64,000 nucleotides of DNA, taken from assembly GCF_036226405.1 (NCBI RefSeq), contig NZ_CP108464.1:5952001-6016000 (forward strand). Reading direction: 5' to 3'. The position numbers and the translations under genes are program-made. This stretch comes from Streptomyces sp. NBC_01260 (GTDB lineage Bacteria > Actinomycetota > Actinomycetes > Streptomycetales > Streptomycetaceae). Positions within the stretch are counted from its first letter, which is position 1, and each line of letters begins with the position of its first letter. A model generated the notes under the pieces. It saw only the letters and a program-made list of their open reading frames with translations, did no database searches and was not told where the DNA came from. Positions 1-64,000 of the stretch are shown one piece after another.

Positions 1-462
1 GAGGACGATGAAGCCCCCTTCCGGCCGGCATGCCCGCGCGATGTCCGCGTCCTTCATCCTGGCATCGTCTGCCTCCCAGAAAGAGCCACTCGCCTTGATC
101 GTGGCGCCTTCCAGAATCGTGCCGAAGTTCGGGACTTCGACACCCCGCTTGCCGCCCTCACGGGCCGGCTGCACGTCCTTCGACCAGATGGGCGACACTG
201 TGACCTCGACGCCGCCCTTGTCGGCGTGCACCACCAGGCAGTCGCCGTCAGCAATGTACTCGAGACGTCCGCCCACCAGCATGTCTTCGGCCAGCTCGCG
301 GTTGTGAACCAGGATCTTCGGGTTCTCGCCCTTCACGGCGAGACCGTCCGGGGAGGTCTGGCCCCCGCTGCTCTTTCCGTCTCCGCCTCCACCTCCGCAA
401 GCGGAGAGGGCGAGCAACCCGGAAACGAGCAAGAAGCGGTTGATCGTTCTCGGAAACCGCAC
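1..462 (-). CDS. Lipoprotein of unknown function (3' end outside window)
   Basis: The frame opens at a GTG preceded by AGGGAGG eight bases upstream, a better start than the out-of-frame TTG just upstream. The N-terminus is MRFPRTINRFLLVSG followed by LLALSAC, a signal peptide with a lipobox whose Cys (near residue 24) would be lipidated, then a Gly/Ser-rich linker. The rest of the 154 visible residues is polar and looks like a small exported domain (HNRELAEDMLVGGRLEYIA; IWSKDVQP). I do not recognise a family. The gene is complete at its 5' end and runs off the left edge. It lies upstream of, and on the same strand as, the secreted protease gene, 70 bases away. Confidence 0.7.
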   Translation of the reverse strand, partial: MRFPRTINRFLLVSGLLALSACGGGGGDGKSSGGQTSPDGLAVKGENPKILVHNRELAEDMLVGGRLEYIADGDCLVVHADKGGVEVTVSPIWSKDVQPAREGGKRGVEVPNFGTILEGATIKASGSFWEADDARMKDADIARACRPEGGFIVL

Positions 463-532
463 AGGTCAAGCCTCCCTATAGCCCTGTGGGGCAAGCGGCC
501 CAGCTTGCCCCACAGAAATTAGAACTGCCTCT

Positions 533-1954
533 TCATCGCTGCCAGACGTCGTAGCCGCGATTCTGGAACAAATACGCGGGCGTGAAGACGCTGCGAACAG
601 CTCCACCCTTACTCACGATGCCGGTGTGAATTCCCACCGCAGTGCCTCCGTGATACCACGGACCTCCACTGTCGCCGCCTGCCGAGACGTTGCTATTGGT
701 GAGCACCATATGCTTCAGAGAGCTGATCGTGACATCTCGGTATTTAACCGTACTGCATCTCTTACCGGAAGTCGTCCCGAAATGACAGACCGAGGTGCCA
801 ACCGTCGGCATTGCCGAACGATTGTCGGCATACCTGGTCTTGTTCCAGTCATGGTAGAAGGTGCGGGTGGGGGTCTTGGTGCCGTGATTCGTATAGCCCA
901 GATCGCCCCAACTGCCTTGGCTGGACCACACCACGTCAACCGTTGTGGAACCACCCGCGCTGGAGTGGTTGGAATACTTGGAAGTGGTTCCAGTGGTGCA
1001 GTGTCCTGCCGTGCCCAGGCGCTTGGTGTCCGTGCTGATGTACTTGAGGTTGAATCCGGCCGTGCACCCCGAGAGTCCGCCGCCGCCCCGGATGTAGTTG
1101 TCCTGCTGAATCAGCCCTGACCCCGCGGAGACGTTCACGGTGACCGGGAACCGGGGGTCGCCGGCCGTCTCCGGGGTGCCGTCCGCTTCGCCGGCACTCA
1201 GACGCGAGGCGGTCGCGGCGTCATCGTACTCGACGTCCACCGTGATCCCGCCGGAGCGGATTTCATAGGCTGTACTGAAGCTCCTGACTCCGTTTTTCTT
1301 CTCCCATTCCCTCGCTATGATCTCCATAACGCGAGCGAGTTCGGCTTCGCTGTATTGCCGGTTACTCACCACTTCAACGGGGACAGGAAGGGAACTAGCC
1401 AGCTCCAAGGCTTTGGCGGGAGCTGCCCCTTTGAAAGCGAACCAGGCGCTCGTGTCGAGCTTTTCCGCTCCGGAGAATGTGTCCGGGTACAGCGCTTCCA
1501 GTTCGTCGGCAACGGCGACGAACTCGGCCTGCCAGGCGTATCGGTTGATTCCCTCTTCGAGACTCAAACCGTCCTCTGCTGCCATCGCCTCGATATCCTC
1601 GAGCTCTCCGGCCGTGAGGAGGTCGATCGAAGAATTTGGAGTGCTCACGGGTCCATCGGGCTCATCGGCGATAGTCAGCCTGGAGGCGGTCGAAGGATTC
1701 GCTAGATAGTTGTCCACAGCCACCTGGAGGGAACTTCCGTCCGCCTTGGCAGATTTCTTTATCCTGTCCAGCGTGGGGCTGCTGAAATCGACGTTTTGCT
1801 TCTCAGAGTTGAGGAAAACGGACACTTCGGCGGGAGCTTCAGGCCCACTGGCCGAACTCGCCGAAGGGGCGGCCAACAGCAGCCCCATTAGCGCCGAAAC
1901 TGTCCCAAATAGTGCGAAACCGCCGGCTCTTGTGCTCGATATTCGTTGAAACAT
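533..1954 (-). CDS. Secreted trypsin-like (S1 family) serine protease, preproprotein
   Basis: 473 residues: signal peptide (about 1-37, hydrophobic ALFGTVSALMGLLLAAPSAS), a long pro-region (about 38-285) and a C-terminal S1 protease domain. The catalytic triad is visible as H318 in TAGHC, D351 in WGDLGY and S429 in GDSGGP. Cysteines C297/C319 and C390/C400 fit the disulfides of streptogrisin / alpha-lytic-type proteases. The long pro-region is typical of enzymes needing an intramolecular chaperone for folding. It is probably exported and self-processed, degrading protein outside the cell. The ATG at 1954 has a G-run just upstream that can serve as the ribosome site. An inverted repeat lies directly in front of the gene. 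Confidence 0.9.
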   Translation of the reverse strand: MFQRISSTRAGGFALFGTVSALMGLLLAAPSASSASGPEAPAEVSVFLNSEKQNVDFSSPTLDRIKKSAKADGSSLQVAVDNYLANPSTASRLTIADEPDGPVSTPNSSIDLLTAGELEDIEAMAAEDGLSLEEGINRYAWQAEFVAVADELEALYPDTFSGAEKLDTSAWFAFKGAAPAKALELASSLPVPVEVVSNRQYSEAELARVMEIIAREWEKKNGVRSFSTAYEIRSGGITVDVEYDDAATASRLSAGEADGTPETAGDPRFPVTVNVSAGSGLIQQDNYIRGGGGLSGCTAGFNLKYISTDTKRLGTAGHCTTGTTSKYSNHSSAGGSTTVDVVWSSQGSWGDLGYTNHGTKTPTRTFYHDWNKTRYADNRSAMPTVGTSVCHFGTTSGKRCSTVKYRDVTISSLKHMVLTNSNVSAGGDSGGPWYHGGTAVGIHTGIVSKGGAVRSVFTPAYLFQNRGYDVWQR

Positions 1955-1972
1955 TCCCCCCCCAAGGTTGCC

Positions 1973-1993
1973 GATTGTAATAGATCTACAATC
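1973..1993. promoter_or_regulatory. Inverted repeat upstream of the S1 protease
   Basis: GATTGTA, seven spacer bases, then TACAATC, in an AT-rich stretch 19 bases before the protease start. The position suits an operator or a leader hairpin. No matching regulator is encoded next to it. Confidence 0.35.
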
Positions 1994-2622
1994 CTTTCCC
2001 TAACCTTTACACGGCGGGACATCGTCAGGCAAGAGTTATTTAATATCCGAAGAGGCCATATGTGTATTAATCGGTCATGAAGCTAGTGGAAACTTTTAGC
2101 GTTTCATGTTATTTCGTCGGCCTTGTGTTTCAGGAGTGCCCCGTCGACGCTCCATCGCCTTCTTGGCAGCGCCGAGCGGGGACCCTCAGTTCCTTCGTGC
2201 TGTTCGAGCACCGCACCGTGATGCCTAAACGTTGTTGCATGGCGATCGACGCCTCGCATCAGAGCGGTGGGGGGTTCGGGTGCTCGTGGGTGGTGGTGAT
2301 CACGTGGGTGCAGGGCGGAAGTCTGGTAGGCCGTCGTCGTCCTTCACCACACCTCAACGTGAAGTTGGAAAACCCTCAGTGCCACACACGTCTACTCGGG
2401 GCCAGCATCACTGGTGACAGAGCTGGTGGCGTGGTTGGACCAACGCCACGGCCCCGGAACCTTCACGGGCCTGTTCTGCACGTTGGTCTACTTCGAAATC
2501 CGGCTTGACCGCGCAGACGGTCTCTCGCCCTGGCTGCGGTCACGTACTCCGGTGGCTCCGCCCGTACGGGGTTAAGTCATACACGCCCGTACGGGCGAGC
2601 CGCCCCGGCCCCTCCCGGACCG
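1994..2622. other. Gene-poor interval, possible ORF remnant
   Basis: About 630 bases with no convincing complete gene. The first 150 bases are AT-rich (ATTTAATATCC, TGTGTATTAATC). A frame at 2414-2575 (+) from a GTG would encode 53 residues of plausible composition (ELVAWLDQRHGPGTFTG, then LFCTLVYFEIRL), but it has no clear ribosome site and I recognise no family. It may be the tail of a decayed gene. The end of the interval carries CCGTACGGG/CCCGTACGGGC repeats that could act as a terminator for the DUF4429 gene. Confidence 0.3.
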
Positions 2623-3576
2623 CTACAGCTCGGCGAGCAGCTGGGCCTTCTTCGCGCTGAACTCGTCGTCCGTCACCAGACCCGCCTGGTGCAGCTCGCC
2701 CAGGTGGTGGATCCGCTCCGCGATGTCCGCCGGGTCGCGACGCCCGGCGGAGGCCAGGGCCGTCGCCGCGGCGGGCGTGGACTGCTTCCTGCGGACGGAC
2801 TCCAGTACGGCCGCGGCGAACGGCAGCGACTCGTGCACCGGACCGTAGCCGAGGCCGAAGATCACCGCGGCGGGGTCCTCGTCGGCCCGGGTGGGCCGCG
2901 CGGCCCCCGGCTGCACGCTGTGGGCCGTCCCCGCACACAGCGCCGCGCCCGGACCGTCGCCGAGCCCGGCGGCCGCGGCCGGAACCGTACTCTCCAGCCC
3001 TCTCGGCACCAGCCGCAGATAGCCCTCGAAGGCCTCGGGCGAGCGCCACTCGACGCCGCTCAGCTCGGTGACCGGGAAGGTCTGGTCGCCCGCCTTCCAC
3101 TTCTGCGAGGAGGCACCCGTCCAGAACCACCGGAAGGAGATCCGGTCCCCGTCGAAGCTGGCCCGGCCGTCGTACGCCTTGAAGCGCATCGGCGCCTCGG
3201 GCGCCGCGACCAGGAACCGCTCGGCGGGTTCACCGGCGTCCGGACCCAGCCGGGCCCGCAGCTCGTCCGCGTAGTACTCGGCGAGCGTCTCGCGTTCGGC
3301 GGGGAGCACCAGGCGGTACGGATCGCAGCCGTCCTTGAGCTGTCCGGCCGCGGCCTCCAGCAGTGGATCGGCACCGGGTCTCGGGACGGCGCGCAGCACC
3401 ACCGTGCCCCGCTTGCCCGGGGTCAGCGTCACCGACGACAGCGCCGCGTGCGGGACGCGGCGTTCACGAAGGCTCTGGAGGAGCCTCGGCGTACGGATAC
3501 CCCGTTCGAAGCGGATGAGCACGGAGTCGGTGTCGAACTCCCAGGTGGCTTGAATTCCGGCCAGCACATCACCCAT
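2623..3576 (-). CDS. DUF4429 protein with C-terminal SHOCT domain
   Basis: 317 residues from the ATG of MGDVLAG; an in-frame ATG three codons upstream (MRHMGDV) is an alternative. The N-terminal half (ATWEFDTDSVLIRFERG through LSGVEWRSPEAFEGYLRLV) has the look of DUF4429, a beta-rich domain with possible lipid- or membrane-associated roles. The last 35 residues (ERIHHLGELHQAGLVTDDEF, then SAKKAQLLAEL) are a textbook SHOCT helix-loop-helix, usually an oligomerisation or interaction module. No signal peptide or transmembrane segment is present. Function is unknown. It converges on nothing and ends in a gene-poor stretch. Confidence 0.8.
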   Translation of the reverse strand: MGDVLAGIQATWEFDTDSVLIRFERGIRTPRLLQSLRERRVPHAALSSVTLTPGKRGTVVLRAVPRPGADPLLEAAAGQLKDGCDPYRLVLPAERETLAEYYADELRARLGPDAGEPAERFLVAAPEAPMRFKAYDGRASFDGDRISFRWFWTGASSQKWKAGDQTFPVTELSGVEWRSPEAFEGYLRLVPRGLESTVPAAAAGLGDGPGAALCAGTAHSVQPGAARPTRADEDPAAVIFGLGYGPVHESLPFAAAVLESVRRKQSTPAAATALASAGRRDPADIAERIHHLGELHQAGLVTDDEFSAKKAQLLAEL

Positions 3577-3661
3577 GTGCCTCATCGTATGCGGCACTTG
3601 CCCGCACGTCCCCCCTCGGCGTAGACGGCAATCCGTGATCGGGCACGGCCCTCTACGCGCG

Positions 3662-4885
3662 TCAGACCGTCTCGTCGCCGGAAATTCGTTCGTGGCAAGC
3701 GCTGTCGGCCTGCGCACAGGTCACCGAGCCGTAGGTGCCCACACCGATCGCGGCGAAGTTGCCCAGGCTCTCGGTACCCGGCTCGAAATAGCCGCTGTGG
3801 CCGATGGCGTCGCCCGCCGACGCGATCCGCGCACCGAAGCCCGGATCCACCGGATCGGCCCCGTGGCCGAGACCGGCGACCTCCAGGTTCGGTACGTCCT
3901 CGATCCAGTCGTCGTGGTCCCGCATCGCCCACACGTTGGCCCGGGTGTGCAGCTGGGCGGCGTTGTCGACCCGCATCCCCGGACTGCCCGCGACCGCGAT
4001 GTCGCTCACCCGGGCGGGCAGTCCCCGCGCGGCCACGCCGCACAGGACGGAGCCGTAGCTGTGGCAGAACAGTGAGACGGGTGCGATGCCCGGGAGCGAG
4101 CCGACGAGCGCGTCGAGCCGGACCGCCCCGCGCCGGGCGAGATTCCCCAGGGCGGCGTCCATGCCGATGCCGGCGGGCGCGGTGTAGTCGGCCCAGGCGA
4201 TCACGGCGGTCCGTACGCCGGGGCGGGCGGACCGCTCGGCCGCGTAGAGGGACTTGGCCATGCCGACGGGGGCGGCGTTGGTCTTGACCCCCGTCCGCTC
4301 CAGCGTCAGCAGATTGGTGTCGACACCCGGTACGACCACCGAGACCCGCTCGGCCCGGTCGAGATCACCGAAGACCTCGGCGGCGCGGCCCCGGCCGGAC
4401 GGGTCGAACGCGAGGAAGTGCCGGCCGTCGGCGAGCATCGACCGGAAGCGGTCCATCCGGCGGACCGCCTCGGCGCGGCCGTCGGGGGAGAGCCTGCTGT
4501 CGTGCACGCGCTGCTGTTCGACCGTGCGCGCCTGTACGAGCGCGAGCCGGTTGGCCCGATAGCGCAGGGTGACCGGGACGCCGTTCAGATTCCCCACCAC
4601 CAGCGGGTACTTGTCCGCCAGCCGGATGCGCTGCGCGGCCGTGAGCATGGCGAAGAAGTGCGCCACCCTGAACGGCTGGGCATCGGCCGGGGGAAGCGCG
4701 TGCCCCGCTATCGATCCCTTGGCCCAGGAGGCGAGTGCGACAGTGCGTGGCTCGTCGGAGCGTTGAGGGCGCACGGCGGTCCAGCCCGTGGTCGTCAGCA
4801 TCACGAACACAACCGCGATGGCGAGCAGAGTGCGCCATGCGGTGAGCGTCGGGGAGGAATCGAAGGAAGTCACTTCGGCCCACAT
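3662..4885 (-). CDS. Alpha/beta hydrolase (DUF1023 type), membrane-anchored or secreted
   Basis: 407 residues from the ATG of MWAEVTSFD. The frame is open to 4930, and a GTG at 4873 is also possible; none has a strong ribosome site. A hydrophobic segment (AWRTLLAIAVVFVMLTTTGW) near the N-terminus is a signal anchor. The catalytic core is C-terminal: the nucleophile Ser lies in FCHSYGSV, a typical G/C-H-S-Y-G elbow, followed by SDIAVAGSPGM and a late His region (AIGHSGYFEPGTESL). This matches the DUF1023 alpha/beta hydrolases that are abundant in Streptomyces, whose substrates are mostly unknown. It lies 75 bases from a TetR gene on the same strand. Confidence 0.8.
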   Translation of the reverse strand: MWAEVTSFDSSPTLTAWRTLLAIAVVFVMLTTTGWTAVRPQRSDEPRTVALASWAKGSIAGHALPPADAQPFRVAHFFAMLTAAQRIRLADKYPLVVGNLNGVPVTLRYRANRLALVQARTVEQQRVHDSRLSPDGRAEAVRRMDRFRSMLADGRHFLAFDPSGRGRAAEVFGDLDRAERVSVVVPGVDTNLLTLERTGVKTNAAPVGMAKSLYAAERSARPGVRTAVIAWADYTAPAGIGMDAALGNLARRGAVRLDALVGSLPGIAPVSLFCHSYGSVLCGVAARGLPARVSDIAVAGSPGMRVDNAAQLHTRANVWAMRDHDDWIEDVPNLEVAGLGHGADPVDPGFGARIASAGDAIGHSGYFEPGTESLGNFAAIGVGTYGSVTCAQADSACHERISGDETV

Positions 4886-4960
4886 TAGGAGACGCGCGCC
4901 GAAGGCCGTGAAGCGGGTGACACACATCACCCGGCCATGAGGAATGGAACGCCTCTTCCC

Positions 4961-5749
4961 TCACGCTCCGTACGGATCACCCGTACGCTCCGCCGAGCCC
5001 CGTGTCCCTCGGATGCCGCATCCGGGCGGCGTGGTCCGCGTGTTGTGACCTTGGCCATACGGCGCGTCCGAGGTGTGCGGCACACGGCCCCGGGCGGGGG
5101 TGCGCCAGTCCTCGGCGAGGGCCGGTCCCAACTGGTCGAGGTACACCTCGGTCAGCGTCCGCAGCGAGTCCATGCTGGTCTCCCGCCCCTGCCCCCACAG
5201 CTGGCCGGTCACCCGCATCACCCCGGAGAACGCGGCGACGGCGACCCGCGGCCGCGGGTCCAGCTCCACGTCCAGACCCTCGCGCTCGGCGATCATCAGG
5301 GCGATCTGGTTCTCCAGCTCACAGCTGCGCCGCAGGTGGGCGGCGAGCAGTGAGGGCGTCGATTCGATCATTTGGTACGTACGCATGTGGAGTTCGACCG
5401 GGATCAGGGCCTCGATGGCGTCCCCGATACTGTTCCAGGCGCAGAGGACCGCGCGGCGCATGGCCTCGAAGGGGGCTTCCGACGCGGGCCGTTGGCTCAG
5501 TTCGGCGATGAAGCGCGACTCCACCATCTCCTGGACGGCGAAGGCGGCCGACTCCTTGCCGGCGAAGTAGCGGAAGAAGGTGCGCTGGGAGACCTCCACC
5601 GCGTCGACGATCTCGTCGACGGTGGTCTCCTCGTACCCCTGGGTGGTGAAAAGATCGAGGGCGGCATGGAGCAGGGCGTCCCGGGTGCGTCGCTTCTTGC
5701 GCTCGCGCAGCCCGGCCGGATACTCGGCGGCTCGTTGCCCGTCGGTCAC
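4961..5749 (-). CDS. TetR-family transcriptional regulator
   Basis: 262 residues. The N-terminal HTH (about residues 15-65) reads RKKRRTRDALLHAALDLFTT, then QGYEETTVDEIVDAVEVSQR and TFFRYFAGKE, the standard TetR three-helix DNA-binding domain. The C-terminal ligand-binding part is helical and undiagnostic (IPVELHMRTYQMIESTPSLL). It is divergent from an EmrB/QacA-type exporter 115 bases away, the classic arrangement for a drug-responsive local repressor. The tail of about 60 residues (TPARGRVPHTSDAPYGQGHN onward) is low-complexity and longer than usual. Confidence 0.9.
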   Translation of the reverse strand: MTDGQRAAEYPAGLRERKKRRTRDALLHAALDLFTTQGYEETTVDEIVDAVEVSQRTFFRYFAGKESAAFAVQEMVESRFIAELSQRPASEAPFEAMRRAVLCAWNSIGDAIEALIPVELHMRTYQMIESTPSLLAAHLRRSCELENQIALMIAEREGLDVELDPRPRVAVAAFSGVMRVTGQLWGQGRETSMDSLRTLTEVYLDQLGPALAEDWRTPARGRVPHTSDAPYGQGHNTRTTPPGCGIRGTRGSAERTGDPYGA

Positions 5750-5802
5750 TGAGCTGGTCCCCTTTTCCTGCTTTGTCCAGCTCAGCGTACCTGTGAGCTA
5801 CG

Positions 5803-5851
5803 TGACAGTTACCGACTTGTGAATGGGTTTGTCAACTGTCAGCGACTGACA
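5803..5851. promoter_or_regulatory. Operator-like repeats between tetR and the exporter
   Basis: TGACAGTT at 5803-5810 is inverted as AACTGTCA at 5834-5841. The second arm also overlaps TGTCAG-CGA-CTGACA (5837-5851), a perfect 6+6 inverted repeat. The three half-sites sit 14-60 bases before the exporter start, overlapping where its promoter should be. They are the best candidate binding site for the adjacent TetR protein. Confidence 0.6.
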
Positions 5852-5864
5852 CTAATCTCTGCGT

Positions 5865-7475
5865 ATGACTAGTCAGACCACCGTCGAAAAGGCGTCGCGG
5901 GAGCCCCGGGATGTCCCTGTTCCCGCACCTGCCAAGGGGCTGCGCGGCCATCCCTGGCTGACGCTCTTCTCCGTGGCCATCGGCGTGATGATGGTTGCGC
6001 TCGACGGCACGATCGTCGCGATCGCCAACCCCGCGATCCAGAAGGACCTGGGCGCCTCGCTCGCCGATGTCCAGTGGATCACCAACGGCTACATGCTCGC
6101 CCTCGCGGTCTCCCTGATCACCGCGGGCAAGCTCGGTGACCGGTTCGGCCACCGCCAGACCTTCCTGATCGGCGTCGTGGGCTTCGCCGCGGCGTCCGGG
6201 GCCATCGGCCTCTCCAGCAGCGTCGTGCTCGTGATCACCTTCCGGGTGCTCCAGGGCCTCTTCGGCGCGCTGCTGATGCCGGCCGCGCTCGGCCTGCTGC
6301 GCGCCACCTTCCCGGCCGAGAAGCTGAACATGGCGATCGGCATCTGGGGCATGGTGATCGGCGCCTCGACCGCCGGTGGCCCGATCCTGGGCGGCGTGCT
6401 CGTCGAGCACGTCAGCTGGCAGTCCGTCTTCTTCATCAACGTGCCGGTCGGTGTGATCGCGCTCGTGCTGGGCGTGCTGATCCTCAAGGACCACCGCGCC
6501 GAGAACGCGCCGCGCTCCTTCGACTTCGCCGGCATCGTGCTGCTGTCCTCCGCGATGTTCTGTCTGATCTGGGCCCTCATCAAGGGCTCGGAGTGGGGCT
6601 GGGGCGACCTCAGGACGATCGGCTTCCTGATCGCCGCCGTCGCCCTGTTCGTCGGGTTCTCCCTCGTCCAGCAGCGCGTCAGGGAACCGCTGATCCCGCT
6701 GGCGATGTTCCGCTCCGTGCCGCTCTCCGCCGGTACGGTCCTGATGGTGCTGATGGCCTTCGCCTTCATGGGCGGCCTGTTCTTCGTCACCTTCTACCTC
6801 CAGAACGTGCACGGCATGAAGGCCGTCGACGCGGGTCTGCACCTGCTGCCGCTGACCGCGATGATGATCGTCGCCTCGCCGGTGGCGGGCTTCCTGATCA
6901 CCAAGTTCGGCCCGCGGGTCCCGCTGGTCGGCGGCATGGTGTGCACCGCCGTCGCGTGCTTCGGTATGTCCCAGCTGACCGTCGGCACCGGCACCGTCAC
7001 CATGTCGATCTGGTTCGCGCTGCTCGGCCTCGGCCTCGCGCCGGTCATGGTCGGCGCCACCGAGGTCATCGTGGGCAACGCCCCGATGGAGCTCTCCGGT
7101 GTCGCGGGGGGCCTCCAGCAGGCCGCCATGCAGGTCGGCGGCAGCCTGGGTACGGCCGTCCTGGGCGCGATCATGGCCGCCCGGGTCGACGCTGACCTGG
7201 CCGGCAACTGGAAGGACGCGCAGCTTCCCCCGCTGTCGGCGGACCAGCTCGACCAGGCGTCCTCGGCCGTCAAGGTCGGGATGCCGCCGGTCGCCCCGGG
7301 CACTCCGCCCGAGGTCGCCGGCAAGATCGTGGGCGTCGCCCATGACACGTTCGTGTCGGGCATGAGCACGGCGTTCATGGTCGCGGGCATCGTCGCGGTG
7401 ATCGCGGCCCTGGTCGCCACCCTGACCAAGCGCGGTGCGAACGCCGAGGCGGGCGCGGGCGCCGGCCACATCTGA
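5865..7475 (+). CDS. MFS drug exporter, DHA2 (EmrB/QacA, 14-TMS) family
   Basis: 536 residues with about 14 hydrophobic segments. Family motifs are visible: VALDGTIVAIANPAIQKDLG in TM1, the motif A-like loop GKLGDRFGHRQTF, and motif C-like GMVIGASTAGGPILGGVL near the end of TM5. This family exports drugs, antiseptics or self-made metabolites using the proton gradient. The gene is divergent from a TetR regulator and ends at a perfect 28-base palindromic terminator, so it is probably a single-gene unit induced when the repressor binds a substrate-like ligand. Confidence 0.92.
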   Translation: MTSQTTVEKASREPRDVPVPAPAKGLRGHPWLTLFSVAIGVMMVALDGTIVAIANPAIQKDLGASLADVQWITNGYMLALAVSLITAGKLGDRFGHRQTFLIGVVGFAAASGAIGLSSSVVLVITFRVLQGLFGALLMPAALGLLRATFPAEKLNMAIGIWGMVIGASTAGGPILGGVLVEHVSWQSVFFINVPVGVIALVLGVLILKDHRAENAPRSFDFAGIVLLSSAMFCLIWALIKGSEWGWGDLRTIGFLIAAVALFVGFSLVQQRVREPLIPLAMFRSVPLSAGTVLMVLMAFAFMGGLFFVTFYLQNVHGMKAVDAGLHLLPLTAMMIVASPVAGFLITKFGPRVPLVGGMVCTAVACFGMSQLTVGTGTVTMSIWFALLGLGLAPVMVGATEVIVGNAPMELSGVAGGLQQAAMQVGGSLGTAVLGAIMAARVDADLAGNWKDAQLPPLSADQLDQASSAVKVGMPPVAPGTPPEVAGKIVGVAHDTFVSGMSTAFMVAGIVAVIAALVATLTKRGANAEAGAGAGHI

Positions 7476-7519
7476 CCGGTCCGTCCCGACGCCGCACGGC
7501 GTCAACACAGTGTGTGCAG

Positions 7520-7549
7520 CAGCCCCGCCGGAACGTTCCGGCGGGGCTG
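7520..7549 (+). terminator. Terminator after the DHA2 exporter
   Basis: A perfect palindrome with 14-15 bp arms (AGCCCCGCCGGAAC / GTTCCGGCGGGGCT) 45 bases after the exporter stop, with no T-run, as is usual in Streptomyces. Confidence 0.75.
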
Positions 7550-7650
7550 TCGCCTATCAGGGTGGTACGGCCCCCGGCCCCTTCCCGAGCCGTTGCCCCG
7601 CAGCTCAGAGTGGGTGCGGAAGATCCACATCACCACGGGGGTTCATTCAC

Positions 7651-8022
7651 ATGCGTACAACCGTTGTCGCCGCCACCCTGGCCGCCGCCTTGGCCGCCGC
7701 TCTGATCCCGCAGGCGGTGGCCCAGGCCGCGCCCGTCCGGCTCGGCAGCTGCGGGAGCGGTCAGCTCTGCCTCTGGGCGAAACCGGGGTTCACCGGCGCC
7801 CGGCAGGTCCACGAGCTGTCCACCCTCGACATCGACAGCTGCGTGCCGCTGCCGGCGGGCTCCACCGTCCAGGCACTCGCCAACCGCACCGGCCGCCCGG
7901 TCACGGCCTACCAGTCGGCCGAGTGCGCCGAGACCGGCGAGTTCGAGACCTACCCGGGCGGCGGCACCTGGCTGCCGCAGTCCCCCTACCAGGTCCGCGC
8001 CTTCAAGGTCTGGGAGAGCTGA
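7651..8022 (+). CDS. Small secreted protein, peptidase-inhibitor I36-like
   Basis: 123 residues starting at the ATG of MRTTVVAATL; longer frames upstream lack a signal peptide. The signal peptide ends near AQAAP. The mature part has the Cys/Trp pattern of inhibitor family I36 / beta-gamma-crystallin-like proteins: CGSGQLCLWAKPGFTGARQV, then CVPLPAGSTVQALANRTG and SAECAETGEFETYPGGG, with four Cys likely forming two disulfides. Exported; it may inhibit a protease or bind the cell surface, but only the fold-level assignment is supported. Confidence 0.75.
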   Translation: MRTTVVAATLAAALAAALIPQAVAQAAPVRLGSCGSGQLCLWAKPGFTGARQVHELSTLDIDSCVPLPAGSTVQALANRTGRPVTAYQSAECAETGEFETYPGGGTWLPQSPYQVRAFKVWES

Positions 8023-8034
8023 CCCCGCGAACGC

Positions 8035-8072
8035 GGCGGGGCGGTCGGACCCTGAGGTCCCACCGCCCCGCC
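8035..8072. terminator. Bidirectional terminator between I36-like gene and aceE
   Basis: An 11-bp stem GGCGGGGCGGT / ACCGCCCCGCC with an inner GGACC/GGTCC extension, located between two converging genes. Confidence 0.75.
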
Positions 8073-8094
8073 CGTGTCACCGTGCCGTGCGTGC

Positions 8095-10836
8095 CTACGC
8101 GTCGCCGCCCGCGGCCCCCGGATCGGCCGCGGCCACATCCAGCAGGTCATAGCGGTCGACCGCCGTCTTCAGCACCGAACGGTCGATCTTCCCGTCCTTC
8201 GCGAGCTCCGTGAGCACCGCCAGGACGATCGACTGGGCGTCGATGTGGAAGAACCGGCGGGCCGCCCCGCGGGTGTCCGCGAAGCCGAAGCCGTCCGCGC
8301 CCAGCGACTGGTACGCACCGGGCACCCAGCGCGCGATCTGGTCCGGTACGGACCGCATCCAGTCCGAGACCGCCACGAACGGCCCCTGGGCGCCGGAGAG
8401 CTTGCGCGTCACGTACGGGACGCGCTGCTCCTCCTCCGGGTGCAGCAGGTTGTACCGCTCCACGTCCACGGCCTCGCGCCGCAGCTCGTTCCAGGAGGTC
8501 GCCGACCAGACGTCCGCCCGCACGTTCCACTCGTCGGCGAGGATGCGCTGCGCCTCGACCGCCCAGGGGACCGCCACGCCGGACGCCATGATCTGGGCCG
8601 GGATCTCGCCCTTCTCGCCGCTGCTGTAGCGGTACACGCCCTTCAGGATGCCCTCGACGTCCACGTCGGCGGGCTCGGCCGGGTGCTGGATCGGCTCGTT
8701 GTACACCGTGAGGTAGTAGAAGACGTCCTCGTTCTCGTCCGGGGTCCCGCCGTACATCCGGCGCAGGCCGTCCTTGACGATGTGCCCGATCTCGTACCCG
8801 AACGCCGGGTCGTACGCGACACAGCCCGGGTTGGTCGAGGCGAGCAGCTGCGAGTGGCCGTCCGCGTGCTGGAGACCCTCACCGGTCAGCGTCGTACGGC
8901 CGGCGGTGGCACCCAGCACGAAGCCGCGCGCGAGCTGGTCGGCCATCTGCCAGAACTGGTCGCCGGTCCGCTGGAAACCGAACATCGAGTAGAAGACGTA
9001 CACCGGGATCAACGGTTCGCCGTGCGTGGCGTAGGCCGAACCGGCGGCGATCAGCGAGGCGGTACAGCCCGCCTCGGAGATGCCGTCATGCAGCATCTGG
9101 CCGGTCGGCGACTCCTTGTACGCGAGCAGCAGATCGCGGTCCACCGACTCGTACTGCTGACCCAGCGGGTTGTAGATCTTCGCGCTCGGGAAGAACGCGT
9201 CCATACCGAAGGTCCGGTACTCGTCGGGCGCGATCAGCACGAAACGCTTGCCGATCTCCTTGTCCCGCATGAGGTCCTTCAGGACGCGGACGAACGCCAT
9301 GGTGGTGGCGATCGACTGCTGGCCCGAACCCTTCTTCGCGCTCGCGTACGCCTTGTCGTCGGGCAGGGCCAGCGGCTTCGCCCGCACCACACGGGTCGGG
9401 ACGTAACCGCCCAGACCCTTGCGGCGGTCGTGCATGTACTGGATCTCCTCCGAGTCGCGGCCCGGGTGGTAGTACGGCGGATTGCCGTCCTCCAGCTGCT
9501 TGTCCGCGATCGGGATGTGCAGCCGGTCCCGGAAGCGCTTGAGGTCCTCGGCGGTGAGCTTCTTCATCTGGTGGGTCGCGTTGCGGCCCTCGAAGTTCGG
9601 CCCCAGCGTCCAGCCCTTGACCGTCTGCGCCAGGATCACCGTCGGCTGGCCCTTGTGGGCCTTGGCCGCCGCGTACGCCGCGTAGACCTTGCGGTGGTCG
9701 TGACCGCCGCGGCCCAGGTGCAGGATCTGCTGGTCCGACATGTCCTTGACCATGTCCCGCAGCCGGGCGTCGTCGCCGAAGAAGTGATCACGGATGTACG
9801 CACCCGTCTCGGTGGCGTACGTCTGGAACTGGCCGTCCGGCGTGGTGTTCAGCTTGTTGACCAGGATGCCCGTGCGGTCCTGCGCGAGCAGCGGGTCCCA
9901 GGAGCGGTCCCAGACCAGCTTGATGACGTTCCAGCCGGCGCCGCGGAACTGCGACTCCAGCTCCTGGATGATCTTGCCGTTGCCGCGCACCGGACCGTCG
10001 AGGCGCTGGAGGTTGCAGTTGACGACGAAGGTCAGGTTGTCCAGGCCCTCGCGGGCGGCGATGGAGAGCTGGCCGAGCGACTCCGGCTCGTCCATCTCGC
10101 CGTCGCCGAGATACGCCCAGACGTGCGAATCGGAGGTGTCGGCGATGCCGCGCGCCTCCATGTAGCGGTTCATCCGCGCCTGGTAGATCGCACCGAGCGG
10201 GCCGAGGCCCATCGAGACGGTCGGGAACTCCCAGAAGTCCGGCATCAGCCGCGGGTGCGGGTAGCTGGACAGGCCGTTCGGCGCCTTCGACTTCTCCTGG
10301 CGGAAGCCGTCGAGCTGCGCCTCGCTCAGCCGGTCCAGCAGGAAGGCGCGGGCGTAGATCCCGGGCGAGGCATGGCCCTGGAAGAAGATCTGGTCGCCGC
10401 CCAGGCCGTCGTCCTTGCCGCGGAAGAAGTGGTTGAAGCCCACGTCGTACAGCGAGGCGGAGGACGCGAACGTGGCGATGTGACCGCCCACGCCGATCCC
10501 CGGACGCTGCGCCCGGGACACCATCACGGCCGCGTTCCAGCGGGTCGCGTTGAGGACCTTGCGCTCGACCTCCTCGTCGCCGGGGAAGAACGGCTCGTCC
10601 TTCGTGGCGATGGTGTTCACGTAGTCCGTACTACGCATCTCCGGCACGGCGACACGCTTCTCGCGCGCACGCTCGATGAGCCGGAGCATGAGGTAGCGGG
10701 CCCGCTCGCGGCCCCGCTCGTCGACGGCGGCGTCGAGGGAGTCGAGCCATTCCTGGGTCTCTTCGGGATCAAAATCCGGGACCTGACTCGGAAGGCCGCC
10801 AATGATGATCGGGTTGCGATCGGATCCGGAAGCCAC
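8095..10836 (-). CDS. aceE: Pyruvate dehydrogenase E1 component, homodimeric type
   Basis: 913 residues from the GTG of MASGSDRNP (AAGGA seven bases upstream). Homodimeric, thiamine-diphosphate-dependent E1 of the pyruvate dehydrogenase complex: decarboxylates pyruvate and passes the acetyl group to the E2 lipoyl domain. Diagnostic stretches are [20 protein letters not shown], the ThDP motif region [20 protein letters not shown] followed by [20 protein letters not shown], and [20 protein letters not shown]. The length matches actinobacterial AceE (about 900). The gene stands alone, without aceF or lpd beside it, which is normal in actinobacteria. The frame is open far upstream of the GTG but that part is not conserved. 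Confidence 0.95.
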
Positions 10837-11365
10837 GCGTGTTCCTTCGCTGTTCGGTGCTGCGCTACGGGGCCTGGTTGAGGGAGTCACGCCCCCGGGA
10901 TGTGTACACGTAAGCCATCCCATCGTGTACCGCGAGGGCGCAAACGTCATCTCTACCCAAAGGTAACCGGCGGCTTCCCGGAGACGGTCCCCAAGGGTCC
11001 GGATGGGCCGCGGCGCAGCGGGTACCGGGGAGGCAGGACGCGTCGGGAGGGCGCGTCGGGCAGGATGGGTCGGGCGAAACCGCAACCATACGCCCAAGGC
11101 GTGCAAGTGTTCCCAAACGCTGCTCGACTCCGATTGCCGGACCGAAACGGCATAAGCTGTTCAAGGACGTAAAGGGTGTGGACGGTAACGCGGGCTCCGG
11201 CAAGGGGCCGCCGACAGTGCGGCGACGTGGCACGAAACGTCACCGTTTAGGCGGTCTCGTGCGCTGGGTACTTGCGCGATCCGCCGCTCCCGTGTGGACT
11301 ACGGCCAACGCCCCGCGTACGCGCGTGGCTGCAGCATTTTCCGAAACATGATCAGGAGGCAACCC
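10837..11365. other. Divergent promoter region between aceE and the DUF3052 gene
   Basis: About 530 bases with no convincing gene. It must hold both divergent promoters and long leaders. I see repeated GTGTAC/CGTGTACC stretches near 10901-10930 and an AT-richer patch at 11145-11180 (GGCATAAGCTGTTCAAGGACG), but no element I can assign. Confidence 0.5.
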
Positions 11366-11803
11366 GTGAGCGCGACCGCGGACCACGCGGAGGAGCGGAC
11401 CAACCCGGCAGCACGCCTGGGGTTCGAGCCCGGACAAGTGGTCCAGGAGATCGGCTACGACGACGACGTCGAGCTGGAGCTCCGTGAGGGCATTGAGGCC
11501 ACTATCGGCCAGGAACTCGTCGATGAGGACTACGACGACGTCGCAGACGTCGTCCTGCTCTGGTTCCGCGACGAGGACGGCGACCTTACGGACGCGCTGG
11601 TGGATGCCATTGGTCTGCTCGAGGACGGCGGTACGGTCTGGCTGATGACGCCGAAGACCGGCCGTGACGGATACGTCGAGCCGAGCGACATCAACGAGGC
11701 TGCCCAGACAGCCGGTCTCGCCCAGACCAAGAGCATCAGTGCGGGCAAGGACTGGACGGGCAGCCGTCTGGCCACGCCGAAGGCGGCCAAGGCCAAGCGC
11801 TGA
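11366..11803 (+). CDS. DUF3052 family protein
   Basis: 145 residues from the GTG of MSATADHAEER, which has AGGAGG six bases upstream; the ATG-like extensions upstream are not credible. The protein is acidic (YDDDVELELREGIEATIGQE, then LVDEDYDDVADVVLLWFRDE) and ends in a basic tail (PKAAKAKR). It matches the conserved actinobacterial DUF3052 family, small soluble proteins of unknown function. Placement across from aceE and just before a peroxiredoxin and the TerD genes is the neighbourhood I associate with Streptomyces, hinting at a link to central metabolism or stress, but no role is established. Confidence 0.85.
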   Translation: MSATADHAEERTNPAARLGFEPGQVVQEIGYDDDVELELREGIEATIGQELVDEDYDDVADVVLLWFRDEDGDLTDALVDAIGLLEDGGTVWLMTPKTGRDGYVEPSDINEAAQTAGLAQTKSISAGKDWTGSRLATPKAAKAKR

Positions 11804-11818
11804 ACCGCACTCGCCCCT

Positions 11819-11856
11819 GAAGGCCCCCGACGGCAGCCCGCCGCCCGGGGGCCTTC
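11819..11856 (+). terminator. Terminator after the DUF3052 gene
   Basis: Eleven-bp stem GAAGGCCCCCG / CGGGGGCCTTC fifteen bases after the stop codon. Confidence 0.75.
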
Positions 11857-11988
11857 GTACACCCGTGGCACGGCCGGGACACCGCAGGATGAGCTTCTGC
11901 GGGTGCCGCGCGGCCGCCGGGAGCCTCTGCGTAGGGTGGGAGTCACCCGGACAGCCCAGCCCGGCGACGTAGCGAAGGGACGCGTTTC

Positions 11989-12447
11989 ATGGCGATCGAG
12001 GTCGGCACCAAGGCCCCGGATTTCGAGCTGAAGGACAATCACGGCCGGACCGTGAAGCTCTCCGAATTTCGCGGCGCCAAGAACGTGGTGCTGCTGTTCT
12101 ACCCGTTCGCTTTCACCGGCGTCTGCACGGGTGAGCTGTGCGCCCTGCGCGACGAGCTGCCCACGTTCGAGAACGACGACACGCAGCTGCTCGCCGTCTC
12201 CAACGACTCCATCCACACCCTGCGCGTCTTCGCCGAGCAGGAGGGCCTCGACTACCCGCTGCTCTCGGACTTCTGGCCGCACGGCGAGACCTCGCGGGCG
12301 TACGGCGTCTTCGACGAGGAGAAGGGCTGCGCGGTGCGCGGCACCTTCATCATCGACAAGGAGGGCGTGGTGCGCTGGACCGTCGTCAACGGCCTGCCCG
12401 ACGCGCGCGACCTCAACGACTACGTCAAGGCGCTCGGCTCCCTCTGA
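11989..12447 (+). CDS. Peroxiredoxin (AhpE/BCP-like)
   Basis: 152 residues, thioredoxin fold. Reduces hydrogen peroxide and organic peroxides in the cytosol. The peroxidatic Cys is C46 in [15 protein letters not shown]51 five residues later could be the resolving Cys. The downstream [14 protein letters not shown] and [13 protein letters not shown] are typical of the AhpE/BCP group. The start ATG has AGGGA ten bases upstream. It stands just before two TerD genes, so oxidative stress defence and the Ter system may be linked here. Confidence 0.9.
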
Positions 12448-12597
12448 TCCGAGTTCCGGGCGATCTGCGGGCGACCCCCGGCCAAAAGCCTGTTTTGGCC
12501 GGGAACCGGTCACTAGGATCCACTCGTTGATCCGATGCCAACGCAACGTGGAGGCGCCGGCACCGGCCGGCCCCCAAGGAAACCAATGGGAGGACTC

Positions 12598-13173
12598 ATG
12601 GGAGTCAGCCTCAGCAAGGGCGGCAACGTCTCGCTGACCAAGGCCGCGCCCAACCTGACCGCGGTCATCGTGGGTCTGGGCTGGGACGCTCGTACCACCA
12701 CCGGCGGAGATTTCGACCTCGACGCCAGCGCCCTGCTGACGAACGCCGAGGGCAAGGTCGGCAACGACGGCAATTTCGTCTTCTTCAACAACCTCAAGAG
12801 CCCCGACGGTTCCGTCGAGCACACCGGTGACAACCTCACCGGTGAGGGCGAGGGCGACGACGAGGTCATCAAGGTCAACCTGGCCGGTGTCCCGGCCGAT
12901 GTCGACAAGATCGTCTTCCCGGTCTCGATCTACGAGGCCGAGTCGCGCCAGCAGAGCTTCGGCCAGGTGCGCAACGCGTACATCCGCGTGGTCAACCAGG
13001 CCGACAACAGCGAGCTCGCCCGCTACGACCTGAGCGAGGACGCCTCGACGGAGACCGCCATGGTCTTCGGCGAGCTGTACCGCAACGGTGCGGAGTGGAA
13101 GTTCCGCGCCATCGGTCAGGGCTACGCCTCGGGTCTGCGCGGCATCGCGCAGGACTTCGGCGTCAACGTCTAG
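12598..13173 (+). CDS. TerD family protein (first copy)
   Basis: 191 residues from the ATG of MGVSLSKGG, with GGGAGGA just upstream; the longer frame to 12535 is not needed. TerD proteins are beta-sandwich calcium-binding proteins linked to tellurite, phage and membrane-stress resistance. Family motifs: [40 protein letters not shown] (acidic calcium site), [20 protein letters not shown] and a C-terminal [17 protein letters not shown]. It is 82-85% alike by eye to the next gene, clearly a tandem duplication. Two hairpins separate the copies. Confidence 0.95.
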
Positions 13174-13182
13174 ACAGCCGAT

Positions 13183-13263
13183 CCGGGGCCGCGCCCGCGG
13201 GGCGCGGCCCCGGGCAGGTACCAGCACGTCCCGTCCGGCGCCGCACCCTGTGCGGCGCCGGAC
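13183..13263 (+). terminator. Two consecutive hairpins between the terD paralogues
   Basis: Hairpin 1: 13183-13195 pairs perfectly with 13201-13213 (13 bp, loop of 5). Hairpin 2: 13233-13245 pairs perfectly with 13251-13263 (13 bp, loop of 5). They lie in the 131-base gap between two near-identical genes and should terminate or attenuate transcription, giving each copy its own control. Confidence 0.7.
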
Positions 13264-13304
13264 GCGCTCAAAGACGGTTCATTCACTCGGGGAGGACACA
13301 CACC

Positions 13305-13880
13305 ATGGGCGTCACACTCGCCAAGGGAGGCAATGTCTCCCTCTCCAAGGCCGCACCCAATCTCACCCAGGTACTGATCGGGCTCGGCTGGGACGCACGA
13401 TCCACCACGGGGGCCGACTTCGACCTCGACGCCAGCGCGCTGCTGTGCCAGTCGGGACGGGTGCTCGGTGACGAATGGTTCGTGTTCTACAACAACCTCA
13501 CGAGCCCCGACGGCTCCGTGGAGCACACCGGCGACAACCTCACGGGTGAGGGCGAGGGCGACGACGAGTCGGTCATCGTGAACCTCACGCAGGTGCCGGC
13601 CGGCTGCGACAAGATCGTATTTCCGGTCTCGATCCATGACGCGGACAATCGCGGGCAGACATTCGGCCAGGTCAGCAATGCGTTCATCCGGGTGGTGAAC
13701 CAGGCCGACGGCCAGGAACTCGCGCGTTACGACCTGAGCGAGGACGCCTCGACGGAGACCGCGATGATCTTCGGTGAGCTCTACCGTTATGGCGGCGAGT
13801 GGAAGTTCCGTGCAGTAGGGCAGGGGTACGCGTCGGGGCTGCGGGGCATCGCTCTAGACTTCGGGGTCAACGTTTCGTAA
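13305..13880 (+). CDS. TerD family protein (second copy)
   Basis: 191 residues, same length and layout as the preceding paralogue. Conserved blocks are [36 protein letters not shown] and [20 protein letters not shown]. Differences cluster at the substrate-like loop ([20 protein letters not shown] versus [20 protein letters not shown]), where this copy has gained a Cys and lost residues; a second Cys is at PAGCDK. The start has GGGGAGGAC upstream. It is 71 bases before the TerC-type membrane protein gene, so the two probably share a transcript. Confidence 0.95.
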
Positions 13881-13951
13881 AGCCGCGCTCGGCGCGGGGG
13901 AGCCCCGTGCACACCGGGGAGAGACCCGTTACATAAATGATGGGGTAGCCA

Positions 13952-15112
13952 GTGCTTCTGAAAACCTTCGGCTGGTCGCTCGCGATTACCGCGATCGGCC
14001 TGGTCGCAGCGTGGTTCTACGGGGGGTGGGAGGCCTTCGGAGTGGTGGCGATCCTCTCCGTCCTGGAGATCTCGCTGTCCTTCGACAACGCGGTGATCAA
14101 CGCCGGAATCCTGAAGAAGATGAATGCCTTCTGGCAGAAGATCTTCCTCACGGTCGGTGTGCTCATCGCGGTCTTCGGTATGCGGCTGGTGTTCCCCGTC
14201 GTGATCGTGGCCATCACTGCCAAGCTGGGTCCGATCGAAGCCATTAAGCTTTCCTTCAACGACGCGGACCGCTACAAGGAACTGGTCACGGACGCCCACC
14301 CGGCGATCGCCGCGTTCGGTGGCATGTTCCTGTTGATGATCTTCCTCGACTTCATTTTCGAGGACCGTGACATCCAGTGGCTGCGCTGGATCGAGCGCCC
14401 GCTCGCCAAGCTCGGCAAGGTCGACATGCTGTCGGTCTGCATCGCGCTGATCGTCCTGCTGATCTCGGCCATGACGTTCGCGGGCAACGCGCATCAGCAC
14501 GGCGGCGGACACGCGGACAAGGCGGAGACGGTTCTGCTCGCGGGCATCGCGGGTCTGATCACCTACCTCATCGTCGGCGGACTCTCCGGCTTCTTCGAGA
14601 ACAAGCTCGAAGAAGCGGAGGAACGCGAGCACGAGGAGGAGGAAGAGGCCCAGCGCACCGGCAAGAAGCTCTCCGCGGTCGCACTCTCCGGCAAGGCCGC
14701 GTTCTTCATGTTCCTCTACCTGGAAGTGCTCGACGCCTCCTTCTCGTTCGACGGCGTGATCGGCGCCTTCGCCATCACCAACGAGATCGTGCTGATGGCG
14801 CTGGGTCTCGGTATCGGTGCCATGTACGTCCGTTCGCTCACGGTCTACCTGGTCCGCCAGGGCACCCTGGACGACTACGTCTACCTGGAGCACGGCGCGC
14901 ACTACGCGATCGGCGCGCTGGCCGTCATCCTGCTCGTCACGATCCAGTACGAGATCAACGAGATCATCACCGGTCTCGTCGGAGTCGTCCTGATCGGCTG
15001 GTCGTTCTGGTCGTCGGTCCGGCGCAACAAGGCCCTGGAGGCCGCGGGCGGCGGCGGGGACGACGGCGGCGGGGGCGGCGGTTCCACGTCTGAAGTCTCC
15101 GCCGGGGTGTGA
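13952..15112 (+). CDS. TerC-type integral membrane protein (DUF475)
   Basis: 386 residues, GTG start, with nine or so hydrophobic helices. TerC family signatures are the two acid-containing repeats in the membrane: LEISLSFDNAVINAGILKKM (TM2) and its internal homologue LEVLDASFSFDGVIGAFAIT (TM6-7), thought to line a metal path (manganese or calcium). Between them is an acidic cytoplasmic stretch of Glu/Arg (EEAEEREHEEEEEAQ) and a His-rich GNAHQHGGGHAD loop, both plausible metal ligands. The tail is a Gly/Asp-rich run. In Ter systems TerC is the membrane partner of TerD. Confidence 0.9.
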   Translation: MLLKTFGWSLAITAIGLVAAWFYGGWEAFGVVAILSVLEISLSFDNAVINAGILKKMNAFWQKIFLTVGVLIAVFGMRLVFPVVIVAITAKLGPIEAIKLSFNDADRYKELVTDAHPAIAAFGGMFLLMIFLDFIFEDRDIQWLRWIERPLAKLGKVDMLSVCIALIVLLISAMTFAGNAHQHGGGHADKAETVLLAGIAGLITYLIVGGLSGFFENKLEEAEEREHEEEEEAQRTGKKLSAVALSGKAAFFMFLYLEVLDASFSFDGVIGAFAITNEIVLMALGLGIGAMYVRSLTVYLVRQGTLDDYVYLEHGAHYAIGALAVILLVTIQYEINEIITGLVGVVLIGWSFWSSVRRNKALEAAGGGGDDGGGGGGSTSEVSAGV

Positions 15113-15283
15113 CCCGGTAGGGAATGAGGAACGCTCTCTGCGGGGCGGCTCGTACGGTGAAGGTCCTCGGGGAACACCCGGACCCGGCCCGGAGCCGCCC
15201 CGCAGCGGTGCGTGGGTCGTGTGTGCCTCATGCGACGGGTGCGGAGCCGATATCTGCGGGGCCGATATGTATGGGGGTTGGGG

Positions 15284-16018
15284 ATGGCGTTCTGGGACAG
15301 CCTGTGGCCGGGGCGGGAAGCACAGTTCGAGTCGGGCAGCGCGGCCACCAACTCCATCGTGCTCTCCCGGCGGCACGCCACGGTCTCGCTGACCAAACAG
15401 GGTGCGCTCACCGGCAACCTCCGGGTCAACCTCTCCTGGCGGATGCGCACCTCCGACATCGAGGGCCGGTCACAGCAGAGCGGCCGGTTGCTGCGGCCGT
15501 TCAAGCTCTTCAAGCCCGATGTGGTCCAGGCGCACACCCAGGGCGTGGTCAACGTCGACCTGGACCTGGGCTGCATGTACGAGCTGACGGACGGCACCAA
15601 GGGCGTGGTGCAGCCGCTGGGCAACCTGATCGGCGATCTGAACGGGCCGCCGTACATCAGGCTCAGCGGGGACGACCGCTTCGGTGCGCCGTCCGGGGAG
15701 ACCGTCTACGTCAACCTCGATCAGCGCGACCAGATCAAGCGGCTGCTGTTCTTCGTCTACATCTACGACCAGACACCGGCCTTCGACCGTACGCACGCCA
15801 AGGTGACGCTCTACCCGGGCAACGGGCCGCGCATCGAGATCGAGCTGGACGAACGGGCCCCGCAGGCGCGCTCGTGCGCCGTGTTCACGGTGGAGAACGT
15901 CAAGGGCGAACTGATCGTGCGGCGCGAGGTGAAGTTCGTGTACGGCTTCCAGTCGGAGCTGGACCGGCTGTACGGCTACGGGATGCAGTGGGGACGCGGC
16001 TACAAGTCCCGGGCGTAG
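15284..16018 (+). CDS. TerD-superfamily protein (TerA/TerF-like)
   Basis: 244 residues from the ATG of MAFWDSLWPGRE; the frame extends 24 codons upstream without a good ribosome site. It has weaker TerD similarity: VSLTKQGALTGNLRVNLSWR at the start of the domain, GCMYELTDGTKGVVQPLGNL, and PSGETVYVNLDQRDQIKRLL, followed by FFVYIYD. The acidic calcium-site motif of the canonical copies is missing. This is the divergent class usually present once per Ter locus beside TerD and TerC. It lies 171 bases after the TerC gene and points towards the convergent TerD variant. Confidence 0.8.
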   Translation: MAFWDSLWPGREAQFESGSAATNSIVLSRRHATVSLTKQGALTGNLRVNLSWRMRTSDIEGRSQQSGRLLRPFKLFKPDVVQAHTQGVVNVDLDLGCMYELTDGTKGVVQPLGNLIGDLNGPPYIRLSGDDRFGAPSGETVYVNLDQRDQIKRLLFFVYIYDQTPAFDRTHAKVTLYPGNGPRIEIELDERAPQARSCAVFTVENVKGELIVRREVKFVYGFQSELDRLYGYGMQWGRGYKSRA

Positions 16019-16093
16019 GCGGTGCCGGGCGTGGCGCGGGCCCCGTACGGCTCTCGGGCCGGCAGAGCCGGTGCGGTGGGCCGGTGCGGCGGG

Positions 16094-16939
16094 TCAGGGG
16101 CGTATGAACTGGGGCCCCTGCGGCGGCAGGGCGAAATTCGGGTCCGGCGCGTACGCGGCCGCCGCCGCGGGCTGCGGATAGCCGTACGCGGGCTGCGCGG
16201 AGGCCGGCTGGGGGTAGCCGTAGGCAGGCTGCGGCGCCGGTGCGGGCGGGGCCGCGGCGGGCTGCGGATAGCCGTACGCGGGCTGCTGGTGCTGCACCGT
16301 GAGCTGCGAGTCCGGCCCGGGGGCCGGTGCGGGCGGGAACGCCGGTGCGGGCGGCAGCGACGTCGCGGCGGGCTCTGCCGCGGCCTCCGCCTCGTCGACC
16401 GAGATACCGAACGCGGTCGCGAGCCCGACGAGACCGGTCGGGTAGCCCTGCCCCACGGCCCGGAACTTCCAGCCATCGCCGCGCCGGTACAGCTCACCGC
16501 AGATGATCGCGGTTTCCTCGCCGGTCTCCGGCCGGATGTCGAACACGGCGAGCGGTTCCCCGCCCGCCGCCGTCGCGTCGAAGAGCATGACGCACAGGTC
16601 GCGCACTTGTTCGAAGGCGGCTCCGTCGGAGGATGCCGCGATGACCACCTGGTCGACCGAGGGGTCGAGCGCGTTCAGGTCGGCCTCGATGGTGTCCGTC
16701 AGCCCCTCTGCGAGGCTCCGCTTCGGCAGCCGCCGCACCAGGCCGGAAGGGTGACGGGGCTGGTTGTAGAAGACGAAGTCCTCGTCCGAGCGCACGCGGC
16801 CGCCGGAGCCGAGCAGCAGGGCCGAGGCGTCCACGTCGGGGACCCCGGCGCCCGGGGTCCAGCGCAGCACGGCCCGTACGGCCATGGCGTCGAGTGGGAC
16901 GTTCGAACCTTTCACCATCGCGTGCGTCATGGCGGTCAT
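16094..16939 (-). CDS. TerD-domain protein with C-terminal Pro/Tyr-rich repeat tail
   Basis: 281 residues. A TerD domain (about 5-180) is recognisable by LRWTPGAGVPDVDASALLLG, VFDIRPETGEETAIICGELY and [20 protein letters not shown]. It is followed by an Ala/Pro linker and a tail (about 215-281) with three PAYGYPQPA units and related PAYGYP elements. Such Pro/Gln/Tyr tails are flexible and may bind membranes or partners, as in other stress proteins. The start is the ATG of MTAMTHAMVKG; MTHAMVKG three codons in is possible. It is convergent with the previous TerD-like gene and divergent from the lyase gene. Confidence 0.9.
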   Translation of the reverse strand: MTAMTHAMVKGSNVPLDAMAVRAVLRWTPGAGVPDVDASALLLGSGGRVRSDEDFVFYNQPRHPSGLVRRLPKRSLAEGLTDTIEADLNALDPSVDQVVIAASSDGAAFEQVRDLCVMLFDATAAGGEPLAVFDIRPETGEETAIICGELYRRGDGWKFRAVGQGYPTGLVGLATAFGISVDEAEAAAEPAATSLPPAPAFPPAPAPGPDSQLTVQHQQPAYGYPQPAAAPPAPAPQPAYGYPQPASAQPAYGYPQPAAAAAYAPDPNFALPPQGPQFIRP

Positions 16940-17151
16940 CCTGCCTGCTGGCTGCCCCTGCGGACAACGTGGGGGTCGCGAGCCGTGTGTCGGAGAAATA
17001 CCGGAAGCGTCGCGTCCGCACCCTTCGCAACCGTCGCTAAATGGACGAGTTACCCGGAATTCACGCGGTCAGGGAACTGTCGACACCCGCCCGTACGTAC
17101 TATTACCGGCCACACGTTGTCCGATCGGTCAGCTAGCACGGGGGGATCTAG

Positions 17152-18315
17152 ATGCGTCATTTCGGGCATATTGCGCCCAGTGTCAGGGGTGACCTGTTCT
17201 TCCAGCAGCCGTGCACCTTCGACGCCGGCGCGCCGGCCCGGGTGCTCTCGGCCGCACTGGGAGCCACCCTTTACAGCCCCGCCACCCGGCCGAGACTTGC
17301 CGACGACGTCATCAAGCAGGCCGCCCGGGGCGTCGTCTCCATGGTGCTGTGCCTGGAGGATTCGATCGATGACTCCGAGGTGGCCGGCGCCGAGGAGAAT
17401 CTGGTCGGACAGTTCACCGAACTCGATGCGCGCGGCGGCGAACTGCCGCTGCTCTTCATCCGGGTCCGTGAACCGCACCAGATCACGGATCTGGTGCGCC
17501 GGCTCGGCGATTCCGCCCGGTTGTTGTCCGGTTTTGTACTTCCGAAATTCACGCAAGAGCGTGGCGTGCCGTTCATGGAGGCGCTCACCAAGGCCGAGAG
17601 CGACGGCGGCCGGCGGCTCTTCGCCATGCCCGTACTCGAATCGCCCGAGCTGCTCCATCTGGAGACCCGGCGGGAGGTCCTCCAGAAGATCGCCACCACC
17701 GTCGGCGCGTACCGGGACCGGATCCTCGCGCTGCGGCTCGGCGTCACCGACTTCTGCTCGGCGTACGGACTGCGCAGGGCGCCCGACATGACGGCGTACG
17801 ACGTCCGGATCGTCGGCGACGTCATCGCCGACGTGGTCAATGTGCTGGGCAGGGCGGACGGCACGGGCTTCACGATCACCGGACCGGTGTGGGAGTACTT
17901 CCGACTCCAGGAACGCATGTTCAAGCCGCAGCTGCGCCGCAGCCCCTTCCTGGAGGGCCGGGCCGAAGAGCTGCGCACCGCGCTGATCGAGCACGACCTC
18001 GACGGTCTGCTGCGGGAGATAGAGCTGGACCGGGCCAACGGCCTGCTCGGCAAGACCTGTATCCACCCCTCGCACGTCGCGCCCGTGCACGCACTGTCGG
18101 TGGTCAGTCACGAGGAGTTCAGCGACGCCCAGGACATCCTGCGGCCGGAGAGCGGAGGCGGCGGCGTGCTGCGCTCCGCGTACACGAACAAGATGAACGA
18201 AGTGAAGCCGCACCGGGCCTGGGCCGAGCGCACCCTGCAGCGGGCCGAGGTCTTCGGAGTGGCGAGGGAAGACGTCGGCTTCGTGGAGCTGCTGGCCGCG
18301 AGCCTCGCGGAATGA
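17152..18315 (+). CDS. CitE/HpcH-like C-C lyase of the Ter biosynthetic module
   Basis: 387 residues, TIM-barrel fold of the HpcH/HpaI/CitE superfamily. Visible anchors: TFDAGAPARVLSAALGATLY, the acidic metal/substrate motif VSMVLCLEDSIDDSEVAGAE, LPKFTQERG and KTCIHPSHVAPVHALSVVSH. This is the C-C bond lyase class that comparative genomics places in Ter-linked operons, together with phosphoribosyltransferases and a HAD phosphatase, predicted to make a nucleoside-like metabolite. The two genes downstream here are exactly those partners. The GGGGGATCTAG before the ATG is the ribosome site. Confidence 0.85.
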   Translation: MRHFGHIAPSVRGDLFFQQPCTFDAGAPARVLSAALGATLYSPATRPRLADDVIKQAARGVVSMVLCLEDSIDDSEVAGAEENLVGQFTELDARGGELPLLFIRVREPHQITDLVRRLGDSARLLSGFVLPKFTQERGVPFMEALTKAESDGGRRLFAMPVLESPELLHLETRREVLQKIATTVGAYRDRILALRLGVTDFCSAYGLRRAPDMTAYDVRIVGDVIADVVNVLGRADGTGFTITGPVWEYFRLQERMFKPQLRRSPFLEGRAEELRTALIEHDLDGLLREIELDRANGLLGKTCIHPSHVAPVHALSVVSHEEFSDAQDILRPESGGGGVLRSAYTNKMNEVKPHRAWAERTLQRAEVFGVAREDVGFVELLAASLAE

Positions 18316-18336
18316 GCCTGTTCGGGTGAGGGTGGT

Positions 18337-18392
18337 CCGGTGACGCTGTTCCGGTCAGAGTGTTCTGGTGACGGGGTTCCGGCGCCGGTGTC
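18337..18392 (+). repeat. Degenerate 14-bp tandem repeat between lyase and PRTase genes
   Basis: Four adjacent 14-base units: CCGGTGACGCTGTT, CCGGTCAGAGTGTT, CTGGTGACGGGGTT, CCGGCGCCGGTGTC, in the 155-base gap. The start of a fifth (CCGG) follows. No coding frame explains it. Confidence 0.55.
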
Positions 18393-18470
18393 CGGACGGG
18401 CGTGACCCCGAGTACGGCCCCGAGTGCGACCCGATGAGCGGGCGCACAGCTGAGGAAAGAGACGGCGAAC

Positions 18471-21218
18471 GTGGTGTGGTCGGGTAGCTGGGTCGCGGAG
18501 CGGCTGGGCGTCGAGCTCGTGGGCGACGGCGAGCTGCGGGAGCTGCTGGGCCTCGCCCTGCGGCGCAACCCCAAGCGGGCGCATCTGCTCGTGTCCCATG
18601 TGCTCGGCAAGCATGTGCCGCAGTACCCCTCGGTGGTCTACGGCGCCGGATTCGAGCTCGGCCGCCGGGTGCGGGAGCTGCTCGGGGAGGCCGGGACGCG
18701 GCGTGCGGTCGTGCTCGGCTACGCGGAGACGGCCACCGGCCTCGGCCACGCGGTCGCCGACGGGCTCGGCACCGCGCGGTATCTCCACTCGACGCGGCGC
18801 CCCGTGGCGGGCGTGGCGCGGGCGGGCGGCTTCGAGGAGTCGCACTCGCACGCCACCTCGCACCTGCTGCTGCCGGAGGACCCGGAACTGCTGGCGGGGG
18901 ACGTCGGCGACGCGGTCGGCGCGGGGGAGACCGGCGGCGCGGGCGAGGCGCACCCGTCCGACGCGGTACTCGTGCTGGTCGATGACGAGTTCTCCACCGG
19001 CAACACGGTCCTCAACACCATCCGCGCCCTGCACGAGCGCTACCCCCGGAACCGCTACGTGATCGTGACCCTGGTCGACATGCGCTCGCCGGCCGACCGC
19101 GGTCGACTGGCCGAGTTCGCGGCGGAGATCGGCGCCCGCGTCGACCTGGTGGCGAGGAACTCGGGCATGGTCCGCCTCCCGGACGGCGTCCTGGAGAAGG
19201 GGCAGGCGCTGGTCACCGCGGAGGAGGCGGCGCAGGGGGCCGCTCGGGATGCGGCTCGGGAGTGCGCTCCCGGGGTGGCGCGGGAAGCGGCTCAGGAGCC
19301 GGAGGGGCACGCGGGGGCGGCGATATCGCAGCCGGCATCCGGCGCCGCCCGTTCCCGCCCTCGCCCCTGCACCCGGGTGGACCTGCGGTGGCCCGCCGGT
19401 GTGCCCGACGGCGGCAGGCACGGCTTCACCCCCGCACACCGCGCCCGGCTGGAGGCGGCCCTCCCCGCCATGGCGGACCGCATCGCCGCGGCGCTGGACG
19501 ACGGAGCGCTGGACGACGGAGCGCAGGGCGACAGGGCGCTGGACGACAGGGCGCGCCGCGTGCTGATCCTCGGCTTCGAGGAGCTGATGTACGCACCCCT
19601 GCGCCTGGGCACCGCCCTGGAGGACCGCATCGGCGCCGAGGTCCGCTACTCCACCACGACCCGCTCCCCGGTCCTCGCGGTCGACGACCCGGGCTACGCG
19701 ATACGCACCCGGCTGGTCTTCCCGGCCCACGACGACCCGGCGGACGGCCCGGGCGACCGGTTCGCGTACAACGTCGCGGGCGCGGGCTTCGACGCGGTCG
19801 TGGCCGTCGTCGACTCCACCGCGGACACACCCGAGCTGCACGCCCCCGACGGACTGCTGGCGCGGCTCGCCCCGCACACCGCCCAGGTCCTGCTCGCGGT
19901 CGTGCCCTCGTACATACCGCCCGAGGCGATACCGGCGGCGGCCGTCCCGTCCAAGGTCTCCGCGCAGTCCGCTCTCCCCGGCCCGTCCGCTCTCCCCGGC
20001 CCGTCCGCAGTCCTCCCCGTACCGACGTACGCACCCGAACGCCAGGAAGAACCCCGCATGCTGCCCGAGCCCCTCCGCGGCCCCGCCTTCTCCTCCTACG
20101 CGCCGGACGAGGTCGGCTGGCTGCTCCAGGACCTCTCGGACACCGAGCTGGAGGCGCCCACCGAGGAGCGCGAGGAGGCGATACAGAGCGGCGGCGCGCA
20201 CTACGCCGAGTCGCTGCCCGTCGAGTACCAGCCGTCCGACCAGTACCAGGACCTGTTCAAGGCGGCACTGGACCAGTCGGCCGCCCGCATCGCCCGCGCC
20301 GTCGGCACCGTCACCGAGACCGTCCTCGCCGAGCGCGGCCCCCGTCCCGTACTGGTCTCGCTGGCCCGCGCCGGTACCCCCGTCGGCGTACTGATGCGCC
20401 GCTGGGCCCGCCACCGGCACGGCGTGGAGCTGCCGCACTACGCCGTCTCGATCGTGCGCGGCCGCGGCATCGACGCCAACGCCCTGCGCTGGCTGGCCGC
20501 CCACCACGACCCGGCCGACGTCGTCTTCGTCGACGGCTGGACGGGGAAGGGCGCCATCACCCGCGAACTGGCCTCCGCAATCGCGGAGTTCGAGGAGACC
20601 GGCGGGACGGAGGGCTTCAACCCGGAGATCGCGGTCCTGGCCGATCCCGGCGGCTGCGTCCGTACGTACGGCACCCGTGAGGACTTCCTGATCCCCTCGG
20701 CCTGCCTCAACTCCACGGTGTCCGGGCTGATTTCGCGTACGGTCCTGCGCTCCGACCTGGTCGGGCCGGAGGACTTCCACGGCGCGAAGTTCTACCGCGA
20801 GCTCGCCGGATCGGATGTCTCCGGCCACTTCCTCGACACCGTCGCCGACCGGTTCGGCGAGGTCGCGGGCGCGGTCGACACCGACGTCAAGGAGCTGCTC
20901 ACCGCCGACCGCGCACCCACCTGGGAGGGCTGGGCCGCGGTGGAACGGATCAGCGAGGAGTACGGCATCCACGACGTGAACCTGGTCAAGCCGGGCGTCG
21001 GCGAGACGACCCGGGTCCTGCTGCGCCGGGTCCCGTGGAAGATCCTCGCCAAGCGCGGCGCCGGCGCGGACCTGGAACACATCAGGCTGCTGGCGCAGCA
21101 GCGCGGCGTGCCCGTCGAGGAGGTCGACGAACTCCCTTACACCTGCGTCGGGTTGATCCACCCCAAGTACACGCGCGGGGCGACCGGTGCGGACGGCAAG
21201 GCGGTGGAGTCCAAGTGA
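18471..21218 (+). CDS. Fused Ter-module phosphoribosyltransferase (PRTase/TRSP + StiP/PELOTA)
   Basis: 915 residues from a GTG with GAGGAAAGA upstream. First half: PRTase_2-type domain with VLGYAETATGLGHAVAD (81-97) and the PRPP-binding acid motif VLVDDEFSTGNTVLNTI (168-184), then a TRSP-type region (about 315-480; LILGFEELMYAPLRLG, STTTRSPVLAVD). An Ala/Pro linker follows with short repeats (ALDDGALDDGA; SALPGPSALPGPSA). Second half (about 535 on): FSSYAPDEVGWLLQDL and DVVFVDGWTGKGAITREL, the family long called 'cysteine protease StiP' but reinterpreted as a PRTase, ending in a PELOTA-like RNA-binding domain (about 805-905). The halves are often separate genes. It overlaps the HAD gene by four bases, so the two are co-translated. 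Confidence 0.85.
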   Translation: MVWSGSWVAERLGVELVGDGELRELLGLALRRNPKRAHLLVSHVLGKHVPQYPSVVYGAGFELGRRVRELLGEAGTRRAVVLGYAETATGLGHAVADGLGTARYLHSTRRPVAGVARAGGFEESHSHATSHLLLPEDPELLAGDVGDAVGAGETGGAGEAHPSDAVLVLVDDEFSTGNTVLNTIRALHERYPRNRYVIVTLVDMRSPADRGRLAEFAAEIGARVDLVARNSGMVRLPDGVLEKGQALVTAEEAAQGAARDAARECAPGVAREAAQEPEGHAGAAISQPASGAARSRPRPCTRVDLRWPAGVPDGGRHGFTPAHRARLEAALPAMADRIAAALDDGALDDGAQGDRALDDRARRVLILGFEELMYAPLRLGTALEDRIGAEVRYSTTTRSPVLAVDDPGYAIRTRLVFPAHDDPADGPGDRFAYNVAGAGFDAVVAVVDSTADTPELHAPDGLLARLAPHTAQVLLAVVPSYIPPEAIPAAAVPSKVSAQSALPGPSALPGPSAVLPVPTYAPERQEEPRMLPEPLRGPAFSSYAPDEVGWLLQDLSDTELEAPTEEREEAIQSGGAHYAESLPVEYQPSDQYQDLFKAALDQSAARIARAVGTVTETVLAERGPRPVLVSLARAGTPVGVLMRRWARHRHGVELPHYAVSIVRGRGIDANALRWLAAHHDPADVVFVDGWTGKGAITRELASAIAEFEETGGTEGFNPEIAVLADPGGCVRTYGTREDFLIPSACLNSTVSGLISRTVLRSDLVGPEDFHGAKFYRELAGSDVSGHFLDTVADRFGEVAGAVDTDVKELLTADRAPTWEGWAAVERISEEYGIHDVNLVKPGVGETTRVLLRRVPWKILAKRGAGADLEHIRLLAQQRGVPVEEVDELPYTCVGLIHPKYTRGATGADGKAVESK

Positions 21219-22054
21219 CGTCCCACGTGACCTCCCCGGTGACGCTGGTCGCCAGCGACCTCGACCGCACCCTCATCTACTCGGCGGCCGCCCTCCAGCT
21301 CCCGATGCCGGACGCGGAGGCCCCCCGGCTGCTCTGCGTCGAGGTGTACGACAACAAGCCGCTCTCGTACGTCACGGAGACGGCCGCCGCACTGCTCGTC
21401 GAACTGGCCCGCTCCACGGTCTTCGTGCCGGCCACCACCCGTACCCGTGAGCAGTACCACCGCATCCACCTCCCGGGACCCGCGGCCCGGTTCGCGATCT
21501 GTGCCAACGGCGGACACATCCTGGTGGACGGCGAGTCCGACCCGGACTGGCAGCGGACGGTGACCCGCAGGCTGGCCGACGAGTGCGCCTCGCTCGCCGA
21601 GGTCCGCGCCCACCTCATATCCGCCGCCGACCCCGCCTGGCTGCTCAAGGAGCGGGTCGCCGAGGATCTCTTCGCCTACCTCGTCGTCGACCGGGCACTG
21701 CTGCCCCCGGACTGGACGCAGGAGCTGGCCGAGTGGGCGGAGCCGCGCGGCTGGACCGTCTCGCTCCAGGGCCGCAAGATCTACGCCGTACCGCGGCCGC
21801 TCACCAAGAGCGCGGCGATGCACGAGGTGGCCCGTCGCACGGACGCCACGCTCACACTCGCTGCCGGTGACTCCCTCCTGGACGCCGACCTGCTGCTCGC
21901 CGCCGACCACGGCTGGCGCCCCGGCCACGGCGAACTCGCCGACGCGCGATGGAGCGCCCCGCACGTGGTGGCGACCGCCGAGCGGGGCGTGGCCGCGGGC
22001 GAGGAGATCCTGCGGAGCCTCCTTCGGACGTCGGGCCTGCGCCAGGCCGCCTGA
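21215..22054 (+). CDS. HAD-family phosphatase of the Ter module
   Basis: 279 residues; its GTG overlaps the PRTase stop as GTGA. HAD motif I is ASDLDRTLIYS with D15 (nucleophile) and D17; motif II TTRTR; motif III a Lys in RPLTKSAAM; motif IV AAGDSLLDADLL. A cap domain lies between about residues 50 and 190. Expected to dephosphorylate a sugar- or nucleotide-like phosphate, as proposed for the last step of the Ter-linked biosynthetic pathway. The substrate is unknown. Confidence 0.88.
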   Translation: MTSHVTSPVTLVASDLDRTLIYSAAALQLPMPDAEAPRLLCVEVYDNKPLSYVTETAAALLVELARSTVFVPATTRTREQYHRIHLPGPAARFAICANGGHILVDGESDPDWQRTVTRRLADECASLAEVRAHLISAADPAWLLKERVAEDLFAYLVVDRALLPPDWTQELAEWAEPRGWTVSLQGRKIYAVPRPLTKSAAMHEVARRTDATLTLAAGDSLLDADLLLAADHGWRPGHGELADARWSAPHVVATAERGVAAGEEILRSLLRTSGLRQAA

Positions 22055-22201
22055 TACGCGGGGGCGGCGCACCGAGTGGCCGCGCGCCGCCCGCCACACC
22101 GTGGAATTCGCTCGAACCGGCGGTGTCGCGGTGTCCGGCGACTACAGTCACCGCGTTCTCGCCTGCCGGGGGGAGCATGTGGCCGACCAGGGAGTTGTGC
22201 G

Positions 22202-22861
22202 ATGACCAAGGGAAACGAAACCAAGATCACGGACGAGCTGTACGCGTACATGCTCGCGCACAATCCGCCGCTGGACGCGGTGCAGCGCGAACTCGTCGAG
22301 ACCACGTACGCCCGTCTCCCCGACCATGCGGGCATGCAGTCGGCCGAGGAACAGGGCCCGCTGCTGGCCTTCCTCGTCCGGCTGACCGGGGCCCGTCACA
22401 TCGTGGAGGTCGGCACCTTCACCGGCTTCTCCGCCCTGTCGATGGCCCAGGCCCTGCCCGCCGACGGACGGCTGATCGCCTGCGACGTCTCGGAGGAGTG
22501 GACGGCATACGGCCGTGAGGCGTGGGAGAAGGCAGGCGTCGCCGACAGGATCGACCTGCGGATCGCCCCCGCCCTCGACACCCTGCGGGCGATGCCCGCC
22601 GAACCGCACATCGACTTCGCCTACCTCGACGCGGACAAGGGCAACTACATCCCGTACTGGGAGGAACTGGTGCCCCGGATGCGTCAGGGCGGCGTCATCA
22701 CCACGGACAACGTGCTCTTCCACGGCGGCGTGACGGACCCGCGCGCCACCGGCGGAGCGGCGGCCATCAAGGAGTTCAACGACCACGTGTCCGCCGACCC
22801 GCGGATGGACAGCGTGCTGCTCACGGTGTCGGACGGCCTGACCCTGTCGCGCAAGCGGTAG
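22202..22861 (+). CDS. SAM-dependent O-methyltransferase (class I, catechol-OMT-like)
   Basis: 219 residues. Motif I is IVEVGTFTGFSALSMAQAL; an acidic post-motif (IACDVSEEWT) and the metal-site aspartates in FAYLDADKGNYIPYWEEL match the metal-dependent catechol / caffeoyl-CoA OMT family. VITTDNVLFHGGV is the conserved second metal loop. Cytosolic. The 147-base gap from the HAD gene lets it be either the last gene of the Ter module or an independent unit; the acceptor is unknown. Confidence 0.9.
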   Translation: MTKGNETKITDELYAYMLAHNPPLDAVQRELVETTYARLPDHAGMQSAEEQGPLLAFLVRLTGARHIVEVGTFTGFSALSMAQALPADGRLIACDVSEEWTAYGREAWEKAGVADRIDLRIAPALDTLRAMPAEPHIDFAYLDADKGNYIPYWEELVPRMRQGGVITTDNVLFHGGVTDPRATGGAAAIKEFNDHVSADPRMDSVLLTVSDGLTLSRKR

Positions 22862-22943
22862 CGGTAGGAGTAGCGGTAGCGACGGCGCGGAGTCGCGGAG
22901 TCGCGGTGTGCGGCCGGGGCCGCCGACGGGTCAGCCGGCCGGG
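22862..22943. other. Low-complexity intergenic stretch
   Basis: The gap opens with simple tandem repeats (GGTAGC variants then GGAGTCGC twice) just after the methyltransferase stop. It looks like slippage-prone sequence without a gene. Confidence 0.4.
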
Positions 22944-23153
22944 TCAGCCGCAGCAGCCCCCGCCGCAGCAACCGCCACCGCCTGACGGTGCCGGCGCGGA
23001 ACCGGCCGCGCCGCCCACGGCGACGGCGGACAGAAGCTTCACGGTGTCCTCGTGCCCGGCGGGGCAGGAGGCGGGGGCAGAGGACTCGGCCATCGGGCGG
23101 CTGAGTTCGAACGTTTCTCCGCAGGAGCGGCAGCGGTACTCGTAACGAGGCAT
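22944..23153 (-). CDS. FmdB-family zinc ribbon protein
   Basis: 69 residues. The N-terminus MPRYEYRCRSCGETFELS holds the first CxxC of an FmdB/CxxC-CxxC-SSSS ribbon; the second pair is degenerate (SCPAGHED), and the C-terminus is Gly/Cys-rich (CCGGGCCG). Small putative regulatory zinc-binding protein. It is convergent with the O-methyltransferase gene and lies downstream of the DUF4383 membrane protein. Confidence 0.9.
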   Translation of the reverse strand: MPRYEYRCRSCGETFELSRPMAESSAPASCPAGHEDTVKLLSAVAVGGAAGSAPAPSGGGGCCGGGCCG

Positions 23154-23318
23154 GGCCCCAGGTTATCCGCCGAGACCTGATCCCAGGCAGAGGCAGAGGC
23201 AGTAGCAGAGGCAGAAGCCGCGACAAAGACAACGGCAACTGCAACGGCAGCGACCACGGCAGCGACGACTGTCCACGCGGGGATCAGGCCCGTGCGGCGC
23301 GACGGGTAGGCCCTACAC
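23154..23318. other. Simple-sequence spacer
   Basis: Contains AGGCAG and CGGCAGCGA-type short repeats between 23190 and 23270 upstream of the zinc ribbon gene. No gene is supported. Confidence 0.4.
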
Positions 23319-23915
23319 TCACCGCCCGGAGGAGGGCGGGACGACAACGGGCATCTCATCGAGCTGCCTGCGCCGCCCGAGACGTTCCTCGTGCGCGGCT
23401 TCCTCGGGATGGCGGGTCCGCCAGTACGGGTTGTCGTGGGGGAGTCCGCCGCTGACGCGCCCGTACATCCCGAACATCATCAGCAGCAGCCCGACGACAA
23501 AGCTGAACAGCACGTTCTGGATCTGGAAGGCGAGGAAGTTCATCCCGGTGTCCAGCACTGCGAGGTTCACGAAGCCGCTGAGGATGAACACGATGCCGAT
23601 GACCATGTTGAGGGTCGAGGCGAAGTTGCCGCCGATCACCATGCCGACGAACAGCAGTAGCCCGACGCAGATCGACAGGACGCTGAGCGCGCCGTTGGTG
23701 CTGAGGCCCGCGACCGTGTCACCGCCGGTGTCGAAGAAGCCGATCTTGTCGATCAGCCCGAGAACGCCGAAGGCGAGCAGCACCAGACCCATCAGCCCCG
23801 CCCCTACCTGGTAGACGCGGCTCAGCCGATGGTCGACGGGCAGATGCTCATCGAGTCGAGTGGGCCTGCGGTGAGCTGCGGGCCGTCGGGCGGGACGCAG
23901 TATGTGGGTCGCCAT
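23319..23915 (-). CDS. DUF4383 integral membrane protein
   Basis: 198 residues from the ATG of MATHILRPARR (AGGAGG nine bases upstream). Four transmembrane helices (VGAGLMGLVLLAFGVLGLID; NGALSVLSICVGLLLFVGMV; TLNMVIGIVFILSGFVNLAV; VLFSFVVGLLLMMFGMYG) match DUF4383. The C-terminal cytoplasmic tail is charged. Function is unknown. A repeated sequence array lies upstream of it and downstream of the coiled-coil gene. Confidence 0.85.
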   Translation of the reverse strand: MATHILRPARRPAAHRRPTRLDEHLPVDHRLSRVYQVGAGLMGLVLLAFGVLGLIDKIGFFDTGGDTVAGLSTNGALSVLSICVGLLLFVGMVIGGNFASTLNMVIGIVFILSGFVNLAVLDTGMNFLAFQIQNVLFSFVVGLLLMMFGMYGRVSGGLPHDNPYWRTRHPEEAAHEERLGRRRQLDEMPVVVPPSSGR

Positions 23916-24060
23916 GGCGGGGGCCCTCCTTCGGGTACTACCAACCAGGATCGCTCCGCGACGGGTGCGGCGCACGTCGGCATCCACCGGCCGGCGTCGC
24001 ACGGAGGCCCGGCGCAGCATCCGGCCGGGGCCTGGCGAAAGGAGGCCCAGGCGCAGGACG

Positions 24061-24139
24061 GACCAGCGAGGGGGAACGACCAGCGAGGGACAGACCAGCG
24101 AGGGGGAACGACCAGCTAGAGACAGACCAGCGAGGGACG
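24061..24139. repeat. Tandem repeat array, GACCAGCGAGGG units
   Basis: Five units start with GACCAGC(G/T)AG(G/A)G: 24061 (17 bases), 24078 (15), 24093 (17), 24110 (15), 24125 (15), so the true period is 32 bases repeated two and a half times. It sits between the stop of the coiled-coil gene and the start of the DUF4383 gene. There are no CRISPR-like unique spacers. Confidence 0.75.
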
Positions 24140-24157
24140 TGCCGGGGGCGGGTCGGC

Positions 24158-25534
24158 TCAGGTGCCGGCCCCGCGCTCCTCGCGGATCTCGGAAACCACG
24201 CGAGCGGCGGTCTGCCGTACGCCCTCCGTCACGGTCAGGAAGTGCCAGTAGTCGGGATGGCGTCCCTCAAGACCGGTGACGGCCTGGTCGAGCCGGGCCA
24301 CCGCGTCGTCCAGCGGACGGGCATGGCGCGGCTCGGGGGTGTTGCGCCCGGCCATGGCCAGCCGCTGGGCGTCCCGGATCGCGAACCGGGTCCGCTGGAT
24401 CTCCTGCTGCGGGTCCTTGGCCACCTGGTTCAGCCGGTGCAGCCGGTCACCGGCTGCGGACACCGCCTCGTCCGTGGCGTTGAGCAGGGCTCGTACCGTA
24501 CTCAGCCGGGAGGTCGCATCGGCCCAGCGCTGCTCGCTGCGCGCCTTCGCGGCCTCCTTCAGCTTCTCCTCGGCCTGGCGGACATTGACCGCAGCCTGCT
24601 CCGGAACGGGCTGGAGGTCCTGCCAGCAGGCGGCCGAGAACCGTCTCCGCAACTCGCTGAGCACGGGCTCGACGGAAGCGGACCGGGTCGTCAGGGCCTG
24701 GGCGCGCGTACGCAGCGTCACCAGCCGGCGATCGATCTCGGCGGCCCGCTCGGGCAACTGAGCAGCCTCGGCCCGTACGGCCTCGGCATCGCGCAGCACC
24801 TGATCGGCGCGCTGGAGGGTCTCGGCCACGCCGTGCCGGCCGGCGCCCTGGTTGAGCTTGGTCAGCTCGGGGGCGAGGGCGGCGAGCCGCGCGGCGAGAT
24901 CGTCCGCTCGCAATCCGGACTCCCGCACCGCGTCGAGAGCATTGCTCGCGGACAGGAGCGCCTGCCGTGCCCGCTCCACCGCCGGCGCGAGCCGCGCGAG
25001 CTGGGTCTCGGCGCTGCCGAGCAGCGGCCCGAGACCGGCCGCGAACCGGTCCAGCTCGCCCTTGGCCTGCACGAGGTCGTTCCTGGCGGAGGCGAGCTGG
25101 GCCTTGGCCTGTGTGGCGATCGACGGTTCAAGATCGTCGCGATCCAGATCGTGGGCGTCGACAGCGGTGATGTAGGCGCCGCTGGCCGCGTCGATACGCC
25201 GCCCCAGCGCGGCAAAGTCGTCGACGGCCTTGCGCGCGGCCGGCGAACTGTCCACCGCGGTGATCGTCTCGATCGAGATCTGCAGATCTCGCTGGGCCGT
25301 GTCCAGCTCGTAGAACGCCTCGGCGGCAGCATCCTTCGCGGCCTGCGCCTCGGCCCGCTGCCCCTCCCCGCGCCCGCCGAACCAGCGCCGCGTGCCGCCA
25401 CCGGCGAAGGCGGCCGACAGTGCCCCCGCAAGCAGCGGAACCGGCAGCAGCATCAACGCGAGGACATCACGGACGTCTCTGACGGCGGAACTCGCACCCG
25501 CTCTCGCCTGCGGCTTCGCGTGTGTCGCCGTCAC
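24158..25534 (-). CDS. Membrane-anchored coiled-coil protein
   Basis: 458 residues from the GTG of MTATHAKPQAR, which has GGGAGAGGG upstream; the frame continues to 25579. One transmembrane helix near residues 24-46 (DVLALMLLPVPLLAGALSAA) is followed by about 400 residues rich in Ala, Arg, Glu and Leu in heptads (AEAQAAKDAAAEAFYELDTA; QLASARNDLVQAKGELDRFA), characteristic of long helical coiled coils or septum-associated proteins. No catalytic motif is visible. It may act as a scaffold or spacer near the membrane. Same strand as the DUF4097 lipoprotein gene upstream, 71 bases apart. Confidence 0.7.
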   Translation of the reverse strand: MTATHAKPQARAGASSAVRDVRDVLALMLLPVPLLAGALSAAFAGGGTRRWFGGRGEGQRAEAQAAKDAAAEAFYELDTAQRDLQISIETITAVDSSPAARKAVDDFAALGRRIDAASGAYITAVDAHDLDRDDLEPSIATQAKAQLASARNDLVQAKGELDRFAAGLGPLLGSAETQLARLAPAVERARQALLSASNALDAVRESGLRADDLAARLAALAPELTKLNQGAGRHGVAETLQRADQVLRDAEAVRAEAAQLPERAAEIDRRLVTLRTRAQALTTRSASVEPVLSELRRRFSAACWQDLQPVPEQAAVNVRQAEEKLKEAAKARSEQRWADATSRLSTVRALLNATDEAVSAAGDRLHRLNQVAKDPQQEIQRTRFAIRDAQRLAMAGRNTPEPRHARPLDDAVARLDQAVTGLEGRHPDYWHFLTVTEGVRQTAARVVSEIREERGAGT

Positions 25535-25605
25535 ATCCCTCTCCCGTGCCGATTCGCCCTGCCCGGTACATTCTCCCACCAGGTAAGGACGAACACACGG
25601 GCCGG

Positions 25606-26382
25606 TTAGTTCGCGCTTCGCACCGTGACTTCGCCGTTGTTGCTCCGGGCCTTCACCACATGGCGGCTGTCGTCGCTGCGCGGCACCTCCACCGAGATGT
25701 TCCCGTTGTCGGCCCTGGCGCTCACCGCGTATGAGGTGCTGCCGCCCGGAAGCTCGATGGTGACCTTGCCGTTGTCACTGACGGTGTCCACCAACGTCGG
25801 CACAGCGGTGAACCCCAGCCGCACCGCACCGTTGTCCGAGTCGGCCTTCACGGACGAGCCGGAGATCCCCTCGGCGACGATGCCGCCGTTGGCGCTGTCC
25901 AGCTTCAGCGGCCCGCTGGAATCGCGCACGGTCACCTTGCCGTTGTCGGAGCGCAGGTCGAGCGGGGTGTCGAACCCCGACGCCACGATCTTCCCGTTGT
26001 CCCCGCGCACGGTGACCGACACCCCGCGCGGCACCTTCACCTGATGCTTGGAGGCACAGTCACTGATCAGGGCCTTGCACTTCATCTTCAGCGTCAGCGT
26101 GCCGCCCTGCATCTCCCAGTGCGGATTGGGCCCGCTCCCGAGCACCACCCACCCATCGACCTGCCGGGTCACCTCGACCTTCTTCACATCGGCCGGCACG
26201 AGCTCCAGCGTCGTATTGGCCGTATCGATGGTCAGCGTCTTCCCACTGAACGCGAACGACTTGTGATCGACCGGTGCGTCGTCGGCGTCCGTACCGCCGC
26301 AGCCGGAGAGAACAAGGGCGGCAATCACCGCTCCGCCGGACGCGATGAGTGTGCGAGTGCGGGTGCGGGTGCGGAATGCCAC
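25606..26382 (-). CDS. DUF4097 beta-repeat lipoprotein
   Basis: 258 residues. Signal peptide with an unusual Arg-Thr run (MAFRTRTRTRTLIASG) and the lipobox LVLSGC (Cys near 28). The body is a beta-helix of repeats built on SDNGKV/TVR (VRGDNGKIVASG; LRSDNGKVTVRD; ADSDNGAVRLGF; VSDNGKVTIELP; ARADNGNISVEV; ARSNNGEVTVRS), the DUF4097 / putative adhesin repeat. Surface-exposed, function unknown. It sits directly upstream of the coiled-coil gene, probably in the same transcript. Confidence 0.88.
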   Translation of the reverse strand: MAFRTRTRTRTLIASGGAVIAALVLSGCGGTDADDAPVDHKSFAFSGKTLTIDTANTTLELVPADVKKVEVTRQVDGWVVLGSGPNPHWEMQGGTLTLKMKCKALISDCASKHQVKVPRGVSVTVRGDNGKIVASGFDTPLDLRSDNGKVTVRDSSGPLKLDSANGGIVAEGISGSSVKADSDNGAVRLGFTAVPTLVDTVSDNGKVTIELPGGSTSYAVSARADNGNISVEVPRSDDSRHVVKARSNNGEVTVRSAN

Positions 26383-26619
26383 GGTGATCGTTCCCCCAGG
26401 TCGTGCGACGGTCGGTTCGCCGCTCTGCGTTCCCGGTCACCGTATGTGCGCGCCGGCACCCGGGGGAATCGGGACGGCTACCGTATGCGGGGTGGGGATA
26501 TCCCCCGCCTCCCGCCCACCCTCGACGGCCCCGCGCCGCCTCGTCCCACCCCGGCTGCTGCCGTCGGCAACCGTTTGTGACCGGGGGCCGTAGGCCATGT
26601 ACGCTGTTGCCTCATCCAC

Positions 26620-26694
26620 GGGTGCGTAGCTCAGGGGTAGAGCGCTGCTCTTACAAAGCAGATGTCGGCGGTTCGAAACCGTCCGCGCCCACCA
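26620..26694 (+). tRNA. tRNA-Val (anticodon TAC)
   Basis: 75 bases including an encoded CCA. Acceptor stem GGGTGCG pairs with CGCGCCC (one U-G pair); the anticodon stem CTGCT/AGCAG encloses the loop CTTACAA, anticodon TAC, reading GTA. The T-arm GGCGG-TTCGAAA-CCGTC is standard, and A-CCA follows. Intact, despite being the attachment site for at least two integrated elements whose remnants follow it. Confidence 0.95.
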
Positions 26695-26698
26695 GTGC

Positions 26699-26732
26699 AA
26701 AGGCCCCCAACCGATCATGGTTGGGGGCCTTT
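26699..26732. terminator. Terminator after tRNA-Val, copy 1
   Basis: Fourteen-bp perfect stem AAAGGCCCCCAACC / GGTTGGGGGCCTTT with loop GATCAT. It serves the tRNA on one strand and the integrase remnant on the other. Confidence 0.85.
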
Positions 26733-26762
26733 GACATCCACTTCTGACATCAACGGTTGCGG

Positions 26763-26846
26763 TCACCCACGGTCGGGACGCTGCCGCTTCAGCATGCGGT
26801 CCAGGTGGCTCACGGCCTCGCGTTGAGTGTCCTGGACGACGTGGGT
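26763..26846 (-). pseudogene. C-terminal scrap of a tyrosine integrase (element I)
   Basis: Only the last 26 or so codons survive: THVVQDTQREAVSHLDRMLK and RQRPDRG before the stop. They match the end of the longer remnant at 27460. The upstream part has been replaced by the GYD-domain gene, whose stop codon lies immediately next to the junction (26849). Not functional. Confidence 0.8.
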
Positions 26847-26848
26847 CG

Positions 26849-27145
26849 TCAGCCGGCCGCCTTGGCGATGATGCGCTCCATCTCCTCTGGGCCGAAGGCC
26901 CGCAGAGTCGTGGAACGGACGCTGCCCACCCCACCGAGCTGCAGGAGTGCTGCCGTGGCAGTTTCGTCGTCGGGCGCCTCGACGATGGCCACGAGGTCGT
27001 ACGGACCGACGGTCCAGTAGATGCTCAGGAGCTTCGCCCCGAGCTTCTGTACCGCTGACCCGAAGGCCTCGGAGCGCTTTGCGGTGTCCTTGTAGTTTCG
27101 GACCCCTTGATCGGTCCAGCTCAGCAAGGTGACGTACGTCGGCAT
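26849..27145 (-). CDS. GYD domain protein
   Basis: 98 residues, MPTYVTLLSWTDQGVRNYKD with IYWTVGPYDLVAIVEAPDDE, the GYD fold (dimeric alpha/beta-barrel). Family members are small cytosolic proteins of unclear role. The start ATG has GTGAAGG upstream. It is the only intact gene inside the eroded elements, located between the first integrase scrap and the second attachment site, so it is either cargo of element I or chromosomal sequence trapped by recombination. Confidence 0.9.
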   Translation of the reverse strand: MPTYVTLLSWTDQGVRNYKDTAKRSEAFGSAVQKLGAKLLSIYWTVGPYDLVAIVEAPDDETATAALLQLGGVGSVRSTTLRAFGPEEMERIIAKAAG

Positions 27146-27376
27146 GTTCTTTCACCTTCACGAGGAGACACATTGTGAGGACAAGCCTGGACATCTGGGC
27201 CAGAACCTGCACGAGATACGCACCCGAACGAGCAATACGAGCGACCACAGGCATCGAGGGGCAGGCTGACATCAACGACAGCGGACACCGACGGTCGCCG
27301 CGGTTCTCTGCGGAGTGGATGCAGCCATACAGTCGTAGCTATCCGGGGCCGCTGATATCGCGGATCGAACTCACAA

Positions 27377-27543
27377 CGTCCGCGCCCACCAGTGCAAGGG
27401 CCCCCAACCGATCATGGTTGGGGGCCCTTGACATCCACTTCTGACATCAACGGGTGCGGTCACTCACGGTCGGGGCGCCGCCGCTTCAGCATGCGGTCCA
27501 GGTGACTCACAGCCTCGCGTTGCGTGTCCTGGACGACGTGGGT
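27377..27543. repeat. 167-bp direct repeat, copy 2, with second attachment-site relic
   Basis: Begins CGTCCGCGCCCACCAG, the 3' end of the tRNA-Val gene; the preceding bases (CGGATCGAACTCACAA) look like a mutated T-arm. It includes its own terminator hairpin (27395-27409 with 27416-27430, 15 bp) and the integrase C-terminus. This is the junction between the two tandem element remnants. Confidence 0.8.
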
Positions 27544-27831
27544 GCAGATGTTCATCGTGACCGCGATCTGACTGTGTCCGAGGATCTCCATCACGACGCG
27601 GGGAGCGACCCCGGCGGCGGTCAGCAGGGTCGCGCATCCGTGGCGGGCGTCGTGCAGCCGGATCACGCGAAGCCCGGCGGTCTTGGCTACACGGGTGAAC
27701 GAGCGGTACAGGTTGCGCGGCTCGATCGGCCGACCGGTGCGGGTGGTGAAGACGTAGCCGGTCTCTTCCCACTGATCATCGGCGGCTTTTCCGGCGAAGC
27801 CTATGAACGGTCTTGGCACAGGAAGCAGCAA
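27460..27831 (-). pseudogene. 5'-truncated tyrosine recombinase/integrase (element II)
   Basis: About 110 residues of the catalytic domain remain (an intact enzyme has about 370-450). Recognisable: TGYVFTTRTGRPIEPRNLYR, box II LHDARHGCATLL (Arg) and LGHSQIAVTM (His). The active-site Tyr expected in the T-M-N-x-Y-T-H-V motif is Cys here (MNICTHV; TGC in place of TAC), so the remnant is dead twice over. The first 20 or so codons of the open frame (MLLPVPRPFIGF) are not integrase-like and mark the truncation. Stop 83 bases from the attachment-site relic, the usual place for a site-specific integrase beside its tRNA. Confidence 0.88.
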
Positions 27832-28051
27832 CCTACTCAGCTGCCCCGACCAGGCCGCTGCACGCCAGCAAGATCGTGTTACGAGTTCTTGGGCCGGTAC
27901 GGCCGTCGCTGACTTCCCCGGTTGGAGCTACGGACCCGAAGGTCTCTGACATCCCCAGCTGACATCAACGACGCCGGACGGTAGCGCACACGGGCATCTC
28001 TGTCTGACTGTCGCGGCGAGGGCAAGGAGGAGTGGGACGGGTTCTGATCGA
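27832..28051. other. Right part of element II remnant
   Basis: 220 bases without a gene. Holds the third TGACATC pair (27946/27959). Short frames here are fragments only. Confidence 0.5.
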
Positions 28052-28094
28052 CTTACAAAGCAGATGTCGGCGGTTCGAAACTGTCCGCGCCCAC
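28052..28094 (+). repeat. Distal attachment site: 43-bp tRNA-Val 3' fragment
   Basis: Matches tRNA-Val bases 26650-26692 with one mismatch (T for C at 28082), from the anticodon loop to the CC of the CCA end. It lacks the 5' half and cannot make a tRNA. This is the attR of the tandem insertion, about 1.4 kb from the intact gene. Confidence 0.9.
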
Positions 28095-28123
28095 AGTAGG
28101 AAACCGCAGGTGAGAGCCTGATT

Positions 28124-28155
28124 CGGCCCCCTGGTCCACACAGACCGGGGGGCCG
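28124..28155. terminator. Terminator beyond attR (probably the original tRNA-Val terminator)
   Basis: Twelve-bp stem CGGCCCCCTGGT / ACCGGGGGGCCG with one G-U pair, then TTT. It lies 30 bases after the tRNA fragment, where the pre-insertion chromosome should resume. Beyond it GATGCCACAT is present twice in tandem (28166-28188). Confidence 0.65.
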
Positions 28156-28404
28156 TTTCCATGATCGATGCCACATGGATGCCACATCCCCACGAAATCA
28201 CGCTCTCTCATCACTCGATAGAGGGACCGGAAACGTGGCCGGTACACCGTAGAGTGCGGCGCATGGGAGGGGCAGGTGTGTCTCCCCGCGCGCGCCTGAC
28301 ACGCGCCTCCCGTATTCTGCGGCGCCTTGGCGGGGAGGCTCTACCCGCAGAAGCGTGACCCCCGCCGTGAGACTCGGCTGGGGTCTTCTGCCGCCCAACG
28401 TAAA

Positions 28405-28434
28405 CCGCCCCGCACCTGTTCGGGTGCGGGGCGG
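28405..28434. terminator. Strong hairpin upstream of the HTH gene
   Basis: Perfect 12-bp stem CCGCCCCGCACC / GGTGCGGGGCGG with a 6-base loop. No intact gene lies before it; it probably ended a gene lost from this region. The rest of 28156-28533 shows no gene. Confidence 0.65.
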
Positions 28435-28533
28435 GGCGCCTTGACCGAGTCATGGTGCCATCCGGCGCAATCTGGCGAACGCCGATGCGCAGGTAGTGAC
28501 CGGGCAGAGCCCGAAACAGCCATGATCAAATAT

Positions 28534-28549
28534 GTACCATCGATGGTAC
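28534..28549. promoter_or_regulatory. 16-bp perfect palindrome upstream of the HTH gene
   Basis: GTACCATCGATGGTAC, 36 bases before the HTH start, in an AT-rich flank (TCAAATAT / TGACATAG) that could be the promoter. The position fits an operator for autoregulation by the adjacent HTH protein. Confidence 0.65.
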
Positions 28550-28584
28550 TGACATAGATCACGGCGGACCAGAGCGTTAACGGG

Positions 28585-28992
28585 GTGCCGACTGATCCCC
28601 TACCCGACTGGGTACCCGCCCGCCGCCGCCGGGCCATCGGGGACCGCGTCCGGGCCGCCCGCGTTGCCGCAGGCCTCACCCAAGAGGAAGTGGCTGGCCG
28701 GTGCGGGCTCGACCGGAAGACCGTGAATCGCCTGGAGCAGGGCCACACCTCTCCGCTCCTCGATCACCTGCTCCTCATCGCCGACGCGATCGGCGTGGAC
28801 CTCACCGTCCTCGTTCGGCAGCGAGCCCCGACCGCGCGAGAGGTCGGGGCTCTGGTCATCTACCGTCAGGCGTGGGCGCGGACGAGCAGGGTGCCGATTT
28901 TTCTCGGCCCGGGCGGCGCGGGCAGGACTCGGGCGGCTGCCACAGTGAAGCCGTGCTCGGTGAGGAGCGCCTCCCACCGTTCGGGTTCGTAG
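28585..28992 (+). CDS. Small XRE-type HTH protein, readthrough C-terminus
   Basis: GTG start. Residues about 10-75 form an XRE helix-turn-helix: AIGDRVRAARVAAGLTQEEV, AGRCGLDRKTVNRLEQGHTS, LLLIADAIGVDLTVLV. Homologues of this class usually stop soon after that point. Here the frame continues for about 50 more low-quality residues and overlaps the converging methyltransferase gene by 127 bases, so the C-terminus is probably an accident of a rearranged 3' end. DNA-binding regulator, likely autoregulatory through the palindrome upstream. Confidence 0.7.
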   Translation: MPTDPLPDWVPARRRRAIGDRVRAARVAAGLTQEEVAGRCGLDRKTVNRLEQGHTSPLLDHLLLIADAIGVDLTVLVRQRAPTAREVGALVIYRQAWARTSRVPIFLGPGGAGRTRAAATVKPCSVRSASHRSGS

Positions 28993-29528
28993 TCCCAGCG
29001 CTTGACGACGAGCGGGTCCTCATCCTCGGACCGGTTGATGTACGAGGCCTGGCATCCGTAGCAGCCCTCGATCGGTGGCCGGTGCGAGAAGGCCAGCACA
29101 CCACCCGGACGGAGCCGCTGGCGGATGGCGGGCAAGAGGACGGCCGGGTCGGTGAACCACGCCGCACCGAAGACGGAGAACACGGCGTCGAAGTGCTCGC
29201 CGCTCTCTGCGAGGAACCGGGTGGCCTCGGTGTGGTGGAGGACCATGCCGGTGTCGGACCAGCGGGCTTCGGCGGCCTTGAGCTGCGCGAGCGAGACGTC
29301 GACGCCGACTGCGCGGGCGCCGAGAGCGGTGATGTGGGCGAGGTTTCCACCCTTGCCGCAGCCCAGGTCCAGAACGGATGCGCCCGGGTCCACGCCCAGC
29401 AGTTCGGCGCCGGGGCCGTGGTCGGCGTACTGGGTCCAGTTGAACCAGGTGGACTCGCCTGCCGCGTTCGTGTGCCGGCGCTCCGGCTTCTGCTTCGAGT
29501 AGGTGTCCCAGGCCTGGGTCTCGGTCAT
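28866..29528 (-). CDS. Class I SAM-dependent methyltransferase
   Basis: 220 residues. Motif I ASVLDLGCGKGGNLAHITAL, acidic loop AVGVDVSLAQLKAAEARW, motif IV region FDAVFSVFGAAWFTDPAVLL and LRPGGVLAFSHRPP. Cys residues in GCYGCQASY. Substrate unknown. It lies 67 bases downstream of the GRDP-like gene on the same strand, and the two look like an operon driven from the palindromic promoter at about 30105. The pairing suggests the methyltransferase acts on, or with, that protein. Confidence 0.88.
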   Translation of the reverse strand: MTETQAWDTYSKQKPERRHTNAAGESTWFNWTQYADHGPGAELLGVDPGASVLDLGCGKGGNLAHITALGARAVGVDVSLAQLKAAEARWSDTGMVLHHTEATRFLAESGEHFDAVFSVFGAAWFTDPAVLLPAIRQRLRPGGVLAFSHRPPIEGCYGCQASYINRSEDEDPLVVKRWDYEPERWEALLTEHGFTVAAARVLPAPPGPRKIGTLLVRAHA

Positions 29529-29595
29529 GCTGCTCCGTTCATGGGCCGACCGCCCGGGGGGATGTGCCCAGGCGGTTGGCTTCGGGGTGAGCTGA

Positions 29596-30081
29596 CTACC
29601 TCTTCTTCTTGCCGCCGTTCGGGCTGTCGGTGCAACCCGCGTGGCACTGGGAGCACTCGCCCATCTTGGCGGCTTCGGGCCACAGATCGGGCTCGATTCG
29701 GAATCCCGCCGCGGTCAACGCGTCGAGGTTGCGCCTGCGCTCGGCTGCGGCACCACCTTTGGCGTCTTCGCCGTCGGGTGTCGGGACGTGATGGATGAAG
29801 CGTCCGGCGATCCGTTCGCAGAACGCGGCGTAGTCGACGGTGTGAAGGATCCACGTGTGCCAGCCGACGTCCACCGGCTTGCTCGGCGAGAGCTTCAGGC
29901 CGGGGCGCTGGGCGCCGGTGGCGAGGAACGCGGCGGTCTGCGCGACGATACGGCGGGCGGTGGTGGTGGTGTGCTCGGGGTGGTCCTTGACGATGCGGGC
30001 GGCAAGCCGCTCCATCATCTCGGGCTCGACGAGCGTGACAGGGTCAGTGGTGCCCACGGGACGCTCTAACGCGATGGTCAT
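29596..30081 (-). CDS. GRDP-like (glycine-rich-domain type) protein with Cys-rich tail
   Basis: 161 residues. The central block VDVGWHTWILHTVDYAAFCE followed by RIAGRFIHHVP resembles the conserved W-H-T-x-x-L-H-x-x-x-Y core of GRDP-like proteins, a putative metal or ligand site with several His. The C-terminus is a separate small Cys/His cluster, ECSQCHAGCTDSPNGGKKKR. I recall this tail being conserved in Streptomyces proteins, often next to methyltransferases. The start ATG has AGGAGG upstream. Possible roles: a metal-binding carrier protein, or a precursor carrying a modified Cys-rich peptide. Neither is proven. Confidence 0.7.
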   Translation of the reverse strand: MTIALERPVGTTDPVTLVEPEMMERLAARIVKDHPEHTTTTARRIVAQTAAFLATGAQRPGLKLSPSKPVDVGWHTWILHTVDYAAFCERIAGRFIHHVPTPDGEDAKGGAAAERRRNLDALTAAGFRIEPDLWPEAAKMGECSQCHAGCTDSPNGGKKKR

Positions 30082-30104
30082 GTGCTTCCTCCTGTAGTGG
30101 ACTT

Positions 30105-30120
30105 GCCCTCACGTGAGGGC
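30105..30120. promoter_or_regulatory. 16-bp perfect palindrome upstream of the GRDP-like operon
   Basis: GCCCTCACGTGAGGGC, 24 bases before the GRDP-like start. The size and symmetry fit a dimeric regulator's operator. Confidence 0.6.
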
Positions 30121-30128
30121 GGGCCCGC

Positions 30129-30159
30129 CCGTGCCGGGTGGCGGGGTGCACCGGCACGG
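30129..30159. terminator. Hairpin between GRDP-like promoter and the frameshifted gene
   Basis: Nine-bp perfect stem CCGTGCCGG / CCGGCACGG, extendable to about 14 bp with one mismatch. It lies downstream of the minus-strand pseudogene. Confidence 0.55.
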
Positions 30160-30205
30160 ACGGGAGTTGTGGGGTGATCAGGGCCAGGCCCCCTGATTCA
30201 GTGCG

Positions 30206-30474
30206 TCATTGCCGTGCCTGGCGCCAGGCATGGCCGAGCCGTACGACTGTCGTGCATGCCGCCCCGGCCCGGCACGCGGCGCAGGCGAGGGTGTGGCCGA
30301 GCCATGCTCGGTAGGCATGGTCCTGGGCGGGGCGGACGGCGGCCGTCACGATGCGCTCCAAGTGGTGCAGCGGGGGCATGCGCAGGGCGGCAGTTCGAAC
30401 GTTGTCTCCGGCTGCTCCAGGGGGACAACTTCGGCCTCCCGCACCAGCCTGGTGGTGGTCCCGGAGCGGTCCAC
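30206..30474 (-). pseudogene. Frameshifted small Cys-rich hypothetical gene
   Basis: The 5' part in one frame reads MDRSGTTTRLVREAEVVPLE then TTFELPPCACPRCTTW and stops; the next frame continues LERIVTAAVRPAQDHAYRAW, LGHTLACAACRAGAACTTVV, RLGHAWRQARQ to a stop. I recall Streptomyces proteins joining these two parts (CPxC then LERIVTA and AHTLxCAACR). A shift of one or two bases near 30355 explains the break. The paired CxxC motifs suggest a zinc-binding protein. It begins at the very point where the neighbouring DUF5753 gene has lost its 5' half. Confidence 0.65.
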
Positions 30475-30481
30475 CTCGTAA

Positions 30482-31117
30482 GCCGGGGATCTGATCGCGC
30501 AGTCCCTGCACGCTGAGTCGATGTACAGCGAGTGGCGCCACCGGACACGCAACGGGCTGAAGCAGCTGCAGGACAGCGCGGTCAGCTTCTTCCGGCAGAC
30601 CGAGCTGTTCCGGGTGTATTCCTCCTCGCTCATTCCCGGCCTGCTGCAGACCGAGGGCTACGCTGCCGCCGTGCTGGGTATGAGCGCCCGGTTCCGTGAG
30701 CTCCCTGTCGACGACAGCGCGGCCGCGGCCCGGGCCCGGGTGGAGCGCTCGCAGATCGTCCACGAACGCGGGCACCGCTTCGTCCTCCTCGTCGAGGAAG
30801 CGGTGCTGTACTACCGGATCGGCGACGCCGAGGCGATGGCTGCTCAGCTCGGGTACCTGCTGACGGCGGGCGCCTTGCCGGCGGTCTCGCTCGGCATCAT
30901 CCCGAGCACCGCGCTGCGGGGGCAGTGGCCTCGCGAGACGTTTCACGTATACGACCACTCCCTTGTATCTGTGGAACTCGTCTCCGCGCAGGTGCGGATC
31001 ACCCAGCCCAGTGAGATCGGGCTGTACCTGAAGGCGTTCGAGCAGATGCGCCGCACGGCCGTGTACGGGGGTGACGCCCGCGCCCTGGTCGTGAAGGCGA
31101 TCGAAGCGCTCAGCTGA
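30482..31117 (+). pseudogene. DUF5753 (Scr1-type) regulator lacking its HTH half
   Basis: About 200 residues of the C-terminal DUF5753 domain remain: LFRVYSSSLIPGLLQTEGYA, RVERSQIVHERGHRFVLLVE, EAVLYYRIG, RETFHVYDHSLVSVELVSAQ. Intact family members begin with an XRE helix-turn-helix of about 80 residues. Here the same frame is closed by a TAA at 30479 just before GDLIAQSLHAESMYSEWRHR, so the DNA-binding half is gone. An ATG at 30521 could still make the ligand-like domain alone. It probably formed at a rearrangement joint with the opposite-strand gene. Confidence 0.75.
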
Positions 31118-31175
31118 TCCTGAACGCAGAGAAGCGCCCCCGCCCCGGCCGAAGCCGGAACAGGGGCATGGTGGT

Positions 31176-31808
31176 TCAGGCTTCGGTGCGCATGTGCTCC
31201 CGAACCAGCTCGTGAACATCGTCCGGCTCCGGCGGGATACCCGCGCGTTCCATGCGGGAGATCAGCCGGTCCACCGTCCAGGAGTACGCCCGCTGCAACG
31301 CACGCATCCCGCGCAACTCGGTGCGAATTTCCCCGCTCTCCCGGTCAACGCGCTCGGCGGTCTCCCGCAGGATCGCAAGGTCCACCGTGCGCTGCGCGGG
31401 CTCGGCCGCCAGACGCTGCGCCTCACGCTGGTCTGTGGCCGTGCGCAGTGCCGCCCGTGCGCTGTGCCGTCCGTGCCGCGATGACCGCACACCACCGAAT
31501 ACGGCGGCGGCCAGGGCCAGCCGCAGCAGTCCAGCCCACGGGCCGCGCGGGTAGTCGCCGAGGACCCCGGCTACGAAGTACGACATGGCCCAGGTGAGCG
31601 GGGGCAGCAGGGCCACGATGAATCCAGGCCAGTCCCACGGTGGCCGGAGCGCGGAGCACCCGGCGATGTTGCCGGCGCCGATCCACCCTCATGCCCAGCA
31701 GCGGAGGCGGGCAGCTGTGGTGAGGAGTCGGACTGCGCGCTGGGCCGTGGCGAGGCCCCGCACGAACTGACCGCTCCCGCCGTGCGGGCGCGCGGTCGGA
31801 TCGTCCAT
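31176..31808 (-). pseudogene. Membrane protein gene interrupted by one in-frame TGA
   Basis: From the ATG at 31808 (AAGGAGG nine bases upstream) the frame runs 39 codons (MDDPTARPHGGSGQFVRG onward to RLRCWA), hits TGA at 31689-31691, and then continues in the same frame for 171 more codons (GWIGAGNIAGCSALRPPWDW, ALLPPLTWAMSYFVAGVLGD, then a coiled segment with ELRGMRALQRAYSWTVDRLI). The sequence after the stop is clearly still coding-like. The simplest reading is a TGG (Trp) to TGA mutation. The remaining part has one or two transmembrane helices and a helical C-terminus; an internal GTG at 31616 could give a shortened product. Family unknown. Confidence 0.7.
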
Positions 31809-31941
31809 GGGGGCGTGCCTCCTTCTGGTGGGAGGGTACGGATTTCGGCCGGTCCAAGACTTTGGGGTCTGTATGTCGCGGGCAAGGGTGAGGCTCGCGC
31901 CGGTTGGACTGCTTGGGGAATGGGCTGCATGCTGATCAGCT

Positions 31942-32841
31942 ATGTCCCAGACGACTCATCCCGTGGTGTTATTTCAGAAGCGTCTCAGCGGCCCCGGCGT
32001 CATGCTGCTCATCTGCAACGCGATGTTGCTATGCATGGTCATAGCCAGCCTCCTGTTCTGGCAGTCTCACGCGCTACTTGTCACCGCCGTCGCGTATGGG
32101 ACGGCGGTGATCTTGTGGATCGGCATGGACATCGGGCGAGAGGCGAGCCGCGAAAGAGAGAGCATCGGAGAGAGTCAACAGCGCCTGAATCTGGCCGAAA
32201 GGGACTTTGAAGAGGCCTTGCGTGGCGAGTTCCTCGAGTCCGCCGGAAAGACGCCGACGCAGATTGAGGAGCTACGACGCCGAAGGGCCCTAGCGCGCCG
32301 CCGCGATGGTGAGGTGACTGATGCTACTGAGGCGTCTGGATCGGAATCGTTGCTGGCGCCGATCGCTTCGCCGCCACATCTTGCGTTGGCGGAGTTGTGG
32401 GCCGCTACTCATGCTCGATTGGCGCTCTATCACAAGATTGCTACTGGTCAGGCGAAGCAGTCGTTTCGGAATGCGCAGGTAGCGATGTGGCTCGGGTTTG
32501 TTCTCCTCGCCGGGTTCCTCGTGGTGGCGCTGAAGGTGAGTACGACGGCGGGCAGCATCGTTGCTGGTGGTCTGGGCGCGGTGGCGGCCGCGCTCGCTGG
32601 CTTCGTGAGTCGCACCTTCGTTCGGTCTCAGGAGGCTGCTGCCGGTCACCTGCGGTCGTATTTTGATCAACCGCTTGAGCTTTCCCGATATCTTGCTGCG
32701 GAGCGGTTGATCGCTGATGCGCAGCTGAGTGACGAGCGGCGCGCAGAGATCTTGGCGGATCTTGTGCACGCGATAGTGGCTGGGCCTCCGCAGCCGGTGG
32801 CTGGTGATGATGCCGCGGCTTCCTCGCAACGGGCGGGGTAA
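31942..32841 (+). CDS. Two-part membrane protein, TRADD-N-associated type
   Basis: 299 residues. N-terminal hairpin of two helices (GVMLLICNAMLLCMVIASLL; ALLVTAVAYGTAVILWIGMD), a charged coiled linker, then HLALAELWAATHARLALYHK followed by two more helices (AMWLGFVLLAGFLVVALKVS; IVAGGLGAVAAALAGFVSRT) and FVRSQEAAAGHLRSYFDQPL. This second half matches my memory of the bacterial 'TRADD-N-associated membrane domain', found in predicted conflict and cell-death modules. GC is lower (about 60%) than the flanks, which suggests recent arrival. No effector gene is next to it. Confidence 0.65.
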   Translation: MSQTTHPVVLFQKRLSGPGVMLLICNAMLLCMVIASLLFWQSHALLVTAVAYGTAVILWIGMDIGREASRERESIGESQQRLNLAERDFEEALRGEFLESAGKTPTQIEELRRRRALARRRDGEVTDATEASGSESLLAPIASPPHLALAELWAATHARLALYHKIATGQAKQSFRNAQVAMWLGFVLLAGFLVVALKVSTTAGSIVAGGLGAVAAALAGFVSRTFVRSQEAAAGHLRSYFDQPLELSRYLAAERLIADAQLSDERRAEILADLVHAIVAGPPQPVAGDDAAASSQRAG

Positions 32842-33426
32842 CAACGTGCGCCCGAAGTGGGATATGCGGTCAGACATGGCGATGCCCCCGCCTCGACCGA
32901 ATTGCGTTGGAGGCTCTGGCATGCCCGTGTCCAGGTCGGCCGCCCCTTCCTCGCCGAGGTGACCGCCAAGAAATGAGCAGGTCATTCTTCCGTCTCGGCA
33001 TGCCAGTTGACAGTGCAACGCCCTGGCCGGTCCTCCACCACGCTGGACTGCGGTGATGTGGTGGTGCCCCTTTTGGGAGGAGGTGGGGGAGCGGGGTCAG
33101 TTGCATGCCGCATGGACTTGGCGCCTCGCCACAGAACGAGGGTGCCGACGCCTCAGACCGTGGCCACCCCGCCGATGGGTGACAGGGCGTAGAAGACCGC
33201 CGGGGTACCGCCGTCGAGGACGGCACATGACGGCGCCCGCCGGTCTGGGTGAGGGGCAGGTAGGCGACGGCCGGGCTGTGAAGCAACTGCGTTCAGCCGC
33301 CCCGCCCACCCCGAGGCAGGCACGAAACCGCGTTGGACTGGATAGATGACCGGTGTAGGGCTGTTGCGAAGGTGCTGGTCACGATCCTGGGAGCGGCGGA
33401 ACGAGCTGCTGCTAGCGTCCGGATTC
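32842..33426. other. Gene-poor interval with decayed coding traces
   Basis: 585 bases. A plus frame from 32844 ends at 32975 after PEVGYAVRHGDAPASTELRW and HARVQVGRPFLAEVTAKK; it looks like the end of a lost gene. The remainder shows no ribosome site or conserved frame on either strand. Confidence 0.4.
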
Positions 33427-33819
33427 ATGAACGACAGCGTGTACGTGGGCAATGCGGGCGAGGGCGCCGCACTGGACCGGGGATGGTTGCTCGGGCACTT
33501 CAAGGACGCCGCAGATCCTCGCCACAGCGAGGCTGTAGAGATCAAATGGGGCGTTCACCCGCGTGGTGACCAGCGAGTGCAGTGGGTGAGGGGCGAGGAA
33601 CGAACAGCTCTCCTGGTACTCATCAGCGGCCGCTTCCACGTCCAACTTCCGCGCCGAAGTGTGCTTTTGGCGCGGCAGGGCGATTACGTCGTCTGGGGTC
33701 ATGGAGTCGACCACTCTTGGTTCGCGGAAGAAGAGTCGGTAGTGCTGACGGTTCGGTGGCCATCCGTACCCGGCTACGCAGTGACACCAGCGGAAGGCAG
33801 TGCGCGGGTGTGGCCCTGA
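33427..33819 (+). CDS. Small cupin-like beta-barrel protein
   Basis: 130 residues from the ATG of MNDSVYVGNAGEGAALDRGW; the frame is open upstream. The pattern VEIKWGVHPRGDQRVQWVRG, LVLISGRFHVQLPRRSVLLA, RQGDYVVWGHGVDHSWFAEE is a single-domain cupin: conserved Gly turns, with W-G-H-G-V-D-H supplying a His pair for a metal. Likely binds a small ligand or metal in the cytosol. No partner gene is evident. Confidence 0.65.
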   Translation: MNDSVYVGNAGEGAALDRGWLLGHFKDAADPRHSEAVEIKWGVHPRGDQRVQWVRGEERTALLVLISGRFHVQLPRRSVLLARQGDYVVWGHGVDHSWFAEEESVVLTVRWPSVPGYAVTPAEGSARVWP

Positions 33820-33900
33820 CCGTGAAGGTGCAGGCTCCGCCATTCTTGACCAGAGCCGCACGTGTGCCAGGTACGAGCGGGAATCTGCGGTCGAAGATTG

Positions 33901-34365
33901 TCAGGGGCGGGCCAGTGAAGACCGCATGGCCGCCATGAGCTTCTGGCGGGCCTCGCGGAAGGCGCGCCGTACCTGTGCGCACTCAGGATCGTCACGCAGA
34001 TGTCCGGCGACCACCGTGTCCCGGTAGAGGAGCAACTGGTAGGCGGCGTCCCTGGCGCACTGGGCCACTTCCGGTGACGCCAGTAGCTCCAGTTGGTACT
34101 GCTTCGAGTGCACGCCGTGGCTCAGGATGCCGGCGCGGGCGAGTTCGGTCCGTTCATCCACTGGTAGATGTCCCGATCGGCTGGCGTCGCTTATGGCGTC
34201 GCGCGCCTCGGTCAGGGCCTCCAGGAACTGGGCAGACACCGTGCGCAGGGTTTCTCTGTCGCGCTCGCCTCTGTCCCGTCGCCAACGCACTCGGTCTGTG
34301 GCGAGCGTGCTGCCCACCCCGATGACCGCACCCATCACTGTGGCAACCAACGCTGTCCATTCCAT
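33901..34365 (-). CDS. Membrane-anchored protein of unknown function
   Basis: 154 residues from the ATG of MEWTALVATVMGAVIGVGST, one N-terminal transmembrane helix followed by a basic RVRWRRDRGERDRE stop-transfer and a helical cytosolic domain (LRTVSAQFLEALTEARDAIS; VAQCARDAAYQLLLYRD; VRRAFREARQKLMAAMRS). This is a common small orphan type in Streptomyces islands. An upstream extension to 34509 lacks a ribosome site. Confidence 0.65.
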   Translation of the reverse strand: MEWTALVATVMGAVIGVGSTLATDRVRWRRDRGERDRETLRTVSAQFLEALTEARDAISDASRSGHLPVDERTELARAGILSHGVHSKQYQLELLASPEVAQCARDAAYQLLLYRDTVVAGHLRDDPECAQVRRAFREARQKLMAAMRSSLARP

Positions 34366-34531
34366 GGCCTGGAGACTACGAGCCCGTCGATTCTGGCGGC
34401 CAGGGGACTGCGACTCTTCCCTCATCGCACCACGGAGCACCCTCCCGGGGTCGTCCCGGGGCTGTCTCGGGGCCCTGGAAGGGCGCTCAACCATGACCAA
34501 CGCTGACAACTGCCGTCAGCTCAGCAGCGGG

Positions 34532-34774
34532 TCACAGCATTGGCCAATCCGCGTTCCCGCAGTTCGCACCCAGGGTCCCGTGGCGCTCTGTGTGCCCTGT
34601 GTCCTCGGCGGGGAAATGAGGTCGGGACTGTTCCTGGTACTGGTCCAGTGCCTGTCGGGTCATGGTGGCCCCGCGTGGGACACGGGTGCTGAGTTGATTC
34701 TGGCCGACGAAGTGCAGATGGTCCGGGATCAGGGCCGAGTCGGTGATCGCATCCCAGGACATGTTCAGGTTCAT
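34532..34774 (-). CDS. Short hypothetical gene
   Basis: 80 codons, MNLNMSWDAITDSALIPDHL, GQNQLSTRVPRGATMTRQAL, NCGNADWPML. Third-position GC is high, as in real genes here. Its ATG follows the TAG of the upstream frame with no gap, so translation could be coupled. I do not recognise a family. Confidence 0.4.
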   Translation of the reverse strand: MNLNMSWDAITDSALIPDHLHFVGQNQLSTRVPRGATMTRQALDQYQEQSRPHFPAEDTGHTERHGTLGANCGNADWPML

Positions 34775-34987
34775 CTACGCCGACGCGATACCTGTAAAGA
34801 AATATGGCCAGCCGCAATACGTCTTTCGGGCCCACAAGGTGAACTGGGCGTAGTGCCGCACCAGTTCAGCCCACCGCAGTAAGCTGGAGGCCAGTTCAGG
34901 CAATGCGTAGCATCCCATGGAAGAGGTCGCGTGGCGGTACTGGTCGACGAGCTCATGAAAAGGAAACTGCGTCCTCTTGGTCGTCAT
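34775..34987 (-). CDS. Short hypothetical gene upstream of, and abutting, the previous one
   Basis: 70 codons from the ATG of MTTKRTQFPFHELVDQYRHA (AAAGGG upstream); composition rich in Trp, Tyr and Phe (CYALPELASSLLRWAELV; KTYCGWPYFFTGIASA) argues for real coding. An inner ATG at 34918 would give 47 residues. It overlaps the 5' end of the divergent lipoprotein gene on the other strand, so one of the two N-termini is wrong. Confidence 0.35.
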   Translation of the reverse strand: MTTKRTQFPFHELVDQYRHATSSMGCYALPELASSLLRWAELVRHYAQFTLWARKTYCGWPYFFTGIASA

Positions 34988-35464
34988 CTCACCCTTTACG
35001 CCTCTGTATTGTCCGTGGCCCTCGTCGCTGGGTGTACGAGCGACTCCGATGGACCGAGTGCACCGGCGAGCAGCCCAGGCCGGCAGCAGAAGCCCTCGAA
35101 CGTGTCCGATCCCACCGACGGGCGACTGGGCAGGCAGGTCGAGGAGGCCCTCGGCACAGCCGAGGTCAGCGACAGTGATCCGCTGTTTGTAGAGGCCGGC
35201 CTTGAGCGGGTCGGTGGCGGGTTCCACTCGGTGCCTGAACTGGCCCGAGGGCATTCGTACGAGTTGTCGGTGGTCTGTGCCGGAAAGGGCAAGATCCGCC
35301 TTTCCGTAGCCCTGAAGAACCCCGTTCTCCAGACCCTTGATTGCGACGGTGTCACGTTCCGGCAGCGCCTCACGGTGTCGGCGGCCACGGTCGAGATCGA
35401 CGGCGACGGGATGAAGGGGGCTGCGGGGATGGTGGGTTGGCGCCTGGACAAGGTGAAGAAGTAG
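34931..35464 (+). CDS. Lipoprotein of unknown function
   Basis: 177 residues from a GTG with GAAGAGG upstream; an in-frame ATG at 34955 (MKRKLRPLGRHL) gives a more typical signal peptide. Lipobox VALVAGC. The mature part has a Ser/Pro linker and a small beta-rich domain (GGGFHSVPELARGHSYELSV then VCAGKGKIRLSVALKN; TLDCDGVTFRQRLTVSAATV) with a Cys pair (VVCAG, LDCDG). Exported and membrane-tethered. Confidence 0.75.
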   Translation: MAVLVDELMKRKLRPLGRHLTLYASVLSVALVAGCTSDSDGPSAPASSPGRQQKPSNVSDPTDGRLGRQVEEALGTAEVSDSDPLFVEAGLERVGGGFHSVPELARGHSYELSVVCAGKGKIRLSVALKNPVLQTLDCDGVTFRQRLTVSAATVEIDGDGMKGAAGMVGWRLDKVKK

Positions 35465-35522
35465 GTCGCAGGTTCATCAAGGCGCGGCACGATATTGTGC
35501 GCCGCATCCATTTCGGTGTCGC

Positions 35523-36188
35523 TTGGGCCGTCCTCGCGATCCGCGCCACTTCGGCCTGGTCGTAGGGGAGTTGCGGGCCCGCGGGATCGAGGTGGCGGTT
35601 CCGGAGCTGCATCGGGGCTCGCTCCCGGCCGACACGGAAGCCGTGCAGGAGGTCGTTGATGCCATGGGGGAGCCGCCGTTGGTTCTGGGCCACTCCTGCG
35701 GCGGGTCGGTCATCACCGGTCTGACGGGCGTGGGGCATCTGGTGTATCTGGCGGCCTTCGTGCCTGCTGAGGGGGAGAGCGCGGCTGGTCTTGGTGGCTC
35801 GACCGAGCTTCTGGCCTCTTCCGTCGTGCAGGACGGAGGCGGCCTCACTCACGTGGACCCGGCGGCAGCCATGGAGTTGTTCTACGACGACGCCCCGATC
35901 GGGCATGCGACCTGGGCGGCGTCCTTGCTGCGGCCGCAGGGGCCGGGGTGCGGGCGAGGTGTGCCGCAACGTCAGGCGTGGTGCGGCACGCCTTCCACGT
36001 ACGTCGTCTGCGCGCGGGATCGCGCGATCGACCCCGGGCTGCAGTGGACGATGAGCAGGCGTTGTGGCAGCGCGACGGCCTGGAAAACGAGCCACTCGCC
36101 CTTCATCAGTGAGCCCGGGAGAGTCGCCGCCGTACTGCGGAGCCTGCTTCGTCCCCGGGGTGGGCGCCTCAGCGCAGGGCTGTCGTGA
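35523..36188 (+). pseudogene. Alpha/beta hydrolase missing its N-terminal strand
   Basis: About 220 codons from a TTG. The nucleophile elbow VLGHSCGGSVITGL, the acid region YVVCARDRAIDPG and the final His in TSHSPFIS are all present. The first strand and oxyanion loop (the usual F-x-L-V-H-G-x-W) are absent: the frame enters at HFGLVVGELRARGIEVAVPE without a ribosome site. The first 10 codons (MGRPRDPR) are unrelated. A 5' truncation is the best explanation. Its 3' end overlaps the convergent phosphotransferase gene by 20 bases. Confidence 0.65.
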
Positions 36189-36909
36189 ACGCGGCGCGAT
36201 GCGCGGTTGTGAAGGCGTGCTCGCGGTGGGACCAGGCGATTCGCTCGGTGATCTGATCCTCCGAGGCGATCCGGGGTGCCGGCGTGCGGCGGTGCGCGTG
36301 CCACCAGTCGGCGTTGCGGGCCTGGCGGTCGGCGATCGCGTCGAGGAGGCCGCCGCGGGCCCGGTCCGGGAGTCCGTAGGCGTCGGCGAGGACTCGCACC
36401 TGGGCGGCCTGCTCTTCGGCGGGCGGCGCCTCGGACTTGGAGGTGATGCACCAGGTCCAGGCCATGTAGCCGAGGTCTTCGAGCGGGTCTCCCGGAGCGG
36501 CGGTGTCGAAGTCGATGAAGGCCACGGGGCGGTCCTCGCGGAATACGGTGTTGTTGGGTCCGGGATCGTGGTGGCAGACCACCGGGTGTGCTCCGGCGAG
36601 CGTGCTGCCTCGGGTGGCGTCGTGCAGGTCCCGCAACAGGGCCCCGGCCGCGCCCACTTGGGCATCGGTCCACCGCTGGAATCGGCGTGGCACCCAGCCG
36701 GGAAGGTAGCTGAGGATGTCACGGCCTGCCTGATCGTGGCCGAGATGGCGCGGTGCGCCGGTGAAGCCCTGCCTGTTCAGGTGTCCGAGCAGGTCGGCAG
36801 CGAAGGGCGAACAAGCGCCGACGGGGCGCCGGACCGTGTCACCGACCCGTACGACGCCCTGGGTGATACGGCCCCCGCACATCGGTACTTCGTCTTCGGC
36901 GATTTCCAT
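36169..36909 (-). CDS. APH-family phosphotransferase
   Basis: 246 residues from the ATG of MEIAEDEVPM; the frame extends to 37026. Kinase-like core: catalytic loop VVCHHDPGPNNTVF and metal-site loop VAFIDFDTAAPGDPLEDLGY, followed by MAWTWC, the aminoglycoside/choline phosphotransferase pattern. The N-terminal ATP-binding part is short (ITQGVVRVGDTVRRPVG). Substrate unknown; many homologues are not resistance enzymes. A GTGAGAGAC repeat lies just before the ATG. Confidence 0.85.
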   Translation of the reverse strand: MEIAEDEVPMCGGRITQGVVRVGDTVRRPVGACSPFAADLLGHLNRQGFTGAPRHLGHDQAGRDILSYLPGWVPRRFQRWTDAQVGAAGALLRDLHDATRGSTLAGAHPVVCHHDPGPNNTVFREDRPVAFIDFDTAAPGDPLEDLGYMAWTWCITSKSEAPPAEEQAAQVRVLADAYGLPDRARGGLLDAIADRQARNADWWHAHRRTPAPRIASEDQITERIAWSHREHAFTTAHRAAFTTALR

Positions 36910-37040
36910 GTCTCTCACGTCTCTCACGCCTTCCGCCGTCTCCACTGGGCCATTCATTCTGTCGATCCACCGTTCTGTCGTTCTCTCGTATGGGCTTTCA
37001 GTTCCGGCGGCGGGATACGGTGCCACCTGGCAGGAGGGTC

Positions 37041-38273
37041 ATGACCACCACCACCGACCGGCAGGAGCGCGGAGGGCGTGCCCTGTCCCCGCTGCGGATA
37101 CCGGCCTTTCGCCGGTTCCTGCTGGCCCACCTCGTATCCGCGACGGGTTCGGCGATGGCGCCCGTGGCGCTCGCGTTCGCCGTGATCGGTCACGGCGGGG
37201 GCGCGCAGTCGCTCGGGATCGTGCTCGCGGCGAACACCGTGCCGACCCTGGTCTTCCTTCTGCTGGGCGGCGTGCTCGCGGACCGGATGTCCCGTAGCCG
37301 GATCCTCTTCCTCGGGAATCTCGGTGCCGGGCTCGCCCAGGGGGCGGTCGGCTTTCTGGTGGCGACGGGGGCGGCGACGACACTCGCGATCAGCGTCTGT
37401 GCCTGCTTCTCCGGGGTGTCGGCCGCCTTCGTCACGCCTGCTGCCCAGGGGATCGCGAGTCGGCTCGTACCGAAGGAACAACTGCAGCAGGCCAACGCGC
37501 TGGTCCGGGTTCCCGGGAACGCCGTCAAGATCATGGGGCCGGTCGTCGGCGGATTCGTCGTGGCGTTCGCGGGCCCTGCCTGGGCGCTCGGGTGGGACGC
37601 GGGCACGTTCGTCGTTGCCGCTCTTCTCCTGCTCGGGCTCCGGCTCGTCGGCTCCGTCCCCACCGGGCGCGGTGCCGTGGGCGATCTCCGGGCCGGTTGG
37701 GCCGGCTTCCGCTCGCGGAGCTGGCTGTGGAGCTACACCGTGGCCGGGACCGCGGTTGTGGCGGCCTGGCTGGCCGGATACCAGTTGCTCGGGCCGCTCG
37801 TGGCGGCCGACAGCTATGCGGGTGCCGGTTCCTGGGGGCTCGTGCAGGGCGCCTTCGCCGCCGGGCTTCTCATGGGTACGTTCCTCTGCCTGGCCTGGAA
37901 GCCGCGACGGCTGATGCTGGTCTGTGTGACGGCCAGTGGGGGAATCATGCTCCCGCTGGCCGCCCTGGGGCTGGAGCTGCCCCTCGGCTGGGTGCTCGTG
38001 GCCGCCGTTGTCGCCGGCGCCGGGCTGGACGTCGCGATCGTCTCCTGGTCCACGATCATGCAACAGCAGCTACGAGACGCGGAGTTGGGACGCCTCGGCG
38101 CGTTCAATGCCGTGGGTGAACGCATCGCCGTCCCGATCGCGTACCTGCTGGTGGCGCTGGCCTCGAAGCACTGGACCAGTCAGCACATTCTGCTGGTGTG
38201 CGCGGGAACCATCCTCGCCGCCACCCTGGCCAATGCGTGCGTGCGCGATGTGTACCGGATCAACCGGGCGTGA
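37041..38273 (+). CDS. MFS transporter, 12-TMS exporter type
   Basis: 410 residues from the ATG of MTTTTDRQERGG with CAGGAGGG upstream. Twelve hydrophobic segments; RIPAFRRFLLAHLVSATGSA and the motif A loop GGVLADRMSRSRILFLGNLG match the MFS_3 / EntS-like exporter group. It probably extrudes a small molecule. It is divergent from the phosphotransferase gene with a 131-base spacer. Confidence 0.9.
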   Translation: MTTTTDRQERGGRALSPLRIPAFRRFLLAHLVSATGSAMAPVALAFAVIGHGGGAQSLGIVLAANTVPTLVFLLLGGVLADRMSRSRILFLGNLGAGLAQGAVGFLVATGAATTLAISVCACFSGVSAAFVTPAAQGIASRLVPKEQLQQANALVRVPGNAVKIMGPVVGGFVVAFAGPAWALGWDAGTFVVAALLLLGLRLVGSVPTGRGAVGDLRAGWAGFRSRSWLWSYTVAGTAVVAAWLAGYQLLGPLVAADSYAGAGSWGLVQGAFAAGLLMGTFLCLAWKPRRLMLVCVTASGGIMLPLAALGLELPLGWVLVAAVVAGAGLDVAIVSWSTIMQQQLRDAELGRLGAFNAVGERIAVPIAYLLVALASKHWTSQHILLVCAGTILAATLANACVRDVYRINRA

Positions 38274-38340
38274 ATCGCGGGCCGTGGCGATGCGCGCGTC
38301 CGGCATCCGGCTGCGCGATCCCTGACGGGCCACTGGTTTG

Positions 38341-38363
38341 TATATGTCGGTCACCGACCTATA
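38341..38363. promoter_or_regulatory. 23-bp near-perfect palindrome upstream of the methyltransferase
   Basis: TATATGTCGGT-C-ACCGACCTATA: eleven-base arms with a single mismatch, 85 bases before the methyltransferase start. Typical size for a TetR/GntR operator. No regulator gene is adjacent. Confidence 0.6.
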
Positions 38364-38448
38364 GTTGCCCCCGTGAAGCCCCGCCCCGGGGTCGGTCGAA
38401 GCTGCGGCTGCTACCGGGGCAGAGCCCTGCAACGGAGATGGAGCAGCC

Positions 38449-39225
38449 ATGGCCAGCAAGAAGAACCTCGTCGCCAACCGCGAATCCCTCGTCCACAAGG
38501 TCCGGTACGCCGCGAGCCGGCCGGACCGCATAGCCCCGTATCTGAGGCGGGCCGCCCGTGACCGCTGGCTGGCCTTCAAGCACCCCGGCCATGTGAACTA
38601 CTACCGGGCCGTGATGGCCTCGGACACCCGCCGCAACCCCGAGGCCGCCGTCGGCAGTCAGACGCACGAGCGCTGGCTGGCGCTGGGGCAGATGCAGTTC
38701 GACTACCTCCTGGGGCACGGACTCGCCCCCGGGGCTCGCATGCTGGACATCGGCTGCGGCAACCTCCGCGCGGGCTGGCGCTTCATCGAACACCTCGAAG
38801 CCGGGCACTATTACGGCATCGACATCTCGCCCGACATCCTGATTGCCGCGAAGCAGACGCTGGCGGCTCAGGGGCTCCAGGCCAAGGTCCCGCATCTGAC
38901 CATCACCAAGGACCTGACGCTGGACTTCCTGCCCGACGGGTACTTCGACGTCGTTCACGCGCACAGCGTGTTCTCGCACTCGCCGATCGAGATCATCGAC
39001 GAGTGCCTCGCCCACGTCGGCCGGGTGCTGGCCCCCGGTGGTCACTTCGACTTCACCTTCGACCGCACCACCGGTGCCGAACACCAGGTCCTGCGCGAGG
39101 ACTTCTACTACCGGACCCAGACCCTCGTCGACCTCGCGGCCCGGCACGGGCTGGCCGCGCGGTTCATGGAGGACTGGGAACGGCTCGGCCACGGACAGTC
39201 CAAGATCCGGGTCAGCGCCGGGTGA
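38449..39225 (+). CDS. Class I SAM-dependent methyltransferase
   Basis: 258 residues. Basic N-terminus (MASKKNLVANRESLVHKVRY), motif I ARMLDIGCGNLRAGWRFIEH, acidic YGIDISPDILIAAKQTL, motif IV YFDVVHAHSVFSHSPIEI and post-motif LAPGGHFDFTFDRT. The start ATG has GGAGAT upstream. Acceptor unknown; the N-terminal 60 residues (APYLRRAARDRWLAFKHPGH) are family specific and may hold the substrate. Monocistronic, with a palindrome in its promoter. Confidence 0.88.
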   Translation: MASKKNLVANRESLVHKVRYAASRPDRIAPYLRRAARDRWLAFKHPGHVNYYRAVMASDTRRNPEAAVGSQTHERWLALGQMQFDYLLGHGLAPGARMLDIGCGNLRAGWRFIEHLEAGHYYGIDISPDILIAAKQTLAAQGLQAKVPHLTITKDLTLDFLPDGYFDVVHAHSVFSHSPIEIIDECLAHVGRVLAPGGHFDFTFDRTTGAEHQVLREDFYYRTQTLVDLAARHGLAARFMEDWERLGHGQSKIRVSAG

Positions 39226-39300
39226 CGTGACCGGCCCCCGGGCGCGCGTGGTGCCCGCGTCCGGCGCCTCGTGAGCGGCGGGGGCATGGCGCCGGCGGCC

Positions 39301-40200
39301 TCAGCGGTTGCCGGTCGTGCCGGAGTTGCGGTCGCGCACGCGCCACAGGCGCAGGATCACGGCCGCGCCGGCGAGCAGGACGACGACCGGGAGCAGTGTG
39401 TCCTGGTCCACCACCCCGGCGGAATACCCCATGGCGACGAAGGGCGTTGAGGCGAGGGCGAATTGGCCGACGGTCCGGATGCCGGCCAGCGCCCGGAGGC
39501 CCGTCAGGGCCAGGGCGGCGGCCATGGGGGCGCCGAGGCGCCACAGGACGATGGCCCCGAGCCCGTTCGCATCGGCCAGAGCGAGGACGGCCACGGAGAG
39601 CGGGGCCCAGATCGCCAGCGCCACGATCCCCGCCGTACTCCGCATCCGGCCGGGCGGGCGCAGGTCCGGCGGGCAGGCCAGTGGGACAGCGGCCGCGACC
39701 ACCGGTGCCGGCAGGTACGCCACGAACTCCAGCGGCACGGCCGCACCCGCCGTCAGGCAGACCGCCAACAGAACGACGGCAGTGCCCAGCACGCCCGCGA
39801 GTGCGCACCGCGCGCCGGCAGCGAAGCGCCCGCCCAGCGCCACGACCGCTCCGACGAGGGCCAGCAGGTCGCAGCCGCCCAGGACGTAGCTGAGCGGCAC
39901 CAGGAAATCGGGGTTTCCGCTGATGATCCGGTCGCCGATCACCGAGACGAGGTCGAAGGCGGCATACGCGGCCGTCGCCGCCAGTGCGAAGGGGGCCGTG
40001 GCCGCGAAGAGGCGGCCGCCGCGCTGTGTGGACCCCAGGTGCAGGCGGAGGCGGAGCGCGTGCGCCACGATGTCGCAGGCCTCCCTGAACCGGGCGGTCC
40101 GGCCGGCCCCTTCGGTCGCCTCGCGGTAGGCCTCGGCTATCTCGTCCCCGAAGGCACGCCTGAATCCCGCCGGGTACAGACGCAGCAGCGGCAAGCTCAT
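39301..40200 (-). CDS. Integral membrane protein paired with PadR regulator
   Basis: 299 residues, an N-terminal soluble RLYPAGFRRAFGDEIAEAYR motif, then seven or eight hydrophobic helices. The Y-P-x-x-F-R-x-x-F-G-x-E motif is typical of permease-like proteins co-transcribed with PadR genes. Its ATG overlaps the PadR stop by four bases. Likely a transporter-associated or sensing membrane protein; not further identified. Confidence 0.8.
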   Translation of the reverse strand: MSLPLLRLYPAGFRRAFGDEIAEAYREATEGAGRTARFREACDIVAHALRLRLHLGSTQRGGRLFAATAPFALAATAAYAAFDLVSVIGDRIISGNPDFLVPLSYVLGGCDLLALVGAVVALGGRFAAGARCALAGVLGTAVVLLAVCLTAGAAVPLEFVAYLPAPVVAAAVPLACPPDLRPPGRMRSTAGIVALAIWAPLSVAVLALADANGLGAIVLWRLGAPMAAALALTGLRALAGIRTVGQFALASTPFVAMGYSAGVVDQDTLLPVVVLLAGAAVILRLWRVRDRNSGTTGNR

Positions 40201-40535
40201 GCGGTGGCCGGCTTCCCCGAGACGCCCAGGCGCCGGGTGGCCTCACGCGCGGTCGCGGCGATCCGCTGCACCTCGGCGGCCAGGCCCTGCCGACCGGCCG
40301 GGGTGAGGGTGTAGGTGCGCCGCAGCCTGCTGTCCACGACCTCCTCCGCGTGCACTTCGATCAGCCCCTCGTTCAAGAGGCGCTCCAGGCCTCCGTACAG
40401 CGTGCCGGTCCGCATCGTTACCCGCCCGCCCGAGATCTTCTCGACCTCACGCGCGATCGCGTAGCCGTGGCGGGGCTCGTCCGCGAGCGCGGTCAGGAGG
40501 AGCAGGGTCGGTTCCTGCATCGCACGATCACTCAT
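40197..40535 (-). CDS. PadR-family transcriptional regulator
   Basis: 112 residues from the ATG of MSDRAMQEPTLL. Winged helix: EPTLLLLTALADEPRHGYAI, GTLYGGLERLLNEGLIEVHA, SRLRRTYTLTPAGRQGLAAE. A TATTAT hexamer (40545-40550 region) lies seven bases before this ATG with no ribosome site, so the message may be leaderless; the ATG at 40544 overlaps that hexamer and the ATG at 40520 (MQEPT) is another choice. CCGGTATATGCCGG further upstream may be its operator. Co-transcribed with the membrane protein downstream. Confidence 0.88.
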   Translation of the reverse strand: MSDRAMQEPTLLLLTALADEPRHGYAIAREVEKISGGRVTMRTGTLYGGLERLLNEGLIEVHAEEVVDSRLRRTYTLTPAGRQGLAAEVQRIAATAREATRRLGVSGKPATA

Positions 40536-40598
40536 GTCCTGCATAATAGGTCACTCACCGGCATATACCGGCAGGGTGAGGGGCTGGTTCGGCGCCTG

Positions 40599-41030
40599 TC
40601 AGGTGCTGCTGGTTCGCCCGGTTCCCGGCTGGTGCTCGTCCGGGAGTGACTTCCCCAGCCGGGCCAGTGGGGACAGGGCCATGAACAGCGGGGACAGTGC
40701 CATGGCGGCGGCGGTGAGGAGTAGGCTCGTGCGCAGTCCCCACCGCGCGGCCAGGAAGCCGCCCAGCAGCGAGCCGAGCGGCGTCAGTCCCGTCCCGGCG
40801 AACGGCCGGCCGGAGCCGGCGTCGTAGCTCAGGCGTTGCAGTGCCTTGGCCAGGCGGGGCAGGTAGGGGGCGGGGCTGACCTGGGCGAGCACCCGGTACC
40901 TCCCCCGGGCAAGGGCCGCTTGGTGGTCGAGGGCTACGAACCGGTCCTGGGTCGCGGCCTGTTCCGGCGGGTCGGCGGGCCGGCGGTGGCCAGTGGTCAC
41001 CACCGGCCACCACCGATCATCAGCGGTCAT
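40599..41030 (-). CDS. Chimeric ORF: unknown N-terminus joined to the tail of an MFS transporter
   Basis: 143 codons. The ATG overlaps the stop of the reductase-like gene as ATGA, so it is translationally coupled. The first 70 residues (MTADDRWWPVVTTGHRRPAD; LARGRYRVLAQVSPAPYLPR) are unrecognised. From SGRPFAGTGLTPLGSLLGGF the frame is the last two helices of an MFS transporter (LAARWGLRTSLLLTAAAMAL, SPLFMALSPLARLGKSLPDE). Probably a deletion fusion; not a working transporter. Confidence 0.5.
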   Translation of the reverse strand: MTADDRWWPVVTTGHRRPADPPEQAATQDRFVALDHQAALARGRYRVLAQVSPAPYLPRLAKALQRLSYDAGSGRPFAGTGLTPLGSLLGGFLAARWGLRTSLLLTAAAMALSPLFMALSPLARLGKSLPDEHQPGTGRTSST

Positions 41031-41671
41031 CGCCTCCAGAACAGGAGGTGGGTGACTCCGCTGGGGCTCGGAACCGAGTCGAGGTGGAAGCGGTCGAGCA
41101 GCTCGGTGTGGCTCTCCCACAGCCGTTCGCCCTGGCCCAGGTCGACGGGTGCGACGGCGATGTGCATCGTGTCGATCAGGTCGGCCTCAAGGAACTCGCG
41201 GACGGTGGCGACCCCGCCACCGAGGCGCACGTCCCGGCCGTCGGCGGCCTCCTTCGCGCGGGCCAGCGCCTCGGCCGGTTTCGCGTCGAGGAAATGGAAC
41301 GTGGTGTCCGCCAGGGTGAAGGAGGGGCGCTCGTGATGGGTGAGTACGAAGACCGGCGTACGGAAGGGCGGGTTGTCTCCCCACCAGCCCTGCCACTCGT
41401 GGTTCTCCCACGGGCCGCGCTGGGGGCCGAACTTATTGCGCCCCATGATCTCCGCGCCCACGTTGTGGGTGTGGGCGCGGGTCATGTAGTCGTCCAGGCC
41501 TCGCGTGCCGCCGGGGTCGGTGCGGTTCACCCAGCTGGCGGTGGCGCCCGCCCAGGAGAACAGGGCGGTGGCATCTCCGTGGCCGAAGGGCCGTTCCAGG
41601 CTCTGGCCCTCACCGGCACCGAAACCGTCCCGCGACACGTTGAAGCACTGCACCCTCAACAGCTGTGACAT
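41027..41671 (-). CDS. Dihydrofolate-reductase-like (RibD C-terminal family) protein
   Basis: 214 residues from the ATG of MSQLLRVQCFNVSRDG (GAGGAG upstream). Fold markers: ATASWVNRTDPGGTRGLDDY, VGAEIMGRNKFGPQRGPWEN, GWWGDNPPFRTPVFVLTHHE, VRLGGGVATVREFLEADLID. Probably an NADPH-dependent reductase of unknown substrate, common in actinobacteria. It is divergent from the HxlR gene, with two matching palindromes between them, so it is the likely target of that regulator. Confidence 0.88.
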   Translation of the reverse strand: MSQLLRVQCFNVSRDGFGAGEGQSLERPFGHGDATALFSWAGATASWVNRTDPGGTRGLDDYMTRAHTHNVGAEIMGRNKFGPQRGPWENHEWQGWWGDNPPFRTPVFVLTHHERPSFTLADTTFHFLDAKPAEALARAKEAADGRDVRLGGGVATVREFLEADLIDTMHIAVAPVDLGQGERLWESHTELLDRFHLDSVPSPSGVTHLLFWRR

Positions 41672-41699
41672 GCATCCTCCTCTGAGTGACGACAAGCAA

Positions 41700-41727
41700 C
41701 AACCGGTTGCAACAAACAACCGGTTGT
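41700..41727. promoter_or_regulatory. Twin CAACCGGTTG operators (HxlR site)
   Basis: CAACCGGTTG at 41700-41709 and again at 41717-41726, centre-to-centre 17 bases, between the reductase-like gene and hxlR-type gene. Each is a perfect palindrome. Best candidate binding site for the adjacent HxlR protein. Confidence 0.75.
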
Positions 41728-41746
41728 ACAGTACTAGGCTGAGGGC

Positions 41747-42268
41747 ATGCCGCAACCAGGAGAGACGGGCCGCCTGCCCGTGCCGGAGGGGAAATCGGGC
41801 TGCCCGATCAACTTGACCGTCGAGCTGCTGGGTGACCGGTGGAGTCTGGTCGTGCTGCGGGATGTCATGTTCGGCGGCTACCGGCACTTCCGTGAGCTCC
41901 TCGCGCATTCGGTCGAGGGCATCGCGTCGAACATCCTCGCCGCCCGGCTGTCGAAGCTCGTGGGTGCCGGTCTGCTCACCCGGCACGATGATCCGAGCCA
42001 CCGGCAGAAGATCGAGTACCGGCTCACCGAGGCGTCGATCCAGCTCGTTCCGCTCATGACGCAGCTGGGCGACTGGGGCTCCCGATGGCTCCCGACCACA
42101 CCCGAGCTGTCGATCCGCGCCCAGCTCCTCGCTCGCGGCGGCCCCGAAATGGGGGAGAGGTTCATGGACGAGCTCCGCGCCATGCACCTCGAAGGCCGTC
42201 CGCAGCGTGCCGACGGTGTCCTCGCCGAACTCACCCTGGCCTACGAACGCGCCGTTTCCGAAGGCTGA
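41747..42268 (+). CDS. HxlR-family transcriptional regulator
   Basis: 173 residues. Winged helix with an N-terminal sensing Cys: GKSGCPINLTVELLGDRWSL, MFGGYRHFRELLAHSVEGIA, SNILAARLSKLVGAGLLTRH, IEYRLTEASIQLVPLMTQLG. HxlR/DUF24 regulators often respond to reactive aldehydes, quinones or disulfide stress through that Cys. Divergent from the reductase-like gene. Confidence 0.92.
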   Translation: MPQPGETGRLPVPEGKSGCPINLTVELLGDRWSLVVLRDVMFGGYRHFRELLAHSVEGIASNILAARLSKLVGAGLLTRHDDPSHRQKIEYRLTEASIQLVPLMTQLGDWGSRWLPTTPELSIRAQLLARGGPEMGERFMDELRAMHLEGRPQRADGVLAELTLAYERAVSEG

Positions 42269-42291
42269 GTACTGCTGAGCGGTGCTGGATG

Positions 42292-42792
42292 TCAGCGGTG
42301 GCCGGTGGGGCGATCCAGCGCGTGGACCGTGACGGGACTGCCGTTCAGCTCGTCCTGCCGGCGCGGCGCGAAGCCGAGGCGCTCAGCCACCCTTACCGAC
42401 GGCATGTTGCCCGGCCGGATGAGAGCGGTGAAGTAGTCGGCTTCGAGCGTGGCGAAGCCCCAGTCCAGGCAGGCCCGGGCCGCCTCGGTCGCGTATCCGC
42501 GCCCCCAGTGCTCCGCCCGGAGGGTCCAGCCCAGCTCGACCTCGTCGAACTGCGGCCAGTACTGCAGACCGCTTCGGCCGATGAACTCGCCGCTCGACCG
42601 GAGCTCCACCGCGCACAGGCCATGACCCCGCTCTGCCCACTGCCGCTCGATCCCGGCGAGCCGTTCCAGTGCCTGCTGACGGGAGTATGCCCCGACGAAT
42701 CGATTGACCTCCGGATCGGCGTGGAGCTCGACGAAGGCATCGGCATCCGAGGTCGCAAGGGGGCGCAGGGTGAGTCGCTCCGTCTCGATCAT
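42292..42792 (-). CDS. GNAT acetyltransferase (RimJ/RimL type)
   Basis: 166 residues from the ATG of MIETERLTLRPLATSDADAF. Acetyl-CoA-binding loop WTLRAEHWGRGYATEAARAC; LIRPGNMPSVRVAERLGFAP completes the RimJ/L pattern. Acceptor unknown. Converges with the HxlR gene. Confidence 0.88.
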   Translation of the reverse strand: MIETERLTLRPLATSDADAFVELHADPEVNRFVGAYSRQQALERLAGIERQWAERGHGLCAVELRSSGEFIGRSGLQYWPQFDEVELGWTLRAEHWGRGYATEAARACLDWGFATLEADYFTALIRPGNMPSVRVAERLGFAPRRQDELNGSPVTVHALDRPTGHR

Positions 42793-42926
42793 GCCTGCGA
42801 GCGTAGGTCCTACGTCGCCCGGAAGCAGCCGGTCGCGTCGAGGCGGGGTGTGTCCGCCAGGGAAGCCGGGCCAGGACCCGGCCCGGCCCCTGCCGTCGCC
42901 CCGCGGTACCGCTCGGGACCGGCCCG
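42793..42926. other. Spacer between two acetyltransferase genes
   Basis: 134 bases; contains promoter space for the downstream acetyltransferase but no element I can name. Confidence 0.3.
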
Positions 42927-43433
42927 CTATCCGGCCGCCAGGGCCCCGCCGAGGTCCCGGGCCATCAGCGTGCACATCGTCTCGTACCGGCGAACCGAGC
43001 CGTCCGGGGCCAGCTCGTCCCAGGAGTCGGGCTGTCGGCCGTACGCCACGTATCCCAGGCGCTCGTACAGCGCGCGGGCACGCGGGTTGTCCTCCTCCAC
43101 GCCGAGTTCGGCCCGCCGCAGGCCCCGGGAGGCGATCCGGCGTTCGGCGGCGCCGATCAGGAACGTGCCGATCCCGCAGGACTGGAGCGCGGGATGGACC
43201 GCCAGTTGCCACAGCGTGCCCACGCCCTCCCGGGCGCCGTAGTCGACCCCGCCGATCGCGACCGGGACGCCCGACGGCGGACACACCGCCAGGTAGTCCA
43301 CCTCGCCGCGCCGGGCCCGTGCCAGCTGCCCTGCGATGTTCTCCAGGTGGAGCGGCGAGCCCGACCACCCGCAGGACTCCAGATCGCCGGGAACCAGATC
43401 GCGGGCCGAGAGCTTCAGTACGACGTCGGTCAT
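42927..43433 (-). CDS. GNAT acetyltransferase
   Basis: 168 residues from the ATG of MTDVVLKLSARDLVPGDLES. Core: LWQLAVHPALQSCGIGTFLI, GAAERRIASRGLRRAELGVE, NPRARALYERLGYVAYGRQP, a standard GNAT motif A and B. Substrate unknown. Confidence 0.88.
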   Translation of the reverse strand: MTDVVLKLSARDLVPGDLESCGWSGSPLHLENIAGQLARARRGEVDYLAVCPPSGVPVAIGGVDYGAREGVGTLWQLAVHPALQSCGIGTFLIGAAERRIASRGLRRAELGVEEDNPRARALYERLGYVAYGRQPDSWDELAPDGSVRRYETMCTLMARDLGGALAAG

Positions 43434-43605
43434 CGTCACCACCTCCGACCGGCAAGGATTCCTTCCGGCGGACGTCCCCGCCAAGCGGATTTCTCCGGCC
43501 GGGCCGGGTGCCGCCCCCACTCGTTCGGCCGCGCCCAGGTGGACGCCCCCGAACGTGCCCGCCAGGGTCGGTCTGACGTGCAGTTCCACCGGTCAAGGAG
43601 TTCCC

Positions 43606-44046
43606 ATGGCACAGTCAGCGTCCACACCGGGTACGCCCCACTCGCGCACGGCCGATTCGCGGGACGTCAACCCCTGGGCGGCAGGCGGGATCATGTTCGC
43701 CGGCGTCCTGCTCATGGTCGACGGTGTTCTGGGGGCGATCAAGGGCATCGCCGGAATCGCGTCCAACGATGTCTACGCGCGGATCAACGACTACGCCTTC
43801 AAGTTCGACGTGACGGCCTGGGGCTGGATCCACCTGGCTCTCGGTATCGTCCTCGTCGTGGTCGGCTGGGGAATCCTCAGAGGCATCGGCTGGGCCCGTT
43901 GGGTCGGTGTGGCGCTGGCGGCGCTCAACATGATCGCCAACTTCATGTGGCTGCCCTACCAGCCGGTCTGGGCCGTGGTCTCCCTCGCCATCGACACCTT
44001 CGTGATCTGGGCCCTGTGCACGGATCGCTCGAAGGCGGTCATCTGA
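43606..44046 (+). CDS. DUF7144-type four-helix membrane protein
   Basis: 146 residues, AAGGAG before the ATG. Cytosolic N-terminus, then four helices: WAAGGIMFAGVLLMVDGVLG, WIHLALGIVLVVVGWGILRG, WARWVGVALAALNMIANFMW, VWAVVSLAIDTFVIWALCTD, a pattern of many small Streptomyces membrane proteins of unknown function. Confidence 0.82.
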   Translation: MAQSASTPGTPHSRTADSRDVNPWAAGGIMFAGVLLMVDGVLGAIKGIAGIASNDVYARINDYAFKFDVTAWGWIHLALGIVLVVVGWGILRGIGWARWVGVALAALNMIANFMWLPYQPVWAVVSLAIDTFVIWALCTDRSKAVI

Positions 44047-44048
44047 GG

Positions 44049-44260
44049 GCAGTTCTTGAGTCGGGAACGGTGGACCGGGCCATGACCGACCGCGTCCTCA
44101 TGCATGCCGCCGAACCCGCCGACGTTCTTGCGCAGCTCCATCGCGTGACCCGGCGGGGTGCCCGGATCGGCCTTGCCGAGCCCGCTCGGGACACCTTGAT
44201 CGTCGATGCCGATCGACCGGGGACGCGTCGGCCGAGACCACGGCCACCGCTGGTTCGGCG
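44049..44260 (+). pseudogene. Scrap of a SAM-dependent methyltransferase
   Basis: One frame reads ESGTVDRAMTDRVLMHAAEP, ADVLAQLHRVTRRGARIGLA, EPARDTLIVDADRPGTRR, matching the region after motif IV of a class I methyltransferase (V-D-R-V-L-x-H, E-x-x-R-V-x-x-P-G-G-R, E-P-D-W-D-T-L). The N-terminal SAM-binding motif I and the C-terminus are missing. The following bases to 44418 show no clear gene. Confidence 0.6.
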
Positions 44261-44418
44261 GCCTCTCCGCGGGGCCGTTCTACGCGTCGTTCACTCTCGG
44301 CAGCGTGATCTGCTCTCGCTGACCCGGCCGGCAGCTCCCGGTGTGCTGCCCCGCCCCCGGGCTGCGGGGCCGGGACGTTGCCCGGGACGTTGTCAGTGGC
44401 GCGGTCCACACTTGAGAC

Positions 44419-44643
44419 ATGTGCCGCAGTATCAAGACCCTTCGCCCACCCGTCCTCCCCGAAGAGGCCACCGAGGAGGACATCCGCGCCGCCGCCCTGC
44501 AGTTCGTCCGCAAGGTGTCCGGCTTCCGTGCCCCGGCCGCGCACAACAGGGAAGTCTTCGACCGTGCCGTCGACGAGATCGCCGCGTCGACCGCCAGGCT
44601 GCTGGACGGGCTGGAAGTGCGGGGAGGCGTCAGGACGCCGTAG
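44419..44643 (+). CDS. DUF2277 family protein
   Basis: 74 residues, MCRSIKTLRPPVLPEEATEE, DIRAAALQFVRKVSGFRAPA, AHNREVFDRAVDEI. The MCR-x-I-K-x-L-R start is diagnostic of DUF2277, small cytosolic proteins of unknown function. Its 3' end overlaps the convergent DedA gene by 14 bases. Confidence 0.88.
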   Translation: MCRSIKTLRPPVLPEEATEEDIRAAALQFVRKVSGFRAPAAHNREVFDRAVDEIAASTARLLDGLEVRGGVRTP

Positions 44644-45313
44644 GGACCGGGGCCGGGGCAGCGGTGGCAGCGGCCGCGGCGGCCGCCGCGGCGGGGCGCC
44701 GCATCAGCAGTGCGGCGAACGCGCCCGCGACGAACAGCGCGAGGACCGAGATCGCCGTGCCCAGCCAGCTCGCGCCGAGCCACTGGGCGCCGAAGTAGCC
44801 GAGCCCCACGCTGTAGCCGGCCCAGGCCACGCCCGCCACCGCGGACCACGGCAGGAATTCCTTCACCTTGCGGTGCGAGGCGCCCGCGCCCAGGGAGACG
44901 ACCGAGCGTCCGGCCGGGGCGAAGCGGGCGATCACGACGAGGGCGCCGCCGCCGCGGCTCAGCGCGGCGCCGAGACGTTCCTGCGCTGAGGTGAGGCGGC
45001 GGGAGCGGGCGATGGCGCGGTCCAGGCGTGCGCCACCGCGCCAGGCCAGCCGGTACGCGACGAGGTCGCCGAGCACCGAGGCGCTGGCCGCGCAGAGGAT
45101 CAGGGCCAGGAGCGAGGGGACCTCGGTGACGTGGCGGGCGGCGCCCGCGGCGTCGGCGGCCACCGTGCTGGTGCCCGCGGCGGCCGCCGTGGCGGCCGTG
45201 ATCACGAGGACACCGCTGGGCAGCACAGGGAGGAAGACGTCCAGAAGCACCGAGAGGGCGACCACAACGTAGATCCATGGGCTGCCGGTCAGCGCACCCA
45301 CACTCTCAAGCAC
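44630..45313 (-). CDS. DedA-family membrane protein
   Basis: 227 residues, hydrophobic. Core motif RFAPAGRSVVSLGAGASHRK (the conserved R-F-x-P-x-x-R of DedA) and the G-D-L-V-A-Y-R-L helix. DedA proteins are implicated in undecaprenyl-phosphate or phospholipid scrambling and membrane potential. The C-terminus is an Ala run. It has an internal overlap with DUF2277. Confidence 0.85.
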   Translation of the reverse strand: MLESVGALTGSPWIYVVVALSVLLDVFLPVLPSGVLVITAATAAAAGTSTVAADAAGAARHVTEVPSLLALILCAASASVLGDLVAYRLAWRGGARLDRAIARSRRLTSAQERLGAALSRGGGALVVIARFAPAGRSVVSLGAGASHRKVKEFLPWSAVAGVAWAGYSVGLGYFGAQWLGASWLGTAISVLALFVAGAFAALLMRRPAAAAAAAAATAAPAPVPTAS

Positions 45314-45626
45314 CTTCTACTCCCCGATTCGTGACAACGCCGCGACGTCGCAGGGGAGCGGCAGGAGCGGCAGGTCCAGCTGTACAGCGTACGCCTGCCG
45401 TTCACCTGTAGATCCATATATATGCGTGATGTTGGGCACCTCACGTGTGTGTCACATGAGGCTTGTGTGTCAGTCGAGTGTGCCTCGAAGTGCGACCGGC
45501 ATACGTCGCACCCGCGCCTCGGGTACGCCGGGAAGCGGCATTCCCGGCGTACCCGGGGCGGAGTGCCCGAGGCGGCGCGGCGGGCCCGGTCGGTGCGGGC
45601 CCGCGTCCTCGTACGGGTCGGGCGGG
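45314..45626. other. Intergenic region between DedA and DoxX genes
   Basis: 313 bases, no gene supported. It holds an AT-rich TCCATATATATGCG (about 45413) that could be part of the DedA promoter, and an imperfect palindrome CCTCA-C-GTG...CAC-A-TGAGG (45439-45461). Confidence 0.4.
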
Positions 45627-46085
45627 TCAGGCGGCGACCGGGGAGGCGGGTTCGGGCGCGCGCTCCTCGGCGCGCCGTGCGGCGGAGCGGGACGTGAACA
45701 GCCGGTCCAGGGCCAGGGCGCCGGGACCGGTGAAGACGAGCAGCAGGAACACCCAGCTGTAGACGGCCGAGGGCTCGCCGCCGTTCTGCAGCGGGAAGAG
45801 CGCCTCGGGCTGGTGGACCTTGAAGTACGCGTACGCCATGGAGCCGGAGGAGATCAGAGCGGCGATGCGGGTGCCGAGGCCCAGCACCACCAGGCTGCCG
45901 CCGACGAGCTGGATGACCGCCGCGTACCAGCCCGGCCAGGTGCCGGCGGGTATCGATCCACCGCCCATGGCGCCGCCCAGGACGCCGAAGATCGAGGCGG
46001 CACCGTGGCAGGCGAAGAGCAGGCCTACGACGATTCGGAAGAGCGCGAGGGCGTAGGGCTGGGCCCGGTTCAGGCGTGTGTGCAT
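45627..46085 (-). CDS. DoxX-family membrane protein
   Basis: 152 residues from the ATG of MHTRLNRAQPYALALFRIVV. Four helices with the DoxX signature GLLFACHGAASIFGVLGG and WYAAVIQLVGGSLVVLGLGT. Proposed redox or thiosulfate-oxidising membrane subunit in other species. AGGCTCCTT-type ribosome site upstream; a DmdR-like iron box lies about 50 bases before the start. Confidence 0.88.
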   Translation of the reverse strand: MHTRLNRAQPYALALFRIVVGLLFACHGAASIFGVLGGAMGGGSIPAGTWPGWYAAVIQLVGGSLVVLGLGTRIAALISSGSMAYAYFKVHQPEALFPLQNGGEPSAVYSWVFLLLVFTGPGALALDRLFTSRSAARRAEERAPEPASPVAA

Positions 46086-46133
46086 GGGGGGAGGCTCCTT
46101 CGGTCTAGTGGGGACGTGAACCGACTGAGCGCT

Positions 46134-46152
46134 ACAGGTTAGGCAAACCTCA
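46134..46152. promoter_or_regulatory. DmdR/IdeR-like iron box upstream of DoxX gene
   Basis: ACAGGTTAGGCAAACCTCA matches the actinobacterial iron box TTAGGTTAGGCTCACCTAA at 14 of 19 positions, including the AGGTTAGGC core. It lies between DoxX and phoD-type genes. Confidence 0.45.
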
Positions 46153-46167
46153 CCAATACTTGCAAGT

Positions 46168-47946
46168 TCAACGTTTAGTTGACTGGCTGAAAGTCGACGG
46201 CCCGTCATCGGTCAGCGGGCGCTCGAATACCGTCTGGAGCTGGGCCCCTGTCCTCCTTGACTTGGCCTGAACCAATGACAGCGCAGCTTTCCGGCCATGC
46301 AGCGTGAGTGTCATCAGCTGGTTGCCGAACCATGGCCCGTCCGTCTTGTGCCACCGGACCGGAGGTGTACCAGTGCGCCCGTGCCGCGCCAGCAGCCGCC
46401 CGAGCCGCCGCCCCGCCCGGCTCCAGCCGAAACGGAAGGCGGCCCTGAGCGGACCGGGGATCGAGTTGTGCACGGGAGAGCAGGTCAGTTGCAGGACGCG
46501 GGCCTCCGGCGCGCTGCCGGGGGCCTCGGCGGGCCAGGCGGGTTCCGCGATGTACGCATGGTGCACATCGCCCGACAGCACGCATACCGTCGCCGGTGCG
46601 TCCGGGCCGCTGCCCACCTCCCGGATCAGCTCCGTCAGTTGCCCGAACGAATCGGGGAACGCGGCCCAATGCTCCAGGTCGGAGCGTTGCCGCAGGTGCT
46701 CACCGACGCGCGCCCAGCGGCCGTCCGGACCGCCCCGCTCGCCCCGGCAGAGCGCGGAGCTCCACTGCTCCGCGTCGTGTACCAGTGGCGGCAGCAGCCA
46801 TGGAAGCGAGGTGCCGATCAGGAGGTGGTCGAAAGAACCGGGCCCGGACAGCGCCTCCTCGCGCAGCCAGCGCGCCTCCCGCGGGTGGAGCATCGCCCGC
46901 TGCCGCTCGTCGAGCACCCGGGCCGCGCGGCTGTCCACCATGAGCAGCCGTACTCGGCCGAAAACGCGTCGGTAGCTCCAGCGGGTTCCGGTGGGGTCCG
47001 CGTCGGCCCCGGCCGCGAACCGGCGCACCGCTTCGGTGCCGTCCGGGGTGGCGTGCACCGCCGCGTAGAGCGGATCCGCCGCCAGCTCGGCGGGGGAGAG
47101 GTTGCCCAGGTGCTGATAGACCCAGTACGACATCAGTCCGCTGACGATCCGCTCGTGCCACCAGGGCGTGGAACGGATCTCGGTGAGCCAGGCGGCGCTG
47201 GTGTTCCAGTCGTCGATGACATCGTGATCGTCGAAGATCATGCAGCTGGGGACCGTCGAGAGCAGCCAGCGCACCTCGGGGTCGCGCCACGACTCGTCGT
47301 ACAGGCAGGTGTACTCGTCGTAGTCCGCGACCTCCGCCCCCGGCGGCTCGTCCAGATCGCGCCGCGCCGCGAGCCTGCGCCGGGTCGCCTGCGAGGTCTC
47401 GTCCGCGTACACCTGGTCGCCCAGGAGCAGCAGGACGTCGGGGCGGACGGCGTCGGGATCGGCGGCGAGCCGGGCGGCGAGGGTGTCCAGGGCGTCCGGT
47501 CCGACGGGGTCGGACCGGACGGACGCGTGAGCGCCGGCGGGGGGAGCCGCCCAGCGGCAGGAGCCGAAGGAGATCCGGACCGTCCCCGGCCCGCCTGCCT
47601 CGCCGCTCCCGTTTGCCTCGCGGCCCTCGCCGTCTTCGTCGCCGCCGGTGGATATCGGCGGGGTGGTGATCGTGCTCGCCGGGAATCCGTGGTCCTCGGG
47701 CGGCCACACCCGGCGGTCGTCGAGCAGTACCTCGTACGCCGTGGTGGAGCCGGGAGTCAGGCCGGTCACCACCACCAGGGCGTAGTGGTGCCCGGCGACC
47801 GCGAAGGTCCGCGACGAGCCCGAGGCCCCGTCCGCGCACCGGACCACGGCCGTGCACGGCCGGTCCGCCTCGACCCAGACGGTCGCGGTGGAGGCGGTCT
47901 CCCAGTCGACGTACCGCAGTAGTGGTCCCAGGCGCAGCCCGGCCAT
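46168..47946 (-). CDS. PhoD-like alkaline phosphatase D family phosphoesterase
   Basis: 592 residues. Metallophosphoesterase motifs: RISFGSCRW, LLLLGDQVYADETSQ, PSCMIFDDHDVIDDWNTSAA, VCVLSGDVHHAYIAEPAWP. These bind calcium/iron in PhoD-type phosphatases. An N-terminal beta domain (GPLLRYVDWETASTATVWVE) is typical. No signal peptide is evident, unlike exported PhoD, so it may be cytosolic. Its leader contains a 15-bp inverted repeat and repeated GTTCGTACGG units. Confidence 0.88.
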   Translation of the reverse strand: MAGLRLGPLLRYVDWETASTATVWVEADRPCTAVVRCADGASGSSRTFAVAGHHYALVVVTGLTPGSTTAYEVLLDDRRVWPPEDHGFPASTITTPPISTGGDEDGEGREANGSGEAGGPGTVRISFGSCRWAAPPAGAHASVRSDPVGPDALDTLAARLAADPDAVRPDVLLLLGDQVYADETSQATRRRLAARRDLDEPPGAEVADYDEYTCLYDESWRDPEVRWLLSTVPSCMIFDDHDVIDDWNTSAAWLTEIRSTPWWHERIVSGLMSYWVYQHLGNLSPAELAADPLYAAVHATPDGTEAVRRFAAGADADPTGTRWSYRRVFGRVRLLMVDSRAARVLDERQRAMLHPREARWLREEALSGPGSFDHLLIGTSLPWLLPPLVHDAEQWSSALCRGERGGPDGRWARVGEHLRQRSDLEHWAAFPDSFGQLTELIREVGSGPDAPATVCVLSGDVHHAYIAEPAWPAEAPGSAPEARVLQLTCSPVHNSIPGPLRAAFRFGWSRAGRRLGRLLARHGRTGTPPVRWHKTDGPWFGNQLMTLTLHGRKAALSLVQAKSRRTGAQLQTVFERPLTDDGPSTFSQSTKR

Positions 47947-47959
47947 GTGGTGCTCCTCA

Positions 47960-48026
47960 CGTCGTTCCGTACGGACAGTTCCGTACGGGTGGTTCGTACG
48001 GCGGGTTCGTACCGTACGGAACGACG
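47960..48026. promoter_or_regulatory. Inverted repeat with GTTC(C)GTACGG direct repeats upstream of phoD-type gene
   Basis: CGTCGTTCCGTACGG at 47960-47974 is perfectly inverted at 48012-48026. Four GTTC(C)GTACGG-like units run at about 13-15-base spacing through the interval (47963, 47978, 47992, 48005). Arrays like this usually bind several regulator molecules side by side. Confidence 0.6.
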
Positions 48027-48089
48027 GGGGAGCGCGGGGCGGTTCCGGGGGCCGGCCGTCAGGTGGACAGGCCGCCCTTCAGTGGTCGT

Positions 48090-48734
48090 TCAGCAGCCGT
48101 TGAGCACGGACTGCAGCGCGGTCTTCTCGGCCGGGTCGACGGTCAGGCCGTAGTAGTGCTTCACGTCCACCCAGGCGCGTACGTACGTGCACTGGTACGC
48201 GGTGCGTGAGGGGAGCCACTTCGCCGGGTCCTTGTCGCCCTTGGACTGGTTGACGTTGTCGGTGACCGCGATGAGCTGGGGGCGCGTCAGATCGTTGGCG
48301 TACGCCTGTCGTTGGGCGGTGGTCCAGCCGGCTGCGCCGGACCGCCAGGCCTCGGCCAGCGGGACCATGTGGTCGATGTCCAGATCGGCTGCGGCGGTCC
48401 AGGTGGCTCCGTCGTACTCCGAGTACCAACTGCCGCTCACGGCGGCGCAGCTGGAGTCCTGCGAGACGTTCGTGCCGTCCCGCTTCAGGACCACCTCGCG
48501 GGTGTTGCAAGCGCCCGACTGGGTGATCCAGTGCGGGAACTTGTCCCTGCTGTAACCGGTCGAGGAGCCCTCCGCCTGCACGGTCAGCTGGCTCAGATAG
48601 GTGCGGGCGGTGGACGCGGCCACCGGGGTGGGCATGGCTGCCTGGGCGCTGGGAGCGGTGAGCAGCCCGGTGGTTGCGGCGAGGGCGGCGGAGGCGGCGA
48701 GGACGGCTATGCGACGCGCGTAGATACCTGACAT
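48090..48734 (-). CDS. Secreted HNH-family nuclease (DUF1524/GmrSD-like)
   Basis: 214 residues. Signal peptide (MSGIYARRIAVLAASAALAA to AQAAM), mature enzyme with ADLDIDHMVPLAEAWRSGA (D-H of the HNH site), NDLTRPQLIAVTDNVNQSKG and DKDPAKWLP (Asn/Lys part). Conserved Cys pairs (SGACNT, SSCAAV, QCTYV) suggest disulfides. Extracellular DNase of the type common in Streptomyces. The ribosome site GGGAG precedes the ATG. Confidence 0.9.
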   Translation of the reverse strand: MSGIYARRIAVLAASAALAATTGLLTAPSAQAAMPTPVAASTARTYLSQLTVQAEGSSTGYSRDKFPHWITQSGACNTREVVLKRDGTNVSQDSSCAAVSGSWYSEYDGATWTAAADLDIDHMVPLAEAWRSGAAGWTTAQRQAYANDLTRPQLIAVTDNVNQSKGDKDPAKWLPSRTAYQCTYVRAWVDVKHYYGLTVDPAEKTALQSVLNGC

Positions 48735-49036
48735 GCGAACTCCCTTGATGTGGGGGGACCTTGGGCGGGTCGTCCGAAACGGCCCGGCCATCGTGGCGGC
48801 GCAAGGTTTCCGTGGGGTGGGCGCCAGGTAACAGAGTGGCGACATGGGCACGTCACATCAAGGGGTCTGACGAAGAGGTTCGGGGTGCGGGGGCGTACGG
48901 AAGTGTGTGCGCGGGCGTACGGAACTGATGAGACGGCAGTTCCGCGCTGGGGGGACGGGCCGGAGACCCGGTCGCGCCGGCGCCGGGGATTCCGGTTCGC
49001 GGCAGGGGATCGGCCGCGGGGTCTTAGGGTGGCCGC
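48735..49036. other. Divergent intergenic region with CGTACGGAA repeats
   Basis: 302 bases without a gene. CGTACGGAA occurs at about 48894 and 48916, the same word as in the phoD-type leader. Confidence 0.4.
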
Positions 49037-49798
49037 GTGCTGCTACCGGTCAACATCACACTCGGGGTCGTCCTCGCCCTGCTGCTCGCGGCGGCCGCCG
49101 GCGTCTCCGCTTTCGCCTCGCTCGGCCGGTCGCGGCAGATCGTGCTGGCCGGGCTGCGGGCGGCGGCGCAACTCGCCGCGGTCTCCTCGCTCATTGGCTG
49201 GGTGGTCCACGCCGTCGCGCCGACGCTCGCGTTCATCGCGTTGATGTTCGGCGTGGCGGTGTGGACCGCGGGTCACCGCGTCACCGACAACCGCACCTGG
49301 CGGTGGGTGGCCCTGCCGATCGGGGTGGGGGTCGTGCCGGTGGTCGCGATGCTGCTGCTCACCGGGCTGGTGCCGGTCCGGGGCATCGCGCTGATCCCGG
49401 TGACCGGCATCCTCATCGGGGGCGCCCTGACCGCGACCGTGCTCGGCGGGCGGCGGGCGCTCGACGAGCTGGCGACCCGGCACGGGGAGGTGGAGGCGGC
49501 GATGGCGCTCGGCTTCCCGGACCGTGACGCGCGGCTGGAGATCGCCCGGCCCGCGGCGTCGGACGCGCTGCTGCCTGGGCTCGACCAGACCCGGACGGTG
49601 GGGCTCGTCACGCTGCCCGGGGCCTTCGTCGGCATGCTGCTGGGCGGCGCCTCACCGGTGCAGGCGGGCGCCGTACAGCTGTTCGTGCTGGTGGCGCTGA
49701 TGGCCGTACAGGCGACGGCCGTCGCGACCGTGCTGGAACTGGTGGCGCGGGGACGGCTTCACCGCGACGGGGGAGGGGCCTCGGCTATCGGGCGCTGA
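49037..49798 (+). CDS. FetB/UPF0014-family ABC transporter permease
   Basis: 253 residues, GTG start, seven helices. Family motif [20 protein letters not shown] and [20 protein letters not shown], then [12 protein letters not shown]. In E. coli the homologue FetB exports iron with the ATPase FetA; no ATPase gene is next to this one. The start is the GTG at GCGTGCTGCTACC, without a strong ribosome site. The end overlaps the convergent HAD gene by 14 bases. Confidence 0.85.
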
Positions 49799-50447
49799 TG
49801 TGGAGCAGGACCGAGCCGTCGGCCGCCGCCTCCACCCGGATCTGCGTCAGGTCCTCGACGTGCGCGTCCGGGGAGAGCGCCGCCGCGCGCGGGCCCACGC
49901 CCACGACGCGCATGCCCGCCGCCCGGCCCGCCGCGATGCCCGCTTCGGAGTCCTCGAAGACGATGCAGTCCGCCGGTTCGAAGCCCAGCCCGGCGGCGCC
50001 CTTGAGGAAGCCCTCCGGGTCCGGCTTGCTGGCGCCCACGCCCTCGGCGGTGACCCGGAGCTCGGGCATCCGCAGTCCGGCCGCGGCCATCCGGACCTGC
50101 GCCAGCGCCCGGTCGGCCGAGGTGACCAGGGCGTGCGGGAGCGCGGCGATCGCGTCCATGAAGACGTCGGCGCCGCCGATCGGGACGACGCCGGCGGTGT
50201 CGGCGGTCTCCTCGGCGAGCATCACCCGGTTGTCCGCGTGGTTCTGCTCCATCGGACGGTCCGGGAGGAGCACCGCCATGGTGGCGTACCCCTGCCGGCC
50301 GTGGACCACCTTGAGCGCGGCCTCCGGGTCCAGGCCGTTCCGCAGCGCCCAGCGCCGCCAGCAGCGCTCCACGACGGCGTCGGAATTCACCAGGGTCCCG
50401 TCCATGTCGAGCAGGAGGGCGCGGGCGGTGAGAACGGTGGCCGGCAT
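49785..50447 (-). CDS. HAD-family phosphatase (sugar-phosphatase type)
   Basis: 220 residues. Motif [19 protein letters not shown], motif [11 protein letters not shown], motif [16 protein letters not shown], motif [22 protein letters not shown]. Beta-phosphoglucomutase / sugar-phosphatase class with a helical cap. Substrate likely a hexose phosphate, not proven. Confidence 0.9.
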
Positions 50448-50682
50448 GGGCGGGCTCCAGAGCGGGGAGGCGAACTGCGCGGAACGCGGGCGACGCGCGA
50501 AGGCGTGCGACGCGGCAGAGCGGGCAGTGCGGTGCGACGCCGTAGGACGGGCAACGCGGGAAAGAGATCAAGCGGCCCCCGCCCGCCGGTCAGGGAGTGC
50601 GTTTGGGGGCCACTTTGTTCCATCACGATACAAAAACCTGCCCGGGAAAGCCAATCCCTCCGCGGATCCGGCCCCGTGTGGA

Positions 50683-51753
50683 TCAGCCGCGCCCCCGACC
50701 CGTGGTGACCGCCTCCAGCGCACGCCGGGTGTTCGGTCCGTAGACCCCCTCCGCATCGCCCTGGATGTACATCGAGGACTGGAAGTTGCTGACGGCCCGC
50801 TCGACCCGGTCGGTGAAGTCGGCGTCGGCGGGGCCGCGGAACAGCCAGACCTCCTGGAGCCGGCGTTGCAGTTCGGCCACCTCCGGGCCGTGGTCGCCGC
50901 GGCGCAGCGTGGCACCTTCCTGCGGCTGGGCGGGCGGGGCCACCGACTCCGGACCCCCGGCGTCCGCCGTGGCCGCCGGGGAGGACGCGGCGGCGGAGCC
51001 CGACGGGCCGGCGGACGCGGAACGGGACGCCGAGGCGCTGGCCGTCGGCGACGCGGATGCGGACGTGGATGCGGACGCGGAGGCGGACGGTGACGCCGTG
51101 ACCGACCGGGACGGCGACGCGGAGGCGGATGCCGTCGTGGAGGCCGACGGTGCGGCGCTCTCCTCGGGGAGGCTGGTGACCGTGGAGGGCAGGACCGGAT
51201 CGAGGTCGGCGTCCCCGTTGCCGTCCCCGTTGAACAGCCCGCCGACGAAGGCCGCGGTGCCCACCACCGCGACGACGGCCGCCCCCACGGCCAGCGCGGC
51301 GAAGGGTCTGCGGCGGCGCGGCTGCACGGGGTCCGGTCCCGTCGTGAGGACCGGGGCGCCCGGGTGGCCGTCCGGACCGTCCGGCCCGGCGGCGTCCGAC
51401 AGCGGGCCCGGCCCCGCCGGGTCCAGGAACAGCGGCATCGTGGTGGCCGCGTCCCCCGCATGGCCGTCCGTCACGTACCCCTTCGGCTCGTCCCGGCCGG
51501 CCGCCGTCTCCTCGCCGCCCAGCGTCACGTACGGCCGGATGCGCAGCGGGTCGAAGTCCTCGGCGGCCGCGAACTCGGCCGACCGCTCGGCGTGGTGCTC
51601 CTCGACGATGCGGTGCTGCTCGGCGGTCCGCTGCTCCTCGGTGACGTGCTGCTGTCCGGCACTGTGCTGAGCCGCGCCTTGCGCGCAGCCGCAGCCCGGA
51701 CCGGCGCCAGGTCTGCCGTCCGTACCGCACTCCGGGCATATATGTCCGGTCAT
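50683..51753 (-). CDS. Membrane protein with C-terminal peptidoglycan-binding domain
   Basis: 356 residues. N-terminal zinc-ribbon-like HICPECGTDGRPGAGPGCGC, a cytosolic His/Glu/Gln-rich segment, one helix (PFAALAVGAAVVAVVGTAAF), then a long Ala/Ser/Pro/Thr region of S-A-S-A-S repeats (about residues 195-265; likely glycosylated or disordered), and a PG_binding_1 domain (ATLRRGDHGPEVAELQRRLQ; VERAVSNFQSSMYIQGDAEG, VYGPNTRRALEA). It reaches the cell wall from the membrane and may sense or organise it. GGGGAGGGG before the ATG. Confidence 0.88.
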   Translation of the reverse strand: MTGHICPECGTDGRPGAGPGCGCAQGAAQHSAGQQHVTEEQRTAEQHRIVEEHHAERSAEFAAAEDFDPLRIRPYVTLGGEETAAGRDEPKGYVTDGHAGDAATTMPLFLDPAGPGPLSDAAGPDGPDGHPGAPVLTTGPDPVQPRRRRPFAALAVGAAVVAVVGTAAFVGGLFNGDGNGDADLDPVLPSTVTSLPEESAAPSASTTASASASPSRSVTASPSASASASTSASASPTASASASRSASAGPSGSAAASSPAATADAGGPESVAPPAQPQEGATLRRGDHGPEVAELQRRLQEVWLFRGPADADFTDRVERAVSNFQSSMYIQGDAEGVYGPNTRRALEAVTTGRGRG

Positions 51754-51890
51754 TGTGGGTCCCCTCCCCTTGAACTGCCTGCGATTATGCAGCCCGCCGC
51801 CGGGAAGCCCAATCATGCGGCCCCTCGGCAGGCCATAACGGTGCAAAACAGACAGGATGGGTGCGTAGAGCGGATCCGAGGAGATGTTTC

Positions 51891-53936
51891 ATGGCCCAGC
51901 AGTTGAGCCCTCCGGCCCCGGCCCCCGGCGAAAACCGCTCCACGCGGTCTGTCCTGGTGGCGATCGGCGCCCTGCTTCTCGGCATGCTGCTCGCCGCACT
52001 CGACCAGACCATCGTCTCCACCGCACTGCCGACCATCGTCAGTGACCTCGGCGGCCTGGAGCATCTGTCGTGGGTGGTCACGGCCTACCTGCTGGCATCG
52101 ACCGCCGCGACCCCGCTCTGGGGCAAGCTGGGCGACCAGTACGGGCGCAAGCGGCTCTTCCAGATCGCCATCGTCATCTTCCTGATCGGCTCCGCGCTCT
52201 GCGGCATCGCCCAGAACATGCCGCAGCTGATCGGCTTCCGCGCCCTCCAGGGGCTCGGCGGCGGCGGACTGATCGTGCTGTCGATGGCGATCGTCGGCGA
52301 TATCGTCCCGCCGCGCGAACGAGGCAAGTACCAGGGCCTGTTCGGAGCGGTGTTCGGCGCGACGAGCGTGCTCGGACCGCTCCTGGGCGGCTTCTTCACC
52401 GAACAGCTCAGCTGGCGCTGGGTCTTCTACATCAACCTCCCCATCGGTGTCGTCGCCCTCGCCGTGATCGCCGCGGTGCTGCACATCCCGGTCCGCCGGA
52501 CGAAGCACACCATCGACTACCTCGGCACCTTCCTCATCGCCGCGGTCGCCACCTGTCTGGTCCTGGTCGCCTCGCTCGGCGGCACCACCTGGGCCTGGGG
52601 CTCGACGCAGATCGTCGGTCTCGCCGTGGTCAGTGTGCTGCTGCTGATCGCCTTCGTGTACGTGGAGCGGCGCGCCGCCGAACCCGTACTGCCGCTGAAG
52701 CTGTTCCGGATCAGGACCTTCAGCCTCGTCGCCGTGATCAGCTTCGTCATCGGCTTCGCGATGTTCGGCGCGATGACCTATCTGCCGACCTTCCTGCAGG
52801 TGGTGCACGGCATCACGCCGACGATGTCCGGCGTCCACATGCTCCCGATGGTGTTCGGCCTGCTCATCACCTCGACCGGGTCCGGCCAGATCGTCAGCCG
52901 GACGGGCCGCTGGAAGATCTTCCCGATCCTCGGCACCGGCATCACGGCGATCGGCCTGCTGCTCCTGCACCGGCTCACGGAGCACAGCAGCACGCTGGAG
53001 ATGAGCCTCTACTTCTTCGTCTTCGGTGCCGGACTCGGTCTGGTGATGCAGGTCCTCGTCCTGATCGTGCAGAACGCGGTGAGCTACCAGGACCTCGGCG
53101 TCGCCACCTCGGGGGCGACCTTCTTCCGTTCCATCGGCGCCTCGTTCGGTGTCGCCATCTTCGGCACCATCTTCACCAACCGGCTCACCGACAAGCTCGG
53201 TGCGGCGCTCGCGGGCCGGACGCTGCCGCCCGGGGTCAGCGCGCACGGACTGGCCTCCGACCCGCGCGCCGTCAGCCGGCTGCCGCCCGCGATCCGCCAG
53301 CCGGTGCTCAGCGCGTACTCGACGTCGATCACCGATGTGTTCCTGTACGCGGCCCCCGTCGTCCTGATCGCCTTCGTCTTCGCCTGGCTGCTCAAGGAGG
53401 ACAAGCTGCGCGGCTCGGTGACCGCCCCCGACACCAGCGAGACCCTGGCGTCGAACCCGGTCGAGCGGTCCTCGTACGACGAATGCGCCCGCGCACTCTC
53501 GGTCCTCGCCACCAGGGAGGGCCGCCGCGAGGTCTACGTGAAGATCACCGAGAAGGCCGGACTCGACCTGCTGCCCGCGGCGAGCTGGATGCTGCTGCGC
53601 ATCAAACGGCACGGCACCGTCGAGCCCGCCCGGCTCGCCGAGGTCGCCCCGGTGCCGCTGCGGGTGATCAGCGAGGCGGGCCGGGAGCTGGAGGAACGCG
53701 GCCTGGCCCGCCGGGTGGGGGTGCAACTGGTGCTCACCGAGCCCGGCGCGGAGGCCGTGGTGAAGCTCTCGCACGCCCGGGAGGAGTCGCTGGCGGAGTT
53801 GCTCGGCGACTGGTGGGGTCCGGACCGGCCGACCGACCTGGTCGCCCTGGTGTCGGAGCTGACGGCCGAGACGAGCGGATCGAGCAAGGAGCGCCCGCAC
53901 AGCCCGGAGCCGAAGCGGGACCACCACGCCCCCTGA
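51891..53936 (+). CDS. DHA2-family MFS transporter with fused MarR-like C-terminal domain
   Basis: 681 residues; about 510 form a 14-helix drug exporter (ALDQTIVSTALPTIVSDLGG, GKLGDQYGRKRLFQIAIVIF, GAVFGATSVLGPLLGGFFTE). Residues about 523-650 are a winged-helix MarR-like module on the cytosolic side: YDECARALSVLATREGRREV, SWMLLRIKRHGTVEPARLAE, LEERGLARRVGVQLVLTEPG. Such fusions are known in Streptomyces. The domain could bind ligand and gate transport rather than bind DNA. GGAGAT precedes the ATG; no separate regulator adjoins. Confidence 0.9.
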   Translation: MAQQLSPPAPAPGENRSTRSVLVAIGALLLGMLLAALDQTIVSTALPTIVSDLGGLEHLSWVVTAYLLASTAATPLWGKLGDQYGRKRLFQIAIVIFLIGSALCGIAQNMPQLIGFRALQGLGGGGLIVLSMAIVGDIVPPRERGKYQGLFGAVFGATSVLGPLLGGFFTEQLSWRWVFYINLPIGVVALAVIAAVLHIPVRRTKHTIDYLGTFLIAAVATCLVLVASLGGTTWAWGSTQIVGLAVVSVLLLIAFVYVERRAAEPVLPLKLFRIRTFSLVAVISFVIGFAMFGAMTYLPTFLQVVHGITPTMSGVHMLPMVFGLLITSTGSGQIVSRTGRWKIFPILGTGITAIGLLLLHRLTEHSSTLEMSLYFFVFGAGLGLVMQVLVLIVQNAVSYQDLGVATSGATFFRSIGASFGVAIFGTIFTNRLTDKLGAALAGRTLPPGVSAHGLASDPRAVSRLPPAIRQPVLSAYSTSITDVFLYAAPVVLIAFVFAWLLKEDKLRGSVTAPDTSETLASNPVERSSYDECARALSVLATREGRREVYVKITEKAGLDLLPAASWMLLRIKRHGTVEPARLAEVAPVPLRVISEAGRELEERGLARRVGVQLVLTEPGAEAVVKLSHAREESLAELLGDWWGPDRPTDLVALVSELTAETSGSSKERPHSPEPKRDHHAP

Positions 53937-53948
53937 GGACGGGGCCGG

Positions 53949-54440
53949 TCAGACGGTGGTGCGGAGCTCCTTGGCGAACCAGTGCTCGGCGTACTGGTTG
54001 CGGTGGTGGAACGCCGGGACCTCCCGGTAGCCGTGCTTCGCGTACAGCCCGCGCGCCTCGACCAGGTCGCTGCGGGTGTCGAGGCGCAGCTGCCGGACAC
54101 CCAGGGCCCGCGCCCGGCCCTCGATCGCCGCGAGCAGCAGCCCGCCGCCTCCCGTGCCGCGCACCTCGGGGCGTACGAACACCCGGGTCAGCTCCGCGAC
54201 CTCCGGGTCCGTCACGACCAGCCCGGCGCAGGCCGCCGCCCGTCCCCCGAACCGGCCGACGACGAACTCACCGGTCGGCGGGACCAGCAGCTCGGCGCCG
54301 TCGTCGGTGAGCCCCTCGTCCAGCTCCTCGACGGTCGCGGGCCGCCCCCAGTAGCGGCTCGCGACCTCGTCGTAGTAGTCCCGGCGCAGCAGGGCGGCGT
54401 CGGGGGAGTCGAAGCGTTCGGGGGTCACGGTCCACGTCAT
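53949..54440 (-). CDS. GNAT acetyltransferase
   Basis: 163 residues from the ATG of MTWTVTPERFDSPDAALLRR. ELTRVFVRPEVRGTGGGGLL, LAAIEGRARALGVRQLRLDT and YAKHGYREVPAFHHRNQYAE give a clear GNAT fold. Acceptor unknown. Convergent with the MFS gene, 12 bases away. Confidence 0.88.
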   Translation of the reverse strand: MTWTVTPERFDSPDAALLRRDYYDEVASRYWGRPATVEELDEGLTDDGAELLVPPTGEFVVGRFGGRAAACAGLVVTDPEVAELTRVFVRPEVRGTGGGGLLLAAIEGRARALGVRQLRLDTRSDLVEARGLYAKHGYREVPAFHHRNQYAEHWFAKELRTTV

Positions 54441-54500
54441 TGGTTCATTCTGTCTTGCGCACAGCTGTGCGGAGAAGCGAATTGCTTGCAGGGGGCATCG

Positions 54501-55601
54501 GTGACGCGGGAGACGGGATCGACGACGAGGGCCGGGGCGGTCCAGCGGCTCGGCGAGAGGTGGATACGGGAGCTGGCCGGGCCGGGCGGCGGGAGCTTCG
54601 TGTGCTCGCCGGCCGGGCTCTGGCTGGCCCTGGCGGTGGTCGCGGCAGGGGCGCGCGGGGAGACCGCCGACGAGCTGCGGGCGGTGCTCGGGGTGGCGGA
54701 GCGGCAGGCCGCCGACGCGGTGGCGGCCGGGGTGCGCGAGCTGGCGGCCACCGACGCGCTGGGGGTGGCGACCCGGGTGTGGACCCGGGTGCCGGTCTAC
54801 CGGGAGTACCGGGAGGCGCTGACTGACGTCGGGTTCGGGCCGATGGACGCCACCGGGGTCGACGCCTGGGTGCGGGAGGCCACCGGAGGGCTGATCGAGC
54901 GGCTGCCGCTGGACATCAGTGCCGAGATGCTGCTGGTGCTCGTCAACGTGCTGGCGCTGAAGGCACGGTGGGACGAACCGTTCGCACCCGAGGACACCAG
55001 GGACCTGCCGTTCACCGACGCGGCCGGAGTGAGCCGTGCGGTGCCGACCATGCACGCCACACGTGGGCCGTGGGACGGCTGGACGGTGCGCGGCGCCCAC
55101 GTCGTCGAGCTGCGCTGCCGCACCGAGCGGGCCGGCGGGGTCCCGGCCCGGGTCCGGCTGGTGCTGGGGGAGCCGGGCGCGGGAGCGGCGGACGTACTGC
55201 CCGCGGCCTGGGCGCCGCAGGCGCTGCGCACCCCGCTGGACGCGGACGTCCTGAGCATCGCGGTCCCGCGATTCACCCTGCGTACGAACGTTCAGGTCAC
55301 CGATCAGTTGCCGGCGCTCGGGATCCGGGTCGCGACGAGCGCCGCCGCCGACTTCGGGTGGATGTCGCCCGAGCCGCTCCTGATCTCCCAGGTGGTGCAG
55401 GAGGCCGTGGTGAAGGTCGCCGAGGAGGGCGTGCAGGCCGCGGCCGTGACCGTCATCGCCGCACCGGGGGGCGCGGCGCCCGTGCAGCAGCGCTTCCGGC
55501 GCATCGCCTTCGACCGCCCGTTCGGGATCGTGGTCCTGGACGGCAGCGGCGAGGTCCCGCTCTTCACCGGCTGGCAGGCGGACACCCCGGTGGAGGGCTG
55601 A
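54501..55601 (+). CDS. Serpin-family protein, inhibitor-like
   Basis: 366 residues from a GTG with AGGGGG upstream. Serpin fold: GGGSFVCSPAGLWLALAVVA, ALKARWDEPFAPEDTRDLPF, VLSIAVPRFTLRTNVQVTDQ, FDRPFGIVVLDGSGEVPLFT. The reactive-loop hinge is EEGVQAAAVTVIAAPGGAAP, matching the E-E-G-x-x-A-A-A-x-T consensus of inhibitory serpins; by spacing, P1 would fall near the Gly-Gly. No signal peptide, so it should act in the cytosol. Bacterial serpins are uncommon. A protease target in the window is the S1 enzyme, but that one is exported. Confidence 0.88.
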   Translation: MTRETGSTTRAGAVQRLGERWIRELAGPGGGSFVCSPAGLWLALAVVAAGARGETADELRAVLGVAERQAADAVAAGVRELAATDALGVATRVWTRVPVYREYREALTDVGFGPMDATGVDAWVREATGGLIERLPLDISAEMLLVLVNVLALKARWDEPFAPEDTRDLPFTDAAGVSRAVPTMHATRGPWDGWTVRGAHVVELRCRTERAGGVPARVRLVLGEPGAGAADVLPAAWAPQALRTPLDADVLSIAVPRFTLRTNVQVTDQLPALGIRVATSAAADFGWMSPEPLLISQVVQEAVVKVAEEGVQAAAVTVIAAPGGAAPVQQRFRRIAFDRPFGIVVLDGSGEVPLFTGWQADTPVEG

Positions 55602-55631
55602 GCCCCGCAGGGCGTCCTGGGGCGCCCGCGC

Positions 55632-56801
55632 TCACCGCGGCGGTGGCGGCGCGGTGACCGGCGGCGGGGGTGCGACCGGTCGCCGCCGCCTGGTCCGCAC
55701 CAGCAGCAGCACCGCCGCGACCGCCACCGCCGCGGCGCCGAGCAGCGACAGCACCCAGGCCGGAACGGGCCCCACGCTCAGCAGCTCGTCGTGGTAGTAC
55801 GTGGTCCGGTACGGGGTGTCGGCGGCCGCCGCCCGGAGCTCATGGTCCCCGTCGATCAGCTCCGGCCGCGGGAACGACTGGTCGATCGCCGTGACGAACA
55901 CCGGCTTCCCGCCCGTCAGCGCCCCCAGGGCCGGGTACTCGCCCTTCTCCTGCCCGGCGTCGACCCGCCCCGCATAGGTCACCTCGGGCGGCTCGCCGCC
56001 GATCGCGCCGCGAGGCTCCATCCGGTCCGCCGCCAGCACGTACAGCCCCAGTGACTGCGGCGTCGTGGCGAGCCGGGACAGCCGCATCGGGTAGACCGGC
56101 CGCTCGCTGGCGAAACGCAGCCGCAGCGGGTCGAGCCGGCCGAGCAGCGGACCGCCCTTCTCCCGAGGGGCGAGGCGGATCGCCACGTACTCCCACTTCT
56201 GATCGACGTAGGGCCGCAACGCCGTCGACAGCCGGTCCGGGAGCTCGAAGCCGTTGTCCGTCAGCCAGCCCTCCAGGGCCGCGGGGTCGGTCGCGGTCAG
56301 CCGGGCCACGTCGAACGGCCCGAGCCGCTCCCGGCCGACCACGCCGACCGGTGCGACCGCCGCGGGGGCCGCGCCGGATCCGGATGCCCGGTCCGAACCG
56401 CCGAACGGCCAGTCCTTCGCACGTGGCCAGAAGTAGTGCCGTATCTCGTGGACCGGCGCGGTGAGGGTTTCGAGCTCGGAGAAGAGCGAGGCGTCACCCA
56501 GCCCGACCGTGGCCCGGTGCGGCACGGGCATGATCCACGCCGCCGCCGGGGCGTTCCCGCGGACGGTGAGCCGCATCACGATCTGCTCGCTGCCGCCGGA
56601 CCAGCTGACCACGGAGGTCTCCCGGTCGACCGTGACCCGGCTGTCGCGGTCCACCACCATCGCCCCGCAGCCACAGGCGTACGCCGGTGCGATCAGCGAG
56701 CCGAGCTGCAGCGACACCAGCATCATGACCAGGGAGAGCGCGCGCACCGCCCACGTACGCGATCCGGCCCGTTTCCCTTGATCCGTCCCCGCCCACCCCA
56801 T
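55632..56801 (-). CDS. DUF2330 membrane protein
   Basis: 389 residues from the ATG of MGWAGTDQGKRAGSRTW. Signal peptide with PAYACGCGAMV at its end (Cys near the cleavage site), an extracellular beta-rich DUF2330 body (NAPAAAWIMPVPHRATVGLG, ELETLTAPVHEIRHYFWPRA), a C-terminal helix (PVPAWVLSLLGAAAVAVAAV) and a Pro-rich tail. Cell-surface protein of unknown role. 29 bases from the converging serpin gene. Confidence 0.85.
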   Translation of the reverse strand: MGWAGTDQGKRAGSRTWAVRALSLVMMLVSLQLGSLIAPAYACGCGAMVVDRDSRVTVDRETSVVSWSGGSEQIVMRLTVRGNAPAAAWIMPVPHRATVGLGDASLFSELETLTAPVHEIRHYFWPRAKDWPFGGSDRASGSGAAPAAVAPVGVVGRERLGPFDVARLTATDPAALEGWLTDNGFELPDRLSTALRPYVDQKWEYVAIRLAPREKGGPLLGRLDPLRLRFASERPVYPMRLSRLATTPQSLGLYVLAADRMEPRGAIGGEPPEVTYAGRVDAGQEKGEYPALGALTGGKPVFVTAIDQSFPRPELIDGDHELRAAAADTPYRTTYYHDELLSVGPVPAWVLSLLGAAAVAVAAVLLLVRTRRRRPVAPPPPVTAPPPPR

Positions 56802-57036
56802 GCGCCGGCTCCTCCCCCGTTGGCCCTGGTCACGGGCACAGACGTGGCGGCGGCCCGGCCGGTTCCGGCCGCCCGGTCCCGGTCCGATCGAACGGGCGGG
56901 CATTCTTTCGGACAAAAGCCGGGTGACAGTCAGGCGAAGAGGGGGTTGATTGTGTCTACCTCATAGCGCAATGCGAAGGTTTCACAGCATGCCCGGATCG
57001 AGGGCCGGCACAAGACGGCGGGAGGGTCGGCGCAGC

Positions 57037-59097
57037 GTGGCGAATGCGGAGCACAGTGTGCGCGGAGATGCGACGGCAGGGACGAGGACCGGGGCGGCCC
57101 GGGCGGTTCTCTGGCTGGTTGTGGCCGCGTTGGCCGTACGGCAGATGGCGGTGGTGCTGCGGCAGCCGCCTGGCGAACGGCTCACCGATCTGGAGACCTG
57201 GATCGGTGAGAACGGTGTGCTTCATGTGACGGGCTCGCTGTACGACACCGACCGGTTCACCGGCACCCCCTTCGCCGGGATGGTGCTGAAGCCGCTCACC
57301 CGGACCGCCGAACAGAGCCTCGGGGTCGCCTGGACCTTCGGTTCGCTGCTGCTCGTCGCCGCGCTCGGCATCATCGCGGCGCGCGCCCTGCCCGGCCCGG
57401 TCAACCGGCGTACGGCGCTGCTCGCCGCGCCCGTCGCGATCACCCTGCTGATGCTCTCGCTGCCGGTCCGCAACGCCCTCTACCTGGGCCAGACCAGCAT
57501 CCTGCCGGTCCTCCTGGTGCTCGTCGGCTGCTTCGTGGTCCGCGGGGAACGCGCCTCGGGCGTCCTGATCGGCGTCGCGGCCGCGCTCCAGCCGACCGTG
57601 CTGCTGTTCGCCGCGCTGCTCTGGCTGACCGGGAGACGCCGCGCGGCGCTGACCGGCGGCGCCGCGTTCGCCGCCTGCACGGCACTGGCCTGGGCGGCGA
57701 TGCCGCACGACTCGTGGACGTACTGGGTGCACCACGTCGCCGGGGCCGGCCTCGGCGATCAGGCGGACAGCCTCGCCAACCAGTCCCTGCACGGCGCGCT
57801 GCTCCGGTTCGGGCTGGAGGGCCCGCTGGAGATCGCGCTCTTCCTGGTGCTGGCCGCGGCCGTCTGCTTCCTCGGTCTGCGCCGCGCCGTACGGTACGCG
57901 CGCGACGGCCAGCTGCTGCTCGCCGTGGCCGTGACCGGCTGCGTCGCGGTCGCCGTCTCGCCGACCGCCTGGCAGCACCAGCTGCTGTGGGTGCTGCTCG
58001 CGGTGGTCGGCCGGGTCGGCGCGCGCGCCTCGGACCGGATGGTGTGGCCGGCCGTCGTGGTCCTCGTGATCACGCTGCCCGGCAAGATGCTGCTGCCGAA
58101 CATCGAGGCGGTGTTCCCGATACGCGACAACGTGCTGCTGATCGCCGCGCTCGGGGCCGCGTGCGTCGCCCCGTTCCTGCCGCGCACCTCGCCGTACTGG
58201 CAGCAGCCGATCCCCACCGACTACGCGGCCCCGGTCCCGGCCCGCTGGAGCAGGGTGCCGCTGCTGCCGTTCTGGCGGCGGGTGCTCAGCCGGCCCAACC
58301 TGCTGCTGGAACTCCTGCTGATCAGGGTCGTCTACTCGGCGTACCAGCATGTCAGGCTCGCCGCGACGGCCGGCCGTGCCACCGCCGAGCACCACGGCGG
58401 GCAGGTCCACTCGCTGGAGCAGTGGCTGCACATCGACATAGAGCACTGGGTCAACCACGCGGTCGTCGGGGTCGGCTGGCTGCGGGACTTCTTCGACTAC
58501 TACTACTCGACGTTCCACTTCATCGTGCCGCTGGCCATCCTCGGTGTGCTGTACGTGCGCCGGCCCGCGGACTACCGCTGGGTCCGCAGCTCCATCGGCT
58601 TCGCCACAGTGCTGGCCCTGGTCGGCTTCTGGCTCTACCCGCTGGCCCCGCCGCGTTTGATGCCGGGGCTCGGCTTCATCGACACGGTCCACGGCGTCCA
58701 GGACTTCGCGAAGCCCGACTACGGCACGCTGACGGGGGTGACCAACCAGTACGCCGCGATGCCCTCGCTGCACTTCGGCTGGTCGCTGTGGTGCGGTGTG
58801 GTGATCGTGATGCTCGCGCCGAAGACCTGGATGAAGCTGCTGGGGGTGCTGCACCCGCTGTTCACGGTCTCCGCGATCGTCGCGACGGGCAACCACTGGG
58901 TGCTCGACGCGGTGGGCGGTGCGCTGGTGGTCGCGCTCGGCTTCGGCCTGACCTACCTGCTGTCCGGACCCCGCCGGCTCCAGGAGCCCGCGGTGAAGGC
59001 CGCGCAGCCCCCGGCGGCCGGGCGGCCGCCGGACAGGGCGGCGGTGCCGGAACGGGTACCGAAGGCGGAGGGTGAAGCGGTGGCCGGCAAGTCGTAG
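57037..59097 (+). CDS. Bifunctional GT87 glycosyltransferase / PAP2 phosphatase fusion
   Basis: 686 residues from the GTG of MANAEHSVRGD (GGAGGG 10 bases upstream); the frame extends to 56950 and an ATG at 56989 with GAAGG is an alternative. First about 400 residues: polytopic GT87 (DUF2029) mannosyltransferase-like part (DLETWIGENGVLHVTGSLYD; LYLGQTSILPVLLVLVGCFV). The last about 240 residues: PAP2-like lipid phosphatase with AMPSLHFGWSLWCGVVIVML (P-S-x-H) and TGNHWVLDAVGGALV (second His/Asp motif). Such fusions suggest a two-step envelope lipid or glycan job: the enzyme transfers a sugar from polyprenyl phosphate and dephosphorylates a lipid product. Confidence 0.88.
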   Translation: MANAEHSVRGDATAGTRTGAARAVLWLVVAALAVRQMAVVLRQPPGERLTDLETWIGENGVLHVTGSLYDTDRFTGTPFAGMVLKPLTRTAEQSLGVAWTFGSLLLVAALGIIAARALPGPVNRRTALLAAPVAITLLMLSLPVRNALYLGQTSILPVLLVLVGCFVVRGERASGVLIGVAAALQPTVLLFAALLWLTGRRRAALTGGAAFAACTALAWAAMPHDSWTYWVHHVAGAGLGDQADSLANQSLHGALLRFGLEGPLEIALFLVLAAAVCFLGLRRAVRYARDGQLLLAVAVTGCVAVAVSPTAWQHQLLWVLLAVVGRVGARASDRMVWPAVVVLVITLPGKMLLPNIEAVFPIRDNVLLIAALGAACVAPFLPRTSPYWQQPIPTDYAAPVPARWSRVPLLPFWRRVLSRPNLLLELLLIRVVYSAYQHVRLAATAGRATAEHHGGQVHSLEQWLHIDIEHWVNHAVVGVGWLRDFFDYYYSTFHFIVPLAILGVLYVRRPADYRWVRSSIGFATVLALVGFWLYPLAPPRLMPGLGFIDTVHGVQDFAKPDYGTLTGVTNQYAAMPSLHFGWSLWCGVVIVMLAPKTWMKLLGVLHPLFTVSAIVATGNHWVLDAVGGALVVALGFGLTYLLSGPRRLQEPAVKAAQPPAAGRPPDRAAVPERVPKAEGEAVAGKS

Positions 59098-59124
59098 CCG
59101 CCGGCGGCCGCCCGCGGACGCGGG

Positions 59125-59170
59125 CCGAAGGGGTGGCGGGGGCGTCAAGGCGTCCCCGCCACCCCTTCGG
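59125..59170. terminator. Terminator between the GT87-PAP2 and AEC genes
   Basis: Perfect 17-bp stem: CCGAAGGGGTGGCGGGG with CCCCGCCACCCCTTCGG, loop of 12. Serves both converging genes. Confidence 0.85.
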
Positions 59171-59230
59171 CAGGTGGATCGTCGCGCTCCCAGCATCCGC
59201 CCGCCGGGCACCGCCCGCCACTCGAACGGC

Positions 59231-60187
59231 TCAGCGGGCCGGCCCCAGAGCCCACGTGGCGAAGGACAGCGTGAGCATCGACACCACCGTGGAGGCCACC
59301 ACGGCATTGCGGGCGAGGCCGGTGTCCAGGCCGTACTCCCGGGCGTAGATGAACGCGTTCTGAGCCGTCGGGAGCGCCGAGCAGAGCACCACGGCCAGCA
59401 CCTGGTGGTCCGGCAGGCCCAGGAGCGGACCGGCGACGAGGAAGGCGGTCAGGGGCTGCGCCAGCGTCTTCAGCGTGACCGCGACCCCGACCTCCGCCCG
59501 GCCCCCGACGCGAGCGGTCCCGCCTGCCGGGCCCCCGTGCAGGGACAGGCCCAGCGTGACCAGGGCCGTCGGCACGGCCGCGGCGCCCAGCAGATCGCAG
59601 GAGTGGGTGAGGGCGGCCGGCAGCCGCAGCCCGGCGGCGGAGACGGCGACGCCGAGCAGCGAGGCCATGATGACCGGATTGCGGACCGGCATGGTGAGCA
59701 TCCGCCGCAGCCCGCCGCCGGGACCGCCGGCCGCCCGGGTCCCCGAGTCCAGCAGGGTCAGGATCACCGGTGAGACCAGCAGCACCTGGAACAGGATGAC
59801 CTGCGCGACGAACGAGGCGTCACCGAGCACCTGCACCGCCACCGGGATGCCCAGGTTGGCGGAGTTGACGTAGCCGGAGGCCATACTGCTGATCGCCCCG
59901 TCGGCCCTCCCGCGGCCGAAGAGCCGCCGGGCCACCACGTATCCCAGACCGGACACCAGCGCCGTGGCCGCCGCGAACGCCACCACCGGCAGATGGGCGA
60001 AGCCGGCCGGCCGGGACCCCGACACCATGCTGAACAGGGCTGCGGGCATGGCGACATGGAAGACGAAACGGCCGAGCACGGCCTCGGCCTGCGCCCCGAG
60101 GAGGCCGCTGCGGCCGACCGCGTACCCGGCGGCCGTCAGCATCCAGATCGGCCCGAAAGCGGAGAGCAGGGCGTGCATACCCGCCAT
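59231..60187 (-). CDS. AEC-family (auxin efflux carrier type) transporter
   Basis: 318 residues from the ATG of MAGMHALLSAFGP; the frame continues to 60211. About ten helices. AEC motif region GYVNSANLGIPVAVQVLGDA in the middle crossover and PTAQNAFIYAREYGLDTGLA in the second half. Family members export organic acids or other small anions. Substrate unknown. It follows the P450 gene on the same strand but 97 bases apart. Confidence 0.88.
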   Translation of the reverse strand: MAGMHALLSAFGPIWMLTAAGYAVGRSGLLGAQAEAVLGRFVFHVAMPAALFSMVSGSRPAGFAHLPVVAFAAATALVSGLGYVVARRLFGRGRADGAISSMASGYVNSANLGIPVAVQVLGDASFVAQVILFQVLLVSPVILTLLDSGTRAAGGPGGGLRRMLTMPVRNPVIMASLLGVAVSAAGLRLPAALTHSCDLLGAAAVPTALVTLGLSLHGGPAGGTARVGGRAEVGVAVTLKTLAQPLTAFLVAGPLLGLPDHQVLAVVLCSALPTAQNAFIYAREYGLDTGLARNAVVASTVVSMLTLSFATWALGPAR

Positions 60188-60284
60188 GATCCCGCCACGC
60201 CCGCCCGCCATTCGTACAGGGGTGCGGACGGGCGTACCGCAACAGTCGGACAGGTCCTGCCCGGCGTCGCGTTCCGGGCCGTGC

Positions 60285-61541
60285 TCAGCCGCTCGTCGTG
60301 CTCACCTGGAGCTGCTTGATGCCGTTGAGCCAGGCCGACCGCAGCCGCCGCGGATCGCCGACCAGCCGCAGGTCCGGCAGCACGTCCGCGATGGCGTTGA
60401 AGATCAGGTCGATCTCCATCACGGCAAGGGACTTGCCCAGGCAGAAGTGCGGACCGCCGCCACCGAAGCCGAGGTGCGGGTTGGGATCGCGGGTGATGTC
60501 GAACTTCTCCGGGCTCTCGAAGACCTCGGGGTCGTTATTGGCCGAGGAGTAGAACATCCCGACCCGGTCGCCCTTCTTGATCTGCTGACCGCCCAGTTCG
60601 AGGTCCTGGGTGGCGGTCCGCTGGAAGGAGACCACGGGCGTCGCCCAGCGGACGATCTCCTCGGCGGTCGTCTCCGGCCGCTCGCGCTTGTAGAGCTCCC
60701 ACTGCTCGGGATGGGTGAGGAAGGCGTGCATGCCGTGGCTGATGGCGTTACGGGTGGTCTCGTTTCCGGCCACGGCGAGCAGGATGACGAAGAAGCCGAA
60801 CTCGTCCGACAGCAGGTTGCCCTCGCCCTCGGCGGCGACCAGCTGGGAGACGATGTCCTTGGCCGGGCACTCCTTGCGCGCCGCCGCGAGGTTCATCGAG
60901 TACGAGACGAGCTCCATGGCCGCCTCGGCGCCGATCTCCTCGGTGATCGCGTACTCCGGATCGTCGTACGAGGCCATCTTGTTGGACCAGTCGAAGATCC
61001 TGGTCCGGTCCTCCTGCGGTACGCCGATCAGCTCGGCGATGGCCTGGAGCGGCAGCTCGACGGCGATGTTGTTGACGAAGTCGAACGAGCCGTCGGCGTC
61101 CGCGGCGGCCAGCGCCGTCTCGACGATCGAGCGCGCCCGGCTGCGCAGCGCCTGTTCCAGGGAACGGATGGCGCGGGGGGTGAAGCCGCGCTGGACGATC
61201 TGGCGGACCCGGGTGTGCTCGGGCGGGTCCATGTTCAGCATGATCAGCTTCTGGACGTCGATCTGGTCGCGGCTGATCGTCTCGTTGAAGCGGATCACCG
61301 CGGTGTTGGTGTTGGACGAGAACAGCTCGGGACGGGTCGAGACGTACTTGACGTCCGCGTGCCGGGTGACGACCCAGTAGCCCTCGTCGTCGAAGCCGGA
61401 GATGCCGGCGGGCTGGGTGCACCACCAGACCGGTGCGGTCTCGCGCATCCGGGCGAACTCCGGGTGCGGTATGCGGGCTTGGAGCAGATCGGGATCGGTG
61501 AAGTCGAACCCTTCGGGCAGATGGGGGCAGGGCATCGGCAA
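60285..61541 (-). CDS. cyp125: Cytochrome P450 of the CYP125 type (steroid C26/27 monooxygenase)
   Basis: 418 residues. Heme loop FGGGGPHFCLGKSLA (Cys near 366) and I-helix AVAGNETTRNAISHGM (near 259). The body closely follows what I recall of M. tuberculosis CYP125: LPEGFDFTDPDLLQARIPHP, LIMLNMDPPEHTRVRQIVQR, GFTPRAIRSLEQ, FQRTATQDLELGGQQIKKGD, RVGMFYSSANNDPEVFESPE. CYP125 hydroxylates then oxidises the terminal carbon of the cholesterol side chain. It is divergent from fadA5, as in mycobacteria (Rv3545c/Rv3546). A KstR-like box lies about 65 bases before the start. Confidence 0.9.
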   Translation of the reverse strand: MPMPCPHLPEGFDFTDPDLLQARIPHPEFARMRETAPVWWCTQPAGISGFDDEGYWVVTRHADVKYVSTRPELFSSNTNTAVIRFNETISRDQIDVQKLIMLNMDPPEHTRVRQIVQRGFTPRAIRSLEQALRSRARSIVETALAAADADGSFDFVNNIAVELPLQAIAELIGVPQEDRTRIFDWSNKMASYDDPEYAITEEIGAEAAMELVSYSMNLAAARKECPAKDIVSQLVAAEGEGNLLSDEFGFFVILLAVAGNETTRNAISHGMHAFLTHPEQWELYKRERPETTAEEIVRWATPVVSFQRTATQDLELGGQQIKKGDRVGMFYSSANNDPEVFESPEKFDITRDPNPHLGFGGGGPHFCLGKSLAVMEIDLIFNAIADVLPDLRLVGDPRRLRSAWLNGIKQLQVSTTSG

Positions 61542-61606
61542 CTCCAGGTCGGTCCGAGAGCCGCCCGAGCAATGTCTGACGACCCATCAGATGTTGCCCG
61601 AAAGGT

Positions 61607-61620
61607 AGTAACGAGTTCTA
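61607..61620. promoter_or_regulatory. KstR-like box, P450 side
   Basis: AGTAACGAGTTCTA: consensus TnnAACnnGTTnnA except the first base. It sits 65 bases before the cyp125 start. Confidence 0.55.
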
Positions 61621-61700
61621 CAACTGACAAGAGGCGTGGCCGGATCTGTTGCGTGAAGCATCCGTGAACCAGGCCGGATTGTGGTGGGTGCTGACGGTGA

Positions 61701-63008
<1,308 letters not shown>

Positions 63009-63116
63009 CCGCGCAGGGTGGTGGGACGCCCCGGCCCGAGGGTGCTGCCAGGTACACCCCCGGGCGGGGGTGTACGCGGATGTCGGCGCCGGCCGCGGTT
63101 GCCTAGCGTCGGGGTC

Positions 63117-64000
63117 ATGGAAAACAACGCGAGCAACTCCACCCGGGCGAACGGGACTCGACGACTCCTGGCCGCCGCCACCGTGGTGGTCCTCGCCGCA
63201 CTGAGCACGGTTCCGGCCGCGGCGGCCGGGCACTCGGCGCCCGGCCGCCAGGCCTCCGCGCGGCACGCGGCCCTGCCCGCCGCCGCCCAGCGGCACGACG
63301 CGCGCGGCGGACTCCTCGCCCTCACCCCCGTCGCCCGCGTCGGCCGGGCCGGCGTCGCGGACTTCCTCGCCACGGCGGGCATGGACACGGCCACCGTCAG
63401 ACACGGCGTCCGGGCCTACCGCCTCACCTACCGCACCGTCACCCCGCAGGGCGGTCCCACCACCGCCACCGGGCTCCTCGTGCTCCCCGAGGGCGGCGCC
63501 CACCGGCTGGACCTGGTGTCCGACACCCACGGCACGATGGTCCACCGCGACTACGCGCCCTCGGTCGGCGAGGACTCCGGCCGCTACGCCGCCTACCTCC
63601 ACGCCTCGGCGGGGCGGGCGGTCGCCGCCCCGGACTACCTGGGCCTGGGCAGGGGCCCCGGATTCCATCCGTACATGGACACCCGGTCCGCCGTCACCGC
63701 ATCGCTCGACATGCTCCGCGCCTCGCGCACCGCCGCCCTCCGGCTGGGCCGCCCGCTCACCGGTGACGTGTACGCGAGCGGCTTCTCGCAGGGCGGCCAG
63801 GTGGCCATGGCGCTGGGCAGGGCGCTGGAGAGAGGCGCCGACCGGCGCCTCACCCTGCGGGCCCTGGCCCCCGTGTCGGGACCGTACGACATCGAGCACG
63901 CCGAGGCCCCCGGCACCTTCGACGGCAGCATCAACCCGACGAGCGCGATCTTCTACATGACGTACTTCCTCACCGCGCAGAACCGGCTCCACCCGCTCTG
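63117..64000 (+). CDS. Secreted alpha/beta hydrolase, lipase-like (runs off right edge)
   Basis: 294 codons visible, ATG of MENNASNSTRANGTRRLLAA. Signal peptide to about residue 37 (VVVLAALSTVPAAAAGHS). The nucleophile elbow is VYASGFSQGGQVAMALG (G-F-S-Q-G) with ATGLLVLPEGG and VAAPDYLGLGRGPGFHPYMD before it, the pattern of bacterial secretory LIP-type lipases/esterases. The catalytic Asp and His lie beyond the window. Exported. Confidence 0.85.
   Translation, partial: MENNASNSTRANGTRRLLAAATVVVLAALSTVPAAAAGHSAPGRQASARHAALPAAAQRHDARGGLLALTPVARVGRAGVADFLATAGMDTATVRHGVRAYRLTYRTVTPQGGPTTATGLLVLPEGGAHRLDLVSDTHGTMVHRDYAPSVGEDSGRYAAYLHASAGRAVAAPDYLGLGRGPGFHPYMDTRSAVTASLDMLRASRTAALRLGRPLTGDVYASGFSQGGQVAMALGRALERGADRRLTLRALAPVSGPYDIEHAEAPGTFDGSINPTSAIFYMTYFLTAQNRLHPL

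Follow-up and report, generated by a model that had tools for sequence, protein, structure and literature searches.

The window, i.e., the whole 64-kb stretch of DNA that was analysed, contains one tRNA gene, an intact tRNA-Val(TAC) that ARAGORN places at 26620-26694 on the plus strand and that served as the integration site for the DNA described here. Two remnants of actinomycete integrative and conjugative elements (AICEs), of approximately 0.7 kb each, lie in series downstream of this gene, in the interval 26620-28094. A first-pass annotation of this DNA had already claimed an intact tRNA-Val(TAC) at the start of this interval, and the ARAGORN prediction agrees with that claim.

Attachment sites and ends of the two units

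The att1 core comprises 43 nt (26650-26692, plus strand) and runs from the anticodon loop, CTTACAA, which provides its first seven bases, to the tRNA 3' end. At the far side of the interval, the distal core att3 (28052-28094, plus strand) is identical to att1 at 42/43 positions, in agreement with the earlier description of a third site as a 43-base tRNA fragment with one mismatch; the interval is thus bounded by direct repeats that reproduce the tRNA 3' end, as in an AICE. Between these two cores lies att2 (27370-27389, plus strand), a distal-type att core that consists of CTCACAA followed by CGTCCGCGCCCAC, i.e., the core minus 23 nt, with the internal deletion placed directly after the anticodon-loop heptamer. 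While the first-pass annotation was right that the second site is partial, its start needs to be moved from 27377 to 27370 to take in CTCACAA, and an arm repeat lies 104 nt to the left. We read att2 as a distal-type att with a deletion because its left flank, GCGGATCGAA, leads into CTCACAA, the 23-nt gap, and CGTCCGCGCCCAC, with the arm at -104. That att2 is a simple tRNA 3' fragment was considered and ruled out, as its left side is distal-end sequence; since 23 nt are missing, the origin of att2 as a recombination product rests on the left flank and the arm spacing. Strand exchange probably takes place at the anticodon-loop heptamer. The possibility, raised in the first-pass annotation, that the 43-nt fragment is a common dispersed repeat was also ruled out; the genome that contains the window carries two core copies at up to 3 mismatches, both of which are located in the interval 26620-28094.

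The two units share a common architecture. The proximal end consists of an att core, a hairpin, arm-type repeats, and an integrase 3' stub, while an arm repeat and an att core make up the distal end; the two proximal ends contain a direct repeat of 167 nt (26680-26846 and 27377-27543; 95% identical). In element 1, the hairpin follows just after the tRNA (26698-26733, plus strand; -33.8 kcal/mol, z -7.2, 0/200 shuffles as good) and is likely a terminator supplied by the element; it is followed by the arm-type repeats TTGACATCCACT and CTGACATCAACG (26731-26755, plus strand), the second of which begins 51 nt past the core. Element 2 begins with a hairpin at 27395-27430 (plus strand; -36.2 kcal/mol, z -6.2) and arm repeats at 27428-27452 (plus strand). 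The distal arm repeat of element 1 (27266-27277, plus strand), 104 nt before the att2 core, has a counterpart in the genome G193, and the distal end of element 2 (27889-28051, plus strand; arm repeats at 27946-27957 and 27959-27970) matches that of a full-length relative, L029 (77% over 27892-28100). When the 12-mer CTGACATCAACG was searched for on both strands with at most one mismatch, four copies were found in the window, each of them an exact match within the interval; shuffled controls had a mean of 0.20 copies and 0/100 reached four. These repeats may represent integrase arm sites.

A reading of cores with up to 9 mismatches, performed on loci L029-L127 and the window, yielded 73 cores and indicates the arm spacing typical of the family. 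The arm repeat was found at +50/51 in 41 of the 48 integrase-bearing cores and was absent there in the other 7; an arm lies no more than 300 nt upstream of 15 of the 73 cores, at -93 to -95 in 11 of them, usually with a second arm 13 nt further out, and at distances of 104, 106, 208, and 257 nt in the remaining four. The att3 of the window, with an arm at -93, is one of the 11 and fits the family spacing, as does att2 when its start is taken as 27370; the att2 arm is located at 104 nt as compared to the common 95, but L050 and L120 likewise show distances of 104 and 106. Relatives for which both ends were fetched (e.g., L029, L036, and L043) terminate at their far end in the same core, with arms at -95 and -108.

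Integrase stubs, GYD cargo, and the insertion sequence end

Two integrase C-termini of unequal length had been claimed for the interval, and both were recovered. Remnant 1 retains approximately 27 codons and the stop codon of the integrase gene (26763-26846, minus strand) and starts just past the catalytic-tyrosine codon; 26766-26852 is 90% identical to residues 357-385 of the L029 integrase, in which the catalytic tyrosine is residue 358. The stub is joined, at approximately 26844-26847, to an intact gene for a GYD-domain protein of 98 aa (26849-27145, minus strand; PF08734, 1.3e-31), which represents the cargo of element 1. As other DNA precedes the GYD gene at the fusion point in eight other loci (L160, L162-L166, L104, and L126), the joint between stub and GYD gene is derived. 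The distal end of element 1, with the GYD gene and CGCGGATCGAACTC, has a counterpart in G193, where the GYD gene leads into a distal end that the window shares (88% over 26844-27372), with unrelated DNA beyond it. GYD genes were also seen in varied surroundings in several Streptomyces (L160, L162-L166, L126, and L104), with some common downstream sequence as judged by eye, and adjoin arm-type repeats in L160, L162, and L163. The GYD gene may be a common cargo of this AICE family.

The remnant 2 stub is longer (approximately 107 aa; 27460-27783, minus strand), with a PF00589 match over 27460-27831 on the minus strand (2.5e-15), but it carries a Cys (NICTH) at the position of the catalytic tyrosine; among 83 matching stretches from 79 loci, this position is Tyr in 82 and a stop in one (L104). 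The stub is followed, at the deletion joint, by approximately 105 bp (27784-27888) of the right end of an IS5-family insertion sequence, and a reading of this segment as element or gene sequence was accordingly ruled out. A complete copy of the insertion sequence is found elsewhere in the same genome (G000:C1, approximately 1687864-1689318, equivalent to L175:1864-3318; 95% identity over 27790-27888); it measures approximately 1.45 kb and encodes a 267-aa IS5 transposase (NF033580, 6e-66). This copy also holds a 156-aa open frame without a Pfam match. Inverted end motifs spaced approximately 1.2-1.55 kb apart were found in 6 of the 12 loci L168-L179, five of these loci show one copy, and L173 has no copy of the end motif within 3 mismatches. 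When 27784-27930 was used as a query, part of it was matched in 39 of 392 genus genomes, mostly over some 20-50 nt only. Element 2 matches several relatives about equally well (88-90%), and no single clear parent emerged. The order of tRNA, integrase, cargo, and att proposed in the first-pass annotation is thus upheld, with the refinement that the cargo is an intact GYD gene and that unit 2 contains the IS5-family end.

Judged by their sequence, both integrases are dead. The AICE hallmark of a tyrosine integrase beside an att site formed by a tRNA 3' end is present in the form of stubs only (at att1 and att2), and the open frames scanned in 26695-28094 gave GYD and integrase matches only, with no replication initiator or FtsK/TraB-type gene; we therefore refer to remnants rather than to an AICE. 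No close full-length integrase homologue was identified among 13 matches in the same genome, two of which are the stubs themselves; with regard to a resident integrase that could mobilise the units, the next-best match showed 36% identity over 347 residues. Neither remnant is able to move by itself. The outer att sites are nearly intact (att1 with its proximal arms, att3 with its distal arms), so that excision of the 1.4-kb att1-att3 composite by a cognate element newly arrived at the site would in principle be possible. This composite, with attL and attR and with no predicted functional integrase or transfer genes, has the sequence layout of a CIME. CIMEs of the ICESt1/ICESt3 type are attL/attR-flanked, cis-mobilisable elements that have kept their ends and lost their recombination and transfer genes, and an element that stacks beside them could carry them along; the locus described here differs in that the internal att is damaged.

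Full, decayed, and element-free versions of the site and the proposed history

A scan of genome contigs with the integrase piece identified 175 relatives, the best 80 of which were kept and represent 79 loci. These loci are associated with tRNA-Val(TAC) in 33 cases and with tRNA-Arg(CCT) or tRNA-Thr(TGT) in 36, while 10 showed no tRNA. By a coverage rule, the integrase is essentially full-length in 62/79 loci, including 29/33 at tRNA-Val(TAC); the 17 loci that fall below this rule may do so in some cases through contig ends or frameshifts. In L029 (apparently G077), a 10-kb unit between two att cores encodes RepSA (5.2e-246), an FtsK/SpoIIIE-family protein (7.6e-30; its match to the plasmid TraB model is below that model's cutoff), and a 385-aa integrase as well as DUF2637, NERD, and GntR proteins. 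With its int, rep, and tra genes enclosed by att sites, this unit follows the AICE plan as described in PMC3218068 and PMC9513070. A middle stage of decay is represented by L036 (apparently G337; L036:4216-10443), where a 6.1-kb element between two cores retains 192 integrase residues as well as GmrSD, NERD, NUDIX, and HNH genes and ends at the flank seen in the window (91% to 28051-28188). The nuclease genes of the L036 element are those of the GmrSD type, NERD, and HNH, and the element may represent a defence island retained between its att sites. Another decay product was seen beside a tRNA-Val gene at L104:9278-10240, where an open frame joins part of RepSA to part of an integrase.

Element-free versions of the site were found as well. 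DNA similar to the window from 28052 onwards directly follows the tRNA in G010, G034, G036, and G368, although this likeness runs only approximately 20 nt past the core in G036. The comparison at tRNA-Val that the first-pass annotation had suggested hence yielded both empty sites and full-length integrases. Consistent with these sites, 28095-28165 (plus strand), which carries a hairpin of its own, represents the DNA that followed the tRNA before integration. Another element was considered for the DNA after 28095; as this DNA directly follows the tRNA in other genomes, its first part, at the least, belongs to the host. Pieces of 28057-30885 also recur in G019 (L124:12794-16001; 81% for 28248-28477 and 83% for 30488-30885), approximately 12 kb downstream of a tRNA-Arg(CCT) element, and part of the flank after att3 may thus be island DNA.

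Stacking at this site is not confined to the window. At up to 3 mismatches, the core was found in 203 of the 392 genus genomes, with at least two copies in 67 and at least three in 17, although the copies of one genome may sit on different contigs and, for some of the 189 genomes without a match, a tRNA core with more than 3 differing bases is surely the reason. Other tandem arrays at tRNA-Val, with complete cores, were found in relatives, and short neighbouring units include 0.92 and 1.17 kb stacked in G143 (another species), 1.8 kb in G077, and 2.3 kb in G019. In G190 (L203:270-320), a genome of the same species as the window that is 84% complete, a single contig that starts before the tRNA keeps approximately 90 bp of the proximal end of the element, followed after approximately 47 unassigned nt by sequence 98% identical to 33423-34005, which makes the locus approximately 6.6 kb shorter than in the window. 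This arrangement fits further erosion, although it does not show the ancestral state.

The element-free sites, full-length relatives, and tandem arrays bear out the earlier proposal that at least two related elements integrated in series and were deleted to approximately 0.7 kb with their ends kept, and we are confident that the locus reflects accretion and subsequent decay of two AICEs at tRNA-Val(TAC). Under this history, element 2, a RepSA/FtsK-type/tyrosine-integrase AICE, would have integrated first, into the 3' half of the tRNA-Val(TAC) gene via the 43-nt core, and would have re-created the tRNA; element 1, a close relative with a GYD gene near its distal end, would later have integrated at the rebuilt tRNA, which would place it between the tRNA and element 2. 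Each element would then have lost its interior to deletion. In element 1, this loss would have brought the 3' end of the integrase gene up against the GYD gene, while in element 2 an IS5-family copy would have inserted near the distal end, followed by a deletion from inside this copy into the integrase that removed the remainder; the att core common to both units presumably lost its 23 nt. No strain with both full-length ancestral elements in the proposed order was found, and we thus infer the order of insertion and the ancestral sizes.

We regard it as highly improbable that the locus instead derives from a single element, with the second proximal end being a local duplication of approximately 170 bp caused by unequal exchange. 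While such a duplication would account for the 95% identity of the two proximal ends over 167 nt and for the incomplete core of att2, what lies to the left of att2 is a distal end (arm at -104 and CGGATCGAACTCACAA) and the same GYD-to-distal-end sequence is found in G193; moreover, the distal ends of the two units differ, and tandem units in relatives have complete cores at tRNA-Val. The two units are hence best described as distinct relatives, which were reduced in different ways (GYD fusion versus an IS-associated deletion).

Published work already covers AICEs that stack and decay at a single site. In PMC9513070, AICEs are described as having accreted at a tRNA-Arg gene, where an old remnant is also present, and one AICE family is placed in a tRNA-Val gene, with repeats of 46 nt. 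The paper further describes decayed AICEs that consist of a partial integrase, cargo, and two direct repeats, for which later cis-mobilisation was suggested; by its own account, the in silico search of that study could not detect such decayed remains. The likeness extends to a partial integrase and cargo between repeats, to empty, intact, and decayed versions of a site, and to accretion at a tRNA; as far as the descriptions in that paper go, the differences are that the window has two stacked units of approximately 0.7 kb at tRNA-Val, with an insertion sequence end at one joint, whereas the decayed example sits in a glycosyltransferase gene. Integration in series at one tRNA is also described in PMC3218068 for the tandem pairs Sav3708/Sav3728 (tRNA-Arg) and Fean5518/Fean5534 (tRNA-Lys); these pairs are presented there as AICEs, and the Frankia pair Fean5518/Fean5534 excises singly and together, whereas both integrases in the window are truncated stubs. 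Details added by the locus described here are the 23-nt deletion in att2, the insertion sequence end at a joint, the Cys in place of the catalytic tyrosine, and the fusion that also occurs in G089. The locus represents a readable fossil record of tRNA-linked islands that grow by stacking, shrink by internal deletion, and keep their recombination ends, and the element-free, full, decayed, stacked, and (in the same species) over-eroded versions provide a compact set for measuring turnover at one tRNA.

The stub-GYD fusion in a second species

Among the matches listed for the 392 genus genomes, the joint between integrase stub and GYD gene is spanned only in the genome of the window and in G089, which belongs to another species; weak matches in G024 and G351 pass the fusion point by approximately 20 nt. 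G089 carries the exact fusion 27 kb downstream of its tRNA-Val, with att cores at +2.3 and +15.4 kb as well as distal-type repeats in between. The two cores (L201/L202, 5967500-6004000) have 2 and 0 mismatches and are preceded by other distal-end sequence that ends in GGCGCCAGG. The mapping of these 27 kb covered only att cores, repeats, and tRNAs; it also showed a tRNA-Trp gene, so the stretch need not be all element DNA. This arrangement raises the possibility, for which we see a little over one chance in three, that the fused, integrase-less remnant crossed species as a passenger in cis, beside a stacked complete element and excised at the outer att sites. In G089, the fusion does lie behind two att cores and other element-end repeats, and a tree built from 11 GYD pieces pairs that of the window with that of G089 as sisters (95/93 support). 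At 4-fold sites, the two GYD genes agree at 52/58 positions as compared to 1977/2890 in host genes (p ~1e-4), where the host control consisted of 15 upstream genes (15 of 16 predicted open frames were matched; range 52-86%). The part that spans att, hairpin, and stub agrees at 113/132 positions (p ~5e-6 against the host 4-fold sites).

The result of this test varies, however, with the control used. Compared to seven hand-picked intergenic host stretches taken together (78.6%), the excess in the att-hairpin-stub part is weak (p 0.027); a p of 2e-5 is obtained only after one 778-bp control with a 234-codon open frame is dropped, which was decided after the values had been seen, and the integrase stub alone (72/87) does not differ significantly (p 0.21). 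Further evidence against a passenger comes from G089 itself, where DNA similar to the proximal end of element 2 (72% to 27429-27510) comes directly after the GYD unit, so that one old stack may have been inherited by both species; in addition, the att core in G089 is eroded, the GYD piece of the window is as close to G350, which is without the fusion, as to G089, and the genome of the window is without a close full-length integrase. The sequences hence provide a hint, rather than proof, that the fused remnant may have moved between species after loss of its integrase. We advance even more tentatively the broader proposal that a 0.6-0.7-kb integrase-less GYD remnant travelled between Streptomyces species, in which dead remnants would be minimal carriers mobilised in trans or in cis and the tRNA-Val stack would be their reservoir. 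If a fused remnant did cross species, very small integrase-less units would have to be counted as mobile DNA.

That selection kept the remnant, either because its hairpin terminates tRNA-Val transcription or because the GYD protein is useful, or both, seems unlikely. The strong hairpin after the tRNA is kept even in G190, where nearly all else is gone, and the GYD gene is intact, with 96% protein identity between the window and G089; G190, on the other hand, has no GYD gene at its tRNA-Val locus, the original flank has a hairpin of its own (28095-28165), and element-free strains manage without that of the element.
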